Assembly (NCBI GenBank): GCA_019912845.1 | Contig: JAIOHU010000137.1 | Location: 92,730-156,729, forward strand | DNA length: 64,000 nucleotides | Direction of reading: 5' to 3' | DNA from: a bacterium | GTDB lineage: Bacteria > Electryoneota > Electryoneia > Electryoneales > Electryoneaceae | Shown: positions 1 to 64,000 of the stretch, piece after piece | Layout: every line of letters begins with the position of its first letter | How positions within the stretch are numbered: position 1 is the stretch's first letter | Translations under genes and position numbers: made by a program | Notes under the pieces: generated by a model | The model's input: the letters and a program-made list of their open reading frames with translations, nothing else | Told to the model about the DNA's origin: nothing | Database searches by the model: none

Positions 1-1023
1 AGACACTTCAGCGAAGTCACCAAGATCAACAGTGAAACAGGGGAAATCATGTGGCGGATGGGAGGAGGAAACGGTAATCAATATGAATTCACCAACGATC
101 CAGGATTTTACCAGCAGCATGATGTTCATCGTCTGGATAACGGCAGAGTAATGATTTTCGACAATGGTGGTTTTCACTTCCCGCCGGCGACATCCGTGAA
201 AGAATATCTGCTGGATGAAACCAACCTTACCGCCACCCTCATGTGGCAGTATGAACCGGAGGGTGCAGTCTGGAGTTCATTTCAGGGAGGTGCAAACCGT
301 CTGGAGAACGGCAACACCGTAATGGCATGGGGAACCATTGCAGCAGGCAGCAGGATGGTTTCTGAGGTCGATCCTGAAGGAAATGAAACCTGGGGAGTCT
401 GGTTCGACAACATCAGTGTAAATGTCTACCGTGCATTCAAGACTGAGATGCTGGGTGAAGCTTTACGTCCACTCTTGTATGGTGAAGCTGAAACAGACGA
501 GATAATGCTCTATTTTAATCAGTTCGGCAGCGAAAATATTGCCACTTACCGTATCTATATAAGCATCAACAATGGCGAATATACATTAGTAGATGAAACA
601 GAATCGACAGATTATCTGGTTTCGGGATTGGAACATGGTCAACGATACCGTTTTAAGGCTTCCTCAGTATCGACCGAAGGCGAAGAAAGTCGGCTGTCAG
701 AACACATATTTTACCAGCCAGACTTGGAAACGGTAACTGAGATAGCTCTGGAAACGGCGGTTGAATTCCAGATTCTAGATACGTACCCGAATCCCTTCAA
801 TTCGAGTATCTCGATTACATTTCACTCAAACAGGCAGAATGTGAACTTCGAAATTTACGACCTGTTGGGAAGACTGGTTCTATCGAAAAACATGAAATCC
901 TCAAGAACACAGGCGCATACAATTACACTCTCAACCAGGGAATTATCAAGCGGTGTTTATTTTTTGAGAGGAACTGCTAGAGGAAGAGTAGTCGATATGA
1001 AGAAAATAGTCTTGCTGAAGTAA
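1..1023 (+). CDS. Arylsulfotransferase (ASST)-like secreted protein with Por/T9SS-type C-terminal sorting domain; 5' truncated by window edge
   Basis: Frame open from base 1 (RHFSEVTKINSETGEIMWRMGGG...); ASST-like motifs DPGFYQQHDVHRLDNGRVMIFDNG; FN3-like middle; C-term YPNPFNSSISITF...GVYFLRG...KKIVLLK. Confidence 0.75.
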   Translation, partial: RHFSEVTKINSETGEIMWRMGGGNGNQYEFTNDPGFYQQHDVHRLDNGRVMIFDNGGFHFPPATSVKEYLLDETNLTATLMWQYEPEGAVWSSFQGGANRLENGNTVMAWGTIAAGSRMVSEVDPEGNETWGVWFDNISVNVYRAFKTEMLGEALRPLLYGEAETDEIMLYFNQFGSENIATYRIYISINNGEYTLVDETESTDYLVSGLEHGQRYRFKASSVSTEGEESRLSEHIFYQPDLETVTEIALETAVEFQILDTYPNPFNSSISITFHSNRQNVNFEIYDLLGRLVLSKNMKSSRTQAHTITLSTRELSSGVYFLRGTARGRVVDMKKIVLLK

Positions 1024-1043
1024 TCAACATAAAAGATTTATGT

Positions 1044-1187
1044 CTAGCGAATTGGTACTCACATGTCTAAGGTAGGGGGGGTGGCTCTGGATTTATCCAG
1101 GGTCTAATATTACCGCCCATTATTTGAATTATTAAACATTGGATAAATCCAATGCCAACGGTCAAACCATGTGAGTTGATCAATTAG
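1044..1187. repeat. Intergenic palindromic repeat family A, copy 1 (REPIN/MITE-like)
   Basis: CTGGATTTATCCAG ... ATTGGATAAATCCAAT; outer inverted ACTCACATG/CATGTGAGT; similar to 11849-11973 and 34362-34493. Confidence 0.75.
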
Positions 1188-1203
1188 CAATGAGAGGTGT
1201 GTA

Positions 1204-1860
1204 ATGGCTGCAAAAGTAAAACATAAACGTTTCAAGGTGATTATCATAGAAGATCACCCGTTGATGCGCGTGGGAATGAAGGCAACCCTCGAAAGTAAAA
1301 AACGCTTTAAGGTTGTTGGTGAAGCATCTACACGAACGGAAGCGATACCACTACTTGAAAAGGTATCGTGTGATATTGTCATTCTGGACTTGAAAATTGA
1401 GGGTGGCTCTGAACTACAACTTCTGAAAGAAATCAGACGAACATATCCAAAATTACCCATTTTGGTTGTCAGCATGTATCCTGAAAACATATATGGACCT
1501 CGGGTAATGGCAAACGAAGCCAATGGATACCTGCAGAAGGGCGAGGGCGATGAAAAACTGATTGAGGCAGTGGATGCCATTTTGTCGGGAAGCCTTTACG
1601 CAGGGGAAAAACTTTTTGCAGCTTTTGTCGAACAATCCAGAAGTCAGGGTGTCGATCAGTTAACCGACAGAGAGTACGAGGTATTTATCTTTATCGCTCG
1701 GCAATTTACGAATCAGAAAATCGCAGAATTGATGGCGATAAAATCGAAAACAGTCAGTACATACCGTGATCGAATCTTGAAGAAACTGGGCAAGAAGAAT
1801 AACGCCGAAGTTCGACAATTTGCAATTCAGAAAAACCTTATAAACCCAATGGAGTATTAA
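1204..1860 (+). CDS. NarL/FixJ-type response regulator (REC + LuxR-type HTH)
   Basis: REC motif IIIEDHPLMRVGMKATLE, phosphoacceptor DIVILDLKIEGGS; HTH LTDREYEVFIFIARQFTNQKIAELMAIKSKTVSTYRDRILKKL. Confidence 0.9.
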   Translation: MAAKVKHKRFKVIIIEDHPLMRVGMKATLESKKRFKVVGEASTRTEAIPLLEKVSCDIVILDLKIEGGSELQLLKEIRRTYPKLPILVVSMYPENIYGPRVMANEANGYLQKGEGDEKLIEAVDAILSGSLYAGEKLFAAFVEQSRSQGVDQLTDREYEVFIFIARQFTNQKIAELMAIKSKTVSTYRDRILKKLGKKNNAEVRQFAIQKNLINPMEY

Positions 1861-3416
1861 AGAAATTTAGTTAACACAGCAGCAACCAATCCATCAACAT
1901 CGTGCTGATTAGCCTCGATATCAACAGTATATCCTGCTTGACCAATAACCTTGCTGGTGGCAGGACCAATTGATGCAATAGTAGCCTTATTCAGGATTTC
2001 TCTTGCATCCTCCCCCCACTGCTCCAGAAACGAGTTAAAAGTCGAGCCGCTGGTAAAGGTGGCAATATCAATCGGGCTGTCCAGCACCCATTTTCGCATA
2101 CCCTCATCAGGAATGACAGGGTCAGTGCGGTATGTCTGAAGTGGCAACACATCCGCGCAATGATTGGTCAAAGAATCTTCAATACGAGATGGTGCAAGAT
2201 TTCCACGTACACGAACAACCCAGTCTCCGGCTTGTACATCCTCTGTCAGCTCACGTTTCATCGCTTCTCCCAACGCTTCCGAGGAGGTGAAATCAGGTTG
2301 CAAGCCATATTCCAGAAGAGCATTTATAGAACCTTGACCGAGAACTGCGAGCTTGAATTTTGACAGGTAGCGTATGTCACGTCCACTTAAGAAAAGTTTA
2401 TCCATGAATGTTCGGATACCATTTACACTGGTAAATACAATCCACCCCAATTTCGATGCGGACAATTGTTCAAAGTTTTTCCAGGCGACTTCATCATAAT
2501 CAGGAAAGGTCTGTATCGTAGGTGCGGGGATAACATACGCACCTTCTTCTTTAAGGAGAGTATACATCTCTTTAGCCTGTGCGACTGGACGGGTCACGAG
2601 CACCCGTTTGCCATGAAGTGGTCCCTTCTGGTACCAGTCCAATTTATCGTGCAGTTCTGTCACATGTCCGACAACAATCAAGCCGGGTGGTTTCATCTCA
2701 GCATCTGTTGCGGCTTTGGGAAGCTCTCGTAATGGTGCACGAACCATGCGTTGGCTTTGCGTTGCACCACGTTCGATAATAGCGGCGGGTGTCTCCGGCT
2801 CCATTCCTCCCAGGATGAGCGAATCTACAACCTGTTGAATACGACCTATTCCCATATATCCGGCTAACGTACAGTTTTTCAACTTTCCGAAATTCTGGAT
2901 AGAGGACTCCGCTTTAGGTAATCCCCCTGCTTTACCGTGAGCTGTAAAAAGAAGAGCTGAAGTTGCGATACCACGTTGAGTCAGGGGAATGCCGAAATAT
3001 GCGGTGGCAGCAGTCGCGGCAGTTACTCCAGGGACAATTTCATAGGCAATACCTTTTTCGTGCAAGACCAATGCTTCTTCGCCACCACGTCCAAAAATAA
3101 AGGGATCACCGCCTTTCAGCCTTGCGACTGTTTTACCATCTGTGCAAAAAGCGATAAGAATTTCTTCGATTTGACGCTGGTCGTGAGAATGCTGTCCGGC
3201 ACGTTTACCTACGTAAACTTTTTCGATATGTGAAGGTAGTGTAACGATAAGAAGCGGGTCAACAAGGGCATCGTAGCAGACAACATCCACCTTTTGCAGA
3301 ATTTCCCATCCACGCATCGTTATCAGGCCGGAATCACCCGGTCCGGCACCAATAAGGTAAACTTTACCCGTGCTGTTTTTCCCTGTAACTGGCATGTCCC
3401 CTTCCCTTTGAGCCAT
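1857..3416 (-). CDS. cobA-hemD: Uroporphyrinogen-III C-methyltransferase / uroporphyrinogen-III synthase fusion
   Basis: N-term SUMT motifs VYLIGAGPGDSGLITMRGWEIL, VARLKGGDPFIFGRGGEEA, VPGVTAATAA; C-term HemD-like KRVLVTRPVAQAKEM...TFTSGSTFNSF. Confidence 0.9.
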   Translation of the reverse strand: MAQREGDMPVTGKNSTGKVYLIGAGPGDSGLITMRGWEILQKVDVVCYDALVDPLLIVTLPSHIEKVYVGKRAGQHSHDQRQIEEILIAFCTDGKTVARLKGGDPFIFGRGGEEALVLHEKGIAYEIVPGVTAATAATAYFGIPLTQRGIATSALLFTAHGKAGGLPKAESSIQNFGKLKNCTLAGYMGIGRIQQVVDSLILGGMEPETPAAIIERGATQSQRMVRAPLRELPKAATDAEMKPPGLIVVGHVTELHDKLDWYQKGPLHGKRVLVTRPVAQAKEMYTLLKEEGAYVIPAPTIQTFPDYDEVAWKNFEQLSASKLGWIVFTSVNGIRTFMDKLFLSGRDIRYLSKFKLAVLGQGSINALLEYGLQPDFTSSEALGEAMKRELTEDVQAGDWVVRVRGNLAPSRIEDSLTNHCADVLPLQTYRTDPVIPDEGMRKWVLDSPIDIATFTSGSTFNSFLEQWGEDAREILNKATIASIGPATSKVIGQAGYTVDIEANQHDVDGLVAAVLTKFL

Positions 3417-3476
3417 GGAGACGAATCAATGTATTTGACTGCAAATAGAAGCTATGTTTTGTTGATTTGAATTTAT

Positions 3477-4400
3477 TTAATCATGAACAATCAGTTCACT
3501 GGCACCACGTTGAATCAGTTTTTCTGCAATACGTGAGCCCAGGTCCCGAGGAGATTCAATAGCCTGCAGATCGTCCTCATCTTCGAGAAGTGTTTTGCCA
3601 TCCAGTGATAGCACCCTGCCCTTAAAGTGCAGCCAATCAGAGACAGGAAAAGAGGCATAACCGGCAATTGCACTATGACAACCAGCCTGCAAGGCGATCT
3701 GGAACCCACGTTCCACTTCAAGTTGACTGAAAGCTTTCTCGTCACCAGCGCTTCTGAGAATATTCACCAGATCAGCATCATCTTTTCGACATTGCAATGA
3801 CACAATCCCTTGACCGGGAGCAGGCAGGAAATAGTCCATCGGAAGGACTTCAGATATATATTTTTCCAGTCCCAGACGCGTAACTCCGGCGTGTGCCAGT
3901 ATCGTGGCATCGTATTCCTGTTCTTCGATTTTTTTTATCCGGGTGGGTACATTCCCGCGTATCACGCGGATGTCGAGGTCTGGACGTAATCGCAGCAATT
4001 GTGATTTTCGACGTGGGCTGGAAGTCCCTATTATCGCTTTCTTGCGGAGTTGGCTTAACCGTTGACCATTACGGGACACCAAAACGTCCTCGACTTTTCC
4101 TCTCGGCAACACCGCACCGATAACCAGCCTGTGATCAAGTTGACTGGGCATGTCTTTTGAACTATGAACCGCAATATCAATTTCATTTGCTAGCAGTCGA
4201 GCTTCAAGTTCTTTCACAAAGACACCTTGTGTGCCAAGACTGCTTAACTCTGTGCTTTTATCCCTGTCCCCCATGGTCGAGATTTTGACAATTTCAAGTG
4301 ATGCATCCGGCAGAGCTTTTTCCAGTAATTCATGTGCCCGATTTGCCTGCCACATGGCAAGATCACTCGCACGTGTTCCAATACGTATCGTTTTACTCAC
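3477..4400 (-). CDS. hemC: Hydroxymethylbilane synthase (porphobilinogen deaminase)
   Basis: IRIGTRASDLAMWQA, HSSKDMP, GTSSPRRKSQLLRLRPDLDIRVIRGNVPTRIKK, FLPAPGQGI; GTG start proposed at 4400 overlapping upstream TGA (GTGA). Confidence 0.92.
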   Translation of the reverse strand: MSKTIRIGTRASDLAMWQANRAHELLEKALPDASLEIVKISTMGDRDKSTELSSLGTQGVFVKELEARLLANEIDIAVHSSKDMPSQLDHRLVIGAVLPRGKVEDVLVSRNGQRLSQLRKKAIIGTSSPRRKSQLLRLRPDLDIRVIRGNVPTRIKKIEEQEYDATILAHAGVTRLGLEKYISEVLPMDYFLPAPGQGIVSLQCRKDDADLVNILRSAGDEKAFSQLEVERGFQIALQAGCHSAIAGYASFPVSDWLHFKGRVLSLDGKTLLEDEDDLQAIESPRDLGSRIAEKLIQRGASELIVHD

Positions 4401-5044
4401 AACATTCCTTTCTCCAGCTCTGACATCCATTTTCGCCAGATGGTTGTGGGGGAATCCAGATTCTTCCAGCTTTCTATTTCATCATTACTTACTTTCATCA
4501 ATCGATCATACAGACAATTTCGGATATCGTGAGAATCAACATGCTCAAGAGTAAACCTTCTTAAATCACTTGCGTATCGTGCACGCAACCCCCACTTGTT
4601 CTCTTCAACCCAGTTTTCAAGTGATTTTCTCGTTTCCCGCGCAAAAAATGGCGCACTGCCGCCAGTAGAAATGCTGAGCAGCAATGGATCATCACGAACT
4701 ACTGCCGAGAAATAAACCGTACAAAGATCAGGTCGATCTACCACATTCACCGGAATACCCGAATCTTTAGCCTCCTGATACGCCAGGAGGTTGGTCGCGC
4801 CGCTGTTTGTCGCCACCACGATAAGCCCATATCCACGGCAATCGCCGGGTTTATACTCTCGGAATCGCCATGAAATATCACTCTTCTTAATATGCACCAT
4901 TATACTATCGGTGACCCTGGGCGCAACACCAGCCACAGTGACTCCTGCATGAAGCAGGTCATCAACTTTACGTTGGGCAACGTCCCCACCGCCTATAACA
5001 AGTGTACGGAGGCGGTCACCACGGAAAATCAGGGGTAAAAACAC
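4397..5044 (-). CDS. Precorrin-2 dehydrogenase / sirohydrochlorin ferrochelatase-type protein (CysG N-domain/Met8-like)
   Basis: LVIGGGDVAQRKVDDLLHAGVTVAGVAP, VNVVDRPDLCTVYFSAVVRDDPLLLSISTGGSAPFFA. Confidence 0.88.
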   Translation of the reverse strand: MFLPLIFRGDRLRTLVIGGGDVAQRKVDDLLHAGVTVAGVAPRVTDSIMVHIKKSDISWRFREYKPGDCRGYGLIVVATNSGATNLLAYQEAKDSGIPVNVVDRPDLCTVYFSAVVRDDPLLLSISTGGSAPFFARETRKSLENWVEENKWGLRARYASDLRRFTLEHVDSHDIRNCLYDRLMKVSNDEIESWKNLDSPTTIWRKWMSELEKGML

Positions 5045-5174
5045 GTATGAATCTCTTTGTGAAACTTTGGGTTGCTGTCGTTGAGTACTCTAGTGACACT
5101 TTCAACTCAGCAAACATGTGAAACTGACAGTAAAGGAATAGAACAGCTTATTTGCCTGAAAATCTTGTAAACGA

Positions 5175-6617
5175 TTACGTAATCTGTCTGCGAAGCCGTT
5201 TAACCGGAATCCCTAATTGTTCACGGTATTTCTGCACAGTCCTCCTGGCGATGGGATAGCCAACATCCGCCAATTTCCCGGCAATCGCTTGATCACTCAA
5301 AGGCTTTGCTTTGTTCTCGGCATCTATGATCTGTTTCAGCTTGGACTTAATGGTCGGAGTAGCGACATCACCAGAAGCAGTGGACATGCTGTCATTGAAG
5401 AAGTATTTCAGCTCAAATACACCATAGGGGGTTTGGACATATTTTTCACGTGTCACACGGCTGATGGTGGAAATATCCATGTTGATGACTTCAGCGATAT
5501 CATTGAGAATCATGGGTTTGAGGTCAGATTCCTTGCCGGACTTAAACCAATCGATTTGACGTTCTACGATGGCTCGCATGGTTCGGATCATGGTCGTCCT
5601 GCGTTGAACAATGGCGTTGATAAACCACCTTGCACTCTCAGCCTTGTGAATCGCGAACTCCCGCGCTTTTTTATCATCTTTCTGACGAGATAAAATGAGC
5701 TTTTTCAAATCTTCGTTTATATAAAAACTGGGAATATTGCCGTCATTCAAAGTAACAAGGAATTCATCATCATACTCTTCGACGACCAGGTCAGGGATGA
5801 CATAGTTCAGTTTTTCGTTGATAACACCTTCACCCGGGAAGGGATTCAGTTTAGTTATTGCGTTGAATGCCTCCTGAACACGTCCGACGCTTTCATCCAG
5901 CTTTTCAGCGATTGATTCAAATCTTCTATTTTTGAAATCTTCGTAAAATTTATCCAGGATATTGTAAGCAAGGGTATCGGATTCCGCTGTAACTTCGAGT
6001 TGCACCATCAGGCATTCTCGCAGATCACGTGAAGCTATACCAGCAGGATCAAACCGTTGAATGGTATGGAGCACATGCTCAACTTCCTCGACCTTGGAAT
6101 TGGTCATGTCAGCAATTAGTTCAACATCAGTATTTAAATAACCACGCCGGTCAAGGCTTCCAATTATATAATCGCCTATCTCAAACTGTTCGTCTGTAAA
6201 ACTCTCATAGCGAAGCTGTTCGGTAAGTAGTTCCATTAGGCTGACTGTTGCTGCTTGTGGTATTTCCACAGGTTCGGTGATTGCCTGATTGCTTCTGTAT
6301 CTTTGCTGATCCTCTTCATCATTTAAAACAGACTCCCAGTCGACTTCTGATTCCTCACGTTCGGAATCACGCGCTTCAGAATCTTCACTCTCTTTTTCCG
6401 CTTCTGAAATGGTAGAACTTTCGAGAAGGTTCTCCTCTGGCTCATTTTGATCGAGTTCCTGCTCTTCCATCATCTCGAGCATCGGATTCTGTTCAAATTC
6501 CTGTTGAAAACGCGCTTCAAGAAGAAGCTGAGGAAGTTGAATCAACTCAGATCGTAGAATCTGTTGCGGTTGCAGGATCTGTTCCTGCCGTAACCTCATG
6601 TCTTGTCTTAGTTGCAT
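5175..6617 (-). CDS. rpoN: RNA polymerase sigma-54 factor
   Basis: N-term LRQEQILQPQQILRSELIQLPQ; acidic region; C-term RpoN box region PIARRTVQKYREQLGIP. Confidence 0.95.
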   Translation of the reverse strand: MQLRQDMRLRQEQILQPQQILRSELIQLPQLLLEARFQQEFEQNPMLEMMEEQELDQNEPEENLLESSTISEAEKESEDSEARDSEREESEVDWESVLNDEEDQQRYRSNQAITEPVEIPQAATVSLMELLTEQLRYESFTDEQFEIGDYIIGSLDRRGYLNTDVELIADMTNSKVEEVEHVLHTIQRFDPAGIASRDLRECLMVQLEVTAESDTLAYNILDKFYEDFKNRRFESIAEKLDESVGRVQEAFNAITKLNPFPGEGVINEKLNYVIPDLVVEEYDDEFLVTLNDGNIPSFYINEDLKKLILSRQKDDKKAREFAIHKAESARWFINAIVQRRTTMIRTMRAIVERQIDWFKSGKESDLKPMILNDIAEVINMDISTISRVTREKYVQTPYGVFELKYFFNDSMSTASGDVATPTIKSKLKQIIDAENKAKPLSDQAIAGKLADVGYPIARRTVQKYREQLGIPVKRLRRQIT

Positions 6618-6800
6618 AGATTCCCTTATGAACCCTGTTGCCTTTTTTGTTCAGTATGACGATTCAGATTTTAGAAGCGTCCCTCAAACATGCATTTTTA
6701 CTGAAATTCATTCAGCTTGACGATGAGTCAATTTGTCAAAACCGGCAACAACGATATAATTCATTGTCCTATTTAAATCTAGCGATAAAACAACCAGCTA

Positions 6801-7553
6801 TCATCTTGTGAGACGGAATTTTTCACCGAGATAGAGTTTTCTAACTTCTGGGTCAGCTTCAAGCTCTTCGCTCGAACCGGACTTCAAAATCTTTCCCTCG
6901 TATAGAAGATATGCACGGTCTGTAATTTCCAGGGTCTCATGAACATTATGGTCAGTAATCAAAACACCAATACCTCGATCTTTCAACCCTCGTACGATCT
7001 CTTGAATGTCTGCAACAGCAATTGGATCAATGCCTGCAAAAGGTTCGTCCAGTAGTATGAATTTAGGGTCAGTTACCAGGCAACGTGCAATTTCTGTCCT
7101 TCGTCTCTCCCCACCAGACAGATTATACGCCTTGCTTTTCCTTATATGTGTGATGGAAAGCTCATTCAGCAATTTTTCACACTTTTCCAGGCGAGCGGCA
7201 CGGTTCAAGCGCATCGTTTCCAGAATCGCCAGCAAGTTCTGCTCAACAGTCATTTTTCTGAAGATACTGGCTTCCTGTGGTAAGTAAGCAATTCCCAACC
7301 GCGCCCTTTGATACATCCTTTTGCCGGTAATATTTCTTCCATTGAGTACTATTCTCCCGGACTTCGGCGGAATCATACCAACGATCATATAAAAGGTCGT
7401 TGTTTTGCCAGCACCATTTGGACCAAGCAGTCCAACAATCTCGCCCTGGGAAATCTCAATGGAAACCTGGTTTACAACTGTACGTCTCCCATAAACCTTA
7501 ACCAGGGTTTCACCTTTCAGGTGTGCAAGTGATTTATTTTCGATTTCACTCAT
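6801..7553 (-). CDS. lptB: LPS export ABC transporter ATP-binding protein LptB
   Basis: [77 protein letters not shown]; start at internal Met of the 268-aa ORF. Confidence 0.95.
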
Positions 7554-8904
7554 TTTTTCGAATTTCTTCAGTGAGTTCTGGTGGATAAAAAGTCCCCTCT
7601 GTGCCACCCTTAACGCTAATGTCTTCTAATTTCCCATCTTCAAAGTAGAGAATGATACGGTCTCCGGAAACTCTGTTTGTACCCTCATCTTTACCCTTGT
7701 CGAACACATGATAAATACCAATCGCCTGAACCTCACTCTGAAGACGGGTTACCTTGCCATCGTTAAAGTCCATCACAACTCGTTGACCAGTCATTTTCGA
7801 TCGTGGAGCACCCTCTGTTGAATCAGCAGGTGTAAAAGCGACTGCATTGCTGAATACTTCTACCGAGTCGATAGCCTCTTCAGTAAAGTATATCCAGATC
7901 GAATCCCCTTTGGCTTCATCGCGTCCCCTGAGGATACGTGCAGCATTCAGCATCAATGCTTTTTCGCTGTCGGGATAATAATACATCTCTCCACAAGTGC
8001 CATGAACCTCTTCCCACCAGAATTGCACGTTTGTTGTAGCTTTCGCGTACCCAGCTTCCGAATCGTAACGCATGGAGTCGCTGATAACCTGAGCAAGCTG
8101 CTTTCCTGTGGAATCTTTTTTGACGAGTACAGGATCGGCAGGTACATATCCATTCTGTTTTTTCACCTGCCAGAAGCCCTTTGTGCCGGTCAGTGTGATA
8201 TTCCGTTCCAAATCATGCAGAACCATATTGACGTTCGCAGTGACCATGTCTTCGGCTTCATCATAGGTTCCCTGATTGCTTGTCAAAGTCGCCGAATCAC
8301 GAATCAGTTTGAAGTTTCCCTGAGCCAGCATTTTTCTGCTGTCTTCATAATAATTTACGACATCCGCAAATAGCTTTCGATCAGGATCAATGATCAGGAC
8401 ATCGCCCTTAAGCCTTAACATCTTGATCTCAGGCCAATAATTCGCTTCCTCACACCAGATGGTCAACGAATCCTGGATCATTTTCACATCATGCTCAATA
8501 ATTCGGTGAAGCCCTTTACCACTCTGCTCTTCGCGCATCTCTCCCGCACGTAAGAGTCGTATGGCGCCACCTGTGTCACGACCCCTGCCATGATAATCAC
8601 CTCTGTCGTCAGTGGGGCTACGTTTAATGATTACAGGTTCGGGAATATCCTCCTGTAGTGCCTGGTGGCGATTTAGTGAGCGGGCACGAATTTCCTCTGC
8701 CCTTTTCTGCTTTTGTATTTCGCTGGCAGATTCTTGGGCGAAAAGCGGAGAGGCTGATACGAAAAACAGGAGAATCATAAGGTGGCAAAAATAAAACAGG
8801 GAAGAAGCACCTGGTGACGAGACATGTGAAGGTAGATATCTCAATGTTCCAAGTGTAGTTGTGCTGATATTATTATCAATAGTGAATTGAATTGTTCTTC
8901 CCAT
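7546..8904 (-). CDS. OstA/LptA-like LPS transport protein
   Basis: Between lptC and lptB; OstA-like repeats ([39 protein letters not shown]). True start probably internal at the signal peptide [15 protein letters not shown]. Confidence 0.8.
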
Positions 8905-8907
8905 GTG

Positions 8908-9480
8908 TCAGTCTGACGATTCTGTTTTCGTTTTTTTCACATTTCTACGGCTAACACCAGTCGGGTGAAGAATTCGTCTATACTGTAAATCTTCACTCGC
9001 GATCAATCCGGTGCCATGCAAGCTGTCCCACTGTGTTACAATGGTGACGATGGTGTCGCTGCGAATCATTCCATCCGATTCTGTCCACTTCAACCTCGGT
9101 GTGTAAATAACCATTCCGCTATCTGTATCAACGACAACATTGCCCTCGGCGAAAAGTTCGTTACCATCACGTAAGACTTCACCACGTTCGGCAGTCAGAT
9201 GGCTGGATGGTTGACCACCCTTATAAAAAGTTACCTCGATTCCTCCGGACAACTTCGCCTGTTTCTGGAAATCGTATCGCTCTACAAATGGAGCTGTTAA
9301 CACAAAGCTGGTCTCACCATCATTGGTTTGGGTAATTAAAGCGTCCTCAAATTCCTGCGTAGCGAGTTGACGTCGTTCCTCCTCCGGGATAAGTTCAGGA
9401 GTCTCAGAAAGATCAGCACAGCCATTTACTAACAGGGCTCCTGCTAGGAAAACCAGGGCTATGAAAGAAAATCGCTTCAC
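8908..9480 (-). CDS. lptC: LptC-like LPS export protein (lipoprotein signal)
   Basis: VKRFSFIALVFLAGALLVNGCADL lipobox; LptC-like EVTFYKGGQPSSHLTAERGEVLRDGNELFAEGNVVV; GTG start overlaps kdsC TGA. Confidence 0.8.
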   Translation of the reverse strand: MKRFSFIALVFLAGALLVNGCADLSETPELIPEEERRQLATQEFEDALITQTNDGETSFVLTAPFVERYDFQKQAKLSGGIEVTFYKGGQPSSHLTAERGEVLRDGNELFAEGNVVVDTDSGMVIYTPRLKWTESDGMIRSDTIVTIVTQWDSLHGTGLIASEDLQYRRILHPTGVSRRNVKKTKTESSD

Positions 9481-10109
9481 CGTCCACCCTTCGGGTCTTT
9501 TTCGATTCCTTCCAACACCTGCTTCCACATCCCTCTGGCTTTTACAATTCCCTCCACCAGCTCACGGACAACACCCTTGCCACCACTTGCTCGAGTAATA
9601 ATTTTCACTTCCTCCAGCACTTCAGGGTGGGCGTCTGCGGGTGCTGCAGACAGCCCGACCAGCCTTAAGACTGGCAGGTCAAACAGATCATCTCCAACAT
9701 AAAGAGTATGAAAAGCGGAAATGCCAGTTTCCTCGAGTATTTCTTCCAGGAATTGAGTTTTACTGAAATGCCCGCCTTTTATTCTTGTGATCCCGAATGG
9801 TTCGAGACGTTGACGAACCAGTTCAACCACATTGCCGGTGATCGATGCGAGCTCAATGTTACAATAATTCGCCATCACAAAACCGAATCCGTCACGCATG
9901 GAAAAGGCTTTGAAGGCGATACCTCCATCATTATAGTAGGTTGTGCCATCAGTCAGAACACCATCAATATCAAAAATCAATAGGCTGATTTTTGCCAGAT
10001 GAGCTTGAATAACCGGGTCATCAATGTAGTAAGGCAAAGCATCTCCGAGTTGGCTTATTTTTTGCATGTATAAAATACGATGATGTATATACATACTCAA
10101 GCGATTCAA
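9477..10109 (-). CDS. kdsC: 3-deoxy-D-manno-octulosonate 8-phosphate phosphatase (HAD)
   Basis: LLIFDIDGVLTDGTTYYNDGG, FSMRDGFG, YVGDDLFDLPVLRLVGLSAAPADAHPEV, GGKGVVREL. Confidence 0.9.
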   Translation of the reverse strand: MNRLSMYIHHRILYMQKISQLGDALPYYIDDPVIQAHLAKISLLIFDIDGVLTDGTTYYNDGGIAFKAFSMRDGFGFVMANYCNIELASITGNVVELVRQRLEPFGITRIKGGHFSKTQFLEEILEETGISAFHTLYVGDDLFDLPVLRLVGLSAAPADAHPEVLEEVKIITRASGGKGVVRELVEGIVKARGMWKQVLEGIEKDPKGGR

Positions 10110-10179
10110 AGGATCATTCCTTGTCTCCTCCCGAAACTCAACACATTTTTCGGTAAATTTGAGTAATGGAGCTCGATTT

Positions 10180-10269
10180 ATGGAATACGCTCCAATCTAT
10201 GAGTCTTGCCATTTTGGCAGAAACCTTATGAATGTCTGTCAGAAATGCTGGCAAAGAGATTACAAGTAA
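10180..10269 (+). CDS. Putative 29-aa Cys-rich small protein upstream of the ClpX-like gene
   Basis: ATG at 10180 with GGAG 8 nt upstream (ggagctcgatttATG); MEYAPIYESCHFGRNLMNVCQKCWQRDYK*; stop 18 nt before next CDS. Confidence 0.35.
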   Translation: MEYAPIYESCHFGRNLMNVCQKCWQRDYK

Positions 10270-10287
10270 CAATCAACAGGATAACTC

Positions 10288-11841
10288 ATGAATAACATTC
10301 CCACAGGAACACCTACTCCAAACCCAGAAAATATACGTAAAGAAGTAGAAGACTTTCTGAATGACAAATATGGATCAAAAGTTGTGATGTCGGAAGTTGA
10401 GGTTCTCGGCCAAAAGGAATCGAGCACAACCCCAAAGGATGGAGGGGAAACACCCGATTTCTCCATGACTCCCGAAGAACTTGAGAGCTATTTACTGAAA
10501 TATGTTGTGCGTCAGGAAGATGCTGTTGAAATCCTTGCCACAAAAATCGCCACTCATTTTAATCGAATGCGTTGGGAACGTGAGGCTGGTGCAAAACTCG
10601 AACGTATCCCTGGACAGATTAAACCGAATATTCTCATGATTGGTCCAACGGGCGTCGGGAAAACATACCTGGTTCGATTGATTGCAGAAAAAGTCGGCGT
10701 GCCTTTTGTTAAGGGTGATGCGACCAAGTTCAGTGAAACCGGCTATGTCGGTGGGGATGTCGAAGATATGATCCGCGACCTTGTAAAGGCGGCGGATGGA
10801 GACATTGAAAAAGCTGAATATGGTATCGTCTACATCGATGAAATCGATAAAATTGCTGCCAGTGGTAGTCTGGTCGGCCCCGATGTCAGTAGAACTGGTG
10901 TGCAACGTAACCTGCTCAAACTGATGGAAGAGACTGAAGTAGAATTACGTGTGCCTCATGATCTCGCCAGCCAGATGGAAGCCGTTATGGAGACCCAGCG
11001 AAGTGGTAAAGCGCCACAGAAAAAAATAAATACGCGAAATATCCTGTTTATTGTTTCTGGAGCATTCCAGGGTTTAGATAAAATTGTCAGTCGTCGGCTG
11101 AACAAACAACCACTGGGATTCGAAAGTTCAGATAGACAGTTTGGCTTGAATGACAGGGATCTCATGGAGGAGATACGAACAGAAGATCTCCTGCAGTATG
11201 GTTTTGAATCTGAATTTATTGGCAGACTTCCTGTACTCGCAAAATTGAATGAGCTGGACGAGGACGGACTATTTGAAATCCTCTCCAATCCTCACAATGC
11301 AGTCATTCAAGGTAAAATTCGAGATTTTAAGGCGTACGGCATCGATCTTGAAATCACTGAGGAGGCGATGCGTACACTTGCAGCACAGGCATATAAGGAA
11401 AAAACTGGAGCACGTGGGCTGACTCGTGTTGTTGAAAAAGCGTTAATAACCTTTGAAAAACGATTACCCTCAAGCGATGTGACTCGTCTGCGTTTTACAA
11501 AAGATATGCTGGATGATGCACAAACCGCCTGCAAAGAATTGATTGTCCGTTTTTCGCTTGATGATGCAGTTGAACGTTTTCGTGAGTTAAATGGTATTAC
11601 CCTGCATGTATCCCCCGCAGCAAAACGGTGGCTTCAGGAAAACGCTCCATCTGGAGAGAAAATCGGCGATTTCATGCTAAGCCGTCTGGAGGGCAACGAA
11701 CACGGCTTCCGTTTGATCAATAAGGATGACTTGCAGGTGACAGTCAACTTCCTGCAGAATCCACGAGAGTATATCGAAAAGCTGATAAAACGATCTTATC
11801 AAAACAGAGATCAATCCAAAGACGAATCAGCCGAAGAATAG
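10288..11841 (+). CDS. ClpX-like AAA+ ATPase lacking an N-terminal zinc-binding domain
   Basis: Walker A GPTGVGKTYLVRLIAEKVGVPFVKGDATKFSETGYVGGDVEDMIRDL, Walker B GIVYIDEIDKIA, EFIGRLPVLAKLNELDEDGL, TGARGLTRVVEKAL; candidate ClpP-loop QPLGFES. Confidence 0.88.
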   Translation: MNNIPTGTPTPNPENIRKEVEDFLNDKYGSKVVMSEVEVLGQKESSTTPKDGGETPDFSMTPEELESYLLKYVVRQEDAVEILATKIATHFNRMRWEREAGAKLERIPGQIKPNILMIGPTGVGKTYLVRLIAEKVGVPFVKGDATKFSETGYVGGDVEDMIRDLVKAADGDIEKAEYGIVYIDEIDKIAASGSLVGPDVSRTGVQRNLLKLMEETEVELRVPHDLASQMEAVMETQRSGKAPQKKINTRNILFIVSGAFQGLDKIVSRRLNKQPLGFESSDRQFGLNDRDLMEEIRTEDLLQYGFESEFIGRLPVLAKLNELDEDGLFEILSNPHNAVIQGKIRDFKAYGIDLEITEEAMRTLAAQAYKEKTGARGLTRVVEKALITFEKRLPSSDVTRLRFTKDMLDDAQTACKELIVRFSLDDAVERFRELNGITLHVSPAAKRWLQENAPSGEKIGDFMLSRLEGNEHGFRLINKDDLQVTVNFLQNPREYIEKLIKRSYQNRDQSKDESAEE

Positions 11842-11848
11842 GTCCAAG

Positions 11849-11973
11849 TAGCTTGGTTCACTTGGAATAACTGATTGGCCCTGGATTTATCCAGGGTCTA
11901 ATGAGTCCGTTGCTTGAGTTAGTAGACATTGGACAAGTCCAATGCCAACAGGCAAGCGTATTAGTCATCCACT
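11849..11973. repeat. Intergenic palindromic repeat family A, copy 2
   Basis: CCTGGATTTATCCAGGGTCTAAT ... ACATTGGACAAGTCCAATGCCAACAG. Confidence 0.75.
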
Positions 11974-14212
11974 AAAAATACACCCTGTAAATCAACTTGA
12001 TGTTTCGTCCCGGTTCGGGCATCACGACCTTGATTCGTGAAAGATGACTGCGATAAGGACTATCTGTTAGATTCTCGGATGCCAAGACAATACTGTGAAG
12101 CATTCCATACCAGATATGTTGATATTGCAGGGTAACATCCAGGCGCAGCCAACCAGCGGTGGGAGTTTCAAATTCGCCCAGACGGTTCTGTTGGCTGGCA
12201 CCCAGCAACTCCATGGTTGTAGACCACCCATTAACATTGAACGTGGATCCCAGTTTTCCAGAGAGTGGTGGTATCTGCGGAAGCGGAGTTCCTGTCTCTA
12301 CTAATTCACCTTGTACATAACTACCAGAAGTAAAGAGACTCCAGGCGTCAGTTACCTGCAGGTCAACGGAGAGTTCACCGCCGAACATAACTGCATCCAG
12401 ACCTTTATATCGGTATTCGTAAAGATCAGCACGTCTCGAACTGAATTTCCCTGTGTTTTGTGGGAAAATGTAACCATTGATGTAATTGACAAATATCGCT
12501 GAACGTGCGTTGGTACGTGTGCCATGAATTCTTAGATATACTTCGCTTCCTGCTCCTGTTTCAGGACTTAGAACAGGGTTACCTTTTTCATAAGAATACG
12601 CCGCCAGATGCGGACCCAGGCTGAACAACTCCTCTACACCTGGTGGACGGAATGTTCGGGTAAAATTAACTCCTAGACGGTGTATCCGGTCGATATAATA
12701 TTCGCCAGCAATTGATCCTGACCAACCTGAGAAATTGCGATCTTCAATATTTCCATTCAAGGTTCTGCTGAAATATTGTTCATCAGGGGTGATATTTTTA
12801 AGCTCTACACGAGCCGCGGCGTTAATGTGAAAACGTGACCATTCCCGTCTTTCATACAAAAAAACGGACGATTGAGTCTCGTTTGTCGAAGGGGTAAAGG
12901 TTAATCCACCTGTTGCGTAATCACGTGTTCGAATTTCTACTCCAATGACACCACGTGAGAACCCCAAATGGGGAGCCGTATGCAACTGCACTCCCAACTG
13001 ATGCGAGAGTACACCAAACTCCATACCCAGTGAGCCACTGGATTCAAACTCAGCGTGATAATAACGAGCAAAGGAATAATCAATATCAACATGTTTGAGA
13101 TAGGATTGTGAAAAATATCGACGCGAAATGAAAGCAACATTTTGACGTTCCATCTGAATATCAATGCCGTTCGGATGCGCACCAACAAACCCGCCTGGTA
13201 TACCATATTCAGTGTTGTATCCAGAAACAGCAATCCCAGCGTACCCCCATTCAGGTAGATAGCTCACGCCCATCGATCCATTCAGTGTGGTGATAGAGGT
13301 GTTGTCCAGCTTGCCTTCAGGAGTATTCATGTCTGAAGCGACACGTAAGCTCCCGTCAACCCTCAACGCAAAATCACCAGCAGGAACAATAAGTTCACCA
13401 CCACCACTTAACCCGGAATTAACACTTTCACCCTCAAGGGTAGCTCTTCCCTGAGCACGGTGTGGAGGGTTGGTTACAATGGCATCGCGTTTCACATTAA
13501 CCACTCCACCCAATGCTCCAGAACCATATACGAAGGTTTCAGGACCACGAATCACTTCGATCTCACCTGCAGTCATTGGGTCGATTGCAACAGCGTGATC
13601 CGCAGAAGTCGAAGAGAGGTCGCCAGTAGGTCTTCCATCCTCCACAATTAACAACCTGTCTCCTCCGAGACCTCGAAGCACTGGTCGAGCTGGAGCGGGT
13701 CCCATACTACGCTGTGAAATTCCTGCCTCCTCGCTTACTGTTTCAGCAATGGTTGTTCCCAGCTCTCTTTGTAAATCACCTCCACCGAGGTCAGTTACTG
13801 GATCGTGACGGATACCTTCATCCTGATTTTCAACACTGAATTCTACATCACGAAGTGAGAGAAGCGATGGGGTTAGCAAAATTTTTATAGAAACTGTATC
13901 GTTCTTTGAAACTTTTACCAGTTGGGAGTTTTCCCGAAATCCAAGACGAGTCGCACTCAATGTATAGTTTCCAGGAGGAATTCTATAGAGGTGAAATTCG
14001 CCATTCAAATGCGATGAGGTGCCAGCATCAATTTCGTGAAGCAACAGGTTGACCATGCCAAGCGGTTCTCCTGTTTCGGCGTGAATGACAACCCCTTCAA
14101 TAGCACCGCTCCTCGCTGTTGCTTGTGTTTTAGCAAAAGTCAGAGAAACAGAGATATGAAGAAGTAGCGTCACGTAGAGCGTAAATCCAGTAAATTTCCC
14201 AGGCATGGTCAA
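11972..14212 (-). CDS. TonB-dependent outer membrane receptor with N-terminal carboxypeptidase-regulatory-like domain
   Basis: GAIEGVVIHAETGEPLGMVNLLLHEIDAGTSSHLNGEFHLYRIPPGNYTL; plug AETVSEEAGISQRSMGPAPARPVLRGLGGDRLLIVEDG; C-term RVYF. Confidence 0.92.
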   Translation of the reverse strand: MTMPGKFTGFTLYVTLLLHISVSLTFAKTQATARSGAIEGVVIHAETGEPLGMVNLLLHEIDAGTSSHLNGEFHLYRIPPGNYTLSATRLGFRENSQLVKVSKNDTVSIKILLTPSLLSLRDVEFSVENQDEGIRHDPVTDLGGGDLQRELGTTIAETVSEEAGISQRSMGPAPARPVLRGLGGDRLLIVEDGRPTGDLSSTSADHAVAIDPMTAGEIEVIRGPETFVYGSGALGGVVNVKRDAIVTNPPHRAQGRATLEGESVNSGLSGGGELIVPAGDFALRVDGSLRVASDMNTPEGKLDNTSITTLNGSMGVSYLPEWGYAGIAVSGYNTEYGIPGGFVGAHPNGIDIQMERQNVAFISRRYFSQSYLKHVDIDYSFARYYHAEFESSGSLGMEFGVLSHQLGVQLHTAPHLGFSRGVIGVEIRTRDYATGGLTFTPSTNETQSSVFLYERREWSRFHINAAARVELKNITPDEQYFSRTLNGNIEDRNFSGWSGSIAGEYYIDRIHRLGVNFTRTFRPPGVEELFSLGPHLAAYSYEKGNPVLSPETGAGSEVYLRIHGTRTNARSAIFVNYINGYIFPQNTGKFSSRRADLYEYRYKGLDAVMFGGELSVDLQVTDAWSLFTSGSYVQGELVETGTPLPQIPPLSGKLGSTFNVNGWSTTMELLGASQQNRLGEFETPTAGWLRLDVTLQYQHIWYGMLHSIVLASENLTDSPYRSHLSRIKVVMPEPGRNIKLIYRVYF

Positions 14213-14227
14213 CCCTTTTTAGTTGCT

Positions 14228-14698
14228 TCAGTTAACCGTAACCGGCAGACGCGGGGATATATAATCGGCGTGATTTTCATGGATCGTTATTACACGGATG
14301 TAAGTATCGCCATGCGTTAATCCAGAAAGTCTGAACTCCCAATGGTGGTCTTCAAGATGAATTTCAAGTAAAGAAGTATCTACCTCTTCCACATCGAGTT
14401 CCACCTCTTCTCTACCATCATGATCATGCTCCGGTTGAAACCACTCGTCGTCCTCCAAGTGGTAGAAAAAGACCTCTATCTCTTCTGTTGTATCACCCTC
14501 AGTAATCGTAAAACTGCCGACGACATCGTTTTCGTCACCAGATTTTACATACAAAGAATCGTTTCCCATGATTAGCAGAACACCGTCGGCTTCGAGGTGT
14601 TCATGCTCTTCACTTGAACTGGCGGGGTTGTCATCCTTTGTACAACCGATATCTAAAGCGAGCAGGATGACAAACGGCAAATATTTTAAGATTTTCAT
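14228..14698 (-). CDS. His/Asp/Glu-rich putative lipoprotein
   Basis: MKILKYLPFVILLALDIGCTKDD lipobox; EEHEHLEAD, FQPEHDHDGREE, HLEDDEW, HENHADY; follows an upstream His-containing membrane protein and precedes the TonB receptor. Confidence 0.75.
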   Translation of the reverse strand: MKILKYLPFVILLALDIGCTKDDNPASSSEEHEHLEADGVLLIMGNDSLYVKSGDENDVVGSFTITEGDTTEEIEVFFYHLEDDEWFQPEHDHDGREEVELDVEEVDTSLLEIHLEDHHWEFRLSGLTHGDTYIRVITIHENHADYISPRLPVTVN

Positions 14699-14810
14699 TT
14701 CATCTCCAATGACTGAGTTAAAGTAAAACCAATTGAATGAACTCACTCAAACAAGCGAATTCTTCATCGTCTACACTTTTCGTCTGGCTGAAAACGTGAA
14801 TTATAATCGC

Positions 14811-14880
14811 GTCATCCCGGTGATGGGTTGAGCCGGGATTCAGGAAGACATTGATATTGTTGAGGTTAAAAATGATATAT
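14811..14880. repeat. Palindromic repeat family B, divergent copy 1
   Basis: GTCATCCCGGTGATGGGTTGAGCCGGGATTCAGGAAGACATTGATATT; stem CCCGG/CCGGG. Confidence 0.6.
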
Positions 14881-15029
14881 GTTCTATTATATCCGCAAAT
14901 CAATGTTAACTTTTTCTCAGACAGACTCGTTGGTACATAGATATATTCCATGGCAATCAGACCTGGATCACCATGAGAGAGAGTGTGTGAGTTTCACAAA
15001 AAAAGCTAAAGATTTAGTGAATACTAGAA

Positions 15030-15389
15030 CTAAAAACTGTAGGGAGGTGAACGTCCATTCGCAGTAATCGAAAAGATTGATTCAAGTACTTTGACTTCTA
15101 AAACAGGTGTTTGCTGTATGAAGAAATAAGGTTGAAATGGTGTGTCAAAGGGAAGGTCATGCGAAAGGGAGTATTTTAACACGGGACAAATTACCTGGCT
15201 AGGTTCATTGTCCACAACTTTAAATGTGGCGATAACTCTGTGACCATCGTACAAAGCTACCGAACCATGATTGTGGTGGAAATCAATGGTCACCACCATC
15301 ATCAGGTAGATCAAGAGGAAAAGCGTGACAGCAAAGGAGTGGTGTTTTCTGAAAGAAGTTGTCACTGATTCATCATGTTGGTTCTTCAC
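15030..15389 (-). CDS. Small membrane protein, function unknown
   Basis: 119 aa, single TM LFLLIYLMMVVTI followed by DFHHNHGS; upstream of the lipoprotein/TonB receptor on the same strand. Confidence 0.6.
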   Translation of the reverse strand: MKNQHDESVTTSFRKHHSFAVTLFLLIYLMMVVTIDFHHNHGSVALYDGHRVIATFKVVDNEPSQVICPVLKYSLSHDLPFDTPFQPYFFIQQTPVLEVKVLESIFSITANGRSPPYSF

Positions 15390-15774
15390 ATTCCAGTTAC
15401 TTTGAGATGCGCAAGTTTACGATTTGATTCTATTGCGATCAAGAAAAGAGAACATGTGGAGCATATCGCTTAATTCAATCCTAAAGAAATTTTGTTTCGC
15501 TTCAGTTAGAGCTCGTACCCGGAAGGAAACTGCACTGTAATATTCAATGCTCTTGTATGTTAGTAATTTAGCTATATATTTGTTTTATTGTCATTCTAAA
15601 CACCTGAAATGCTTATGCAGAGCAGATTTACCAATCTTGGATATGAGAAAAAAGAGTAAAACATTACTGCTTAATCCTTTAATTATTTTAAACATAAGAT
15701 AAAATCAAACCTGTACCGATAAAGTTATTTATTACTTGCAATAACCAGGCGACAGAATTCTTAAAGGGTGGAGC

Positions 15775-16866
15775 ATGTACAAAAACAACAAAGTTGGGGT
15801 GGTTGTAACCGCGTATAACGAAGAATTGCTGCTGAGACGTACTATTGAGGAATTGCCAGCATTTGTTGATCGTATTATTGTTGTCGATGATTGCAGTACA
15901 GACAACACACCAGAAATTCTTTCCGAACTAAGTAAATCCAACCCCAAAATCATCCCTATCTATCATTCTGAAAACCGCGGTGTCGGGGGAGCTGTCAGTA
16001 GTGGATATGTCTGGTGCCGCGATCATGATATCGACGTTACGGTAGTCGTTGGTGGGGACGCCCAGATGGACCCGACTGACCTGTCGAATGTCATTGACCC
16101 GGTAATTGATGGCAGGGCTGATTTCGCCAAAGGGAACAGGCTCTGCGACCAGAAAGCCCGGGAAGTGATTCCGAAGATACGATTTATTGGTAACTTAATC
16201 TTATCGTACCTTACCAAGATTGTCAGTGGATACTGGCATGTCACAGACTCCCAGACCAGTTACACCGCTATCAGCAAACAGGCGTTGCAGCAACTGCCTC
16301 TGGAGGACATCTATCCTCGCTACGGTATGCCCAACGACTTCCTTGTTACCCTGAACATCAACAATATGCGCGTGATAGATGTGCCAGTAAAACCGGTTTA
16401 TGGCAACGGCGAAAAAAGCGGGCTTATTGTTGGTAAGGTCTTGTTTTCCATCTTTTTTCTGCTCTGCAGGTTGTTTGTTAAACGGATGGTTCAAAAATAT
16501 GTTCTGCGTGATTTTCATCCATTAGTCATGCTCTATCTGTTTGGTGCTGTTTTGATGCTTCTGGATTTAGGATTCCTGGGACGATTTGCTTATCACTTCA
16601 TTTTCCTTCACGAGAATCCGCAAATAACGCTTATCGCAATTTTATTCTGTTCAATCATCGGTATACAATCACTCCTGTTTGCTATGGTTTTCGATATGCA
16701 GGCAAACCGCACCCTTAATGCCAACCAGACGATGAGACCTGGTATAATGGACGAATCTCTGATAGCTGAAAGACAAGCAACTCAATTGCTCTCCAAACAG
16801 GATGAAGAAACGTTTCAGATTGCTAAAAAGAACGGCACGAACAAACGAGTGTCAGAAGCAGCTTGA
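15775..16866 (+). CDS. Glycosyltransferase family 2 with C-terminal TM segments
   Basis: GVVVTAYNEELLLRRTIEELPAFVDRIIVVDDCSTDNTPEIL, ENRGVGGAVSSGY, VGGDAQMDP. Confidence 0.93.
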   Translation: MYKNNKVGVVVTAYNEELLLRRTIEELPAFVDRIIVVDDCSTDNTPEILSELSKSNPKIIPIYHSENRGVGGAVSSGYVWCRDHDIDVTVVVGGDAQMDPTDLSNVIDPVIDGRADFAKGNRLCDQKAREVIPKIRFIGNLILSYLTKIVSGYWHVTDSQTSYTAISKQALQQLPLEDIYPRYGMPNDFLVTLNINNMRVIDVPVKPVYGNGEKSGLIVGKVLFSIFFLLCRLFVKRMVQKYVLRDFHPLVMLYLFGAVLMLLDLGFLGRFAYHFIFLHENPQITLIAILFCSIIGIQSLLFAMVFDMQANRTLNANQTMRPGIMDESLIAERQATQLLSKQDEETFQIAKKNGTNKRVSEAA

Positions 16867-16969
16867 ATTTACCCGCTATCCAGTTGCAGAAAAAATCTGA
16901 TGACTACTGAACCGCGTCGATATATAAAAATAGACCTTCACGTCCATTTTATGTTTCAGGGGGAGTCGA

Positions 16970-18283
16970 TTGTCGCTGGGACGATCTTTTAATGAAAATG
17001 TGGTTTGGAATTTTGCCAGTGTTGGTATCATGGCGATATCCGGTGTTGTTGTAAACTGGATCATCGCTCGCTATATCAGCGCTGAAGCGCTGGGCGTCTA
17101 CAACCAGGTTTTTGCCATCTACCTTCTTCTGTCTCAATTTGCTGTCGGGGGAGTCCACCTGTCGGTCTTGAAACATATTTCATATCGACAAGATGATCGG
17201 GAACGTAATTCAGAGATCGCGACAAACGGTCTATTTCTGAGCTTTGTACTGTCCTGTGTATTTGCGTTTCTTGCGTTTCAATTCAGAGACTTTGCCGGCT
17301 TGGTTTTGAATAGCGATGCGGTGGCTACCGGAATTGTTTTTATTGTCCCCGGACTGGTCGTTTTCTCTCTAAATAAGGTGATGCTGAACATTCTGAATGG
17401 GTGTAATCAGATGCGTTCCTATGCCATCTTTCAGGCATCACGTTACCTGATAATCGTCCTTTTCGTGGTACTTATCACTGTCGGGCATTACCCCACTGCA
17501 ATCCTTCCAATAGCGTTGACAGCATCCGAACTGATCCTGTTCCTGTTTCTTTTTCCGTTTGTTCATTTTTATTCAACAAAGTTCAACATCAATGCTATCA
17601 GGCTTAACTGGCTGATCGACCATTTTCAATTTGGCGTAAAAGGGTTCCTCAGTGGTGCTTTGCTCACGGTGAACAACTGGATTCCAATCCTGATCTTGGG
17701 CATTTTTCTTTCGGACAGCGAGGTTGGAGTTTTCAGTTTCGCTTTTACATTGGCAGTCGGTTTTCATAGCCTGGGTGAAGTCTTTCGTCGAAATGTCGAT
17801 CCTTTATTGGGGAAAAATTTTGCTGCAAAAAACGCAGTCTACATCGAACAGATAGCACCAAAATTACAGAGGCAGGTTTTTTTGCTGTTGGGAGTAATTG
17901 GTTTAGCTGCGACTGTATGTTATCCAGTACTTCTGAAGTGGTTTGTCGGGAATCCTGCGTATGACAAGAGCTGGAGCATTTTTATCATATTGATGGCAGG
18001 GGTTGTGATTTCCGCGCCAACCAAACCTTTTGTAGGAATATTATTGCAACGAGGGCATCCTGCTCTTCATACGACGATGGTTTTTATTCTCGTTTTACTC
18101 AATGTCAGTGGCAATATTATTCTTATACCACTTCTGGGTATGAATGGAGCTGCGTTGGCAGCTTCGTTCGCATGGATGATGGAAGTCGTGCTGCTGATCT
18201 ATTTTTCCGCACGTTTTTGTGATATTCGACTTGACCGCTTTCTTCGCTTTAGTTCACCAGTAAGGAATTCCAATGAAGCATAA
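16970..18283 (+). CDS. Polysaccharide/O-antigen flippase-like (MATE/Wzx-type) membrane protein
   Basis: Many TM helices; N-term NVVWNFASVGIMAISGVVVNWIIARYISAEALGVYNQVFAIY; TTG start. Confidence 0.85.
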   Translation: MSLGRSFNENVVWNFASVGIMAISGVVVNWIIARYISAEALGVYNQVFAIYLLLSQFAVGGVHLSVLKHISYRQDDRERNSEIATNGLFLSFVLSCVFAFLAFQFRDFAGLVLNSDAVATGIVFIVPGLVVFSLNKVMLNILNGCNQMRSYAIFQASRYLIIVLFVVLITVGHYPTAILPIALTASELILFLFLFPFVHFYSTKFNINAIRLNWLIDHFQFGVKGFLSGALLTVNNWIPILILGIFLSDSEVGVFSFAFTLAVGFHSLGEVFRRNVDPLLGKNFAAKNAVYIEQIAPKLQRQVFLLLGVIGLAATVCYPVLLKWFVGNPAYDKSWSIFIILMAGVVISAPTKPFVGILLQRGHPALHTTMVFILVLLNVSGNIILIPLLGMNGAALAASFAWMMEVVLLIYFSARFCDIRLDRFLRFSSPVRNSNEA

Positions 18284-19892
18284 AGACATCGCAATCACAT
18301 TCCTTGCAACACTACTCTTAGCATCACTTTTACTTGGACCAATGATGTCTTTGGATATCGCTCCCATGGAAAGTGATAACGCAAAATACTTCATTCGAGC
18401 CTATGGAATTGCCACTGGTCATGGTTTGGTAGCAATTGAGTCACCTGACCCTGAAAGTGAAAATGTGCTTGAAACAACCCCGATATTGGTTGCCTATCTC
18501 ACTCTATGTCTACTGATCGGTGGCGCGACTCCCCTCGCCGCAAAAATCGGGTTTTATCTATTACAAGCTGTTTTTCTGGTGTTTTTCGTAAAAATGTTCT
18601 ACGAGTGGACGCGATCAAAACTGAGAACCATCCTGCTCTCTCTTATTCTACTTTTATCGCCGATTCTTTCTGCCAAGCTGATTGTGATCAGAACCGATTA
18701 TCTCTTTCTGGCAACATTAGCGATTATGATGTTGCTCTTTTCAAAAATTGATTTTAGTCAAGCAGCCCAGCATAATTCCTGGAAACGGTTTTATTTGCTT
18801 GGATTATTGGCTGGTTTTTTATTTTTGATACGTTATGTAGCGTTATTGATTATCGGTGCCGCCGGGTTGTGGCTTATCTATGAGTTCTTGCGTGAAAGAA
18901 ACAAAATTGGTGTTCGATCAATCCTCGGGTTTTCGGTAGGTGTACTTACGATAATCGTACTTCTGGTTATAGGATTCTCAGTTCTGCAACCGGACTTCAT
19001 ACCTCAATATATCGACCGTCATCTGGGTATGGAAGGAGCAGAATTTGAATATGCCAAAGATTCAGATATCGTACCATCCAAGATTGAAATCTTCATAGAA
19101 GGAGCTGGCTATTATTTCAAAATATTGATTGGAATTCTTGCCAATAAGAGTGGGATTATTGGGTATCTGGTTGCTGCAGTCCTTATTGCAATTATTCTTT
19201 TGGGGTGTTGGGCGGAACGAAAGAAGCCCTACTTGCGATTCTTGCTGCTGGCTGCTCTGGTATACTATCTGGGGAGCTGTTACGCCAACATCCACCGGGG
19301 AAGATACATACTTCCTGTATTTTTATTTTTGTTACCACTCTTATATTCTGGCGTTATATTTCTCTCAAATTTCATCGGAAAGCGACTCAAGCTCAACGAA
19401 AGAACAGCTAAATATATTCCCGTCGCAATCCTTTCGCTGTTCTTATTCTGGCGAATTGCCATGCACGCGCCAACAATTATCGCCTGCTATCAGCATGGTT
19501 CAGATGTGCTTTATTCTCAGGAACGATTGGACTATAGAGATGCGTTACTATGGATGCAGGATCGTTACCCCGAGGAGACAATTCTCTGGAGTATAAAAAC
19601 CACCTTTGGGTATGTATACAGTAGAATTCCCTGTGTACGTCTGAATATGAATGATATCGTGAAATACGCAGATAGAGAAAATATATACTTTGTGAGGGAC
19701 TCTGCCTTTGAAAACACTGAAGCATTCTATGAGTACTATAATGCGAATTTCCCGAATAGCTTCACGCTGGAACACACAGTTCGTAGTACGAAAATTTATC
19801 GCGTAGATCCCACCCAGTTAAAACAAATTGATTCGAATCAGGAACTTCCTGTTTTCAAAAAGGAAAAGGGACATAGAATAGAGAGTGATTGA
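18273..19892 (+). CDS. ArnT/GT39-like membrane glycosyltransferase
   Basis: Multi-TM; N-term MDIAPMESDNAKYFIRAYGIATGHGL-type; DYLFLATLAIMML; C-terminal soluble domain. Confidence 0.75.
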   Translation: MKHKDIAITFLATLLLASLLLGPMMSLDIAPMESDNAKYFIRAYGIATGHGLVAIESPDPESENVLETTPILVAYLTLCLLIGGATPLAAKIGFYLLQAVFLVFFVKMFYEWTRSKLRTILLSLILLLSPILSAKLIVIRTDYLFLATLAIMMLLFSKIDFSQAAQHNSWKRFYLLGLLAGFLFLIRYVALLIIGAAGLWLIYEFLRERNKIGVRSILGFSVGVLTIIVLLVIGFSVLQPDFIPQYIDRHLGMEGAEFEYAKDSDIVPSKIEIFIEGAGYYFKILIGILANKSGIIGYLVAAVLIAIILLGCWAERKKPYLRFLLLAALVYYLGSCYANIHRGRYILPVFLFLLPLLYSGVIFLSNFIGKRLKLNERTAKYIPVAILSLFLFWRIAMHAPTIIACYQHGSDVLYSQERLDYRDALLWMQDRYPEETILWSIKTTFGYVYSRIPCVRLNMNDIVKYADRENIYFVRDSAFENTEAFYEYYNANFPNSFTLEHTVRSTKIYRVDPTQLKQIDSNQELPVFKKEKGHRIESD

Positions 19893-19925
19893 ATGTTTCT
19901 AAGCGGTTTTCAGAACTATTTTCAA

Positions 19926-19954
19926 ACCCTCGTTTTGGAGGGTTTTGTTTTTCC
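19926..19954 (+). terminator. Rho-independent terminator after glycan cluster
   Basis: AAACCCTC-GTTTTG-GAGGGTTTTGTTTTT. Confidence 0.8.
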
Positions 19955-20001
19955 AGGTCGTGGCTATATTTTACCCACTTGGACAATAAACAGGAAAGAC
20001 C

Positions 20002-20835
20002 ATGAGCACGTCAAAAATTGGGTATGCACAGACACACCCGGTATTTGGTAACAGGGAAGCTAATCTGGAGAAGGTTAAGTCAATTGTAACTTCAAACACC
20101 GACGCTGATCTTTTAGTGTTTCCCGAACTCGGCACCAGTGGGTATGAATACGCAACCCGTAGCGAAATTGCCAGAGTCGCGGAGCCACTCAAAGATGGAG
20201 TAACCTCCAGGTTATTGCTGGAACTTGCAAAAACCCACGATACCATTTTGATCATCGGCTACCCGGAATTGCATGAAGACGAAATTTATAATTCTGCAAT
20301 GTTGGTTGAACCCGATGGTACAATTCACAATTACCGTAAACTTCATCTCTTCAGTCGTGAACAAAACCTGTTTGATCCTGGAGATGCAGAACCACCTGTA
20401 ATTGAGACAAGGATTGGTTGTATTGGAATGATGATCTGCTTCGATTGGGTGTTCCCGGAAACAGCACGTCTGCTCGGACTAAAAGGAGCACAGTTGATCG
20501 CGCACCCATCAAATCTGGTACTGCAATATTGCCAGAAAGCGATGTATGCCAGGAGTGTGGAAAATCGCGTCTTCAGTATTACCTGCAACCGTATCGGAAC
20601 AGAAAAAAGCAGTGATCGTTCACTGACTTTCACTGGGGCAAGCCAGATATTAAGCCCCAAAGGGGAAGTTCTTTGTAATGCGCCGAGTGACGAGGAACAT
20701 GTGGCAATTGTTGAGGTAAACCTCACTGATGCAGACAATAAATGGATAACACCAGAAAATTCAATTTTTGAAGATAGACGCATCGACCATTATGGTCGTC
20801 TCCTGAAAGAATTGGATGTCAAAAATAACCTGTAG
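20002..20835 (+). CDS. Carbon-nitrogen hydrolase (nitrilase superfamily)
   Basis: LLVFPELGTSGYEY, HNYRKLHLFSREQNLFDPGD, IGMMICFDWVFPETARLLGLKGAQLIAHPSN (E-K-C triad). Confidence 0.92.
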   Translation: MSTSKIGYAQTHPVFGNREANLEKVKSIVTSNTDADLLVFPELGTSGYEYATRSEIARVAEPLKDGVTSRLLLELAKTHDTILIIGYPELHEDEIYNSAMLVEPDGTIHNYRKLHLFSREQNLFDPGDAEPPVIETRIGCIGMMICFDWVFPETARLLGLKGAQLIAHPSNLVLQYCQKAMYARSVENRVFSITCNRIGTEKSSDRSLTFTGASQILSPKGEVLCNAPSDEEHVAIVEVNLTDADNKWITPENSIFEDRRIDHYGRLLKELDVKNNL

Positions 20836-20930
20836 AGACAACTTCCAGTGGAATGATCCTGCTGGGATGAGTACTTTTCTCGTCTGTACCAAATAATATT
20901 CCATATCGCTGATCAAGGAGTGAATAACAC

Positions 20931-22253
20931 ATGATTGCTGAAATAAAAGTGCCCGAAGTTGGTGAATCCATCACTGAAGGTGTAATTACAGAATGGCTTA
21001 AAAAAGATGGTGATTTTGTCAAACAGGATGAAGAAATCTTTGAATTGGAAACAGACAAAATAACCATGAATGTTGCAACCGAACATACTGGAGTGCTTTC
21101 TATCAAAGTGGAAGCCGACTCTGAAGTGCAAGTCGGACAGGTTGTAGCAACAATTGACACAGAAGCCTCTGCACCCGTTTCGTCAGACGATAATGCTGAT
21201 TCCAAAGAAACTGAGTCTAAAGAGACAGACCCACCCCTCTCAGCACCAGCGGGAATGGAACAGGTAAAAGAGAAGCTCAACTCTTCCGAAACCGCAAGTG
21301 AGGAACACGACACGGGTGATCTTTCCCCGGCTGTGCGACGTATGGTCGATGAATATAAGCTTGATCCAGCGAAAATTACTGGAACCGGTAAAGGCGGACG
21401 TCTCACCAAAGAAGATGTAATCAAACACATGGAGCAACCCTCGGTCGCTCCAAAGCCAGAAAAAACACCACCACCAGCACCGCCTGTAACTGAGAAAAAA
21501 GCAGAAGCACCAAAAGTCACCGCTCCACCCAAAACTCCACGTGATCCTGCGGAACGTCAGACTCGTAAGAAAATGAGCCAGCTCCGTCAACGAGTAGCTG
21601 AGCGTCTGGTAATGGCACAGCAGGAAGCTGCAATGTTGACCACGTTCAATGAAGTGGATATGAGCCGTGTGATGGAGCTTCGAAATCAGTATAAGGAGAT
21701 GTACGACAAACGTTATGGAATCAAGCTTGGTTTCATGTCCTTCTTTGTGAAGGCGGCGGTTGAAGCTTTGAAAACAGTTCCCGAAGTCAATGCGATGATT
21801 GACGGCGATGATATTGTCCAGAACCACTTTTACGACATCGGCATCGCAGTCAGCACGGATAAAGGTTTGGTTGTTCCAGTGATACGTGATGCAGATAAGC
21901 TCAGTTTTGCCGAAGTTGAACAGGCGATTGCCGATCTGGCAAAACGTGCGCGGGAACGAAAACTTACACTCGATGACCTTCAGGGTGGCGTATATACAAT
22001 CTCGAATGGCGGAATCTTTGGTTCGATGCTTTCCACTCCGATTCTGAATCCTCCTCAAAGTGCAATTCTCGGGTTGCATGCGATTAAAAAACGTCCCGTG
22101 GTAATGCCGGATGAGAGCATAGTGGCGAGACCAATTATGTATCTGGCGATGTCTTATGACCATCGAATCGTAGATGGCAGGGAATCGGTCACCTTCCTGA
22201 AACGTATTGTGGAGTGTATCGAAAACCCTGAAAGAATGATGCTTGGAATATAA
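20931..22253 (+). CDS. sucB: Dihydrolipoamide succinyltransferase (2-oxoglutarate dehydrogenase E2)
   Basis: Lipoyl domain EIFELETDKITMNV; PSBD SPAVRRMVDEYKLDPAKITGTGKGGRLTKEDV; catalytic YLAMSYDHRIVDGRESVTFLKRI. Confidence 0.95.
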   Translation: MIAEIKVPEVGESITEGVITEWLKKDGDFVKQDEEIFELETDKITMNVATEHTGVLSIKVEADSEVQVGQVVATIDTEASAPVSSDDNADSKETESKETDPPLSAPAGMEQVKEKLNSSETASEEHDTGDLSPAVRRMVDEYKLDPAKITGTGKGGRLTKEDVIKHMEQPSVAPKPEKTPPPAPPVTEKKAEAPKVTAPPKTPRDPAERQTRKKMSQLRQRVAERLVMAQQEAAMLTTFNEVDMSRVMELRNQYKEMYDKRYGIKLGFMSFFVKAAVEALKTVPEVNAMIDGDDIVQNHFYDIGIAVSTDKGLVVPVIRDADKLSFAEVEQAIADLAKRARERKLTLDDLQGGVYTISNGGIFGSMLSTPILNPPQSAILGLHAIKKRPVVMPDESIVARPIMYLAMSYDHRIVDGRESVTFLKRIVECIENPERMMLGI

Positions 22254-22291
22254 TTAGACAAAGTAGTCTTTTATTATAAGGAAATAGTATT

Positions 22292-23686
22292 GTGGATAAA
22301 TTTCAGTATGCAGTTATAGGGTCTGGGCCTGGCGGGTATGTTTCCGCTATCCGTGCCGGTCAGTTGGGGCTGAAGACCGTACTCATCGAAAAGGAAGAGC
22401 GTCTGGGGGGTACCTGTCTGAATGTTGGGTGTATCCCTTCCAAGGCAATGCTAGAATCCAGCGAGATGTATTATTCCGCCACACATGCATTTGAGAAAAA
22501 TGGTATCAAGGTAGGAAAGCTGGGTCTGGATATTCCTGCGATGGTTGCGAATAAGCAGGATATTGTAAACACCCTTACTGATGGCATCCGATTACTGATG
22601 AAAAAGAATAAGGTAACCGTATTACAAGGTACCGGCGAACTCGTAAATGAACACACCATTCGAGTTAACAATGGCGATGAAGTCAGCGAAATAGAAGCGG
22701 AAAACATTTGCCTGGCGATGGGTTCCGTGCCCATAGAATTGCCTTTTATGAAGTTTGACGGCAAACATATTGTCAGCAGCACAGAAGCTCTGGCATTTTC
22801 AGAGGTGCCGGAAAGCCTTATCGTCATTGGTGCTGGAGCGGTTGGTCTGGAGATGGGGTCAGTGTGGAGCAGACTGGGTTCGAAGGTAACAGTAATCGAA
22901 ATGCTTCCTCAAGCAGCACCCTTCGCAGATAAACAGATCGCTGTGCTGTTGCAACGTTCTCTGAAGTCTCAAGGTATCGAGATTATGCTGGAAACCAAAG
23001 TGACTGGTGCTCAGGTCAAAAAGGGTAAAGTAATTGTATCCTACGAAGACAAAAAGGGAAATAAGGAGACCATCGAAGGGACTAAGGTTCTGGTAGCGGT
23101 TGGTAGACGAGCTTTCAGCGGGAGTGCAAATGTAGAAAAAGCTGGAGTCACCATAGAAAAAGGCAAAATACCTGTAAACAATAAATGGCAGACCAATGTT
23201 CCGCATATCTATGCCATTGGCGACCTGATTCACGGTCCAATGCTCGCGCATAAAGCGGAAGAAGAAGGGATGGCGGTTGCAGAAATTCTGGCAGGTAAAC
23301 ACGGGCATGTAAATTACGATATCATTCCGAATATCATCTACACGCACCCCGAGTTGGCAACAGTCGGACTTGGTGAGGAGACTGCAAAAGAAGCGGGTTT
23401 TGACGTTCAGGTTGGAAAATTTTACTTCCGCGGCAATGGACGAGCACTGACTTTAGGTGATGCGGATGGTTTGTGTAAACTCATCGCTGACAAAAAAACC
23501 GACCGACTGCTTGGTGCCCAGATTGTTGGAGTGAGAGCGTCTGATATGATCGCTGAACTTGTGACCGCCATGGAATTCCAGGCAAGTGCAGAAGATATTG
23601 CCAGGACAATGCATGCACATCCAACACTATCTGAAATTGTTAAGGAAGCAGCTTTGGCGGTTGATAAACGTGCCATTCACGGATAA
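22292..23686 (+). CDS. lpdA: Dihydrolipoyl dehydrogenase
   Basis: AVIGSGPGGYVSAIRAGQLGLKTVLIEKEERLGGTCLNVGCIPSKAML; C-term HAHPTLSEIVKEAAL; GTG start. Confidence 0.96.
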   Translation: MDKFQYAVIGSGPGGYVSAIRAGQLGLKTVLIEKEERLGGTCLNVGCIPSKAMLESSEMYYSATHAFEKNGIKVGKLGLDIPAMVANKQDIVNTLTDGIRLLMKKNKVTVLQGTGELVNEHTIRVNNGDEVSEIEAENICLAMGSVPIELPFMKFDGKHIVSSTEALAFSEVPESLIVIGAGAVGLEMGSVWSRLGSKVTVIEMLPQAAPFADKQIAVLLQRSLKSQGIEIMLETKVTGAQVKKGKVIVSYEDKKGNKETIEGTKVLVAVGRRAFSGSANVEKAGVTIEKGKIPVNNKWQTNVPHIYAIGDLIHGPMLAHKAEEEGMAVAEILAGKHGHVNYDIIPNIIYTHPELATVGLGEETAKEAGFDVQVGKFYFRGNGRALTLGDADGLCKLIADKKTDRLLGAQIVGVRASDMIAELVTAMEFQASAEDIARTMHAHPTLSEIVKEAALAVDKRAIHG

Positions 23687-23694
23687 TCCTCTCT

Positions 23695-24654
23695 ATGGGT
23701 AAATTTCCTGAAATAGATATGCGGAATATCCGTACCTACTCCGCAACCACCCGTCCATCAAAGGTTAAAACCGATGAGGTTGCCGTCCCACCTCAAGCGG
23801 GAATGAGCGTACGAGAACTACTGAACGGCTTACCAAAAATCCTCAAAGCAGAGGATTTGAAGGAAGTAGCCAAAGCAGTAGTTCGAGCGAAACAACTCCA
23901 CAAACCAGTGATCGTTATGCTGGGAGGGCATGTGGTGAAGACAGGGTGTTCACCAATACTCGCAGACCTCGCCGATCATGGCTATTTCACACATTTCGCC
24001 TCCAATGGCAGCGCAGCAATCCACGACACAGAGTTGGCAAGGTTTGGGCATACCTCAGAGGATGTCGCAGCACAGCTTGAGGATGGTTCCTTCGGAATGG
24101 CAGAGGATACTGCAGCGCTTGTAAACCAGGCGGCAATTGAGGCGATGGAAAGGGAAGAGGGATTCGGAGAGGCGGTTGGCAGGTTGCTGGTTGCAGAAAA
24201 GGGACCCTATCTAGACCGTGCCCTGCTTGCGTGTTGCCACAATTTGGAAATTCCCTATACCCTGCATGTTGCCCTGGGAACAGATATTGTCCATCAGCAC
24301 CCCACCGCTCAGGGAAAAGCAATTGGGGATGCCAGTTTACGCGATTTTCGTATTTTAGCTGCAACAGTTTCCAGGCTTGGTGAGGGTGGTGTTGTATTAA
24401 ACCTCGGAAGTGCAGTAATTATGCCTGAGGTGTTTCTTAAAACTATTGCAGTGGCACGTAATCTTGGTCATAAAGTAATCAACTTCACCACCGCTAATTT
24501 TGATATGATCCAGCACTATCGTCCACGAGTCAATGTTGTTCAACGTCCGGTACTGCCTGGCGGAAAAGGTTACTCGATAACCGGTCACCATGAGATCATG
24601 ATTCCACTACTTGCGGCTGCGATTCATGAGTATGCGCAAACGGAGTCGGTATAG
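23695..24654 (+). CDS. Conserved hypothetical protein, possibly deoxyhypusine-synthase-like
   Basis: PVIVMLGGHVVKTGCSPILADLADHGYFTHFASNGSAAIHDTELARFGHTSEDV; no standard enzyme motif recognised with certainty. Confidence 0.6.
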   Translation: MGKFPEIDMRNIRTYSATTRPSKVKTDEVAVPPQAGMSVRELLNGLPKILKAEDLKEVAKAVVRAKQLHKPVIVMLGGHVVKTGCSPILADLADHGYFTHFASNGSAAIHDTELARFGHTSEDVAAQLEDGSFGMAEDTAALVNQAAIEAMEREEGFGEAVGRLLVAEKGPYLDRALLACCHNLEIPYTLHVALGTDIVHQHPTAQGKAIGDASLRDFRILAATVSRLGEGGVVLNLGSAVIMPEVFLKTIAVARNLGHKVINFTTANFDMIQHYRPRVNVVQRPVLPGGKGYSITGHHEIMIPLLAAAIHEYAQTESV

Positions 24655-24655
24655 A

Positions 24656-25705
24656 ATGGAACAACAGGACCATCAGATCGAAGAGGGGCTTAAAAATCTG
24701 GTGGTAAAGTATGCTGGAAGCGAGCCAAAATCGCTTGATAGACTGAAAGGCGATGCCTCCACACGTTCTATCTATCGTATACACCTCACTGGCGAATCCC
24801 TTGTTGGTGTTCATGGACCAAACTTGGATGAAAACCGTGCATTCCTTTCGTTTACCAATACGTTTTATGACCACCATCTTCCTGTCCCGAAGCTATATCG
24901 TGTTGATGATACAGAACATTTCTATCTCCTGGAAGATCTGGGCGACACAACTCTGTTTGAACATCTAAACCAGGAAAGGGAAAGAGTGGGTGTCTTTCCT
25001 GAAAAAGAGATATTTCCATACTATCAACGTGTTGTTAGGGATTTATGTCTCTTCCAGGTTTACGGTGCTGCTTATATCGATTTCAGCAAATGTTACCAGA
25101 CTATTGTTTTTGACAGGCAAGCCTGGGAGTTCGACCACAACTATTTCCTCACGATGTTTGTGGATACCATGCTTCCGAATCTTCGCTACCGTGCACGTCT
25201 GGTAGACGAGCTTCAACTCCATTGTGATATCCTTGAACCCGCACCAAGAGATCATTTTCTCTACCGTGATTTTCAATCAAGAAACATCATGGTTTCAGGT
25301 AGCGATCTGAAATATCTGGATTACCAGTCAGGGCGACGAGGGGCAGTACTATATGATATTGCTTCGCTCTTGTATGATTCACGAGCGAACTTACCCTCCA
25401 GTTTTCGTGATAAAATTCTTGATCTCTATCTCTCTCAAATTACGGAACTTACCATTTTAGAGAGAGGGATGCTGGAAAAATATTTTGCGCCCTATGCGCT
25501 ACTCCGTATTCTGCAGGCGATGGGCAGTTATGGCAACAATGGAATCCGACGTGGGCTGAAAGAACATTTGCACTCTATCCCGTTTGCATTGCAAAACGCA
25601 TTGGATTTACTTTCAAACAGCCCAACCTTACATTCCCTTCACGCTTTACAGGATTGTCTTGCTCAAATCCAGGACGATAAAAACTGGATACAACATTTGG
25701 ATTGA
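24656..25705 (+). CDS. Aminoglycoside-phosphotransferase-fold sugar kinase (AmgK-like)
   Basis: APH motifs LKGDASTRSIYRIHL, FYLLEDLGDTTLFEHL, FLYRDFQSRNIMVSGSDLKYLDYQSGRRGAVLYDIASLL. Confidence 0.85.
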   Translation: MEQQDHQIEEGLKNLVVKYAGSEPKSLDRLKGDASTRSIYRIHLTGESLVGVHGPNLDENRAFLSFTNTFYDHHLPVPKLYRVDDTEHFYLLEDLGDTTLFEHLNQERERVGVFPEKEIFPYYQRVVRDLCLFQVYGAAYIDFSKCYQTIVFDRQAWEFDHNYFLTMFVDTMLPNLRYRARLVDELQLHCDILEPAPRDHFLYRDFQSRNIMVSGSDLKYLDYQSGRRGAVLYDIASLLYDSRANLPSSFRDKILDLYLSQITELTILERGMLEKYFAPYALLRILQAMGSYGNNGIRRGLKEHLHSIPFALQNALDLLSNSPTLHSLHALQDCLAQIQDDKNWIQHLD

Positions 25706-25723
25706 CCTGAGGCACTTGAGACG

Positions 25724-26899
25724 ATGAGTGTAACCCCTACAATACGTATCTATTCTTTCAGTTACCACAGCAGTGGACCACCAGCAGACCCCACTGGCAA
25801 TAATGGTGGATTTGTTTTCGATTGCCGTGGACTCCCAAACCCGGGAAGAGTTCCCGACTTAAAACATTTTACAGGTATACAGGGCGGCGCTAAGGAGATG
25901 CTTGATGATTCCTTTTCGGTTAAGGATTTCCTTGAACGTGCTGAAATGATGATCAAGCTGACTTCGGAAACTTTCCGTGCCAAGGGATTTCGTGATTTGA
26001 TGGTCTCTTTTGGTTGTACTGGCGGACGGCATCGGTCTGTCTATTGTGCGCAAAAGTTATACGACAACCTTACCGAGGAGGGCTATGACACCCACCTTGT
26101 TCACTGGCAGATGGAACAGGAAGAGCCTGAGTACTCCCGAAAACGAGCGATGATTCTTGCTGCAGGTTTGGGCACACGTTTACGGCCTATTACCGATACG
26201 ATCCCTAAGGCACTTGTCAAAGCCAGTGAAAAAACTATGCTTCAATGGACTATTGAGGCTCTGAATGATTCTGGTTGTACAGACATAACACTGAATACTC
26301 ACCATCATGCCCCGATGGTTAAGGGATGGGTTGAAGATTACAGTGCCGAGAACACGAATATTAATTTAAAATTATCAAATGAAAAGCATATTCTGGGTAC
26401 AGGCGGTGGGATACGTGAAGCGGCAAGATGGCTGTATGGTCCCTCACCCTTCCTGATCCACAATGTAGATATCTGGTCAGATTTTGATTTGAATCGACTC
26501 TACCATTCGCACGAAAATGTTGATCTGGCAACACTCATCTGCCAGGAAAGAGAATCATCGAGCTACCTGCTCGTTGATGAATCCGACCGTCTTTGCGGTT
26601 TGCGAATAATTGGGCAAAAGGATAAAGTTCTGGTGAAACCATTTGGAAAGCTACGCCCTCTGGGGTTTTCCGGCATCCATATCTGTTCCCCAAGGTTCCT
26701 GGAATTGTTGGCTGGAAAACGTCACTTCTCAATTATTGATGCCTACCTTGAGTTTTCCGCAATGGGAGAGACGGTCAGAACAATCACGGTTCAAGGCAAT
26801 TGGTTCGATATGGGGAGCCCCGAAAAGCTGAAGAATCTTGAAGATTTTCTGGTAGAACGAACTGAACACGCTACGAGAATAGGTCAAAACGGTTCATGA
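25724..26899 (+). CDS. Fusion of RapZ C-terminal-like domain and MurU/RmlA-type nucleotidyltransferase
   Basis: Residues ~1-135: FVFDCRGLPNPGR...VSFGCTGGRHRSVYCAQKL (RapZ-C); ~140-391: AMILAAGLGTRLRPITDTIPKALVKASEKTMLQWTIEAL...HNVDIWSDFDL. Confidence 0.88.
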   Translation: MSVTPTIRIYSFSYHSSGPPADPTGNNGGFVFDCRGLPNPGRVPDLKHFTGIQGGAKEMLDDSFSVKDFLERAEMMIKLTSETFRAKGFRDLMVSFGCTGGRHRSVYCAQKLYDNLTEEGYDTHLVHWQMEQEEPEYSRKRAMILAAGLGTRLRPITDTIPKALVKASEKTMLQWTIEALNDSGCTDITLNTHHHAPMVKGWVEDYSAENTNINLKLSNEKHILGTGGGIREAARWLYGPSPFLIHNVDIWSDFDLNRLYHSHENVDLATLICQERESSSYLLVDESDRLCGLRIIGQKDKVLVKPFGKLRPLGFSGIHICSPRFLELLAGKRHFSIIDAYLEFSAMGETVRTITVQGNWFDMGSPEKLKNLEDFLVERTEHATRIGQNGS

Positions 26900-27765
26900 A
26901 ATACAATCATCCTTATACCGTCGCAATTGCACAAACAAATCCGGTGATTGCCGATTTGGAGAGAAATCGTTCTACTCTTCTAGAACAGATTGATCGTGCG
27001 AAAGCGAAGGACGCTAAAGTTTTTGTTACTGGTGAGTTGGCGCTTACTGGCTATAAATTGCGTGATGCAGTGTTTGAAGTTGCGTTACATGCGAACGATC
27101 CATTTCTCGATCCATTCCGTGAAGCATCAAAAGATATGATGGTTGTGCTCGGGCTGGTTGAAGAATCAGACGAACATCACTTTTACAATTCGGCACTGAT
27201 CTTTGAAAATGGTGAATTGATCCACCGTCACCGTAAAATTTATCTTCCCAATTACGGGATGTTTGAGGAGCGGCGTTTTTTCCGACCGGGAAGCCATGTA
27301 CGGGCTTTTGATAGCAGCCTGGGAAGAATGGGAGTGCTAATCTGTAACGATATGTGGCATCCCATGAATTCGCTCTTGCTGGCGTATGATGGCGCACATG
27401 TTCTTATTGTAATTAGCGCAAGTCCGACAAGAGGTCTGGGGAGTGGTGAAGTAAGCGACAACACACGTACCTGGCGTACATTCAATCGCAGTGCAGCCAA
27501 AGCTGGAAGCATGTATGTCATCCAGGCTAATATCGCAGGTTTTCAAGATGGAGTGCTTTTCTGGGGTGGCAGTGAAGTGGTTTCCCCTGGAGCTAAAGAT
27601 ACTGTTCAGGCAAAAATGAACACCCCAGAGCTGTTATTCGCACAAATTGAACCGGAACTAATTCGAGCCGAACGCATTTACAGTCCATTGTTACGAGATG
27701 AAGACCTTGCGTTGGCGCAACGTGAACTCGAACGTATTCTAAACGATCAAAACAATCAGCTATAA
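26896..27765 (+). CDS. Carbon-nitrogen hydrolase (NAD-synthetase amidase-like)
   Basis: VTGELALTGYKLRD, HRHRKIYLPNYGMFEERRFFRPG, MGVLICNDMWHPMNSLLLAYDGA. Confidence 0.9.
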   Translation: MKYNHPYTVAIAQTNPVIADLERNRSTLLEQIDRAKAKDAKVFVTGELALTGYKLRDAVFEVALHANDPFLDPFREASKDMMVVLGLVEESDEHHFYNSALIFENGELIHRHRKIYLPNYGMFEERRFFRPGSHVRAFDSSLGRMGVLICNDMWHPMNSLLLAYDGAHVLIVISASPTRGLGSGEVSDNTRTWRTFNRSAAKAGSMYVIQANIAGFQDGVLFWGGSEVVSPGAKDTVQAKMNTPELLFAQIEPELIRAERIYSPLLRDEDLALAQRELERILNDQNNQL

Positions 27766-27806
27766 CAAATTCCTGAAATTTGTCGTTTCAGGTTTCGGAA
27801 TAGACT

Positions 27807-29126
27807 ATGAGAATGTTCAACACTTTTTTCAGATACCTTACGCTCAGCTGCATTGTACTTTCCACTCTCATCCTTTTTGCGATTCCTGGCAACTCGTATT
27901 CACAGGAAGTGGAAGAGGAAGATATTCCAGAGGTTGTACTCGAAGCATTTTCACAAGGTTTTTACAGACCTCTGCTTCGTTACATCCCAGCATCATGGGA
28001 TTCATTAAGGGGATATCAGCAGACAAACACAGCCCAGGGATTTGAAAAACGGCTTCTTTTCGCTCTGCAATGGTCAGGTTACGTGGAACTGAAGGTTGGA
28101 ACAGTAACCGACACCGCAATTGTTTCTGATGAGATTCTTTCGGGTCCGCCCACAAATCTGCGCTTCAGCATTTTCCCTGAGGGTGGCGATACCCTCCGTG
28201 CCCGTATCAGTCTGGCAGAACCTGATGAACAGCCATTTTATACAGGTAGCATCCAGGTAACTCCTGGTGGGGAACGCAGTGCTGGTGATGTCGCAGCAGA
28301 GGAAATATTACGTCGGCTTACAGGGATGACACCATCATTTCGTTCACGAATCGTCTGCGTAGAATCTCAACCCGGAGATATAAAAGAGTTGGTGTTAGTT
28401 GCTTATGATGGCGACCGTCGCTGGCAGATGACACATGATAACTCCATCGCTCTGTCTCCTTCATGGTCTCCCGAAGGCACAAAAATAATATTTTCATCGT
28501 TTCGAGGAGGCGAGGATTCAGAGCTCTATATCGCAGACCTGAAACAACGAAAGATCAGTCTTTTACTTCAACGACCTGGAACCGATGCTGCACCAGCCTG
28601 GTCGCCGGATGGCAAATGGATTGTGTTTGCAGGGTCAAAAGGATTCAGTACAGACCTCTACCTGATCCGTCCCGATGGAACAGGATTGCGAAACCTTACC
28701 GCATCCCCGTCGATCGATACGTCACCGGAATGGTCTCCAACGGGACGTGAAATTGTTTTTATGTCCGACCGTTCGGGAAATCCACAGATATACCGTATGG
28801 ATATTGATGGTGCAAATCTTACTCGTTTGACCTATGATGGTAGTTATAACGCCGACCCTGCCTGGTCACCGGCTGGAGATCGTATTGTTTATGTCAGACG
28901 TGAGAATAAAGGGTTTCAAGTACGTATCATGGACCCCAGCGGGGATGTTGATGTTCCATTGACAAATGAATATGGCGACCACCTGGAACCCTCCTGGTCT
29001 CCTGATGGTATGAAGATTGCTTATGGGTATAGTGACAAAATCTGGGTGATGAACACAGATGGCAGTGAAAAGGCACCTCTTCTTGCACGAGGGCTGATGC
29101 CAAACTGGTCTCCACTAAGAGATTGA
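27807..29126 (+). CDS. TolB-like periplasmic beta-propeller protein
   Basis: Signal peptide; repeated PSWSPEGTKIIFSS, PAWSPDGKWIVFAG, PEWSPTGREIVFMSDRSGNPQIYRMDIDG, PSWSPDGMKIAY. Confidence 0.92.
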   Translation: MRMFNTFFRYLTLSCIVLSTLILFAIPGNSYSQEVEEEDIPEVVLEAFSQGFYRPLLRYIPASWDSLRGYQQTNTAQGFEKRLLFALQWSGYVELKVGTVTDTAIVSDEILSGPPTNLRFSIFPEGGDTLRARISLAEPDEQPFYTGSIQVTPGGERSAGDVAAEEILRRLTGMTPSFRSRIVCVESQPGDIKELVLVAYDGDRRWQMTHDNSIALSPSWSPEGTKIIFSSFRGGEDSELYIADLKQRKISLLLQRPGTDAAPAWSPDGKWIVFAGSKGFSTDLYLIRPDGTGLRNLTASPSIDTSPEWSPTGREIVFMSDRSGNPQIYRMDIDGANLTRLTYDGSYNADPAWSPAGDRIVYVRRENKGFQVRIMDPSGDVDVPLTNEYGDHLEPSWSPDGMKIAYGYSDKIWVMNTDGSEKAPLLARGLMPNWSPLRD

Positions 29127-29133
29127 TCTTGTC

Positions 29134-29158
29134 CTGAGCATTTTTCAGGGAGTTTTTT
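29134..29158 (+). terminator. Probable intrinsic terminator after tolB-like gene
   Basis: TCCTGA-GCATTTT-TCAGGGAGTTTTTT, short stem. Confidence 0.45.
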
Positions 29159-29254
29159 CCGGCATCAAGAAAATAATACCCTGTGATCTTACGCACATGA
29201 AGTTGTAGAGTTGATATTTATTTTTAGTTTTAAGCCTGTTAATAGAGCGGAAGC

Positions 29255-29989
29255 GTGAACAATAAACGCAAAATAAGGCAAATTCTGCATCGATTACTCC
29301 AGAGGTTGGATAACTCCGAACAGGAGAAAACAGGTAAACCTTATATGTACAACGATCCGGTTATCCCCATTTTCCCGATCTCCCGAATCTTGTTTCCCAA
29401 GATGGTTTTACCTCTCCATATTTTCGAAGAGAAGTATAAATCAATGATCTCATATTGTGAATCGGAAGCCCTGCCATTCGGTATACTTGCTGGTGATGAA
29501 GTAGCGGTTGGCGGTATCGGAACATCCGCAGGTATCCATTCTATCTTGAAACGATACAATGACGGCAGATATGATCTATTGGCAGTCGGAAAGAATCGAT
29601 TTCGTATCGAAGAGCTTATTTTCGGAAAACCGTTTATTCAGGCAAGAGTAAGTTTTTTCAATGATATAGAAGGGATGGAAATATCACGTCTGCAAATAAG
29701 TGAGATGCTGACTCTCTATAATTCATTCATCGATCGTCTTGGCTTGAATGATGATCAACGTGACGACCTGCTGAAGGTCGTTGAAGAGGTCGATGTCGAA
29801 CGCGAACTATCTTACATCATCGGTCAAACAATCGGGTTGAACCAGAAACAACAGATTGAACTCCTGGCTTCCATCAACCCAATTGATCGTGTAGACTGGC
29901 TGTCAGATCAATTACGACGTCATCAAATCATCCATCGTCTTGCGCAATACCTTTATGAGAAAAAAAGTTTTGATCCGCAGATGAACTGA
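29255..29989 (+). CDS. LON substrate-binding (N-terminal) domain protein
   Basis: VIPIFPISRILFPKMVLPLHIFEEKYKSMISYCES...FGILAGDEVAVGGIGTSAGI; GTG start or internal ATG. Confidence 0.85.
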   Translation: MNNKRKIRQILHRLLQRLDNSEQEKTGKPYMYNDPVIPIFPISRILFPKMVLPLHIFEEKYKSMISYCESEALPFGILAGDEVAVGGIGTSAGIHSILKRYNDGRYDLLAVGKNRFRIEELIFGKPFIQARVSFFNDIEGMEISRLQISEMLTLYNSFIDRLGLNDDQRDDLLKVVEEVDVERELSYIIGQTIGLNQKQQIELLASINPIDRVDWLSDQLRRHQIIHRLAQYLYEKKSFDPQMN

Positions 29990-30193
29990 ATACCAGAATC
30001 ATTCCAAATTCAATAGTATCCTAACTGTTTGATGCACTCCGAATATCTACTAAAAAATAAAAAATATTTTGAATTAGACTAGTTCTTTGTCCTCATATAG
30101 ACTATTATATCTTCTCTGGTTTAGGGGGTAATACAGCCGACAATGAATAGTATTTCCAAATGAAATGTTAGATTTATTCTTGAAGGAGAAGTC

Positions 30194-31087
30194 ATGAGAT
30201 TATTCACACGCGCAGATTTAGATGGAATTGTCAGCGCTGCGTTGATTATGCGAAAAGAAGAGATCAGCGATATTTTGTATGTTCATCCCAAAGATATGCA
30301 GGATGGTCGTATAGATGTTCAGCCTGGGGATGCGATTGCCAACCTGCCTTTTCATTCCAATGCAGCCCTCTGGTTCGATCACCATACCGGTGAAGACCTT
30401 AAGATGCCCGAGGGCGTTCGTGGTCTTGCCAGTCATGCTCCCAGTGCTGCCAGATTAGTATGCGATTATTATGGTTTTCATCGTGAGCCGAAAAGTGAAA
30501 TTCTGCGTGAAATGGTCAATCAAACAGACCGTCTCGACGCAGCACAATTGAGCTTTGAAGATATCCTGCACCCCAAAGAATGGATTTTACTCGGGCTGAT
30601 GCTTGACCCTCGAACAGGGATGAAGCTATCAGAAAACTTTCTGAATGCGATTGTTGAGGCGATTCACAATGGGGATGATATTGAGACAATTCTTTCCTAT
30701 CCTCGTGTCCAGGATGAATTGGAACGCTATATTGAAGGCGAAGAACAGCATAAGATCACGATCATCTCCAAAACAAAACTGAAAAAGAATATCTGTATAA
30801 ATGATCTTCGAGGTATTCCTGATATTCCTGTGGGCAACCGTTTTCTGATCTACGCGATCTTTCCCCGTTGCAACATCAACATGCGGATTATGGATCATCC
30901 CGAAGAAAATGACCGTGTGATTGTTGCTGTGGGTAAAAGCATCTTTTATCGCTCCCATCCCGTTCATATTGGAGAATTGATGAATGAGTTTGACGGTGGC
31001 GGTTTGGAAGGTGCTGGTTCATGTCAGTTTTACAAAGCAGACGCTGACAATCGGATTAAACAGTTAATCCAACGATTGAAGGACTGA
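30194..31087 (+). CDS. DHH-family phosphoesterase / exopolyphosphatase-related protein
   Basis: LFTRADLDGIVSAALI, ALWFDHHTGED, C-term GGGLEGAGSCQF. Confidence 0.82.
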   Translation: MRLFTRADLDGIVSAALIMRKEEISDILYVHPKDMQDGRIDVQPGDAIANLPFHSNAALWFDHHTGEDLKMPEGVRGLASHAPSAARLVCDYYGFHREPKSEILREMVNQTDRLDAAQLSFEDILHPKEWILLGLMLDPRTGMKLSENFLNAIVEAIHNGDDIETILSYPRVQDELERYIEGEEQHKITIISKTKLKKNICINDLRGIPDIPVGNRFLIYAIFPRCNINMRIMDHPEENDRVIVAVGKSIFYRSHPVHIGELMNEFDGGGLEGAGSCQFYKADADNRIKQLIQRLKD

Positions 31088-31148
31088 TATTCTTGAGTAA
31101 ATTGTAGTTTTTACTCAATTGATTGGATTAAGAATAGCTGGAATCATT

Positions 31149-31667
31149 ATGTCGCATCTGAATGTCGAAATCAAAGCTCGTTGTGAAGACCCGGGACGTA
31201 TACGGGATATTCTGATCGCCCACAAAGCCCGTTTCGAGGGTAAGGATCACCAGGTTGACACCTACTTCAATAGCAGAGAAGGTCGTCTGAAACTGCGTGA
31301 AGGAACCATTGAAAACGCTCTGATTCACTATCGTCGCGATAATATCAGCGGTCCGAAAACTTCCCGAGTAATCTTATTCCCGACCGAACGACGCTCCCGT
31401 CTGAAAGATATTCTGGAACGCGCCAATGAAGTATTGTGTGTTGTTGACAAACAGCGGGAAATATTTTTTATCGACAATGTGAAATTTCATATTGATCGCG
31501 TCGAGGGTTTGGGGTCGTTTGTGGAGATTGAAGCGATTGACCTGGATGGCTCACGAGGGGAGGATGCCATACGTCAACAATGCCAGCACTGGTTGAAATT
31601 GTTTGAGCTGGACGAAAAAGATTTGGTTGAAGTCTCATACAGCGATATGATTTTAGCTCAGCAGTAA
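31149..31667 (+). CDS. cyaB: CYTH-domain protein, class IV adenylate cyclase-like
   Basis: LNVEIKARC, HQVDTYFNSREGRLKLREG, IHYRRDN, DRVEGLGSFVEIEAID. Confidence 0.85.
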   Translation: MSHLNVEIKARCEDPGRIRDILIAHKARFEGKDHQVDTYFNSREGRLKLREGTIENALIHYRRDNISGPKTSRVILFPTERRSRLKDILERANEVLCVVDKQREIFFIDNVKFHIDRVEGLGSFVEIEAIDLDGSRGEDAIRQQCQHWLKLFELDEKDLVEVSYSDMILAQQ

Positions 31668-31730
31668 TCTTCATAACAGAAAAAACTTGAACAAAGCAGC
31701 ATTGCCTTGAGGGTATATGCTGTTTTTTTC

Positions 31731-31800
31731 GTCATGCCAGCATGGTGTTAGCTGGCATCCAGGAAGATTTTGATATTAAAGAAGTTAGAAAAACAATCAG
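31731..31800. repeat. Palindromic repeat family B, copy 2
   Basis: GTCATGCCAGCATGGTGTTAGCTGGCATCCAGGAAGATTTTGATATTAAAG...ACAATCAG; stem TGCCAGC/GCTGGCA. Confidence 0.75.
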
Positions 31801-31858
31801 AATCAATGTTCCGTACAGATCAGGTTCAATTCATTCCCTGACAACCCGCTATTATCCT

Positions 31859-34081
31859 TTAATTCAAACGAGTCTTCCCCAGCCTCAGACTGTTCAGCAC
31901 GACACTCACACTGGAAAACGCCATTGCTCCGGCGGCAAGGGCAGGATGCAGATCACGTATGATTAGCGGAAGTGAAGTCATATTGTGAAGTACCCCGGCA
32001 GCCACAGGAATAAGTGCAACGTTATAGAAAAATGCCCAGAAGAGGTTCTGGTGGATGGTTTTCATGGTTTGTCTGCTGAGACGGATTGCTGTCGGGATAT
32101 GCTCCAGTTCACCGCCCATCAGGGTTATACCAGCAGTTTCCATGGCAATATCTGTTCCGCCCCCAATTGCCATCCCGACATGCGCACGTGCTAACGCTGG
32201 AGCGTCATTGATCCCATCACCAACCATCGCAACATGTTTGCCGGACTCCATCTGTTTACGAACCACTTCTTCTTTATGATCCGGTAATACTCCGGCGATC
32301 ACATTGTCAATTCCAATTCTTGCAGCGATTGATTCTGCCGCTTCACGGCTGTCACCAGTCAACATGATTGGCGCAACACCGAGTGTTTTCAGCTCGTGGA
32401 CAACCGCTTTTGCGCTCTGTTTTTCCTTATCGGTTACAGTTAATAATCCTGCGACAGCACCATCAACTTCAACAAGAATAACGGTTTTTCCTTCGGAAGC
32501 GTATCTTGATATTTTATCTTTTACGACGTCATCAACCTCGAACCACTCGCTCTTTCCCACCCGAACCTTCCTGCCATCAATCTTGGCTGTTACTCCGAAG
32601 CCGGAGCTGGCGGAGAACTCTTCCGGTTTATTGAGGGGGATGTCGTTTTGTTCTGCGGAAGTCAAAATTGCACGAGCGATTGGGTGTTCTGAGCCATATT
32701 CCGCTGAGGCGGTAAGATTCAGGAGTGCGTCTTTCGAAATATCTTGGAAAGTCACGATGTCGTTTACCGAAAGATTCCCTTCGGTTAACGTGCCTGTTTT
32801 ATCGAGGAGTATCGTGTTCACTCTGCCTGTGGACTCTAAAACTTCCGCATCCTTAAACAGCACTCCCAAAGTTGCTCCTCTTCCCATGGCAACCATGATA
32901 GCTGTTGGGGTAGCCAACCCTAGTGCACAAGGACAAGCGATAACAAGAACAGCAACCATACGTATCAGTGCAGGGGTAAAAGCTCCCCCAGCAATCCACC
33001 ACACGCTGAAAGTAATCAGTGCGATCACAATGATGGCAGGTACAAAAATGGCAGAAACACGGTCAGCTATTCGTTGGATTGGTGCACGGCTCCCCTGTGC
33101 CTTACGAACCAATTCTATGATCCTGGCGAGAGCTGTTCCATTGCCGACTGCTGAGGTACGTACGTGTAAAACTCCCTGCATATTCAGGGTCGCACCATAA
33201 ACTTTATCGCCAGCTTTTTTATCCACGGGTAGCGATTCGCCGGTCAGCATGCTCTCGTCCAGGCTGGATTCACCGGAAATCACTTCGCCATCTACAGGAA
33301 CTCTACCACCGGGGCGAACAACGACGACATCGTCTATTCGCAATTGGTTAACCGTTACAGTCTCTTCCTCCCCAGTTTTACCTAAACGGACAGCTCGTTC
33401 CGGGGTGAGGTTCATCAGTTTTCGTATTGCTGCGGATGTTTTGCCTTTTGCACCGGATTCAAAAAGTTTTCCGAGACGGATGAGGGTGATAATCAGAGCA
33501 GAAGTTTCAAAATAGATATGTCCACCAGCTCCAGAGAGCACCACAGCGACGGAATATAAATATGCAGTTGACGATCCCAGAGCGACCAGAACATCCATGT
33601 TCGCACTGCCATTACGGATGCTTTTCCATCCTCCGGTATAGTAGCTTGCACCAGTATAAAATTGAACAGGAGAGGCAAGTATCCAGAAGAGATAATTAAC
33701 CCAGCTCGCATGTGCCCAGGTGCCAATAAGCGAAAAATCTCGCCCCATGCTAAGGAGAAAGAGAGGAAGGGTAAACGCGACGCCTACCCAGAAAGCGATT
33801 CGCTGTTTCTTCAACTCCCGAGCGCGGGCAATTGCTTCTGAATCTTCAGCTTCATCCTCACTGGGAAGAATCAGTTGATAACCGGCACGTTCGATCGCCT
33901 CCGCCATTTTTTCCGGATTGACCAAATCAGCGTCATAGCTGACAGATACTGTTTCTCCAGCCAGGTTAACGTGGGCGGAGTTTACCCCATCTACCTTTTT
34001 ATTCAAAGTTCGTTCGACCGCGAGCGAACAATTTGCGCAGGTCATCCCGACAACTGGAAACTCTTTCTCGACTAGAGCCAT
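31859..34081 (-). CDS. copA: Copper-translocating P-type ATPase
   Basis: HMA motif [11 protein letters not shown] in [36 protein letters not shown]. Confidence 0.95.
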
Positions 34082-34092
34082 GAGCTCAATCC

Positions 34093-34296
34093 TTAATTGA
34101 CCGGGTAACCGATCTCTTTAAGGGTGTCAGAGATGATCTCCCAGGTAGCTGGCTCATCCCAGGAAATTTCAGCTTCCTTTTTTTCCTGATTCGCAATTAC
34201 CTCTTTGACCCCTTCAAGCTCACTAATTTCACGCTCGATGGTTTTCACACAATGACCGCATGAAATATTGTTAATCTGAACAGTTTTGTTCTGCAC
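34093..34296 (-). CDS. copZ: Heavy-metal-associated (CopZ-like) metallochaperone
   Basis: 67 aa; [27 protein letters not shown]; adjacent to copA. Confidence 0.9.
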
Positions 34297-34361
34297 GTTA
34301 CCTCCAACTTAAATCAATTTAGTGTGAATGAACTGATGTTTTCATCTAGTTGAATATTGCA

Positions 34362-34493
34362 TAGGTGGATCGATTCACATGAGATGGCAAATTGGCTCTG
34401 GATTTATCCAGGGTCTAATATGTCCATTACTGGAATTATTAAACATTGGACAAGTCCAATGCCATCAGTCAAAGCATGTGAGTTGATCCACTA
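34362..34493. repeat. Intergenic palindromic repeat family A, copy 3
   Basis: TAGGTGGATCGATTCACATG...CTCTGGATTTATCCAGGGTCTAAT...ACATTGGACAAGTCCAATGCC...CATGTGAGTTGATCCACTA; nested inverted repeats. Confidence 0.8.
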
Positions 34494-34808
34494 GAGAAAC
34501 GAATATATGATATCGATGTTCCTTCAAAGTAAATCTGGTGAAAGATATCTTACCAATCCTGAATCGTACACTGTGCAGGAAAAAGCCACCTCTCCAAATT
34601 TATGCTGAGATTTTGTGTTTTGTCATACCATATTTTACTGCTGTATTCGAGAATTACGTGATACTTTGTGAGAATACTACTCTCAATTTCGATGCTGACT
34701 TCGCTTAAATGTGATCTGCGACACAAAATATAGCCAAAAGCATCATTACACTTGCAGGCTTTTAAGTTTACCTAACATTTAATGAAGTTAATAAGCGAGG
34801 AGTGTTGT

Positions 34809-35858
34809 ATGAAACAGTTTGCTATTGGTATTGTGGGGTTGATGTTTTTTTGTGGTGTTGTATTTGGGCAGATAACAATTGAATCGAGTGATTTTCCATT
34901 TCAGCCTGGATCAATTGTTTATAACGTAAAAAGTGATGGTTTAGTAGCGGTTCAGGTTGGTGCGGCAGGTGAAAATGTAACATGGAACCTTTCGACACTG
35001 GAAACAACCGAGTCAGATTCAGATATTTATATTGATCCGTCAGAATCAGGACTTACTGACAGCTTTCCAACAGCAAATGTCTGCAACGCAGATTATAGCG
35101 ACGAGGATTATGATTTTTATATCTTCTACGAGTGGAATGAGAATTATGCTCTAACACTGGGATTTGCCCAAACTGATGGCGAAAACAATAATATATTGAA
35201 TACCGGTTTCGAGGAAGCACGGATTAACTTCCCCTTTAACTTCAGCGATGAATTTTATACGATTCAGAACATTGAATTTGTTCCGGGTTTTTCTTCCCGT
35301 GACTCAATTCATTACACTGTTGATGGCTGGGGAGAAGTTGTTCTGGAAACGGGCACGTTTGAATGTCTGCGTACCTTCGAAGTCCACACGAATCAACAGA
35401 TTCAAGGTGGAGATGTTGTAGAGGAGACCACCGATTATTCTTACTCCTGGTGGGCAAAAGATTATGGTCAGATTGCCTCGATTGAGTCGGATGAGGGCGA
35501 AGACAACCCCAATTTCACCATGGGCGAGGTACGTATTGTGAGCCATCTTGGTGAAACTTCAGTAGCTGATAATAGAACCAGGCTCTCTGTTCCTGAGCAG
35601 CTCAACATCATCGGCACATACCCGAATCCATTCAATGCGCAGACCTCATTAACTTTCGAGTTGGGAACACCCGGAATGGTGCAGGTTAGTCTCTATAATA
35701 TGATGGGTCAGTTTGTTTCCACACTGACAAACAACCATTTTTCGGCAGGAAGCCACCGTATCCAGCTTAACGTCGAAAATCTTTCAGCGGGTACCTATCT
35801 TGTGCAGGTCAAGAGTCAGGATATGCAGAAAAGCATGAAAGTGATGTATGTAAAATAA
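34809..35858 (+). CDS. Secreted protein with Por/T9SS-type C-terminal sorting domain
   Basis: Signal peptide MKQFAIGIVGLMFFCGVVFGQ; C-term GTYPNPFNAQTSLTFEL...MMGQFVSTLTNNHFSAGSHRIQLNVENLSAGTYLVQVKS...KVMYVK. Confidence 0.88.
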   Translation: MKQFAIGIVGLMFFCGVVFGQITIESSDFPFQPGSIVYNVKSDGLVAVQVGAAGENVTWNLSTLETTESDSDIYIDPSESGLTDSFPTANVCNADYSDEDYDFYIFYEWNENYALTLGFAQTDGENNNILNTGFEEARINFPFNFSDEFYTIQNIEFVPGFSSRDSIHYTVDGWGEVVLETGTFECLRTFEVHTNQQIQGGDVVEETTDYSYSWWAKDYGQIASIESDEGEDNPNFTMGEVRIVSHLGETSVADNRTRLSVPEQLNIIGTYPNPFNAQTSLTFELGTPGMVQVSLYNMMGQFVSTLTNNHFSAGSHRIQLNVENLSAGTYLVQVKSQDMQKSMKVMYVK

Positions 35859-35882
35859 AATCTGGTTTAACAGTCTTAGTCC

Positions 35883-35918
35883 AAGGGGTTGACTCATTTC
35901 AGAGATCAACCCCTTTTT
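35883..35918 (+). terminator. Rho-independent terminator
   Basis: AAGGGGTTGA-N13-TCAACCCCTTTTT. Confidence 0.9.
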
Positions 35919-36275
35919 GTAATGTGTGATTGCAGCCAAACGAGAGACCATCCCCGTACTCCTTATTTTATTCAATATGAGCATCTAACATAACATCCAA
36001 TCTACCAGGTAAGGAGCATTTTTTTAGATTCGAATAATCTCTCATTATCGTTAAGCATTTCTTAAAGATATTAAAGATAAATAAAATAGAATAAGAAATA
36101 CTATAGCCTTAATATTAATGAATATTTTGTATTATACTACTTTAAGAATTATTATTTGTGTTAGTGTCTAGTTCAGAGTGTATGCAATCTACACTTTCTT
36201 TCAAAATTCTCTTGACTCCAATAGTGAACTGAGGTTATCTTACAAAAAAAGAATAACCTTCAAAGGGGGTATAAA

Positions 36276-36875
36276 ATGACTGACTTACCATCCTATCCGC
36301 GTCGGGTAAAATGCAAGAAAAAATTTGTGATTGAGATTCGACCGCTGGTAAAAGAAGAAATTCCGGCGATACGGAAATTTTTTACTGATCTCAGTAAATC
36401 GGAACAAGCACTACTCAGACGAGATATCTTTGATCCATTTTTCGATAATCAGGTGAAACGTACCTTGGAAGACGAACTTGTTCATCACCTCTGTGCATGG
36501 AATAAGGACATAATCGTTGGTTCTGTGTCGTTGTTTCGTGGGTTTGCGCAACGAGTCCGTCATACGTGCGAAATGCGAATCCTTACCCATCCAAATTACC
36601 GTCGCCATGGCATCGGGTCTGTTCTTTTCGAAGAAGTTGTGCCTTTTGCAAAATCCAAAGAGATCGAGAAAATTTATGCTAATCTGACTCCCACCCAGAA
36701 GCCTGCAATCAGGATGGTGAAGCATATTGGATTCACTCGAGAAGCGACTCTGAAACAACACATTAAGGATGCGTTCGGTAGATATCACGATATTCGTTTG
36801 TATTCTATGGACCTTGAAGAGGCACATAGAGCGATGGAAGAGATGGTCTCAGGGTTTGCGGATTATTCAGGATAG
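36276..36875 (+). CDS. GNAT-family N-acetyltransferase
   Basis: IEIRPLVKEEIPAIRKFF; EMRILTHPNYRRHGIGSVLFEEVVPFAKSKEIEKIYANLTPTQKPAIRMVKHIGF. Confidence 0.88.
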   Translation: MTDLPSYPRRVKCKKKFVIEIRPLVKEEIPAIRKFFTDLSKSEQALLRRDIFDPFFDNQVKRTLEDELVHHLCAWNKDIIVGSVSLFRGFAQRVRHTCEMRILTHPNYRRHGIGSVLFEEVVPFAKSKEIEKIYANLTPTQKPAIRMVKHIGFTREATLKQHIKDAFGRYHDIRLYSMDLEEAHRAMEEMVSGFADYSG

Positions 36876-36915
36876 TTCTACTATAGCGTTTCCCTAAACT
36901 ATTGTCTGATCGCGC

Positions 36916-37001
36916 GTCATGCCAGCGTGGTGTAAGCTGGCATCCAGGAAGGTATTAAGGTTATTGATTTCAGGACTGATTGGATGGCGACAATCAGAAC
37001 A
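36916..37001. repeat. Palindromic repeat family B, copy 3
   Basis: GTCATGCCAGCGTGGTGTAAGCTGGCATCCAGGAAGGTATTAAGG...GACAATCAG. Confidence 0.72.
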
Positions 37002-37080
37002 ACACAAACAGATAGCCGTTTAGAATCAGACGATGTTTCCAAGAATCAGTATATGATTGCAAAGCTAGATCGATTATAAA

Positions 37081-37113
37081 AAAACCCTCATTCTGAATAG
37101 AATAGAGGGTTTT
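37081..37113 (-). terminator. Rho-independent terminator of Crp/Fnr gene
   Basis: Minus strand AAAACCCTC-N15-GAGGGTTTTTTTATA. Confidence 0.85.
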
Positions 37114-37133
37114 AAGCATTCAATCGAAAAGTA

Positions 37134-37835
37134 TCAGGCAAACAATCTTCTGAAACGATCAAAGTCATTAAAGATCAATGAGTTATCCATTTTTACCAAG
37201 TGGTGTTCTTCTTCAAATTTCTTAATTACACGGCTGATGGTTTCACGGCTGGTTCCAGCGATGCTGGCTAGATCGCGTTGCAGTGGAAGTTCATTGATAA
37301 CAACCTTCCCACCACGTATCACTCCAATATCTTCTGCCAAACGGATTAAAGTTGATGCGACTCTACCTCGTGCATCCTTCAAACTCAGGCTTTTAATCTG
37401 CATATCGCTTCTACGGATTCTTCTTGCAAGCTCTTTCAGAAGGGTAATCGAAACCTGAGGGTAACGCTCCAACATCTCCAGAAAATCACCACGATGCAGC
37501 ACCCACAATTCCACATCTTCGATACTTGTTACAGTTGCACTACGAGGTAACCCATCGATCAGGGAGAGTTCGCCAAAAAATTCTCCTTCAGCAAGTATGG
37601 AAAATATCGCCTCCCCTCCTTCGTCGGAGATTCCACTGATTTTTACACGCCCACTCTTAATAAAAAACAGGTTACTCCCAAGATCATCCTCAAAAATGAT
37701 GAGATTGTTCTTTTTGTAACGCTTGGTAACCATCAACTCCGCAATTCGTTTCAGGTCGATGTCATCAAGACCGTTGAATAACGGGATGTTTTTGAGTAGT
37801 TGTGATTCACTTGCTGGATAGGAATGGGAAGACAT
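37134..37835 (-). CDS. Crp/Fnr-family transcriptional regulator
   Basis: cNMP-binding fold GSNLFFIKSGRVKISGISDEGGEAIFSILAEGEFFGELSLIDGLPRSATV; HTH LPLQRDLASIAGTSRETISRVIKKFEEE. Confidence 0.93.
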   Translation of the reverse strand: MSSHSYPASESQLLKNIPLFNGLDDIDLKRIAELMVTKRYKKNNLIIFEDDLGSNLFFIKSGRVKISGISDEGGEAIFSILAEGEFFGELSLIDGLPRSATVTSIEDVELWVLHRGDFLEMLERYPQVSITLLKELARRIRRSDMQIKSLSLKDARGRVASTLIRLAEDIGVIRGGKVVINELPLQRDLASIAGTSRETISRVIKKFEEEHHLVKMDNSLIFNDFDRFRRLFA

Positions 37836-37847
37836 TACGGCTCTCCT

Positions 37848-38114
37848 CTAAGAAGATATAGGTTCTTCTTCGAATTGCTCGATAAATTCTCGTATAACTG
37901 GTTTCATCAATAAGTGACTCGTGTCTGTGTTCGCCAATGCCTTGCCAAGAATACGTAAATTATTGTCTATGCCTGCATTGCGATTTAAGAACATACAGTT
38001 TTCTCCATGCACTCGGCAAAAGCCACTACGAAAATCGGCTCGCACATAGACCACCCTGTCAAAGACCTGACGAGCGATATCTATCAGGTGCTCCAAAACC
38101 TCTTTACGTTTCAT
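37848..38114 (-). CDS. Hypothetical protein (88 aa)
   Basis: ORF filling the space between crp-like and manC, same strand; contains GFCRVHGENCMFLNRN. Confidence 0.6.
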   Translation of the reverse strand: MKRKEVLEHLIDIARQVFDRVVYVRADFRSGFCRVHGENCMFLNRNAGIDNNLRILGKALANTDTSHLLMKPVIREFIEQFEEEPISS

Positions 38115-38143
38115 GATAATAGCAAATATTCGTCATTGAATTA

Positions 38144-39205
38144 CTAAGGTTTATTCGTACGAAAAATCTGTTCAGCCGCCTTTTTAACATTCTGAACCTC
38201 ATCACGGCTACACACAAGAGTGCCTTGATCAGTTTGAACGACAATACCGTTATCAATACCAACCACAGCCAGCGGATTTTTTCCTTCAGAATATAGGTAC
38301 GAATTCGTGCATCCCTCCGCAACAACATTCCCTTTTAAGACATTGCCGTCGCTGTCTTTATCCTCTGTGAGACGATAGACCTCATCCCAATTCCCAACAT
38401 CACTCCACTGAAAATCACCACGAACCACATATACATGCCTTGAACGTTCCATCACCCCATAGTCAATGGAAATTGGTTTGATGTTGTTATAAGCTCGCTG
38501 AATTCTCTCGGGATCATCACCCTGTTCTATGGCATCTTTGATGTCCATCAGTGAGACATAAAGCTCGGGGATATACTCTTCGATTTCAGATAATATCCGT
38601 CTGGCAGACCAGATAAATATACCACTATTCCAGAGAAACTCACCGGTTTGAATAAATCTTACTGCTGTTTCACGATTGGGTTTTTCTGCAAAAGTGACCA
38701 CACGGTGTAGATTAGAGCTTACCTCATCTCGTTCGTACTGAATATAGCCATATCCTGTTTCCGGGCGGGTGGGACGTATCCCTAAGGTTACCAGTGCATC
38801 CTTCTCTTGAACACATCGAATTCCGGTTTCGAGACAATTAAGAAATTTTTCTTCATGCTGAATCAGGTGGTCGGCAGGCAGAACGACCAGTATCGCATCC
38901 TCATCCTGGATCAACAGGTTAACCGCACTTAACCCAATACAGGGTGCAGTATTTTTTCCTGAGGGTTCAATGATATAATTATTATCATCGAAGTCGGATA
39001 ATTTTTTTTGGAAGAGGCTTACCTGATCCGGTATCGTCACTATACGATGTTGAGCTGAGGGTAGAAGCGGTTTTAATCGATCCAAAGTTAACTGAATCAT
39101 TGTTCGATTTCGAAAAAAACTCAATAATTGCTTTGGATTTTGCGGTGTAGAAACCGGCCAGAATCTTGAACCGATACCGCCAGCCATTACAACAGCGTAA
39201 ATCAT
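38144..39205 (-). CDS. manC: Mannose-1-phosphate guanylyltransferase
   Basis: IYAVVMAGGIGSRFWPVSTPQNPKQLLSFF; VVLPADHLI; FAEKPNRETA; WNSGIFIWS; SDVGNWDEVYRLTEDKD. Confidence 0.93.
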   Translation of the reverse strand: MIYAVVMAGGIGSRFWPVSTPQNPKQLLSFFRNRTMIQLTLDRLKPLLPSAQHRIVTIPDQVSLFQKKLSDFDDNNYIIEPSGKNTAPCIGLSAVNLLIQDEDAILVVLPADHLIQHEEKFLNCLETGIRCVQEKDALVTLGIRPTRPETGYGYIQYERDEVSSNLHRVVTFAEKPNRETAVRFIQTGEFLWNSGIFIWSARRILSEIEEYIPELYVSLMDIKDAIEQGDDPERIQRAYNNIKPISIDYGVMERSRHVYVVRGDFQWSDVGNWDEVYRLTEDKDSDGNVLKGNVVAEGCTNSYLYSEGKNPLAVVGIDNGIVVQTDQGTLVCSRDEVQNVKKAAEQIFRTNKP

Positions 39206-39353
39206 TATAGTCCCCATGTTGAGGTCTGAAATACTTTCCGATTTCCTGTTCAATGAAGAGTATATATTCCAAACCGGAATTAATCAGGTTCTAATACATT
39301 CAACTCTTCCAAATGGAAGAGCACCAACATCTCTGAAATTATTATGTTACTCA

Positions 39354-41159
39354 TCATTTGAAAATAAGCACCTCATCTCCACTTTCCCAACGTGCACGAA
39401 TAAAAATTGAATCTGTGGAGAGAGTATAGGGATCTGCCGGATCAAATGGGGAGGGGTTTCCCCTGGTGAATATGCCATCGTGATTTCTATCCAACCACCC
39501 CTCAAGTTGCCAGACACCCTGTGGAACGGACGAAAACTTGAATTTTCCAGGACGTACAAGCCGTTTTTCAAGTGGTTGATGATTTGGTGATAATGGTTTC
39601 AACTTCAGAACAACAGGATCACGAGTCACCAATCCTTCCACCTCTCCTGAAACTGTTCCAAGTGAGTCATCGGAAAGATATCGGTATTTGAAGCTTTTTA
39701 TGCTATCTGCAAGTGTATTTCCTGCACGATCAGTAAGGTTTTCCCCGATCATGGTAAGAATATATGATCCAGGGGAGACATTCTTTTTCAATTCGACTCG
39801 GAAGGTAAAAGGTGTTTCCAGCGTAGCAACTAATGTATCGGGTGTTGTATCAACAGGAGCAAGTCCGAAGAAAAACGCTGGCTTCTTAGTGGGTGCCATC
39901 TCCTCATCAAAAATGAAAGTCAACTCTCGGGCTTCACGATGCAAAATGCTGTTATCTGGTGGATTTACACGCAGGAAAGCAGGCTTCAGGCTGTCAACCT
40001 CGAGGGGATTTTTAAGTGAAATGGTTGTTGAAGTATCTAGCACACTTCGCAACCCCATACTCCCTTTAAACCAAATCCTCAGGCTGTCACCGCTCGTTTT
40101 CTCTTTCAACCAGACTCGCAGGATACTTGAATCAGCAGGGTCGTAATTAAACTCTGATACTTTAATCGGTTGAACGGTTCCGCTAAGTAATGAATCCTCA
40201 GAATTGCTGTGAATATCTGTGGTTTTGATTTCAATATTTAGTGAGGGAGGTTTACGGTCAAATCGAACCAACAACATATCGCGATAACGCGCAACGACCT
40301 CACGTAAATTTGGAAGCATATCATGGGATGCTCCATACAACACCAGGTGCTCCAATTGTTTACTACTGTCCGCACTTGCGAGCATGTCACGTGAGGGTAC
40401 TGCAATCGCTTCTGTTGTTTTTGTCCAGAGACGATCTCCATTGCCATCCTGAAAAGCAAACACACGCCACTGACCTTCTCTCAGGTGCGATAACTCCCAT
40501 GCACCATCTTCTCCAGTTTGGGTAGCTGCGTCCGGCAAGTCGAACGCTGGGTCAGGATCGGTTCTCTCTTTAATCATCAGGGAGTCGGAACTGGAATGAC
40601 TATCTGCGAAAGGTGCAGCTGAACTATCGTTTGCAGTATTGGTTGAGGGTGCAGTGGTATCCAAAAGGTAGGCAACAATATTCCATCCCTGAACAGAGCC
40701 ATTTGCATCTACAAGCTGACCAGTCAATTTTGCCTGATCGAGTTGTTCTCCAGTCGAAAAGGGCAAATGGAAGGATTGCTTAAGAGTATTGTTGCGTTTG
40801 TCTGAAAGTGTGGTTCCCAATGTAAACACGTAGGTTCGGTCTTTCGCAAGTTGCGGATCGAAACTCAGTGTAACGGATTTACTTTTCCACTTTGCCGTAA
40901 CCTTACCTGGTGGTGGAGGGGACAACGAGAATGCCTGCTTCAATGACTCTTCGCGTATACTCTCATTAAATTCAATGGTTATATCAGTTGTGGGGTCTAC
41001 AAGAACACTGCCAGCTTCAGGTGAAGCATGTAAAATTTCAGGAGGGGCTTTATCCTCAGGCCCGCCTCCCGGAGGCCCCATGCTGGCGCAGCCAATAATC
41101 AACAATATCACAAAAATCAATGGGGAAATATGGTTTACTTTCATACGCAAAAAGTACAA
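39354..41159 (-). CDS. Ig-like (SbsA/Big_5-type) domain lipoprotein
   Basis: Lipobox FVILLIIGCASMGPPGGGPEDKAPPEILHASPEAGSVLVDPTTDITIEFNESI. Confidence 0.85.
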   Translation of the reverse strand: MYFLRMKVNHISPLIFVILLIIGCASMGPPGGGPEDKAPPEILHASPEAGSVLVDPTTDITIEFNESIREESLKQAFSLSPPPPGKVTAKWKSKSVTLSFDPQLAKDRTYVFTLGTTLSDKRNNTLKQSFHLPFSTGEQLDQAKLTGQLVDANGSVQGWNIVAYLLDTTAPSTNTANDSSAAPFADSHSSSDSLMIKERTDPDPAFDLPDAATQTGEDGAWELSHLREGQWRVFAFQDGNGDRLWTKTTEAIAVPSRDMLASADSSKQLEHLVLYGASHDMLPNLREVVARYRDMLLVRFDRKPPSLNIEIKTTDIHSNSEDSLLSGTVQPIKVSEFNYDPADSSILRVWLKEKTSGDSLRIWFKGSMGLRSVLDTSTTISLKNPLEVDSLKPAFLRVNPPDNSILHREARELTFIFDEEMAPTKKPAFFFGLAPVDTTPDTLVATLETPFTFRVELKKNVSPGSYILTMIGENLTDRAGNTLADSIKSFKYRYLSDDSLGTVSGEVEGLVTRDPVVLKLKPLSPNHQPLEKRLVRPGKFKFSSVPQGVWQLEGWLDRNHDGIFTRGNPSPFDPADPYTLSTDSIFIRARWESGDEVLIFK

Positions 41160-41195
41160 TTTCTCCTTAATTCATGCAAGAAGCGACTTTGTTTT

Positions 41196-41612
41196 TCAGG
41201 GTAGCTTTGTCTTGTAAGAATCACGTATCCGTACGATAACATAAGCGATCAGAGCGAACACAAAAAAGACCAGCAGCATCCAGGCGACGCTCTGCAATGT
41301 TCCGATAACAGTACGATATACCTCCAGAATCCAGCGGTCAAGGTTCAAGGCAATTATCTGTGCATCCTCGGCGTTGCGTGGCGAAGGGGTGATGTATTTT
41401 TCAAGGTCCCAGACCCGTACCCCGCCAGAAATTCCCACCACAAAAATCGCAAAGATCAAATAACGCAGCCAGGCAGAACTGATCTCGTCTGAGATAATAC
41501 GATCTAGTATCATTTGCATCGGTCCTTTGAACAGTCGAACTACAATCATTGATACAACGAACGCGATGACGAAAGTAACCAGCATAAGGAGGATAAACAT
41601 AATGCCACCCAA
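41196..41612 (-). CDS. Integral membrane protein, unknown function
   Basis: 138 aa with three predicted TM segments by eye. Confidence 0.65.
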   Translation of the reverse strand: MGGIMFILLMLVTFVIAFVVSMIVVRLFKGPMQMILDRIISDEISSAWLRYLIFAIFVVGISGGVRVWDLEKYITPSPRNAEDAQIIALNLDRWILEVYRTVIGTLQSVAWMLLVFFVFALIAYVIVRIRDSYKTKLP

Positions 41613-41903
41613 TAATTTGATGATGTATAATATTTTAATAGCTCAGAAGCAAAACAAAGTATCTGCATGCTTCTATGGATATTGGAAAGATAGGCAAATA
41701 GCATTTTTTCCGCCAGATAGCGGAAAATTAAACCCTCAATAAATACTGGAAGTTTGCATGATAACTTGAAGCGGATTACTTTCTAGCTTAATTTCCAGTG
41801 AGGTGGGCATCAGGGCTGAAAAACCAACGTTTTCGCATTTGCCACATCCTTCCTACATGTTGACCACTCAGGTTTGAGTTGAGAATTATCGGGAGAGAAC
41901 CTA

Positions 41904-43148
41904 TTGACTGATTTAAACATGCAGCAGGGAGGTGTTTCAAACGAGGAACTGCTCGAACTGGTAAAACTTTTCGATGGTTTCTCGCAAGCTTCCACAACAT
42001 TTTCGCAATCATACCGCATGCTGGAGCAGCGCATCACGCTATTGCAGCACCAGCTTCAAGAACAGGCTGAAGTTCTTTTACGGACACAGAGCTTTTTAAC
42101 CTCAGTACTCGAAAATACTCCTGCGGGAATTATTGTTGTCAACATGAAAGGCGAAATCAGGCTGTTCAACTCCGAAGCCGAACGTCTAACGGGTTTGGAT
42201 GCTGATCATGTGAGAGGCAAAAGATACCATGAAGTTTTCGATTACCCGATAACTGAACCTCTCTCAGCAATTTTTACTTTGAATAATGGCACCCTTATCG
42301 GCAATCGTGAAAAAGAGCTTATCCAGCGAGAGGGTAAGACGCTCCCAGTTCGTTTTTCTACTTCCTGGGTACACAATGCAGAAGGCGAGAGGATGGGAGT
42401 TCTCGAAGTGTTTGAAGATCTTCGCGATTTTCGAGACCTCCAGCAGAAGATTCAGCGTAAGAACAATCTTGCCAGCCTGGGTGAAATGGCAGCACAGGTA
42501 GCACATGAACTGCGAAACCCACTTGCTGGAGTGCTGGGCTTTGCGCAATTCATGCTGGAAGATTTGCCCGAGGACAATTCAACTCGTCCCTATGCAGAGC
42601 GAATCGTTTCGGGTGTCAGAGATATTGATTTTATTGCCAGTCGTTTACTTGAATTTACACATCCAGTTAACCCCCAATTCGAAAAAGTAGATCTGATTCG
42701 GTTGATTGAGGATGAGGTTGAACTTATTCGTACCGAAGCCAACACTCAGGATAGACAGGAGGGTGAAGTTCAGATAACCGTCTCTCTCCCTGATGAAAAT
42801 GTACCCGTTACTTGTGATCCGTTGTTAATCAAACAAGTTTTGCTGAATATCCTGAAAAATGCGTTGATTGCTGTCGACGGATCAGGTAAAATTCATACAT
42901 CCTTACGTTGGGACATGTTCAAGAACAGAGTTTTCATACGAGTGAAGGATACGGGTATTGGCATTGATGCGGAAAATTTAAGCAAAATATTCAATCCGTT
43001 TTTTACTACCAGGTCTAAAGGCACCGGATTGGGATTGTCGATGGTAAAAAAAACCATTGATGTCCATGATGGTGAAATTGTAGTTGAATCCACACGCGGC
43101 GAAGGAAGCATGTTTTCCATTGAGCTGATGATAACGAGGTATTCATGA
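41904..43148 (+). CDS. PAS-domain sensor histidine kinase (NtrB-like)
   Basis: PAS SVLENTPAGIIVVNMKGEIRLFNSEAERLTG; H-box QVAHELRNPLAGVLGF; N/G boxes LLNILKNALIAV, GTGLGLSMVKKTIDVHDGEI. Confidence 0.93.
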   Translation: MTDLNMQQGGVSNEELLELVKLFDGFSQASTTFSQSYRMLEQRITLLQHQLQEQAEVLLRTQSFLTSVLENTPAGIIVVNMKGEIRLFNSEAERLTGLDADHVRGKRYHEVFDYPITEPLSAIFTLNNGTLIGNREKELIQREGKTLPVRFSTSWVHNAEGERMGVLEVFEDLRDFRDLQQKIQRKNNLASLGEMAAQVAHELRNPLAGVLGFAQFMLEDLPEDNSTRPYAERIVSGVRDIDFIASRLLEFTHPVNPQFEKVDLIRLIEDEVELIRTEANTQDRQEGEVQITVSLPDENVPVTCDPLLIKQVLLNILKNALIAVDGSGKIHTSLRWDMFKNRVFIRVKDTGIGIDAENLSKIFNPFFTTRSKGTGLGLSMVKKTIDVHDGEIVVESTRGEGSMFSIELMITRYS

Positions 43149-44521
43149 GCAAAATTAAAATGCTCATAATTGACGATGAGCCAATCGTCCTGGATTATCT
43201 GACAACCGCATTGGAACGGTTTGGTTATGAACCTGTGCGCGCTGATTCGGGTGAACGAGCAATTGAACTATTAGAAAAACATGAATTTACAGTTGTGATA
43301 AGTGATTTTCTGATGCCTGGAATCAACGGACTTGTCGTGCTCGATCATATTCAAAGAAACCGTCCAGATTTGCCTGTTATCATCCTTACTGCGCACGGAT
43401 CAATAGAAAATGCTGTGGAGGCGATGTCACGTGGAGCCTTCCACTACCTTACAAAACCGATTGATCCCAAACTATTGAAGCTTACCCTGGAACGAGCGAT
43501 GGAAAAACGGCAGCTTATCCAGGAGAACCGCAACCTGCGTCAACATATTATTAAAGAACAAGGTTTGAATGGCTTGATTGGATCAAGCGCACCTATGAAA
43601 CAAATGATGGGAACGTTGAAAAAGGTCGCTGCACAACCTGTGGATGTATTGGTAACAGGTGCATCGGGAACAGGTAAAGAACTTGTCGCACGTGCGCTGC
43701 ATTGGTCTAGTCCACGGGCAAAAAACCCCTTTATCAAAATGAATTGTGCTGCTTTGCCAGAAAACCTGGTAGAGAGCGAACTGTTTGGGCACGAAAAAGG
43801 TTCATTTACCGGGGCACACCGCGCAAGAAAAGGAAAGTTTGAATCTGCGCATAATGGTACAATTCTTCTAGATGAAATAAGTGAAATGTCCCCGAACCTG
43901 CAGGCAAAACTACTTCGTGTGCTTCAAGAACGAGAATTTGACAAAATCGGCTCAAATGATCCAGTGAAAGTGGATGTGAGAGTTGTCGCCACCTCGAACA
44001 AAAACCTGAAAGAAGCCGTTGCGGACGGTAGTTTTAGGGAAGACCTTTTTTATCGACTTAATGTTGTCCAAGTAAATCTTCCTCCGCTTTCGCAACGGTT
44101 GGATGATATCCCGGCATTGGTAACCCATTTTGTGAATAAATACGGGGAACGGTATGGTCGTGAATTTGAGGGTGTAAGGAAGGAAGCTCTCGACTATCTG
44201 AAGTCTCAACGCTGGCAAGGCAATGTACGTGAGCTGGAAAATCGGATTGAACGTGCGATTGTTCTCGCCAACTCTCTCTGGATTGAACTGGAAGATGTTC
44301 AATACGATGGGGGACTACCTATAAACCCATCCGCTTCAATCGATTCGTTTGGACCTATCCCACTCCACGAGCTGGAAAAGATGCACATTTTAAAGACTTT
44401 GACAGATTTAAGCTTTAATCGAACCAAAACGGCTGAACTCCTCGGAATTTCCATCCGTACCCTGAGAAACAAGCTGAATGAATACCGTGATCAGGGCGAG
44501 GATATCCCCAAAGGAAATTGA
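43145..44521 (+). CDS. Sigma-54-dependent NtrC-family response regulator
   Basis: REC domain; GASGTGKELVARALH, GAFTGA variant GSFTGAHRARKGKFE, ELVESELFGHEKG; C-term Fis-type HTH. Confidence 0.95.
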   Translation: MSKIKMLIIDDEPIVLDYLTTALERFGYEPVRADSGERAIELLEKHEFTVVISDFLMPGINGLVVLDHIQRNRPDLPVIILTAHGSIENAVEAMSRGAFHYLTKPIDPKLLKLTLERAMEKRQLIQENRNLRQHIIKEQGLNGLIGSSAPMKQMMGTLKKVAAQPVDVLVTGASGTGKELVARALHWSSPRAKNPFIKMNCAALPENLVESELFGHEKGSFTGAHRARKGKFESAHNGTILLDEISEMSPNLQAKLLRVLQEREFDKIGSNDPVKVDVRVVATSNKNLKEAVADGSFREDLFYRLNVVQVNLPPLSQRLDDIPALVTHFVNKYGERYGREFEGVRKEALDYLKSQRWQGNVRELENRIERAIVLANSLWIELEDVQYDGGLPINPSASIDSFGPIPLHELEKMHILKTLTDLSFNRTKTAELLGISIRTLRNKLNEYRDQGEDIPKGN

Positions 44522-44602
44522 GCCAGAGCGTGGTTCCTCACGACACATGAAATAGTGTAGAAATCCCATAACGATCTTATCTGTGAAACCACAGGAGAGG
44601 GT

Positions 44603-44629
44603 AAAAAAAACCGGGACAGAAGTCCCGGT
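44603..44629 (-). terminator. Rho-independent terminator of HIT gene
   Basis: Minus strand ACCGGGAC-TTCT-GTCCCGGTTTTTTTTA. Confidence 0.92.
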
Positions 44630-44638
44630 GAAAAGATT

Positions 44639-44992
44639 CTAGCCTGGAGGCCATTTTAGTCGTCTGCCACCTAGAAGATGTAGGTGTACATGATAAATCT
44701 CCTGACCGGCATCATCCATCGTATTCATTACCAATCGATATCCGCTTTCGGAGACTCCCTTTTCTTTGGCGATTTGTTGGGCAGCTAACACCATTTCGCC
44801 AATCAATGAAGCCTGATCAGGTGTAAAATCATTTACTGTTGCTACTTCAGCCTTGGGGACAATCAGAATGTGAACTGGTGCTTTCGGATTGATGTCCTCA
44901 AACGCCACCACATTTTCTGACTCATAAACGATGTTCGCGTCAATCTCCTTACGGATGATTTTCGCGAAGATGCCTTCAGGATCGTATTGCAT
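44639..44992 (-). CDS. HIT-family (histidine triad) nucleotide-binding protein
   Basis: FAKIIRKEIDANIVYESENVVAFEDINPKAPVHILIVPK; HVHLHLLGGRRL. Confidence 0.95.
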   Translation of the reverse strand: MQYDPEGIFAKIIRKEIDANIVYESENVVAFEDINPKAPVHILIVPKAEVATVNDFTPDQASLIGEMVLAAQQIAKEKGVSESGYRLVMNTMDDAGQEIYHVHLHLLGGRRLKWPPG

Positions 44993-45132
44993 AATCGTCT
45001 CTCACCACTTCAATCACCATGTCAACAATGCATCAATTGAGCCACGTACTCCAATATGCGAACAAATGCTATGCTTTTGAACGTGGACTACATGACCAAA
45101 GATGTACGATGCTTCTTGCTGGACAAAAAGAA

Positions 45133-45414
45133 TTAACCGGAAACTTTGTCGCGGAATCCTTTACCAGGTGTGAAAGCGGGATAATCTTTGGCTTCGATGT
45201 TGATGGTGTCGCCAGTACGTGGGTTGCGGCCTTTACGGGCTTCACGGTGACGTTTTTCAAAACTACCAAAACCAACGATGCTGACTTTGTCACCCTTGGA
45301 GACAGCTTCCATCACTGTAGCGGTGAAGGCATCAATAAACCCTTCAGCTTTACGCTTGGTGGTGTTTTCACCCATCATTCCAACGATCGCATCAACCAAT
45401 TCAGCTTTGTTCAT
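45133..45414 (-). CDS. hup: HU-family DNA-binding protein
   Basis: MNKAELVDAIVGMMGENTTKRKAEGFIDAFTATVMEAVSKGDKVSIVGFGSFEKRHREARKGRNPRTGDTINI. Confidence 0.95.
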   Translation of the reverse strand: MNKAELVDAIVGMMGENTTKRKAEGFIDAFTATVMEAVSKGDKVSIVGFGSFEKRHREARKGRNPRTGDTINIEAKDYPAFTPGKGFRDKVSG

Positions 45415-45660
45415 CCTCGTACTCCTCAATTTAACTGTGGTTAAAACCCGAATTGCAGGATCAGGAAACAAATCAATTTTCCCATGATTCCACCTTTAAC
45501 CTAATCCCATGCAAGCCAAATATAGAATAAATACAACCAGAATCAAGTCTTCAAGCGAAATTCATGAATAAATTAAGGGGATCAATAGGAAGAGTTCAAG
45601 AGCTGAATCCGCATGAATAAAGGTTCTGTTAGAAGATATTAGAACTGATGTAAAATAACA

Positions 45661-45680
45661 AACCCGCTAAAGCGGGTAAT
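45661..45680 (-). terminator. Hairpin terminator after rpmB
   Basis: ACCCGC-TTTA-GCGGGT followed by TTGTTATTTT on minus strand. Confidence 0.65.
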
Positions 45681-45705
45681 ATCGGGAAAGCCAACTGTTT
45701 AAATA

Positions 45706-45942
45706 TTAAACTTTTACACCCTTTTTACGCAGGTCTTTCAATACAACACCAATGCCTTTTTTGTCGATAGTACGCATGGCACCAGCAGTGACACGGAGAG
45801 TTACCCAACGTTTCTCTTCGGGGACGTAAAATTTTTTCTTATGCAGGTTTGGGAGCCAACGTCTCTTAGAAAGATTGTGAGCGTGACTAACATTATGCCC
45901 AGTAACTGGACCCTTGCCTGTAACTACACAACGGCGTGCCAT
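45706..45942 (-). CDS. rpmB: 50S ribosomal protein L28
   Basis: [40 protein letters not shown]. Confidence 0.96.
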
Positions 45943-46050
45943 ATAAAACTCCATCTCTGGATCAATTTTTTCGCAAGCGAGAATATAGCCTCGAGCGTAC
46001 GGTAATCCAATAATTCTCCATCTGCTCAAACTCGGATGGAGCCATCATTT

Positions 46051-46896
46051 TTATTGTTTTTTTGCAGGTTTCATTTCCAATACAGGAACGTCATTGGTTT
46101 GATTCGCTATTTCAACTGAGGTATCATCGCTCTCAACAGCCATTGCGCTATGCACTGCATTTGCCAATTCAGCCACACGTACATGATCACGTGCATGCTC
46201 TAATGCTGTACCGATGACAACAAAATCCGCGCCAGATATCGCAGCGATGTTTGCCTGATCACTTGTCCTGATCCCACCACCCACTATCAGTGGAACTTCA
46301 ATAGTCGCACGAGTTTGTTCAATCGCATGAGCTGGGACAGGCAACACTGCACCACTGCCCGCTTCAAGGTAGATTACCCGTTTACCCATATATTGACCGG
46401 TAAGCGCATAGGTTGCGATGAGGTCTGCTCGATCTCTTGGCAGAGGTGTTGTTTGCGTGATTTGCTGCACACTGGTTTCAGAGCCAGATTCAATCAAAAG
46501 ATATCCGGTTGGGATGGTTTCCAACCTGATACGATGAACATGAGGCACCGCAAGAAGCTGTTCTCCAATCAAATACTGGCTGTTTCTACCTGATAGCAGA
46601 GAGAGAAACAAAATAGCATCGGCGTAAGCAGAAACCTGTTTGTGTCCACCTGGAAAAATTAAAACAGGCTTGTAGTTTCCGGTTCCCTTTTTAACCGCTT
46701 GAACTGCATCGCTGAATCCATCCTGTTCATAAGTGCTGCTACCAACAAGAATGCCATCTACTCCATTATCTACGGCAATCTCGGCAGCTTCAGTCAGTTC
46801 AGCAAGACTCTCCCGTTCAGGATCCAGAAGCATCCAGAAATGTTTTTCCCGTGATTGATAAACTCCTTCAATCACGTCGATTACTTTCTGATTCAT
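46051..46896 (-). CDS. Geranylgeranylglyceryl-phosphate synthase / PcrB-family prenyltransferase
   Basis: WMLLDPERESLAELTEAAEIAVDNGVDGILVGSS; VLIFPGGHKQVSAYADAILFLSLLSGRN; YLEAGSGA; PLIVGGGIRTSDQANIAAISGADFVVIGTALE. Confidence 0.9.
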   Translation of the reverse strand: MNQKVIDVIEGVYQSREKHFWMLLDPERESLAELTEAAEIAVDNGVDGILVGSSTYEQDGFSDAVQAVKKGTGNYKPVLIFPGGHKQVSAYADAILFLSLLSGRNSQYLIGEQLLAVPHVHRIRLETIPTGYLLIESGSETSVQQITQTTPLPRDRADLIATYALTGQYMGKRVIYLEAGSGAVLPVPAHAIEQTRATIEVPLIVGGGIRTSDQANIAAISGADFVVIGTALEHARDHVRVAELANAVHSAMAVESDDTSVEIANQTNDVPVLEMKPAKKQ

Positions 46897-46942
46897 TAAA
46901 GACCTTTATTGTTCTACAACTTTTGTATAATCGAAATGCAAA

Positions 46943-49666
46943 TTACAAGGAAATAAATGATTCTACAAATTTTGTTATTTCATTCGTGTTTTTAAGAAGT
47001 GCAGCCGCTTTTTCGAGGTCCCGGCTCCCGGCGGTTGCAAAATTAGGCTTTCCACCACCTCCACCACCGGCTTTTTTCGCAATACCACCAACCAGTTTGC
47101 CGGCATGAACACCCTGACGGATTAGATCGTCACTGACAACCGTCACAATCATGAAGGTGTCCTCAATCAGTGCTCCAACAACTCCGATACCCTTACGGTC
47201 TGCTTTCTTTAAATCTTCAATAACTTTATCTCCAGCCGCCTGCAAGCTGTCACGATCAGATGCTGCTTCATAAACTCCAGAAATCAGCAGAATTTTCTGA
47301 TCCTTCAGGGTAATCTCGCGTCCCCAATCATCGATAAAGTTCACTGCGCCCTGCAAAGCAGCTTTTTTCAACCGTTCGATCTCTTTTTCCATCTTTTTTT
47401 GTTCTATAATGGCCTTCTCCAGTTTTTCGGCTGGATCACTCCCATAACTACCAAGAAGATCAACGATTCTATGCAAAGTTTTACGTTCCTCTTGAATCTT
47501 ACGAAATCCTGCTTCACCCGAAGTAGAGGTAATTCGTCTCACTCCCGCACTCACTGCAGTTTCTGATTCAATGCGAAATACCGCAATTTCCCCGGTTCGG
47601 TTGACATGCGTACCACCACAAAGCTCCAGTGAAACAGGGGTCTCTTCCCCAATTTTCACAGCTCGCACAACCTCGCCATATTTTTCACCGAAAAGTGCCA
47701 TCGCCCCTTTACTCTTAGCGGTGTCAACATCAGTGTATTCCCAGCTAACTGGCAAATCCTCACGTATCCAGCGATTTACCATCTCCTCAGCCTGTTCAAG
47801 TTGCTCAGGAGAGGGTTTTTCGAAGTGAGTGTAGTCAAAGGTCATGTAATCGGGAAGTACACGAGAGCCCGCCTGTGTCACATGATCCCCCAGAATAGTA
47901 CGCAATGCCGCCTGAAGCAGGTGCGTTGTAGTATGGTGCGGAAGAATTCGACGTCGACGTATTGTATCAACAACAGCCTCTACTTCTTCCGGTATTTCGC
48001 CACTCGCAGGAAGCCTGGTTGCACGACAAAGGTGAACACGAAGGTCTCCCTCCTGCCGAACATCAAAAACGTTCAAATGCAGCTCTTTGCCATGAATAAT
48101 CCCCTGATCTGCCACCTGACCACCCGATTCGGCATAAAATGGAGTCTGGGCAAGTATTACCGACAAAAGTGGTTTTTCAGCCACCTCAGGGTCGTTCGCA
48201 TCACTGTATTCCCCTTCATCGATACGGTACATTCTAAGATGGGTACGAATTTTTAACTGTTCAAACCCGACAAATCTGGAATCATCCCCTCTGGTAACAT
48301 AGGTATATTCACCTTCGCCGGTAAGTGCTTTTGCACCTTTACGTGAACGTTCACGCTGCCCTTCAAGGGATCGTTCAAAACCTTCAACATCAACAGTCAG
48401 TCCGATTTCTCTAGCGAGCATTTGGGTCAAGTCAATTGGAAAGCCGTAAGTATCATAAAGCTGGAAGGCATTTTTTCCGGCGATAACAACATTGTCATCT
48501 TTAGCTTCTTTAGCAGCTTTTGAGGCTGCCTCTTCGAAGAACACCATTCCACGATCAAGTGTGCGTGCAAAACTCTCCTCTTCGGCACGGAGCACATGTT
48601 CGATATGACCCTGACGTTCTTTCAGCTCAGTAAAGTGCTCACCCGTAACTTCGACAAGAGTGGGCACAAGCTTATATAGAAAGGGTTCATGGATATCAAG
48701 CTCACGGTAAAACCTGGCAGCTCGGCGGAGAATTCTCCTAAGGACATAACCACGCCCCTCATTGCCGGGGAGTGCCCCATCTGCTATGGCAAAGCTTAGG
48801 GAACGAAGGTGGTCGGCTATGACACGATGTGGTGTGTATATACCACCAATTTCATCATATTTTACCCTCGAACGTGCTTCGATATCACGGATGATAGGCT
48901 GAAAAAGGTCTGTCTGATAATTGGAGCTTACTCCCTGAGTTACACGAGCAATTCTCTCCAGTCCGGCACCAGTGTCCACATGCTTCGCCGGCAAATCGTG
49001 TAAATCTCCGCTTTCATCTCTGAACGATTGGATAAACACGAGATTCCATAGCTCAATAAAACGACCGCTATCCGTATTGGGTCCATCACCGGGAGGGCTT
49101 ACTCTCCCCGGGAAAGGCTCTCCCAGATCGTAATGCAATTCAGTGCAGGGACCACAAGGCCCTATCTCGCCCATCTCCCAGAAGTTGTCCTTTGCGCCAT
49201 GACGGCTGATCTGTGATGGAATGATATCTGTTTCACTTTGCCAGAGTTCGTGTGCTTCATCATCGTCGGTGAAGACAGTTGCATATAGTTTGCTTTTATC
49301 AATCTTATACACCTCTGTCAGCAATTCCCACGCCCAACGTATCGCCTCAGCTTTGTAATAATCACCAAACGACCAGTTGCCGAGCATTTCAAAGAGGGTA
49401 TGATGAATCGGACTGGGTCCAACCTCTTCCAAGTCGTTGTGTTTGCCTGAAACACGAATACATTTCTGGCTATTCACCGCACGTGTATAGCGACGTTTTC
49501 CCTTACCGAGAAAAATATCCTTAAATTGGTTCATCCCCGCATTCGTGAACAGCAGTGTTGGGTCGTCCTGTGGGACAACTGGTGCTGAGGGGACAAAAGT
49601 ATGTTTTGATTTCGATTTATTGACAAAATAATCAATAAATGTCTGACGTATTTCTGCAGAATTCAT
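46943..49666 (-). CDS. alaS: Alanine--tRNA ligase
   Basis: MNSAEIRQTFIDYF; DDPTLLFTNAGMNQFKDIFLG; HTTTHLLQAALR; LCGGTHVNRTGEI. Confidence 0.98.
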   Translation of the reverse strand: MNSAEIRQTFIDYFVNKSKSKHTFVPSAPVVPQDDPTLLFTNAGMNQFKDIFLGKGKRRYTRAVNSQKCIRVSGKHNDLEEVGPSPIHHTLFEMLGNWSFGDYYKAEAIRWAWELLTEVYKIDKSKLYATVFTDDDEAHELWQSETDIIPSQISRHGAKDNFWEMGEIGPCGPCTELHYDLGEPFPGRVSPPGDGPNTDSGRFIELWNLVFIQSFRDESGDLHDLPAKHVDTGAGLERIARVTQGVSSNYQTDLFQPIIRDIEARSRVKYDEIGGIYTPHRVIADHLRSLSFAIADGALPGNEGRGYVLRRILRRAARFYRELDIHEPFLYKLVPTLVEVTGEHFTELKERQGHIEHVLRAEEESFARTLDRGMVFFEEAASKAAKEAKDDNVVIAGKNAFQLYDTYGFPIDLTQMLAREIGLTVDVEGFERSLEGQRERSRKGAKALTGEGEYTYVTRGDDSRFVGFEQLKIRTHLRMYRIDEGEYSDANDPEVAEKPLLSVILAQTPFYAESGGQVADQGIIHGKELHLNVFDVRQEGDLRVHLCRATRLPASGEIPEEVEAVVDTIRRRRILPHHTTTHLLQAALRTILGDHVTQAGSRVLPDYMTFDYTHFEKPSPEQLEQAEEMVNRWIREDLPVSWEYTDVDTAKSKGAMALFGEKYGEVVRAVKIGEETPVSLELCGGTHVNRTGEIAVFRIESETAVSAGVRRITSTSGEAGFRKIQEERKTLHRIVDLLGSYGSDPAEKLEKAIIEQKKMEKEIERLKKAALQGAVNFIDDWGREITLKDQKILLISGVYEAASDRDSLQAAGDKVIEDLKKADRKGIGVVGALIEDTFMIVTVVSDDLIRQGVHAGKLVGGIAKKAGGGGGGKPNFATAGSRDLEKAAALLKNTNEITKFVESFISL

Positions 49667-49890
49667 ACTACTGTGCCTCGAAACCTTTTTAGTGCTGAAG
49701 TTAGAATTTATGAAAAGCTGTTAAAACGTTCTGTGATTCAGAGCGCATTCGTGTCCCTGATGATTATACAATTCTTCTTTAACCGGAAAGCGGAATGTAA
49801 TAGATTTATGGATAGTAATACAGTTCCAATGGAGAATTATTGCCAAAGAAGTTTGAAGCCTGAGAGAACACCTTCTTGTAAAGACAAAAC

Positions 49891-49941
49891 ACCGTGAACA
49901 AAACAACACCAACATGTTGATGTCAGCCTGTTCACGGTGCT
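49891..49941. repeat. Long inverted repeat upstream of alaS
   Basis: CACCGTGAACA ... TGTTCACGGTG (11-bp arms) with internal CAACATGTTG palindrome. Confidence 0.7.
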
Positions 49942-49978
49942 AAATGCGAGTCAAAGAAAAGTGGTGGATACTTTACGA

Positions 49979-50200
49979 TCAGCGATTTTTTTTCTTGCCA
50001 GAAAGCGGTCCTCGAGCTGATTTTGAGGAACTTTCGTGCCCCCGAAGTTTCCTCCAGGTAGCCCAAAGCCCATTCGCAATCAACAGGAGACCGACAATCA
50101 GAATAATAGGATCGAGGGTATGTTTATAGATCGACTGCCCAATTATTGCCAATCCGACAAATCCACCGATTAATGCAAGTATTCCGCTTGAAGGACCCAC
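49979..50200 (-). CDS. Small membrane protein, unknown
   Basis: 73 aa, two hydrophobic segments, basic C-term; follows next gene closely on same strand. Confidence 0.55.
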   Translation of the reverse strand: MGPSSGILALIGGFVGLAIIGQSIYKHTLDPIILIVGLLLIANGLWATWRKLRGHESSSKSARGPLSGKKKNR

Positions 50201-50205
50201 TAAGA

Positions 50206-50769
50206 CTATTTCTCGTCTTTAGATTTATCGTTGTCTTCTTCGGCTTCATCTTCTTTCGTATCCGCATCATCCTCTGAGCTCACATCATAAGTCATATCAG
50301 GAGTCGGAGGAGGGGTGGAATCAAAAGAGGATTCAGAAGAATCCAGATCGTCATCAGTCTGCCAGGCATCATCCAAATCTTCATCACTATATGGCTTGGG
50401 CAGGATTTTGTCGATGACATAAATCGCTATCGCCATAAGAACACCCAGTACCAGTAATACCTTAAAGAACGAGAATTTTTTCTTCTTTTTCATACTTTCA
50501 CCTGTTGTAATTTCTTCCCCTGAAATTCGTGCCTGCAAGTCATGGAGCCTGTTTCGTGTGTCGCATACTGAACTGGAAAAACGTTCAGGTGTTACAGTAC
50601 ACTTAAAGTCGTTCCATTTTTCTGCTAACGCTTCTATTGCGTCTACAAGCATATTCTTCATCTTGTTCCAAGACCATGAGACAGCTGCCATGGTCACCAG
50701 ACCCTGAACAACATTCTGAATAAGGTCGTCCTTCCATGACCTCATTTTCGTTTTCTTTTTATGGAACAT
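50206..50769 (-). CDS. Single-pass membrane protein with acidic low-complexity C-terminus
   Basis: TM FFKVLLVLGVLMAIAIYVI, acidic tail DEDLDDAWQTDDDLDSSE...KEDEAEEDNDKSKDEK. Confidence 0.65.
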   Translation of the reverse strand: MFHKKKTKMRSWKDDLIQNVVQGLVTMAAVSWSWNKMKNMLVDAIEALAEKWNDFKCTVTPERFSSSVCDTRNRLHDLQARISGEEITTGESMKKKKKFSFFKVLLVLGVLMAIAIYVIDKILPKPYSDEDLDDAWQTDDDLDSSESSFDSTPPPTPDMTYDVSSEDDADTKEDEAEEDNDKSKDEK

Positions 50770-50785
50770 TGTTACCTCTTTCCGA

Positions 50786-51286
50786 TTATTCGTAATCCTC
50801 TAATGATTCGCAGACATTCTGTATTGTAGAAGGTTCAAAACCCCTTCGCAACAATGTCATCCCCGCCTTATGCTTCAAGGGAGTACTTGAAGTCTCCTTT
50901 TTGGCTGCTGAAGTTCTCAACCATTTTACCAATGTAGACTGCGCCAGCTCAAATTCAACATCATCCGACCACAATTCCAGCATAACGTCCGAAATTATCT
51001 CGGGAGATACGGCTTTTTGTCTCAATTTTTCAGTAACCCAGCGACGTCCGTGCCCCCCCTTGCGAATCTGCTCTTCTATATATGCTCTGGCAGTTTCTGT
51101 GTCATTAATCCAGGAATACTCCTCTGCCTTCATCAAAGCATTGGAAACAGCATGGGCACTAAATCCTTTACGTACCAATTTCTGTTTTAGTTCCGCTCGA
51201 GAGTGACGTCTTTGCTGAAGTAGTCTTCCCAGACTGTCAAACGCTTTTTGTGACTCATCAGACATCGATGAAAGGCTTTCCTCCAT
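50786..51286 (-). CDS. recX: RecX regulatory protein
   Basis: LGRLLQQRRHSRAELKQKLVRKGFSAHAVSNALMKAEEYSWINDTETARAYIEEQIRKGGHGRRWVTEKLRQKAVSPEII; next to recA. Confidence 0.88.
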   Translation of the reverse strand: MEESLSSMSDESQKAFDSLGRLLQQRRHSRAELKQKLVRKGFSAHAVSNALMKAEEYSWINDTETARAYIEEQIRKGGHGRRWVTEKLRQKAVSPEIISDVMLELWSDDVEFELAQSTLVKWLRTSAAKKETSSTPLKHKAGMTLLRRGFEPSTIQNVCESLEDYE

Positions 51287-51395
51287 ACCAATAAAATACG
51301 CAGACCAGAAGGTCTGCGTCTAAAGACAACATACAATATACGACTGAATTATTTAAATGTCATTTGTCTAAACCTCAATCCGAGGATTCGAACAA

Positions 51396-52481
51396 CTATT
51401 CATCTTTATCTTTCTCCACCGCAGGAGAGGCTTTTTTCGACGCCGTTTTTTCTGGAGCGGGACGCAGCCCAAGTTTCTCGCGAACCTTAACCTCAATTTC
51501 ATCGAGCAAGTCAGGGTTGTCCTCCAGGAACTGACGGACACGATCACGTCCCTGTCCGAGACGATCATCACCATAGCTGAACCAGGTACCACTTCGTGTT
51601 AAAATTTCATGTTGAACAGCCAGGTCCATAATATCACCGCTTACACTGATCCCCTTGCCATACAAAATATCAAATTCTGCTTCTCTAAATGGTGGCGCCA
51701 GTTTGTTTTTTACAACTTTGACTCGCGTACGATTTCCTACAACATCGCTACCCACTTTTATGGAAGCAATTCGTCGTATATCCAAGCGGACTGAACTGTA
51801 GAACTTGAGCGCATTTCCACCGCTGGTGGTTTCAGGGTTGCCGAACATTACGCCGATTTTGAGACGAATCTGGTTAATGAAAATAAATGCTGTTTTAGAC
51901 TTTGATACTGTTCCGGTGAGTTTACGAAGTGCCTGGCTCATCAGTCTTGCCTGCAATCCCACATGACTGTCGCCCATCTCGCCTTCGATTTCAGCACGAG
52001 GGACCAATGCAGCTACAGAGTCGATGACAATAATATCAATCGCCCCACTACGAACCAGTGTCTCTGCAATTTCCAGTGCCTGTTCGCCGGTGTCCGGCTG
52101 GCTGATAAGCAAATTGTCAATATCAACACCCAGTTTCTCAGCATAGGTGGGATCGAGGGCGTGCTCAGCATCAATAAATGCAGCAATACCGCCACGTTTC
52201 TGAGCCTCGGCGATAAGATGAAGGGTTAATGATGTTTTGCCAGAAGCCTCAGGGCCATAAATCTCAGTAACTCTTCCCCTCGGTACACCTCCAACACCGA
52301 GAGCGAAATCAAGAGACATTGAACCGGTTGGAATCGTCTCCGCCTGCACTCTGGCGCCATCATCCCCCAGACGCATGATGCTGCCCTTGCCAAACTGCTT
52401 TTCTATCTGGGAGACTGCCAGGTCAATCGCCTGACCCTTGCCCTTGTCTCCCTTGAGCTCTGATGCCGTTTTTGCGCTCAT
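51396..52481 (-). CDS. recA: Recombinase RecA
   Basis: [82 protein letters not shown]. Confidence 0.98.
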
Positions 52482-52570
52482 GAAATCTACCTCAAATTTT
52501 ATTTGCACATATCATTTGTTATGATGAAAAATACATATTAATTGTTAACTAAACAAGTGTTCAATGGGTG

Positions 52571-53125
52571 TCAATCCAGCATTAGCTCCAGGAGGGGGGA
52601 GTATATTGCACCTGAAGGAGTCAATTTGCTTTCGATTAAAGAGAGCTTTGTGATTTCGACAGTTTCAGGTGGACAGGAAACCTTGTTTATGAGAGTTAGG
52701 AACTCACTGTATTTATCCACAAATTTAACTCGTCCCAGGGTTAAATGGGGAGAAAAAGCACGTTTTTCCGGTTCAACATCATTGTCAACCGCAATTTTTT
52801 CAATCTGATTGAACACCTCGACCAGCTTGTCGTTCTTTTCGACACCTATCCAGATCACACGTGGATTACGTTTGTTTGGAAAGGCTCCAATATTCCCGAT
52901 GGTTAAAGAGAATGACGATAGTGCATTGCATGACTCCAACATTTCTCTTTTGATGGACTTGAGTTGTTCTTGTGAAAGTTCACCGAGAAACTTCATAGTG
53001 AGGTGCATTTGCGCGTCGGAAACCCATTTCACCTTCGCATCAGCAGCATCCAACTCTGCGATCATTTCAGTCATTTTTGATTTTACCGAATCGGGTAATT
53101 CAAGGGCAATAAATGCACGCATCAT
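52571..53125 (-). CDS. thpR: RNA 2',3'-cyclic phosphodiesterase (2H phosphoesterase)
   Basis: RAFIALELPD; HLTMKFLGEL; FSPHLTLGRVK (two HxTx motifs). Confidence 0.93.
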   Translation of the reverse strand: MMRAFIALELPDSVKSKMTEMIAELDAADAKVKWVSDAQMHLTMKFLGELSQEQLKSIKREMLESCNALSSFSLTIGNIGAFPNKRNPRVIWIGVEKNDKLVEVFNQIEKIAVDNDVEPEKRAFSPHLTLGRVKFVDKYSEFLTLINKVSCPPETVEITKLSLIESKLTPSGAIYSPLLELMLD

Positions 53126-53182
53126 ACGATTCCTTTGTATCCAGAAGGCAAGATACTTTTTCAGGAACGATGCTTCAAGTGT

Positions 53183-54361
53183 TTAGCGATCCAGTTCTAA
53201 CTTAACATTCTGGAGATTGGCGAGATCAATTTTAATGGGGGTGATCTGGTTACCTAAAGGATTGTGAGTAACAATAATCAGTGGTTGGGTCGGTTTATTT
53301 GGATTGGTTCGAGCAACAACTCCGACAAACCCTTTTAACTTCTGCAGGCTGGCTTCTACAATCTTGACTCTTGCACCAACCGGATAACGTTCTATAACAG
53401 ATGCCAATGCCTGCACAGCATAACTGTTCCAGCGAGTGCCAGCTTCACTGATGATTTTCTGAAGAGCCTGCTCGGGTGAATAGATGGTTTCGTCCACATC
53501 ACCGGAGATCAAGTTATCGTAATAGTTTGCCACGCTGAGGATGAAAGCGTGATGGAATATCTCAGATTTGTTGGTGGGCGAACGTCGCGCTGGAGAAATA
53601 TCATGCGCTGTCAATCCCTGCGGATATCCTTCACCACCTAACTCTTCGTGATGGTGATGAACCGTAAAATGCTTGGAAAAGCCGCTGGGATCATTTCCCT
53701 GGACTAGTAGCATGGAATAAGTGGGATGTTCTTTGTAATATACTTCCTGCTCTTTTGGTGAGACCTGCGGTATTACCGCTTTACCTATATCGTGCAAGAG
53801 TGCGGAAGATGCCAGGGAATAGAGGTCTTTCCAGTTATAGTCAAAGAGCCTGCCCATTAATATGCAAAGTATCGTCGTATCAACCGCATGTTCATAGTCT
53901 TTCCCACTGTCTGATTTGATAGGCAGCGCAGCAAACATGCTGATATTGTTGGAAATGATATCATCCATAATATTTTCAACGATATTTTTTATTTCAGGCA
54001 TACGGATGATGTGGTTCAACTTCGGGTCGTCGTTGATTCTCGCTTTTAATTTTTCCGGGTCAAGGGTTTTCAGGGCAGTATTTTTACGAATTGAAGGATG
54101 GTTACGTACTTCTTCGTATGTTTCAATAACCAGCTTATTACTGGTCATTCGTAGCGAGGCACTGATCACTTCTTCGGGGGTGATCTCGTCAGTCAGACCA
54201 TCAGAAACATATACGCTCCTGAATCCATGCTTTTTAAGCAACTTGATGATCTGGTCTGATATCTTATATCCAGCAGCGAGGAGCAGTTTGGAGTTTTCAT
54301 CATACAGAGATTTCCCCAGAACCTGCCCTTGATTTAACCTTGATATATCTGCGAGATACAT
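53183..54361 (-). CDS. HD-GYP domain protein (putative c-di-GMP phosphodiesterase)
   Basis: HAVDTTILCILMGRLF...ALLHDIGKAVIP...VHHHHEELGGEGYPQGLTAHDISPARR (HD and GYP motifs). Confidence 0.9.
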   Translation of the reverse strand: MYLADISRLNQGQVLGKSLYDENSKLLLAAGYKISDQIIKLLKKHGFRSVYVSDGLTDEITPEEVISASLRMTSNKLVIETYEEVRNHPSIRKNTALKTLDPEKLKARINDDPKLNHIIRMPEIKNIVENIMDDIISNNISMFAALPIKSDSGKDYEHAVDTTILCILMGRLFDYNWKDLYSLASSALLHDIGKAVIPQVSPKEQEVYYKEHPTYSMLLVQGNDPSGFSKHFTVHHHHEELGGEGYPQGLTAHDISPARRSPTNKSEIFHHAFILSVANYYDNLISGDVDETIYSPEQALQKIISEAGTRWNSYAVQALASVIERYPVGARVKIVEASLQKLKGFVGVVARTNPNKPTQPLIIVTHNPLGNQITPIKIDLANLQNVKLELDR

Positions 54362-54715
54362 TTATCTGGATTATCCTAAATTGACGCAATCAACCACTCA
54401 TACAAGCGGATATTCTGGAAGCTGCAAGCACCATCTCTGGTGGCACAGAAACTCAAACTAATGGTTCTACCAAAAAATCAGGTAAACCACAATTTCACAC
54501 CATCATGATGACCAATCAAGTTGGAAATCAAATAATAAATCTTAGCTGGAGAATAACAGATTTTTTATATGCTCCACACTTCAATAGAATCAATAAGGTA
54601 AGATTTTCATTTCCAGTTTGCGATAGTTATGCTCATCGTCTGGAGGTTTTGCTTATCGCAAAAAAAGATCAAAAAAACGAAACTCCCTGAAAGTGGAGAA
54701 ACTTTTTAAATTCTA

Positions 54716-54744
54716 TTGTTTTAACCCTCAAAGAAAACTATACT
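54716..54744 (+). promoter_or_regulatory. Candidate promoter (-35/-10) for met leader
   Basis: TTGTTT - 17 nt - TATACT; CTTATC-CC-GATAAG palindrome overlaps -10/start region at 54743-54756. Confidence 0.5.
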
Positions 54745-54798
54745 TATCCCGATAAGAGTATTGTGGACTCGAAAGTCAACAAAACGAATTCAGAGAAC

Positions 54799-54864
54799 AT
54801 GATTTATTTACCTTTAAATAGTATGATGATGCGAATGCAAACTACCGGGGTTTCTCGAGTGTAA
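54799..54864 (+). CDS. Met-rich leader peptide 1: MIYLPLNSMMMRMQTTGVSRV
   Basis: Translated directly; 5 Met incl. start, MMM-R-M run; followed by antiterminator/terminator elements. Confidence 0.75.
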   Translation: MIYLPLNSMMMRMQTTGVSRV

Positions 54865-54924
54865 GCATACGGTATGCTGAAAATTCATTCACAGAACCCC
54901 ATCAAAATCCTGATGGGTTTTTTT
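54847..54924 (+). promoter_or_regulatory. Attenuator 1: antiterminator (54847-54855 with 54893-54900), intervening hairpin (54864-54878), terminator (54898-54924)
   Basis: GGGGTTTCT pairs with AGAACCCC; AGCATA-CGG-TATGCT; CCCATCA-AAATCC-TGATGGGTTTTTTT. Confidence 0.75.
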
Positions 54925-54949
54925 GTTGCATAAAATTAAAGAAAAATCA

Positions 54950-55051
54950 ATGAACAGCAAAATCAGCAAAGTAGAAAAAGAAAACGAGTTCACCTTCATG
55001 TCATATATGATGATGTATATGATGATGCGCTGCCGCGTGGTGGACACTTGA
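54950..55051 (+). CDS. Met-rich leader peptide 2: MNSKISKVEKENEFTFMSYMMMYMMMRCRVVDT
   Basis: Translated directly; in-frame alternative start at 54998 (MSYMMMYMMMRCRVVDT); 7 Met codons within 10 codons. Confidence 0.78.
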   Translation: MNSKISKVEKENEFTFMSYMMMYMMMRCRVVDT

Positions 55052-55112
55052 ACTATAAACTTATCAAATTCAAATAGTTAAAAGCCCACTGAAAATAAAC
55101 AGCGGGCTTTTT
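55038..55112 (+). promoter_or_regulatory. Attenuator 2: antiterminator candidate (55038-55043 with 55086-55091), intervening hairpin (AACTAT/ATAGTT), terminator (55081-55112)
   Basis: TGGTGG/CCACTG (4 WC + 2 GU); AACTAT(55051-55056)/ATAGTT(55074-55079); AAAGCCCACTG-AAAATAAA-CAGCGGGCTTTTT. Confidence 0.7.
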
Positions 55113-55142
55113 CATTGGTGTACAAACAGAACAGGAGAAAAG

Positions 55143-56351
55143 ATGAAATTCAACACATTAGCGATTCATGGCGGGGCTGGAAATGATCCACAAACCGGTG
55201 CAGTAAGTTTTCCGATCTATCAAACTTCCACCTATTCGCAGGAGGTACCGGGTAACCCACGGATTTACCAGAACAAGGAATTGAGTTATGGTCGCAGCGA
55301 AAATCCGACACGAACCGCATTTGAAAATGCTGTCGCTGCGCTTGAAGGTGCGCAGTATGGCAGTGCTTATGCGTCTGGACTGGCAGCGATAAGCGCAGTA
55401 CTTCACCTTCTGAAGTCAGGAGATCATATTGTTGCGGTTCAGGATTTGTATGGTGGTGCCTACCGCCAATTTACCAAGATATATACCGGCTTTGAGCTGG
55501 ACTTCAGTTTTGTCGATACGACAAACCTTGAAAATATTGAGGCAGCGATTACCAATAAAACCCGCTTCCTCTGGTTAGAATCCCCCAGCAACCCTCTCCT
55601 TAACATAACCGACATCCAAGCTGCCTGTGAAATCGCTAAACGTCACGGGGTTATTTCCATTGTCGACAACACCTTCGCTTCCCCATACCTGCAAAATCCA
55701 CTATCCCTCGGCGCGGATATCGTGCTTCACTCCGCAACTAAATATATCGGCGGTCATTCCGACGTTGTGGGTGGAATCGTCTTGACCAACAATCGGGAGT
55801 ATGGCGAAAGGCTTCGCTTCATTCAAAATGCAGTTGGTGCGATTCCGGGACCACAAGACTGTTTCCTGCTACTTCGTGGTGTAAAAACTCTCGGAGTACG
55901 CATGGACCGTCACTGCCAGAGCGCATTCGAGATTGCCAGACATCTGGAAACTCACCCCAAAGTTTCAAGAGTGTATTATCCGGGCTTGGAGAGCCACCGG
56001 AATCATGAAATTGCCAAAAAACAGATGTCGCTGTATGGAGCAATCGTCTCATTTGAACTCGATGCTGACCTCCCTGAAGTCTTCAGTTTCCTCTGCAGCC
56101 TGAAACTGCTTACGCTGGCAGAAAGTCTTGGCGGAGTTAAAAGTTTAATCTGCCACCCGCCCTCCATGACTCACGCATCGGTTGAACCAGATGTACGACG
56201 TAAAGCCGGGGTGTCTGATGGATTAATTCGTTTGAGCGTGGGACTTGAGGATGCTGAGGATTTGATTGCAGATCTGGATGAAGGTTTGGAGTTTCGCCAA
56301 TCCGGCAATGGAGAAAAGCTATCTGGAAAACCAGTAAAAGGAGCAGTATGA
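55143..56351 (+). CDS. metB: Trans-sulfuration PLP enzyme (cystathionine gamma-synthase/lyase family)
   Basis: YGRSENPTRTAFENAVAALEGAQYGSAYASGLAAI; PLP-Lys LHSATKYIGGHSDVVGG; AESLGGVKSLICHPPSMTHAS. Confidence 0.88.
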   Translation: MKFNTLAIHGGAGNDPQTGAVSFPIYQTSTYSQEVPGNPRIYQNKELSYGRSENPTRTAFENAVAALEGAQYGSAYASGLAAISAVLHLLKSGDHIVAVQDLYGGAYRQFTKIYTGFELDFSFVDTTNLENIEAAITNKTRFLWLESPSNPLLNITDIQAACEIAKRHGVISIVDNTFASPYLQNPLSLGADIVLHSATKYIGGHSDVVGGIVLTNNREYGERLRFIQNAVGAIPGPQDCFLLLRGVKTLGVRMDRHCQSAFEIARHLETHPKVSRVYYPGLESHRNHEIAKKQMSLYGAIVSFELDADLPEVFSFLCSLKLLTLAESLGGVKSLICHPPSMTHASVEPDVRRKAGVSDGLIRLSVGLEDAEDLIADLDEGLEFRQSGNGEKLSGKPVKGAV

Positions 56352-57622
56352 TCGGGAAAATCGGAATAGGCTTGCTGGGTTACGGCAATGTGGGTGTGGG
56401 TCTGGTAAAACTACTGGAACAATCGCAAGAGGTAGTTTTCAGCCGAACAGGATTAACGTTTGAGGTAATTGGAGCGTTGGTACGTGATCCCCAAAAACCT
56501 CGAGAAGTTGCTCTGCCTTTTCTTACAGATGATCCGGCAGAAATTTATCTTCATTCCAAGGTCGATATTGTTGTGGAGATACTTGGTGGAATTGAACCAG
56601 CCACCACCTATCTCCTGGAAGCACTGAAGCACGGCAAACATGTTGTTACAGCGAACAAAGCGGTGCTCGCGGAGAATGGCTCAGAGATATACGGGAAAGC
56701 GCATTCATTGAAACGGCGTGTCGGGATTGAGGCGGCTGTTTGTGGGGGAATTCCTGTGATAAAAGCACTCAACCAGGGGTTGGTGGCGAACCGGATCAAC
56801 GGTATTGATGGTATTATGAACGGCACCACTAACTACATCCTCAGCCAGATGCACCGCAGCGATGTCAGCTACCAGGAGGCTCTTACCCAAGCTCAAAATG
56901 CGGGTTTTGCGGAGCCTGATCCTGCCCTTGATGTGAATGGATCGGACACCGCACAAAAGCTGTCCATACTGGCACGATTTGCGTTCGGTGTTGATCTCCC
57001 CTGGAAACTGATTCCCAGACATGGAATCGAACAGATCAGTTCAGCAGACATTCACTTTGCCCGTAAAATCGGCTATGTAATACGTCTGATTGGTTCGGGA
57101 CACAGAAATGGTTCCGGGATTGACTTCAGGGTTACACCAGCACTGATTCCGGAACGTCACCCACTGGCGCATGTACAAGATGAGTATAACGCAATTACGA
57201 TAAGAGGAGATGCGGTAGATAATCAAATGCTCTATGGCAAAGGTGCAGGAGCATTTCCAACCGCGAGTGCATTGCTCGCCGATATGGTTGATGTAGCAAC
57301 TGGTGGAGGTATAGGAATTGGGCAGTTGAATGGGATTGAGCCAGCGCAATTGACAACACTTCCGACTCGTTATTATCTGCGTTTTCCAATACCGGACAAA
57401 CCGGGAGCAATCGGTAAACTGGCAATGCATCTTGGAGAACAAAAAATCTCAATTCGCAACGCCAGCGCGGAGCTATCAGGTTCGGCGAGTAATGTTGGTC
57501 AGGTGCAGATAGTAACACATCAAACCTACCCAAGTCAGATTGAAAAAGCGTTCGATAAAATAATAGAAGATGGTCTGTTGTTGGGCGATCCTGTAGGGTT
57601 TCCGATTCTGAATCCGAGTTGA
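56348..57622 (+). CDS. hom: Homoserine dehydrogenase with C-terminal ACT domain
   Basis: IGIGLLGYGNVGVGLVKLL; HVVTANKAVLAENG; GGIPVIKALNQGL; GIDGIMNGTTNYIL; ATG overlaps metB stop. Confidence 0.94.
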   Translation: MIGKIGIGLLGYGNVGVGLVKLLEQSQEVVFSRTGLTFEVIGALVRDPQKPREVALPFLTDDPAEIYLHSKVDIVVEILGGIEPATTYLLEALKHGKHVVTANKAVLAENGSEIYGKAHSLKRRVGIEAAVCGGIPVIKALNQGLVANRINGIDGIMNGTTNYILSQMHRSDVSYQEALTQAQNAGFAEPDPALDVNGSDTAQKLSILARFAFGVDLPWKLIPRHGIEQISSADIHFARKIGYVIRLIGSGHRNGSGIDFRVTPALIPERHPLAHVQDEYNAITIRGDAVDNQMLYGKGAGAFPTASALLADMVDVATGGGIGIGQLNGIEPAQLTTLPTRYYLRFPIPDKPGAIGKLAMHLGEQKISIRNASAELSGSASNVGQVQIVTHQTYPSQIEKAFDKIIEDGLLLGDPVGFPILNPS

Positions 57623-57649
57623 ATGAAAGAATTCAGGTTTGTTGGGAAC

Positions 57650-57677
57650 TTCCGCATGATCATCGGATCATGCGGAA
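57650..57677. repeat. Perfect 12-bp-arm inverted repeat
   Basis: TTCCGCATGATC-ATCG-GATCATGCGGAA between convergent hom and CHASE2 cyclase; no U-tract. Confidence 0.85.
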
Positions 57678-57727
57678 CGGGGGAGAAGTGGAGTTTTCTG
57701 GATGCTGAACAAGGGAAAATTGGAGTT

Positions 57728-59983
57728 CTATTTTTCTGTCAGTACAAAGACACCCTTCCAGTCTTCCGGTGGAGGGTTGATGATGTATTCTTCGCAACGA
57801 CCTATATAGGTTGTTGATGGGGAATCCTTAGGGTCACTTTCCAGGGCTGCCAGGAATTTTTCTTTTGCTGCTGTAAACTCACGGTTTCTATAAAGCTCAA
57901 GACCCTCATTGTATAATTCCAGGGCTTTGTGTTTTGATTCAGGAAGGTCTTCAGGAAACTCTGCGAGAAGCTCGTAGACACGTACACCCTCCTCTTTACC
58001 CTTCACCTGAATATCATCAAGGCAACGGGTTACAAAGGCGCCATTCAGGTCTTTATAGGTTTCGGGTCCGATCATGATGGTAGTGCCGTATGATTTATTT
58101 GCACCCTCAAGACGACTGGATAGGTTCACCGCATCGCCCATGACAGTATAGTCGAAAACCTCAAGGCATCCCATGTTACCGACAATCATCTCGCCTGTGT
58201 TTATCCCAACTCGGCTCTTAAGTTCAGGACGTCCCTCCTCCTTCCACTGCTTACGCATTTCAGCAAGATGGAGTTGCATTTGTATTGCGGCACGGCAGGC
58301 GTGTGCGGCATGATCTTCAAAATAAACTGGCGCACCCCATTCTGCCATGATCAAGTCGCCTTCGTACTTGTCGATGATACCTTCATTTTCGAGAATAATC
58401 GTAGACATGGCGGAAAGATATTCATTCAGCAGTTGAACCAGTTCATCTGGAGAAAGTTTTTCGGAAACACTGGTAAATCCAGCAACGTCGGTAAACAGCA
58501 CAGACATCCGTCTTCTCTCACCACCCAACTGAAGCATCTCAGGATTTTTTATTAGTTCATTTACCACTTTTTGCGGGACATACTGCGAGAACATCCCACG
58601 TATCATTGCTTTTTCTTTCTGCTCGCGAATAAACAAGTAAATGGTCGTACCTGAATATGCCATAAGGATGGAAATTGTTGGCGCAATGATGGCGATCCAA
58701 ATGCCAAATTTGATAAAGAGGAATATTGCGATAAAACTAACGCCAATAAGCATCAGAAAAGTTATCAGCGATCCGATCCACATTCTGGAGAAGTTATTAA
58801 TGAAGAACACAAAAACAGTTAGAAGGAAGATTAGCACATATTCCCAAATGGGTGGGATGTTGCGGATGTAACTCTCATCAATAAAGGTCTGCAACGCATG
58901 GGCGTGCCATTCCACCCCGGGGGTTTCGCCCGCAGCAACACCTCGTGTTGTTTTACCAGTTTCATCTTTCTCGATACCACGCCAGTTGTAAAAAGGTGTC
59001 TTTTTTGTATCCTGCAGTTCATTGAATGAAGCACCAACAAAAACCACCTTGTCCCTGAACGGGTTATCATCGCGCATCTCTTTGAAAATCTCAACTGTCT
59101 CGGGAGGCAGAATCATGCCTAGTACCGAAAATTGCTCGTCGGACATCAAAAACCACTTCATAAAATCAGTGTCGTCTTTAAGCAGGTCAAACTCTTCATC
59201 GTCAAGAACAGAGGAAAACGAATAGGTGGGGAAAGTTCGTTTTGGTCCGTAAAAATTCATCAGTGTGGTTAGTTCACCTTCGACCTGCAATGGAATTTCC
59301 AATCCCCCGAAATAAGCAATACCATCCTGCGGCGAATAAAACCCGATGGTATCGGGATTTGCCTGCAACAACTGGTATGATTTTAACGCGAGGGAGAGGT
59401 ACATTTTATCACGAACGGGAATTCCCAACCGGTATTGACGGCTGAATCCATCAGGGTCGGGTGTTTCATTCACAATGGCAACAGCCGGATTACTCGCCAT
59501 AATGGTGTCGATAGGCTGAACAACACTCACCTGTGTGCTGGTGAGACGGCTTTCGTGATATGCTATTTTTCCAGCATGGATGATTTTTTCGGGAGCAAGT
59601 GCAGTTGCAACCGCCAACGCTGCATCCTCTTCAGGATCGCGTGGTTCGGTAAACTGGATATCGTATACAATCTGCTTTGCCCCCGCTGCAAGCAAATTTT
59701 CAATCAATTTGGCGTGATAACTTCGTGGAAAAGGCCAACCATGCGGCATTACGCTGAGCGTCTCGTCATCGACGACCACAATAACAACCTCACTGGAATC
59801 CACCTCAACCGGACCACGCAACATAAAACGTGCATCGTACGATTTAAGCTCAAGGTCATAGAGCAAACCGGTACGTCCCAGGAAAATTACCAGCACAGTT
59901 AAAAGTAAACTGCCTGTAATCCCAACACGCCGTGATAAACGTACCTGCCCTTTGCCCTGCTCTTTTCCTTTGGATTCGCTCAC
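57728..59983 (-). CDS. CHASE2-domain class III adenylate/guanylate cyclase
   Basis: CHASE2 YDLELKSYDARFMLRGPVEVDSSEVVIVVVDDETL...HAHALQTFIDESYIRNIP; TMs; cyclase RRMSVLFTDVAGFTSVSEKLSPDELVQLLNEYLSAMSTIILENEGIIDKYEGDLIMAEWGAP. Confidence 0.94.
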   Translation of the reverse strand: MSESKGKEQGKGQVRLSRRVGITGSLLLTVLVIFLGRTGLLYDLELKSYDARFMLRGPVEVDSSEVVIVVVDDETLSVMPHGWPFPRSYHAKLIENLLAAGAKQIVYDIQFTEPRDPEEDAALAVATALAPEKIIHAGKIAYHESRLTSTQVSVVQPIDTIMASNPAVAIVNETPDPDGFSRQYRLGIPVRDKMYLSLALKSYQLLQANPDTIGFYSPQDGIAYFGGLEIPLQVEGELTTLMNFYGPKRTFPTYSFSSVLDDEEFDLLKDDTDFMKWFLMSDEQFSVLGMILPPETVEIFKEMRDDNPFRDKVVFVGASFNELQDTKKTPFYNWRGIEKDETGKTTRGVAAGETPGVEWHAHALQTFIDESYIRNIPPIWEYVLIFLLTVFVFFINNFSRMWIGSLITFLMLIGVSFIAIFLFIKFGIWIAIIAPTISILMAYSGTTIYLFIREQKEKAMIRGMFSQYVPQKVVNELIKNPEMLQLGGERRRMSVLFTDVAGFTSVSEKLSPDELVQLLNEYLSAMSTIILENEGIIDKYEGDLIMAEWGAPVYFEDHAAHACRAAIQMQLHLAEMRKQWKEEGRPELKSRVGINTGEMIVGNMGCLEVFDYTVMGDAVNLSSRLEGANKSYGTTIMIGPETYKDLNGAFVTRCLDDIQVKGKEEGVRVYELLAEFPEDLPESKHKALELYNEGLELYRNREFTAAKEKFLAALESDPKDSPSTTYIGRCEEYIINPPPEDWKGVFVLTEK

Positions 59984-60111
59984 GAAAATTGCCTTGAGTT
60001 ATTGAAGATATACCTATTTGCAAATCTAAGCATAAGTTTAGGTGATATGCTCTCGCGATTCAACAGGATAGCCTTATGTTTTTGAAGTTCTTCCGCCGTT
60101 TCTTCAAACAC

Positions 60112-60138
60112 CAACGCCACCCATAGCAGGTGGCGTTG
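60112..60138 (-). terminator. Strong hairpin downstream of OM-protein gene, probable terminator
   Basis: CAACGCCACC-TGCTATG-GGTGGCGTTG on minus strand; weak T-tract (GTGTTTG). Confidence 0.55.
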
Positions 60139-60162
60139 AAGGAGAACAATCTATCGCTTTAG

Positions 60163-62739
60163 CTAGAATTTATATGAGTAGGTAAACATTGCCAGAAGGT
60201 CATTCCGCTCAATTCCAGCACCTGCTTGAGTGGTAGAGTAGACAGTGCCATCATCCGAAATGTTTTCAATTTCTTCCTGGTCAGAAGGAAATTCAGCACC
60301 ATTCCAGTACACATTCTTCGATTTATCAGAGTAAGTGGTCATGCTCACATACGCACTCACATAATGGTTTGCCTTCACTTTATATTCCGCACCTGCAATC
60401 CAGTCGACCTTTGTAAAATCAACGGCCTGTTCCTTTGGTGTAGTGTGCCTTTGCAACTGAATATCGGGCTGTAATGCAGGATCAGTCGGATCGGCTCCCG
60501 CCAGACTGAGTAGCTGTTCAGGTGAATAAGGAGAAATCCTGTTCACACCAGAACCAAAGGTAAATCTGGGACCAAAGTAAACATCGAGGTCACGGTTGAA
60601 GAAGAAATAATCTCCTCGGAAAGTAAATGTTGTATACGTCAAATCAGTCATTGAGTTCAATGCTGTCTGGTTGGAATTTGAAAACCGGAGCAGGGTTTCA
60701 AAGGGGTAATCATACCGGGACTTCAGTGAGCCAGAGAAGGTTAGCTGGTCAGCAGTTCCAAGCGTATCAACTTCGTTTGTCAGGTCGGAAACAATCACAG
60801 AACCGTTAAATTCGTTAAAGGTAGCAAAATCCATCACCTCAATTGGCATGGTTTGGAAGAAGTTAAAGGTAATGTAATTGCTCGCATCATCCTGACTACG
60901 TTGAATAAATGTAGTGTCTGCACCAAAGATGTAGGTCGTGTCAGATGCATCGTTTGAATGTTCGTGGTGACGGTAGGTAAGTGATAAATCAGGCAAACCC
61001 GGCCGGGTGTACATACTCAGACCACCCTGATATGAGCTGTTGGTTGTGGTGATATCACCAATCCCATTTACATTATCTTCGTAGGTCTCATACTTACCGT
61101 TCAGGTAAAATCGGCTTCGGAAGAGACGGATGCGATCTGAAACAAAATACCCCTTCTGGTCTCTCTTCAAAGTTGGCAGCATCAGCGAATTATATCCGCT
61201 GTTTATAAGTTTGTAGCCAACTTGAATATCATTTGCAAAATATCGCAATCGCAAAGCCCCTTTATAGGTCAGTGCTTTATCGATCACAGAGCCAAGTATA
61301 TCTGTAATGGCAGTAGACGTATCCCCAGGCAAGGGGACAAAGTGTGGGTTGATCCAGATGATATCTTTGAAATCTTCAGTGTCATCCAACACATCTACAT
61401 TTGTGTTTCTGTTATAAAGGGAAAGTGCTGCTTCACCAGTAAGGGTAATTCTACGCCTGTCTGCGAAGACCTCAATATCAAATCCCGTTGCGACATTATC
61501 TTTGGGGTTTTCACCGTAGTCGATTGAGGTTTTATCATCAACCACCTTCATTGCGGTGAACCCAATCTGGTAGCTCGCTGGAGGACCAAATACAAAACGA
61601 GCAGCCCCTACCATACGGCGATATTTTCCGAACGTTGTATCAACTGGGGTGCCTCCGGATAGTATCTCCCTACCTTCTTGTGGACGAACAGTCCGTCCAT
61701 ACAAGCCAATAACACTGAAGCTTTTACTGGGTGTACCTACACGAATCTCTGTACCTCTGACCCGTCTTCCCCAGAGGAAAAGTGGGTTGTACCGAGGATT
61801 GATGTCACCAACCCTTAGATTTAACCAGGACGTGCCAACTTGAGCCTGAAAACGGTGCTGAGGCTGAAGCGTAGATTGCTCTTCACTTGTGAGACGAACA
61901 TATCCGCTGAAATCAACATTGCCAAGGTTGCCACGCATGGTTGCGGTTTCACGCATGATATTCTGCTCAACCCCAGAGTAATGTTGTGTTCTTCCACTAA
62001 CACTAACCTGACCGTGAAGGTTTTTATCCAGATATTTCTGTTCAACCGCCTTTGAGTAAACGGTAAAGAACCAGGTATCTAAGAGCTTTGGACCCTTGGG
62101 GTCGTTCAAAACAACATCAACACGATGACGTCCCTGCTCCAGATTGTCCACAACTGCAGTAAACACCTCGGCACTCAGGTTACCTTTAGAGGTAATATTT
62201 TTTCCGTCAAGACGTACAATCACCTTTGTTGGATCAAACTTCATCGCAGATCGGTTGAAGGACATCGCAATTAAAACTTCGCTGGAGCGTTGAATGGTAT
62301 TTGGTTCCGGGCTGAGAATGATAACCGGAGACTCACCAACCGTTTGTCCACCCGCAACGTTAACAATATATGGATTGGTATCAGCAGATTGTGGTGGAGA
62401 GGTCACCGCTGGTTGGGATTCAAAAGTATACTCGATATAGTATTCCAACCCATCAGTAGTTATATCAGCAGCAGGAATTTCAGCAGTCCACCGGTCACCA
62501 GTAAGAAGCATCTCTTCATAGACATAACTTTCATTCTGGGGAGTACGGTAATACACGCGTACTTCGAGAACACGGTACTGATCCAGATTACCTTCCAGTC
62601 GTGCTTCAAGTATTAGCGGACGACCAATTCTAACCTGTGTTACTGGATCATGATATACCCGAGCGGGTCCTTGTGCGACAACAGCCTGCACAAACATGAA
62701 AAAAACAAGAAGCGATAGATATCGAGCTGTGATTCGCAT
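60163..62739 (-). CDS. Large secreted/outer-membrane beta-rich protein
   Basis: Signal peptide ITARYLSLLVFFMFVQAVVAQ; N-terminal Ig-like region; alternating beta-strand pattern; C-terminal ...YSYKF. Confidence 0.7.
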   Translation of the reverse strand: MRITARYLSLLVFFMFVQAVVAQGPARVYHDPVTQVRIGRPLILEARLEGNLDQYRVLEVRVYYRTPQNESYVYEEMLLTGDRWTAEIPAADITTDGLEYYIEYTFESQPAVTSPPQSADTNPYIVNVAGGQTVGESPVIILSPEPNTIQRSSEVLIAMSFNRSAMKFDPTKVIVRLDGKNITSKGNLSAEVFTAVVDNLEQGRHRVDVVLNDPKGPKLLDTWFFTVYSKAVEQKYLDKNLHGQVSVSGRTQHYSGVEQNIMRETATMRGNLGNVDFSGYVRLTSEEQSTLQPQHRFQAQVGTSWLNLRVGDINPRYNPLFLWGRRVRGTEIRVGTPSKSFSVIGLYGRTVRPQEGREILSGGTPVDTTFGKYRRMVGAARFVFGPPASYQIGFTAMKVVDDKTSIDYGENPKDNVATGFDIEVFADRRRITLTGEAALSLYNRNTNVDVLDDTEDFKDIIWINPHFVPLPGDTSTAITDILGSVIDKALTYKGALRLRYFANDIQVGYKLINSGYNSLMLPTLKRDQKGYFVSDRIRLFRSRFYLNGKYETYEDNVNGIGDITTTNSSYQGGLSMYTRPGLPDLSLTYRHHEHSNDASDTTYIFGADTTFIQRSQDDASNYITFNFFQTMPIEVMDFATFNEFNGSVIVSDLTNEVDTLGTADQLTFSGSLKSRYDYPFETLLRFSNSNQTALNSMTDLTYTTFTFRGDYFFFNRDLDVYFGPRFTFGSGVNRISPYSPEQLLSLAGADPTDPALQPDIQLQRHTTPKEQAVDFTKVDWIAGAEYKVKANHYVSAYVSMTTYSDKSKNVYWNGAEFPSDQEEIENISDDGTVYSTTQAGAGIERNDLLAMFTYSYKF

Positions 62740-63005
62740 AGCTCCTCCCTGGAACATAGAGGCTCACCAAGCTTACCTGAAAAATATGGAGAACAGGTAA
62801 AAGCCATTGTTTACACTCAGAATCTCATTGCGACACAATGAGTGATTTGTGATTTGATGCGCCCGTCTGCGATCCCTCAACCGTAACGGACGAGATGTAA
62901 ATTCTGGTCTCTTTACTGGAATAACTTACTATAACAAACAAACCCAAGTATGGGTCAGCAGTATTTTAAACTCCTGACCCACCAGTGGAATATTCAAAAT
63001 ATGAC

Positions 63006-63734
63006 TTATTCTTCAGTTTCGAATTCGATGATCAGACGTTTTTCGTTGCCATCTTGATCAAGATAGTCAATCTCGATATAATTTTGGTTTAGCAACTCAT
63101 CTGGCAGATCTGGTACCTCTTCGATCTGGAATTCGCCGATCTCGATATTACCATCTTCGTCAACCTCGCCCATCATACCCTCGATAACATCCTGGGCGAT
63201 ACCAGTCAATCTGCTTAAGAGTTCAACGATCCCTTCCAGGGTAAGAACCTGAGACTCGCCATCCGGTCCAACGATAACCCAGAACTCCGTACCTTTTACC
63301 GACGCGACAGAGGTTGGTGTTGCAACCTGTAAGCTGCCTTTTTGTTTTTTAACATCAACAAAAAGCTCACCAATCTGCATATTTACACTTTTAGCTAGGC
63401 TGAAGTCCTGATTCCGGTCAGCGTTCAATGTTACCTCAGAACTCGGACGAATCTTCAACTGACTTTTGTCGTCAGTGAAGGCGAGCGCGATGAAGCCCTC
63501 GTCACCAGTGCGTAATTTGTCGCCATTATCCAGGATTGAGCCAAATTTCAAATCTGCCCACTTGGCGTCACCTTTTTTTACCTCAGCTTTTCCTTTTGTG
63601 CTTAAAACCACTGCAATCGCTTTCGCTGCAGCAAAGGACTGATTTGCGAAGGTAAAACTTAATAAGACGATCAGTGTCGCCTGGAGAAGTCTTTTAATCT
63701 TCATGTTTACAACTCCTGTATCATACGCCTGCAA
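63006..63734 (-). CDS. FecR-domain periplasmic protein
   Basis: Signal peptide; VVLSTKGKAEVKKGDAKWADLKFGSILDNGDKLRTGDEGFIALAFTDDKSQLKIRPSSEVTL...QVATPTSVASVKGTEFWV. Confidence 0.88.
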   Translation of the reverse strand: MQAYDTGVVNMKIKRLLQATLIVLLSFTFANQSFAAAKAIAVVLSTKGKAEVKKGDAKWADLKFGSILDNGDKLRTGDEGFIALAFTDDKSQLKIRPSSEVTLNADRNQDFSLAKSVNMQIGELFVDVKKQKGSLQVATPTSVASVKGTEFWVIVGPDGESQVLTLEGIVELLSRLTGIAQDVIEGMMGEVDEDGNIEIGEFQIEEVPDLPDELLNQNYIEIDYLDQDGNEKRLIIEFETEE

Positions 63735-63749
63735 CCTGATTCAACCCGA

Positions 63750-63998
63750 TTAATCCTGGAGTTCATAATTGGTCATCTGGAATCCATTTTGGGTGATAAA
63801 TGTGTTCAGTTGCTGCAAAGTTCTTCCACTCACACCCTGGAACATAATATTATATGATGAATATCCATCAAGCTCTTGCATAAGTGCTTCGATTTGTTCC
63901 GGTTCAAGGATAGCCTGGAGTACTTCCAAAGTACGGTCATAACCGCCGGGCTGTTGTGGTCCTGGTCCATTGCCACCTGGGTTTGGTGGGTTTCCACC
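63750..63998 (-). CDS. C-terminal part of a protein with Pro/Gly/Asn-rich linker; 5' truncated by window edge
   Basis: Minus-strand frame open to window end: GGNPPNPGGNGPGPQQPGGYDRTLEVLQAILEPEQIEALMQELDGYSSYNIMFQGVSGRTLQQLNTFITQNGFQMTNYELQD*. Confidence 0.6.
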   Translation of the reverse strand, partial: GGNPPNPGGNGPGPQQPGGYDRTLEVLQAILEPEQIEALMQELDGYSSYNIMFQGVSGRTLQQLNTFITQNGFQMTNYELQD

Positions 63999-64000
63999 AC

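Follow-up and report, generated by a model that had tools for sequence, protein, structure and literature searches.

How is RNA polymerase admitted to the metB-like/hom operon of an uncultured bacterium, an operon that is preceded by two back-to-back putative attenuator units (54763-55113 of the window, the whole 64,000-nt stretch of DNA analysed here)? In other bacteria, this place is taken by SAM riboswitches, T-boxes or protein repressors. The features of the attenuator class found here are two Met-rich ORFs, with the runs MMMRM in leader 1 and MMMYMMMR in leader 2, and intrinsic terminators between each leader ORF and the metB-like gene. Based on these features and on ribosome-dependent RNA folding, we propose that the first unit is very probably a ribosome-mediated transcription attenuator that senses charged methionyl-tRNA and, as the first of a tandem pair, controls metB-like/hom.

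The operon and its two leader peptides

On one side of the leader region lies a divergent gene of the HD-GYP-like type, which starts at 54361 on the minus strand, and on the other side are two plus-strand genes (Table 1), the second of which overlaps the first by 4 nt at its 5' end. The metB-like protein has top NCBIfam matches of 501 and 495 bits, both under the curated cut-offs, and matches lyase models about as well as models of synthases. The functions of both genes fit methionine/threonine synthesis; a MetX (TIGR01392) match was not obtained in the genome itself. Over 54700-55140 neither strand carries an ORF of at least 60 codons, and no Rfam family reaches its gathering score in the window. 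Between the HD-GYP-like gene and the leader lies a 61-aa ORF beginning MMTNQV (54505-54690), which has no NCBIfam match and could be a gene remnant. The candidate promoter was recognized by eye and scored under the threshold of the promoter scan; the leader is presumably transcribed from a promoter near 54740.

Table 1. Features of the tandem leader region and the operon downstream (window positions).
Feature	Position	Strand	Details	Basis
Candidate sigma-70-like promoter	54717..54744	+	TTGTTT-N16-TATACT; weak -35, good -10	by eye
Leader peptide 1, probable full form	54763..54864	+	GTG start, MDSKVNKTNSENMIYLPLNSMMMRMQTTGVSRV, then stop; 33 codons	likeness to leader 2
Leader peptide 1, shorter form	54799..54864	+	ATG start, MIYLPLNSMMMRMQTTGVSRV, then stop	nested in frame in GTG form
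Control codons of leader 1	54823..54837	+	Met-Met-Met-Arg-Met (MMMRM)	antiterminator gain peaks with A site here
Region 2, antiterminator 1 5' strand	54847..54853	+	GGGGUUU	folding
Second antiterminator helix, 5' strand	54857..54861	+	GAGUG	pairs with 54886-54890
Mid hairpin, juxtaposes regions 2 and 3	54864..54878	+	AGCATA-CGG-TATGCT	sequence, folding
Second antiterminator helix, 3' strand	54886..54890	+	CAUUC	pairs with 54857-54861
Region 3, antiterminator 1 3' strand	54894..54900	+	GAACCCC	folding
Intrinsic terminator 1	54898..54924	+	CCCATCA-AAATCC-TGATGGG; 7-bp stem, 6-nt loop, T7	sequence, terminator scan
Leader peptide 2	54950..55051	+	MNSKISKVEKENEFTFMSYMMMYMMMRCRVVDT, then stop; 33 codons	sequence
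Region 2 of attenuator 2	55039..55043	+	GGUGG	pairs with 55086-55090
Mid hairpin of attenuator 2	55051..55079	+	AACUAU...AUAGUU	folding
Terminator 2	55081..55113	+	AAAGCCCACTG..CAGCGGGCTTT, then T run	sequence, folding
Gene 1, cystathionine gamma-synthase / PLP trans-sulfuration family (metB-like)	55143..56351	+		NCBIfam
Gene 2, homoserine dehydrogenase (hom)	56348..57622	+	448 bits, cut-off 205	NF004976

Leader 1 had been read from ATG 54799 to its stop (TAA 54862-54864). This start should probably be replaced by GTG 54763, which extends the ORF by 12 codons at the N-terminus, since the length then equals that of leader 2 and the two N-termini are alike. The stretches MDSKVNK and MNSKISK align with a P of about 0.0008 by shuffling and their nucleotides with a P of 0.003, whereas the form starting at ATG 54799 has no such likeness to leader 2 (P 0.27). 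The control codons of leader 1 are identical with either start. The sequence AAGAG stands a few bases 5' of the GTG, the Shine-Dalgarno sites of leaders 1 and 2 are weak, and both leaders are presumably translated. Equal length and N-terminal likeness also suggest that the two attenuators go back to an old duplication in tandem of the whole unit; a local DNA alignment of both whole units, which is weaker evidence, scores 22.5 against a shuffle mean of 14.9 and a top score of 24.5 among 300 shuffles.

Alternative folds and ribosome position in attenuator 1

The RNA elements that the sequence-only reading had named for attenuator 1 are all found in the sequence, including the 6-bp hairpin between regions 2 and 3. 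In that reading, region 2 was drawn as GGGGTTTCT (54847-54855), pairing through one bulge with AGAACCCC (54893-54900). The helix is indeed there, but its lowest-energy form (54847-54853/54894-54900) comprises 7 bp, ends in a U-G pair and needs no bulge. A second, 5-bp helix that was absent from the earlier drawing stacks between this 2:3 helix and the mid hairpin. Terminator 1 consists of a hairpin (54898-54917; stem alone -9.4 kcal/mol) and seven T residues (54918-54924), and an independent terminator scan over 900 bp detects its hairpin and no other site of this kind (shuffle mean 0.4). Antiterminator 1 and terminator 1 are mutually exclusive because region 3 and the terminator have CCC 54898-54900 in common.

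Which of the two folds forms depends on the position of the ribosome. The ribosome was placed codon by codon on the leader and the RNA left free downstream was folded, with the codons of attenuator 1 counted from ATG 54799. The 2:3 helix has a probability of 0.93-0.98 when the ribosome occupies the three codons of MMM. Terminator 1 has a probability of 0.12 when the A site is on M9, 0.05 on M10, 0.03 on M11 and 0.01 on R12; the value is 0.24 on M13 and 0.99-1.00 from Q14 through the stop. As long as the 3' arm of the terminator is not yet made, upstream pairing of region 3 is favored by 8.6 to 10.3 kcal/mol when the A site is on M9-R12 and by 6.9 kcal/mol when it is on M13, and has no advantage at the stop. 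The 2:3 helix thus competes with the terminator, as had been supposed from the letters, and the ribosome position selects between them.

The same profile is obtained with the leaders of E. coli, which served as positive controls for the scan. The gain is -9.4 and -10.5 on W10-W11 of trpL, about -7 to -7.7 on H9-H13 of hisL, -8.4 on L11-N14 of leuL and -13.7 on T10-I14 of thrL, each time with a maximum on or beside the control codons and with a small or absent gain at the stop. The control leaders remain terminated at equilibrium, and consequently the kinetic measure, i.e., the gain before the 3' arm of the terminator is synthesized, is what counts here; attenuator 1 passes by either measure. 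Folding and the E. coli profiles agree with the earlier proposal that a stall on Met codons leads to antitermination and arrival at the stop to termination.

The following course of events may therefore be drawn up from our proposal. When Met-tRNA is scarce, the leading ribosome would stall on MMMRM and leave region 2 free to pair with region 3 before the terminator 3' arm is synthesized, upon which RNA polymerase would read through into the second, duplicated Met leader and its terminator. When Met-tRNA is plentiful, the ribosome would reach the stop at 54862 and mask region 2, allowing terminator 1 to form. As both gates must be passed, basal expression would be lower and the response steeper. 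Here, methionine is the presumed signal, and the attenuator terminators are expected to terminate transcription in vivo.

The second unit, chance expectation and homologs

Attenuator 2 has the same layout as attenuator 1 (Met run, region 2, mid hairpin, terminator) in different sequences. Its gain is -7.0 to -7.5 kcal/mol on M21, M22 and M26 and about 0 from R29, and it is also high on the Met-free codons 11-13, so that its gating is less clean and weaker than in attenuator 1. A helix that excludes the terminator and is gated by ribosome position, a further feature of the class, is accordingly present in attenuator 1 and weaker in attenuator 2. Antitermination at equilibrium is seen in attenuator 1 only. 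The formation of terminator 2 at every ribosome position in equilibrium folding would suit a different arrangement, in which termination is constitutive, the leaders serve translation coupling or mRNA stability and the operon promoter lies downstream of 55110. This equilibrium test does not discriminate, since the E. coli attenuators keep their terminators too, and the approximately 31 nt from terminator 2 to the metB-like start offer scant room for a promoter; we regard such an arrangement as extremely improbable.

Neither the competing helix of attenuator 1 nor the pair of Met-rich ORFs is readily obtained by chance. The shuffle tests post-date inspection of the sequence and are treated as descriptive: with the terminator kept and 54842-54897 randomized, 0.45% of 2000 dinucleotide shuffles match both the total energy and the upstream-pairing gain of region 3 in attenuator 1, while the joint P for the competing helix is about 0.07 in attenuator 2 (not significant alone) and about 0.05 in the homolog from genome G029 described below (borderline). 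Shuffling the 781-nt upstream region 3000 times never yielded two Met-cluster ORFs, defined as short ORFs with at least four Met within nine codons, and 3 of the 3000 shuffles contained at least one. The whole 141-nt leader is modestly more stable than its shuffles (z -1.28), as expected if the function resides in alternative helices; for switches this z-score is uninformative.

Among 39 genomes of the phylum, the metB-like/hom pair is present in one other, G029, with 61 and 51% identity. Its operon (L002 1326-1475) has a GTG-started leader peptide, MIATTTSMRKLSQMTPVRVGS followed by a stop, with codons for Thr and Met, both products of the hom branch. Besides an AAGGAG site, this leader has a terminator and, where the ORF ends, a competing helix. 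Its antiterminator gain lies at 4.4 to 6.3 kcal/mol between M8 and T15 and is about 0 from V17. The geometry of the G029 leader and of attenuator 2, one diverged homolog and one duplicate, is like that of attenuator 1, whereas the sequences differ.

These data bear on two further alternatives. Leader 1 might be an ordinary gene for a small protein that has a terminator of its own, and its competing helix might have arisen by chance; short ORFs with a terminator behind them are common, and the weak Shine-Dalgarno sites are compatible with such a gene. It is nevertheless highly improbable in view of the tandem Met-run ORFs in front of a Met-pathway operon and the competing helix, with the shuffle frequencies given above, the resemblance of the ribosome-position profile to real attenuators, and the same layout around a different peptide in G029. 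Alternatively, another signal might be read, through nascent-peptide arrest by methionine or SAM with the Met codons as part of the arrest sequence, through an undescribed SAM-binding RNA or through a protein. The leaders share a M[DN]SK[VI] start, equal length and Met-Arg beyond the Met run, and an undescribed RNA class would be compatible with the missing Rfam match. We consider this highly improbable, as the C-termini differ among leader 1, leader 2 and the G029 leader while the control codons keep their place with respect to region 2. Sensing of Met-tRNA by leader translation is the reading that we retain.

At 80 loci with metB-like homologs, in Bacteroidetes and others, a Met leader of the window type was not found, and the metF-type gene of the genome itself has no Met leader before it. 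A metB-hom pair in Armatimonadetes (L031) has neither a leader nor a terminator upstream, and the SAM-I riboswitch (RF00162) is absent from the 39 phylum genomes. A pattern of ATG run, stop and T run (phylum; 386 genomes) gave many chance matches, and among the matches listed only the two window sites were attenuator-like by eye. A looser pattern, applied to the genome itself, gave 246 matches compared to 87 in the reversed control, too many to use.

Comparison with known attenuators

SAM (S-box) riboswitches and Met T-boxes control methionine genes by premature termination. They need no leader peptide, unlike the attenuators described here, and none was found in the window. The two ORFs of the Salmonella mgtCBR leader sense different signals. 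Translation of the two short ORFs in this leader is expected to act on stem-loops by which transcription of the coding region is controlled (PMC3641672). The mgtCBR leader is similar to the one described here in its tandem attenuators with two short ORFs in one leader; it belongs to a virulence/Mg2+ transport operon, whereas leader ORFs 1 and 2 share their codon run and look like duplicates.

For methionine, a leader with a clear terminator was not found in the open-access full-text literature, where one leader is proposed and its terminator is unclear; a clear precedent for duplicated methionine attenuators was likewise not found in the open-access literature. The proposed case is metL of Streptomyces lividans, a methionine-dependent leader peptide before metNIQ (PMC8079986). 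Its transcript is leaderless, its Met residues are scattered among Thr, Cys and Arg, and according to the authors it lacks a typical Rho-independent terminator (PMC8079986). Both systems place a leader peptide before a methionine gene, but that of S. lividans precedes a transport operon, unlike metB-like/hom (PMC8079986).

If our proposal is true, the locus is a natural two-stage attenuator, duplicated with clean terminators, in which the contribution of a second, similar gate to gain and basal level can be tested directly. Few cases are documented in which an amino acid is sensed through stalling of ribosomes on runs of AUG, and the locus would also permit a direct test of the relation between internal-AUG stalling and the supply of initiator tRNA. 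We lean toward the view that the duplicated Met-specific pair is a two-gate cascade in which one tRNA is sensed twice, with a steeper and tighter response than that of a single attenuator.

By the tested features, the window system belongs with the classic leader-peptide attenuators. Similar to the trp, his, leu and thr leaders of E. coli, it has a run of control codons within a short ORF, a region 2 that lies directly 3' of these codons, a 2:3 antiterminator opposed to a 3:4 intrinsic terminator and release at the stop, and the codon-scan profiles coincide. It differs from the E. coli cases tested in that the antiterminator of attenuator 1 wins at equilibrium while theirs does not, and from the E. 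coli leaders in its control codon, AUG read by the elongator Met-tRNA, and in its two tandem units. The mechanism is classic, and what is unusual is that methionine is sensed and that the units are duplicated in series.

Follow-up and report, generated by a model that had tools for sequence, protein, structure and literature searches.

What controls metB-hom, a methionine biosynthetic operon that is preceded by two short, methionine-rich reading frames, each followed by an intrinsic terminator? For methionine genes, regulation usually falls to SAM riboswitches, T-boxes, or MetJ-type repressors. Leader-peptide attenuators have been described for many amino acids, and amino-acid runs in leaders are a well-known feature of these. 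The region at 54763-55112 of the 64-kb stretch of DNA analyzed here (the window) is best read as a tandem ribosome-mediated attenuator, in which duplicated Met-codon leaders would sense methionyl-tRNA and thereby regulate metB-hom (probability of about 0.68).

The locus and its operon

The host is an uncultured bacterium whose genome assembly comprises 4.65 Mb in 297 contigs and is ~92% complete. The metB-like protein belongs to the Pfam family Cys_Met_Meta_PP (E 1e-151) and is placed by NCBIfam among the cystathionine gamma-synthases and gamma-lyases, falling under the equivalog cut-off of each. The hom product exceeds the NCBIfam subfamily cut-off for homoserine dehydrogenase. Both the upstream neighbour and the next downstream gene lie on the opposite strand, and the operon therefore consists of two genes, metB and hom. 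The metB-like gene starts 30 nt past terminator 2, and its Shine-Dalgarno sequence is located 3′ of this terminator and is not part of the attenuator structures. The putative promoter has a weak −35 element and is missing from the consensus-scan list. Neither the window nor 15 related loci gave a SAM riboswitch or T-box match in covariance-model searches with Rfam.

The host genome harbors matches to the metB-like gene, hom, and metE. Domains of MetX, MetA, and the B12-dependent MetH were not found in the ~92% complete assembly, which leaves the homoserine-activation step without an assigned gene. On contig C156 (locus L226), within the first ~250 bases and on the minus strand, the metE frame continues into an ATP-synthase b-type-like C-terminal part; the remainder of metE is found on C90, and the end of C156 is likely a chimeric contig end. 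Homoserine dehydrogenase of the type found here occurs in only two of the 39 genomes of the phylum, the host and G029. Among named homologues, the one closest to the metB-like protein comes from an Armatimonadetes MAG (61% identity), and the metB-hom pair may therefore have been acquired.

The reading frames, codon clusters, terminators, and gene context are collected in Table 1, together with the pairing strands that enter the folding computations.

Table 1. Features of the metB-hom leader region and operon (positions in the window)
Feature	Position	Strand	Remarks
Possible promoter	54716..54744	+	TTGTTT (54716-54721), 17 nt, TATACT (54739-54744); inferred from sequence reading
Leader peptide 1	54763..54864	+	33 codons, MDSKVNKTNSENMIYLPLNSMMMRMQTTGVSRV; GTG start, alternative ATG 54799
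Met codon cluster, leader 1	54823..54837	+	MMMRM; sequence
Antiterminator 1, 5′ strand	54847..54852	+	GGGGTT; within leader ORF; computed folds
Intervening hairpin 1	54864..54878	+	AGCATA-CGG-TATGCT; first base is last base of stop codon
Antiterminator 1, 3′ strand	54895..54900	+	AACCCC; last three bases common to terminator 5′ arm
Intrinsic terminator 1	54898..54924	+	CCCATCA-AAATCC-TGATGGG, then T7; sequence
Leader peptide 2	54950..55051	+	33 codons, MNSKISKVEKENEFTFMSYMMMYMMMRCRVVDT; ATG start
Met codon cluster, leader 2	55007..55027	+	MMMYMMM; sequence
Proposed antiterminator 2, 5′ strand	55038..55043	+	TGGTGG; within leader ORF; weak
Intervening hairpin 2	55051..55079	+	AACTAT (55051-55056) / ATAGTT (55074-55079), 17-nt loop; sequence
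Proposed antiterminator 2, 3′ strand	55086..55091	+	CCACTG; within terminator 5′ arm
Intrinsic terminator 2	55081..55112	+	AAAGCCCACTG-AAAATAAA-CAGCGGGCTTT; 10/11 paired, T run to 55112
metB-like Cys/Met metabolism PLP-dependent enzyme (cystathionine gamma-synthase/lyase type)	55143..56351	+	Shine-Dalgarno AGGAGA
Homoserine dehydrogenase (hom)	56348..57622	+	4 nt overlap with metB

Two methionine-rich leaders

Both units consist of a short leader ORF with clustered Met codons and biosynthetic genes downstream, and in unit 2 the terminator directly precedes the gene. The Met signal is stronger in leader 2, where two ATGATGATG runs place six Met in seven codons. The start of leader 1 was taken as the farthest in-frame start, the starts of both leaders are predictions, and the Shine-Dalgarno sequence is not strong at either leader for any candidate start. 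The initial annotation gave leader 2 as MSYMMMYMMMRCRVVDT, and this peptide is encoded at 54998-55051, but its ATG at 54998 is internal to a frame that is open upstream to the start listed in Table 1. The ATGATGATGCG that was said to be common to both leaders occurs in each of them. The 5′ strands of both antiterminators start ~10 nt beyond the last Met codon and finish just ahead of the stop, a placement that the mechanism requires.

The two leaders can be aligned over their 33 codons without a gap, with 10 identities and a score that is matched by 2 of 10,000 shuffles (27 of 10,000 when only the N-terminal part before the Met runs is aligned). At the DNA level, the similarity of the units outside of the shared ATGATGATGCG is marginal (22/1000 shuffles). 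The tandem leaders are likely a diverged duplication of one ancestral leader; this is likely rather than proven, because the start codons for the homology test were picked by inspection and the DNA similarity is marginal. Between duplication with divergence and convergent constraint, which had both been offered as explanations, the gapless alignment favors duplication, with marginal help from the DNA. The different primary sequence ascribed to the second unit holds for its hairpins but only in part for its leader, given the gapless similarity.

Proposed mechanism

We infer leader translation, stalling, termination, and a response to methionine from these features. Under methionine shortage, a ribosome would stall at the clustered AUG codons of the leader and leave the final codons ahead of the stop uncovered. 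These could then pair with the 5′ arm of the terminator that follows, so that transcription would go on. When methionine is plentiful, the ribosome would reach the stop codon and hide the antiterminator strand, so that the terminator could form. An RNA polymerase transcribing metB-hom would pass two such gates, one after another. Gate 1 would be a well-formed switch. Gate 2 would go back to the same ancestral leader and, given its weak antiterminator, could work no more than kinetically, or else as a leaky terminator that has partly degenerated.

In attenuator 1, the computed folds describe a clean switch, with an antiterminator and a terminator that are mutually exclusive and set by the ribosome position. 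With the ribosome edge at 54838-54847, as in a stall on the Met cluster, antiterminator 1 is populated at 0.90-0.93 and the terminator at 0.01-0.05. Once the edge reaches 54850 or a later position, as for a ribosome at the stop, terminator 1 has a probability of 0.85-0.94. Edges further upstream, at 54825 and 54832, give mixed states with terminator 1 at 0.28 and 0.56, respectively. Pairing of antiterminator 1 gains 9.6 kcal/mol, which is equalled in 4 of 1000 dinucleotide shuffles of the leader. Without translation, terminator 1 prevails (0.65); such terminator dominance resembles the superattenuation of known systems.

In attenuator 2, all three structural elements that were proposed initially are present: the intervening hairpin, the TGGTGG/CCACTG pairing with its two G-U pairs, and the terminator AAAGCCCACTG/CAGCGGGCTTT (55081-55110), which is followed by a T run. 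The antiterminator pairing gains 4.9 kcal/mol and is equalled in 73 of 1000 dinucleotide shuffles, which is chance level. According to the computed folds, antiterminator 2 reaches 0.86 in nascent transcripts with 3′ ends at 55092-55102 and is populated only below ~55105; in the completed transcript (55112), terminator 2 stands at 0.99 for all ribosome positions tried. Known antiterminators such as that of trp can work kinetically even when the terminator is the more stable structure, and the weakness of antiterminator 2 therefore does not exclude a function. Judged by these folds, unit 2 is the weaker and less certain half of the pair. The initial annotation saw the same logic twice, which is true of the Met leader and the terminator, both of which are doubled, but only attenuator 1 switches thermodynamically by ribosome position.

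Distribution of the arrangement

The arrangement of Met leader and terminator is not accidental. Within the window, only two short ORFs contain at least four Met per seven codons, and both lie here, each with a terminator and together inside 350 nt. Related loci of about 2.3-2.35 Mb that served as controls (both strands) contain 18 such ORFs, none of which is followed by a terminator within 110 nt. Across 114 metB-like loci with upstream sequence, from which the window’s own copies were excluded and which include a few duplicate entries for a single place, no Met-rich leader with a terminator was found. The shared ATGATGATGCG occurs at 12 sites in the host genome, and among the inspected forward-strand sites only the two discussed here represent a leader followed by a terminator. 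A search for ATGATGATG plus T6 in the 39 genomes of the phylum, with one locus per genome and two more inspected, gave no other convincing case. No Met leader was found upstream of metE in the host genome or in the sequence seen of G003 and G005.

The metB-hom pair is shared by only one other genome among the 39, G029, which carries its nearest homologue in the phylum. There, a single leader ORF, MIATTTSMRKLSQMTPVRVGS, with a clear Shine-Dalgarno sequence (AAGGAG) and a single terminator lie upstream of the genes. This leader contains three Thr codons (Thr-Thr-Thr) and one Met codon, and the Thr run would fit a homoserine-pathway operon. Its alternative pairing is equalled in 26 of 1000 shuffles, and the full-length fold prefers the terminator, as in unit 2 of the window. 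The region (L003 1326-1460) is a candidate Thr/Met attenuator. Its leader was rejected as a peptide homologue of the window leaders, as homology to either was not detectable. In the Armatimonadetes locus (L032), metB-hom is present and no leader was found. Homologs without the second leader had been named initially as a finding that would count against the tandem, and the loci of G029 and L032 are of this kind. A candidate leader attenuator thus stands at metB-hom in two lineages, and the tandem with its Met runs appears so far only here. No close relative with the tandem was found among the 39 genomes of the phylum.

Alternative explanations

Attenuator 1 could be the sole regulated switch, with unit 2 being a decaying copy whose terminator forms a constitutive partial barrier. 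This deserves serious consideration, though we hold it to be a minority possibility. The chance-level antiterminator 2, which never competes at equilibrium, and the single unit of the homologue in G029 are in its favor. On the other side, unit 2 retains the stronger of the two Met runs and an open 33-codon frame that stops just beyond the pairing strand, and its antiterminator reaches 0.86 in the computed nascent transcripts. A constitutive terminator immediately 5′ of metB-hom would moreover be costly.

Control may instead be translational, with the leaders as coupled upstream ORFs and a shortage of Met-tRNA that affects translation starts at metB or within the AUG runs. The AUG runs are possible alternative starts, and the position of a ribosome ahead of metB could matter, but an intrinsic terminator follows each leader and the metB Shine-Dalgarno sequence lies outside of the structures, which makes this explanation very unlikely. 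Little credence can likewise be given to an undescribed SAM or Met riboswitch in the leader that would render the Met-rich ORFs incidental. Genes of this pathway often have SAM riboswitches; against this stand the lack of any Rfam family at the gathering threshold and of any credible one at E≤5, the absence of a Met-run ORF with a terminator elsewhere in the window and the 2.35 Mb of controls, and the lack of evident structures beyond terminator, antiterminator, and small hairpins. Chance, with ATG repeats that arose at random in an AT-rich intergenic region next to two terminators of the ordinary kind, would accommodate antiterminator 2 and is scarcely credible for the whole, as the controls hold no comparable case and this one operon has two, the leaders resemble each other without gaps, and switch 1 is better than 996 of 1000 shuffles. 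The initial argument against chance accordingly stands for the combination of Met ORF and terminator and fails for the pairing of antiterminator 2.

Comparison with known systems

The attenuators of trp, his, leu, thr, ilv, and phe in Proteobacteria share with the present locus a short ORF rich in codons of the end product, an antiterminator strand at the end of this ORF, and a terminator ahead of the first structural gene. Here, unlike in these systems, AUG (Met) would be sensed, two units are arranged in series, the phylum is another one, and the antiterminator of unit 2 is weak. The attenuators of mgtCBR respond to other signals (ATP, proline/Mg) and have unrelated ORFs. Tandem attenuators, with two short ORFs in a long mRNA leader and alternative stem-loops, are a trait shared with Salmonella mgtCBR (PMC3641672); in contrast to mgtCBR, both units described here contain Met codons and are apparent duplicates. 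SAM riboswitches (S-box and others) and the Met T-box act on the same kind of gene by premature termination, whereas here Rfam gives no match and the sensor would be the translating ribosome.

In Streptomyces lividans, a metL leader with several methionines has been proposed to precede metNIQ (PMC8079986). That operon encodes a transporter, its leader has scattered Met (MCRRMC), and a typical Rho-independent terminator is absent according to the authors (PMC8079986), whereas the present locus has biosynthetic genes preceded by Met runs and a pair of terminators. In Met operons of Actinobacteria, a conserved RNA element was not seen (PMC1262725). Beyond the S. lividans metNIQ proposal, which concerns a transporter, a search of the open-access literature yielded no biosynthetic operon with a Met-codon attenuator. 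That two duplicated Met-codon leaders in series form a methionine-sensing, ribosome-mediated attenuator of a methionine biosynthetic operon, with a specificity not found described, is given slightly less than an even chance. If true, the translating ribosome can also sense methionine, even though AUG is the initiation codon, and the two serial gates would sharpen or widen the response. Leader-peptide attenuation itself is already known; what would be new here is a Met-codon leader attenuator before a biosynthetic operon.
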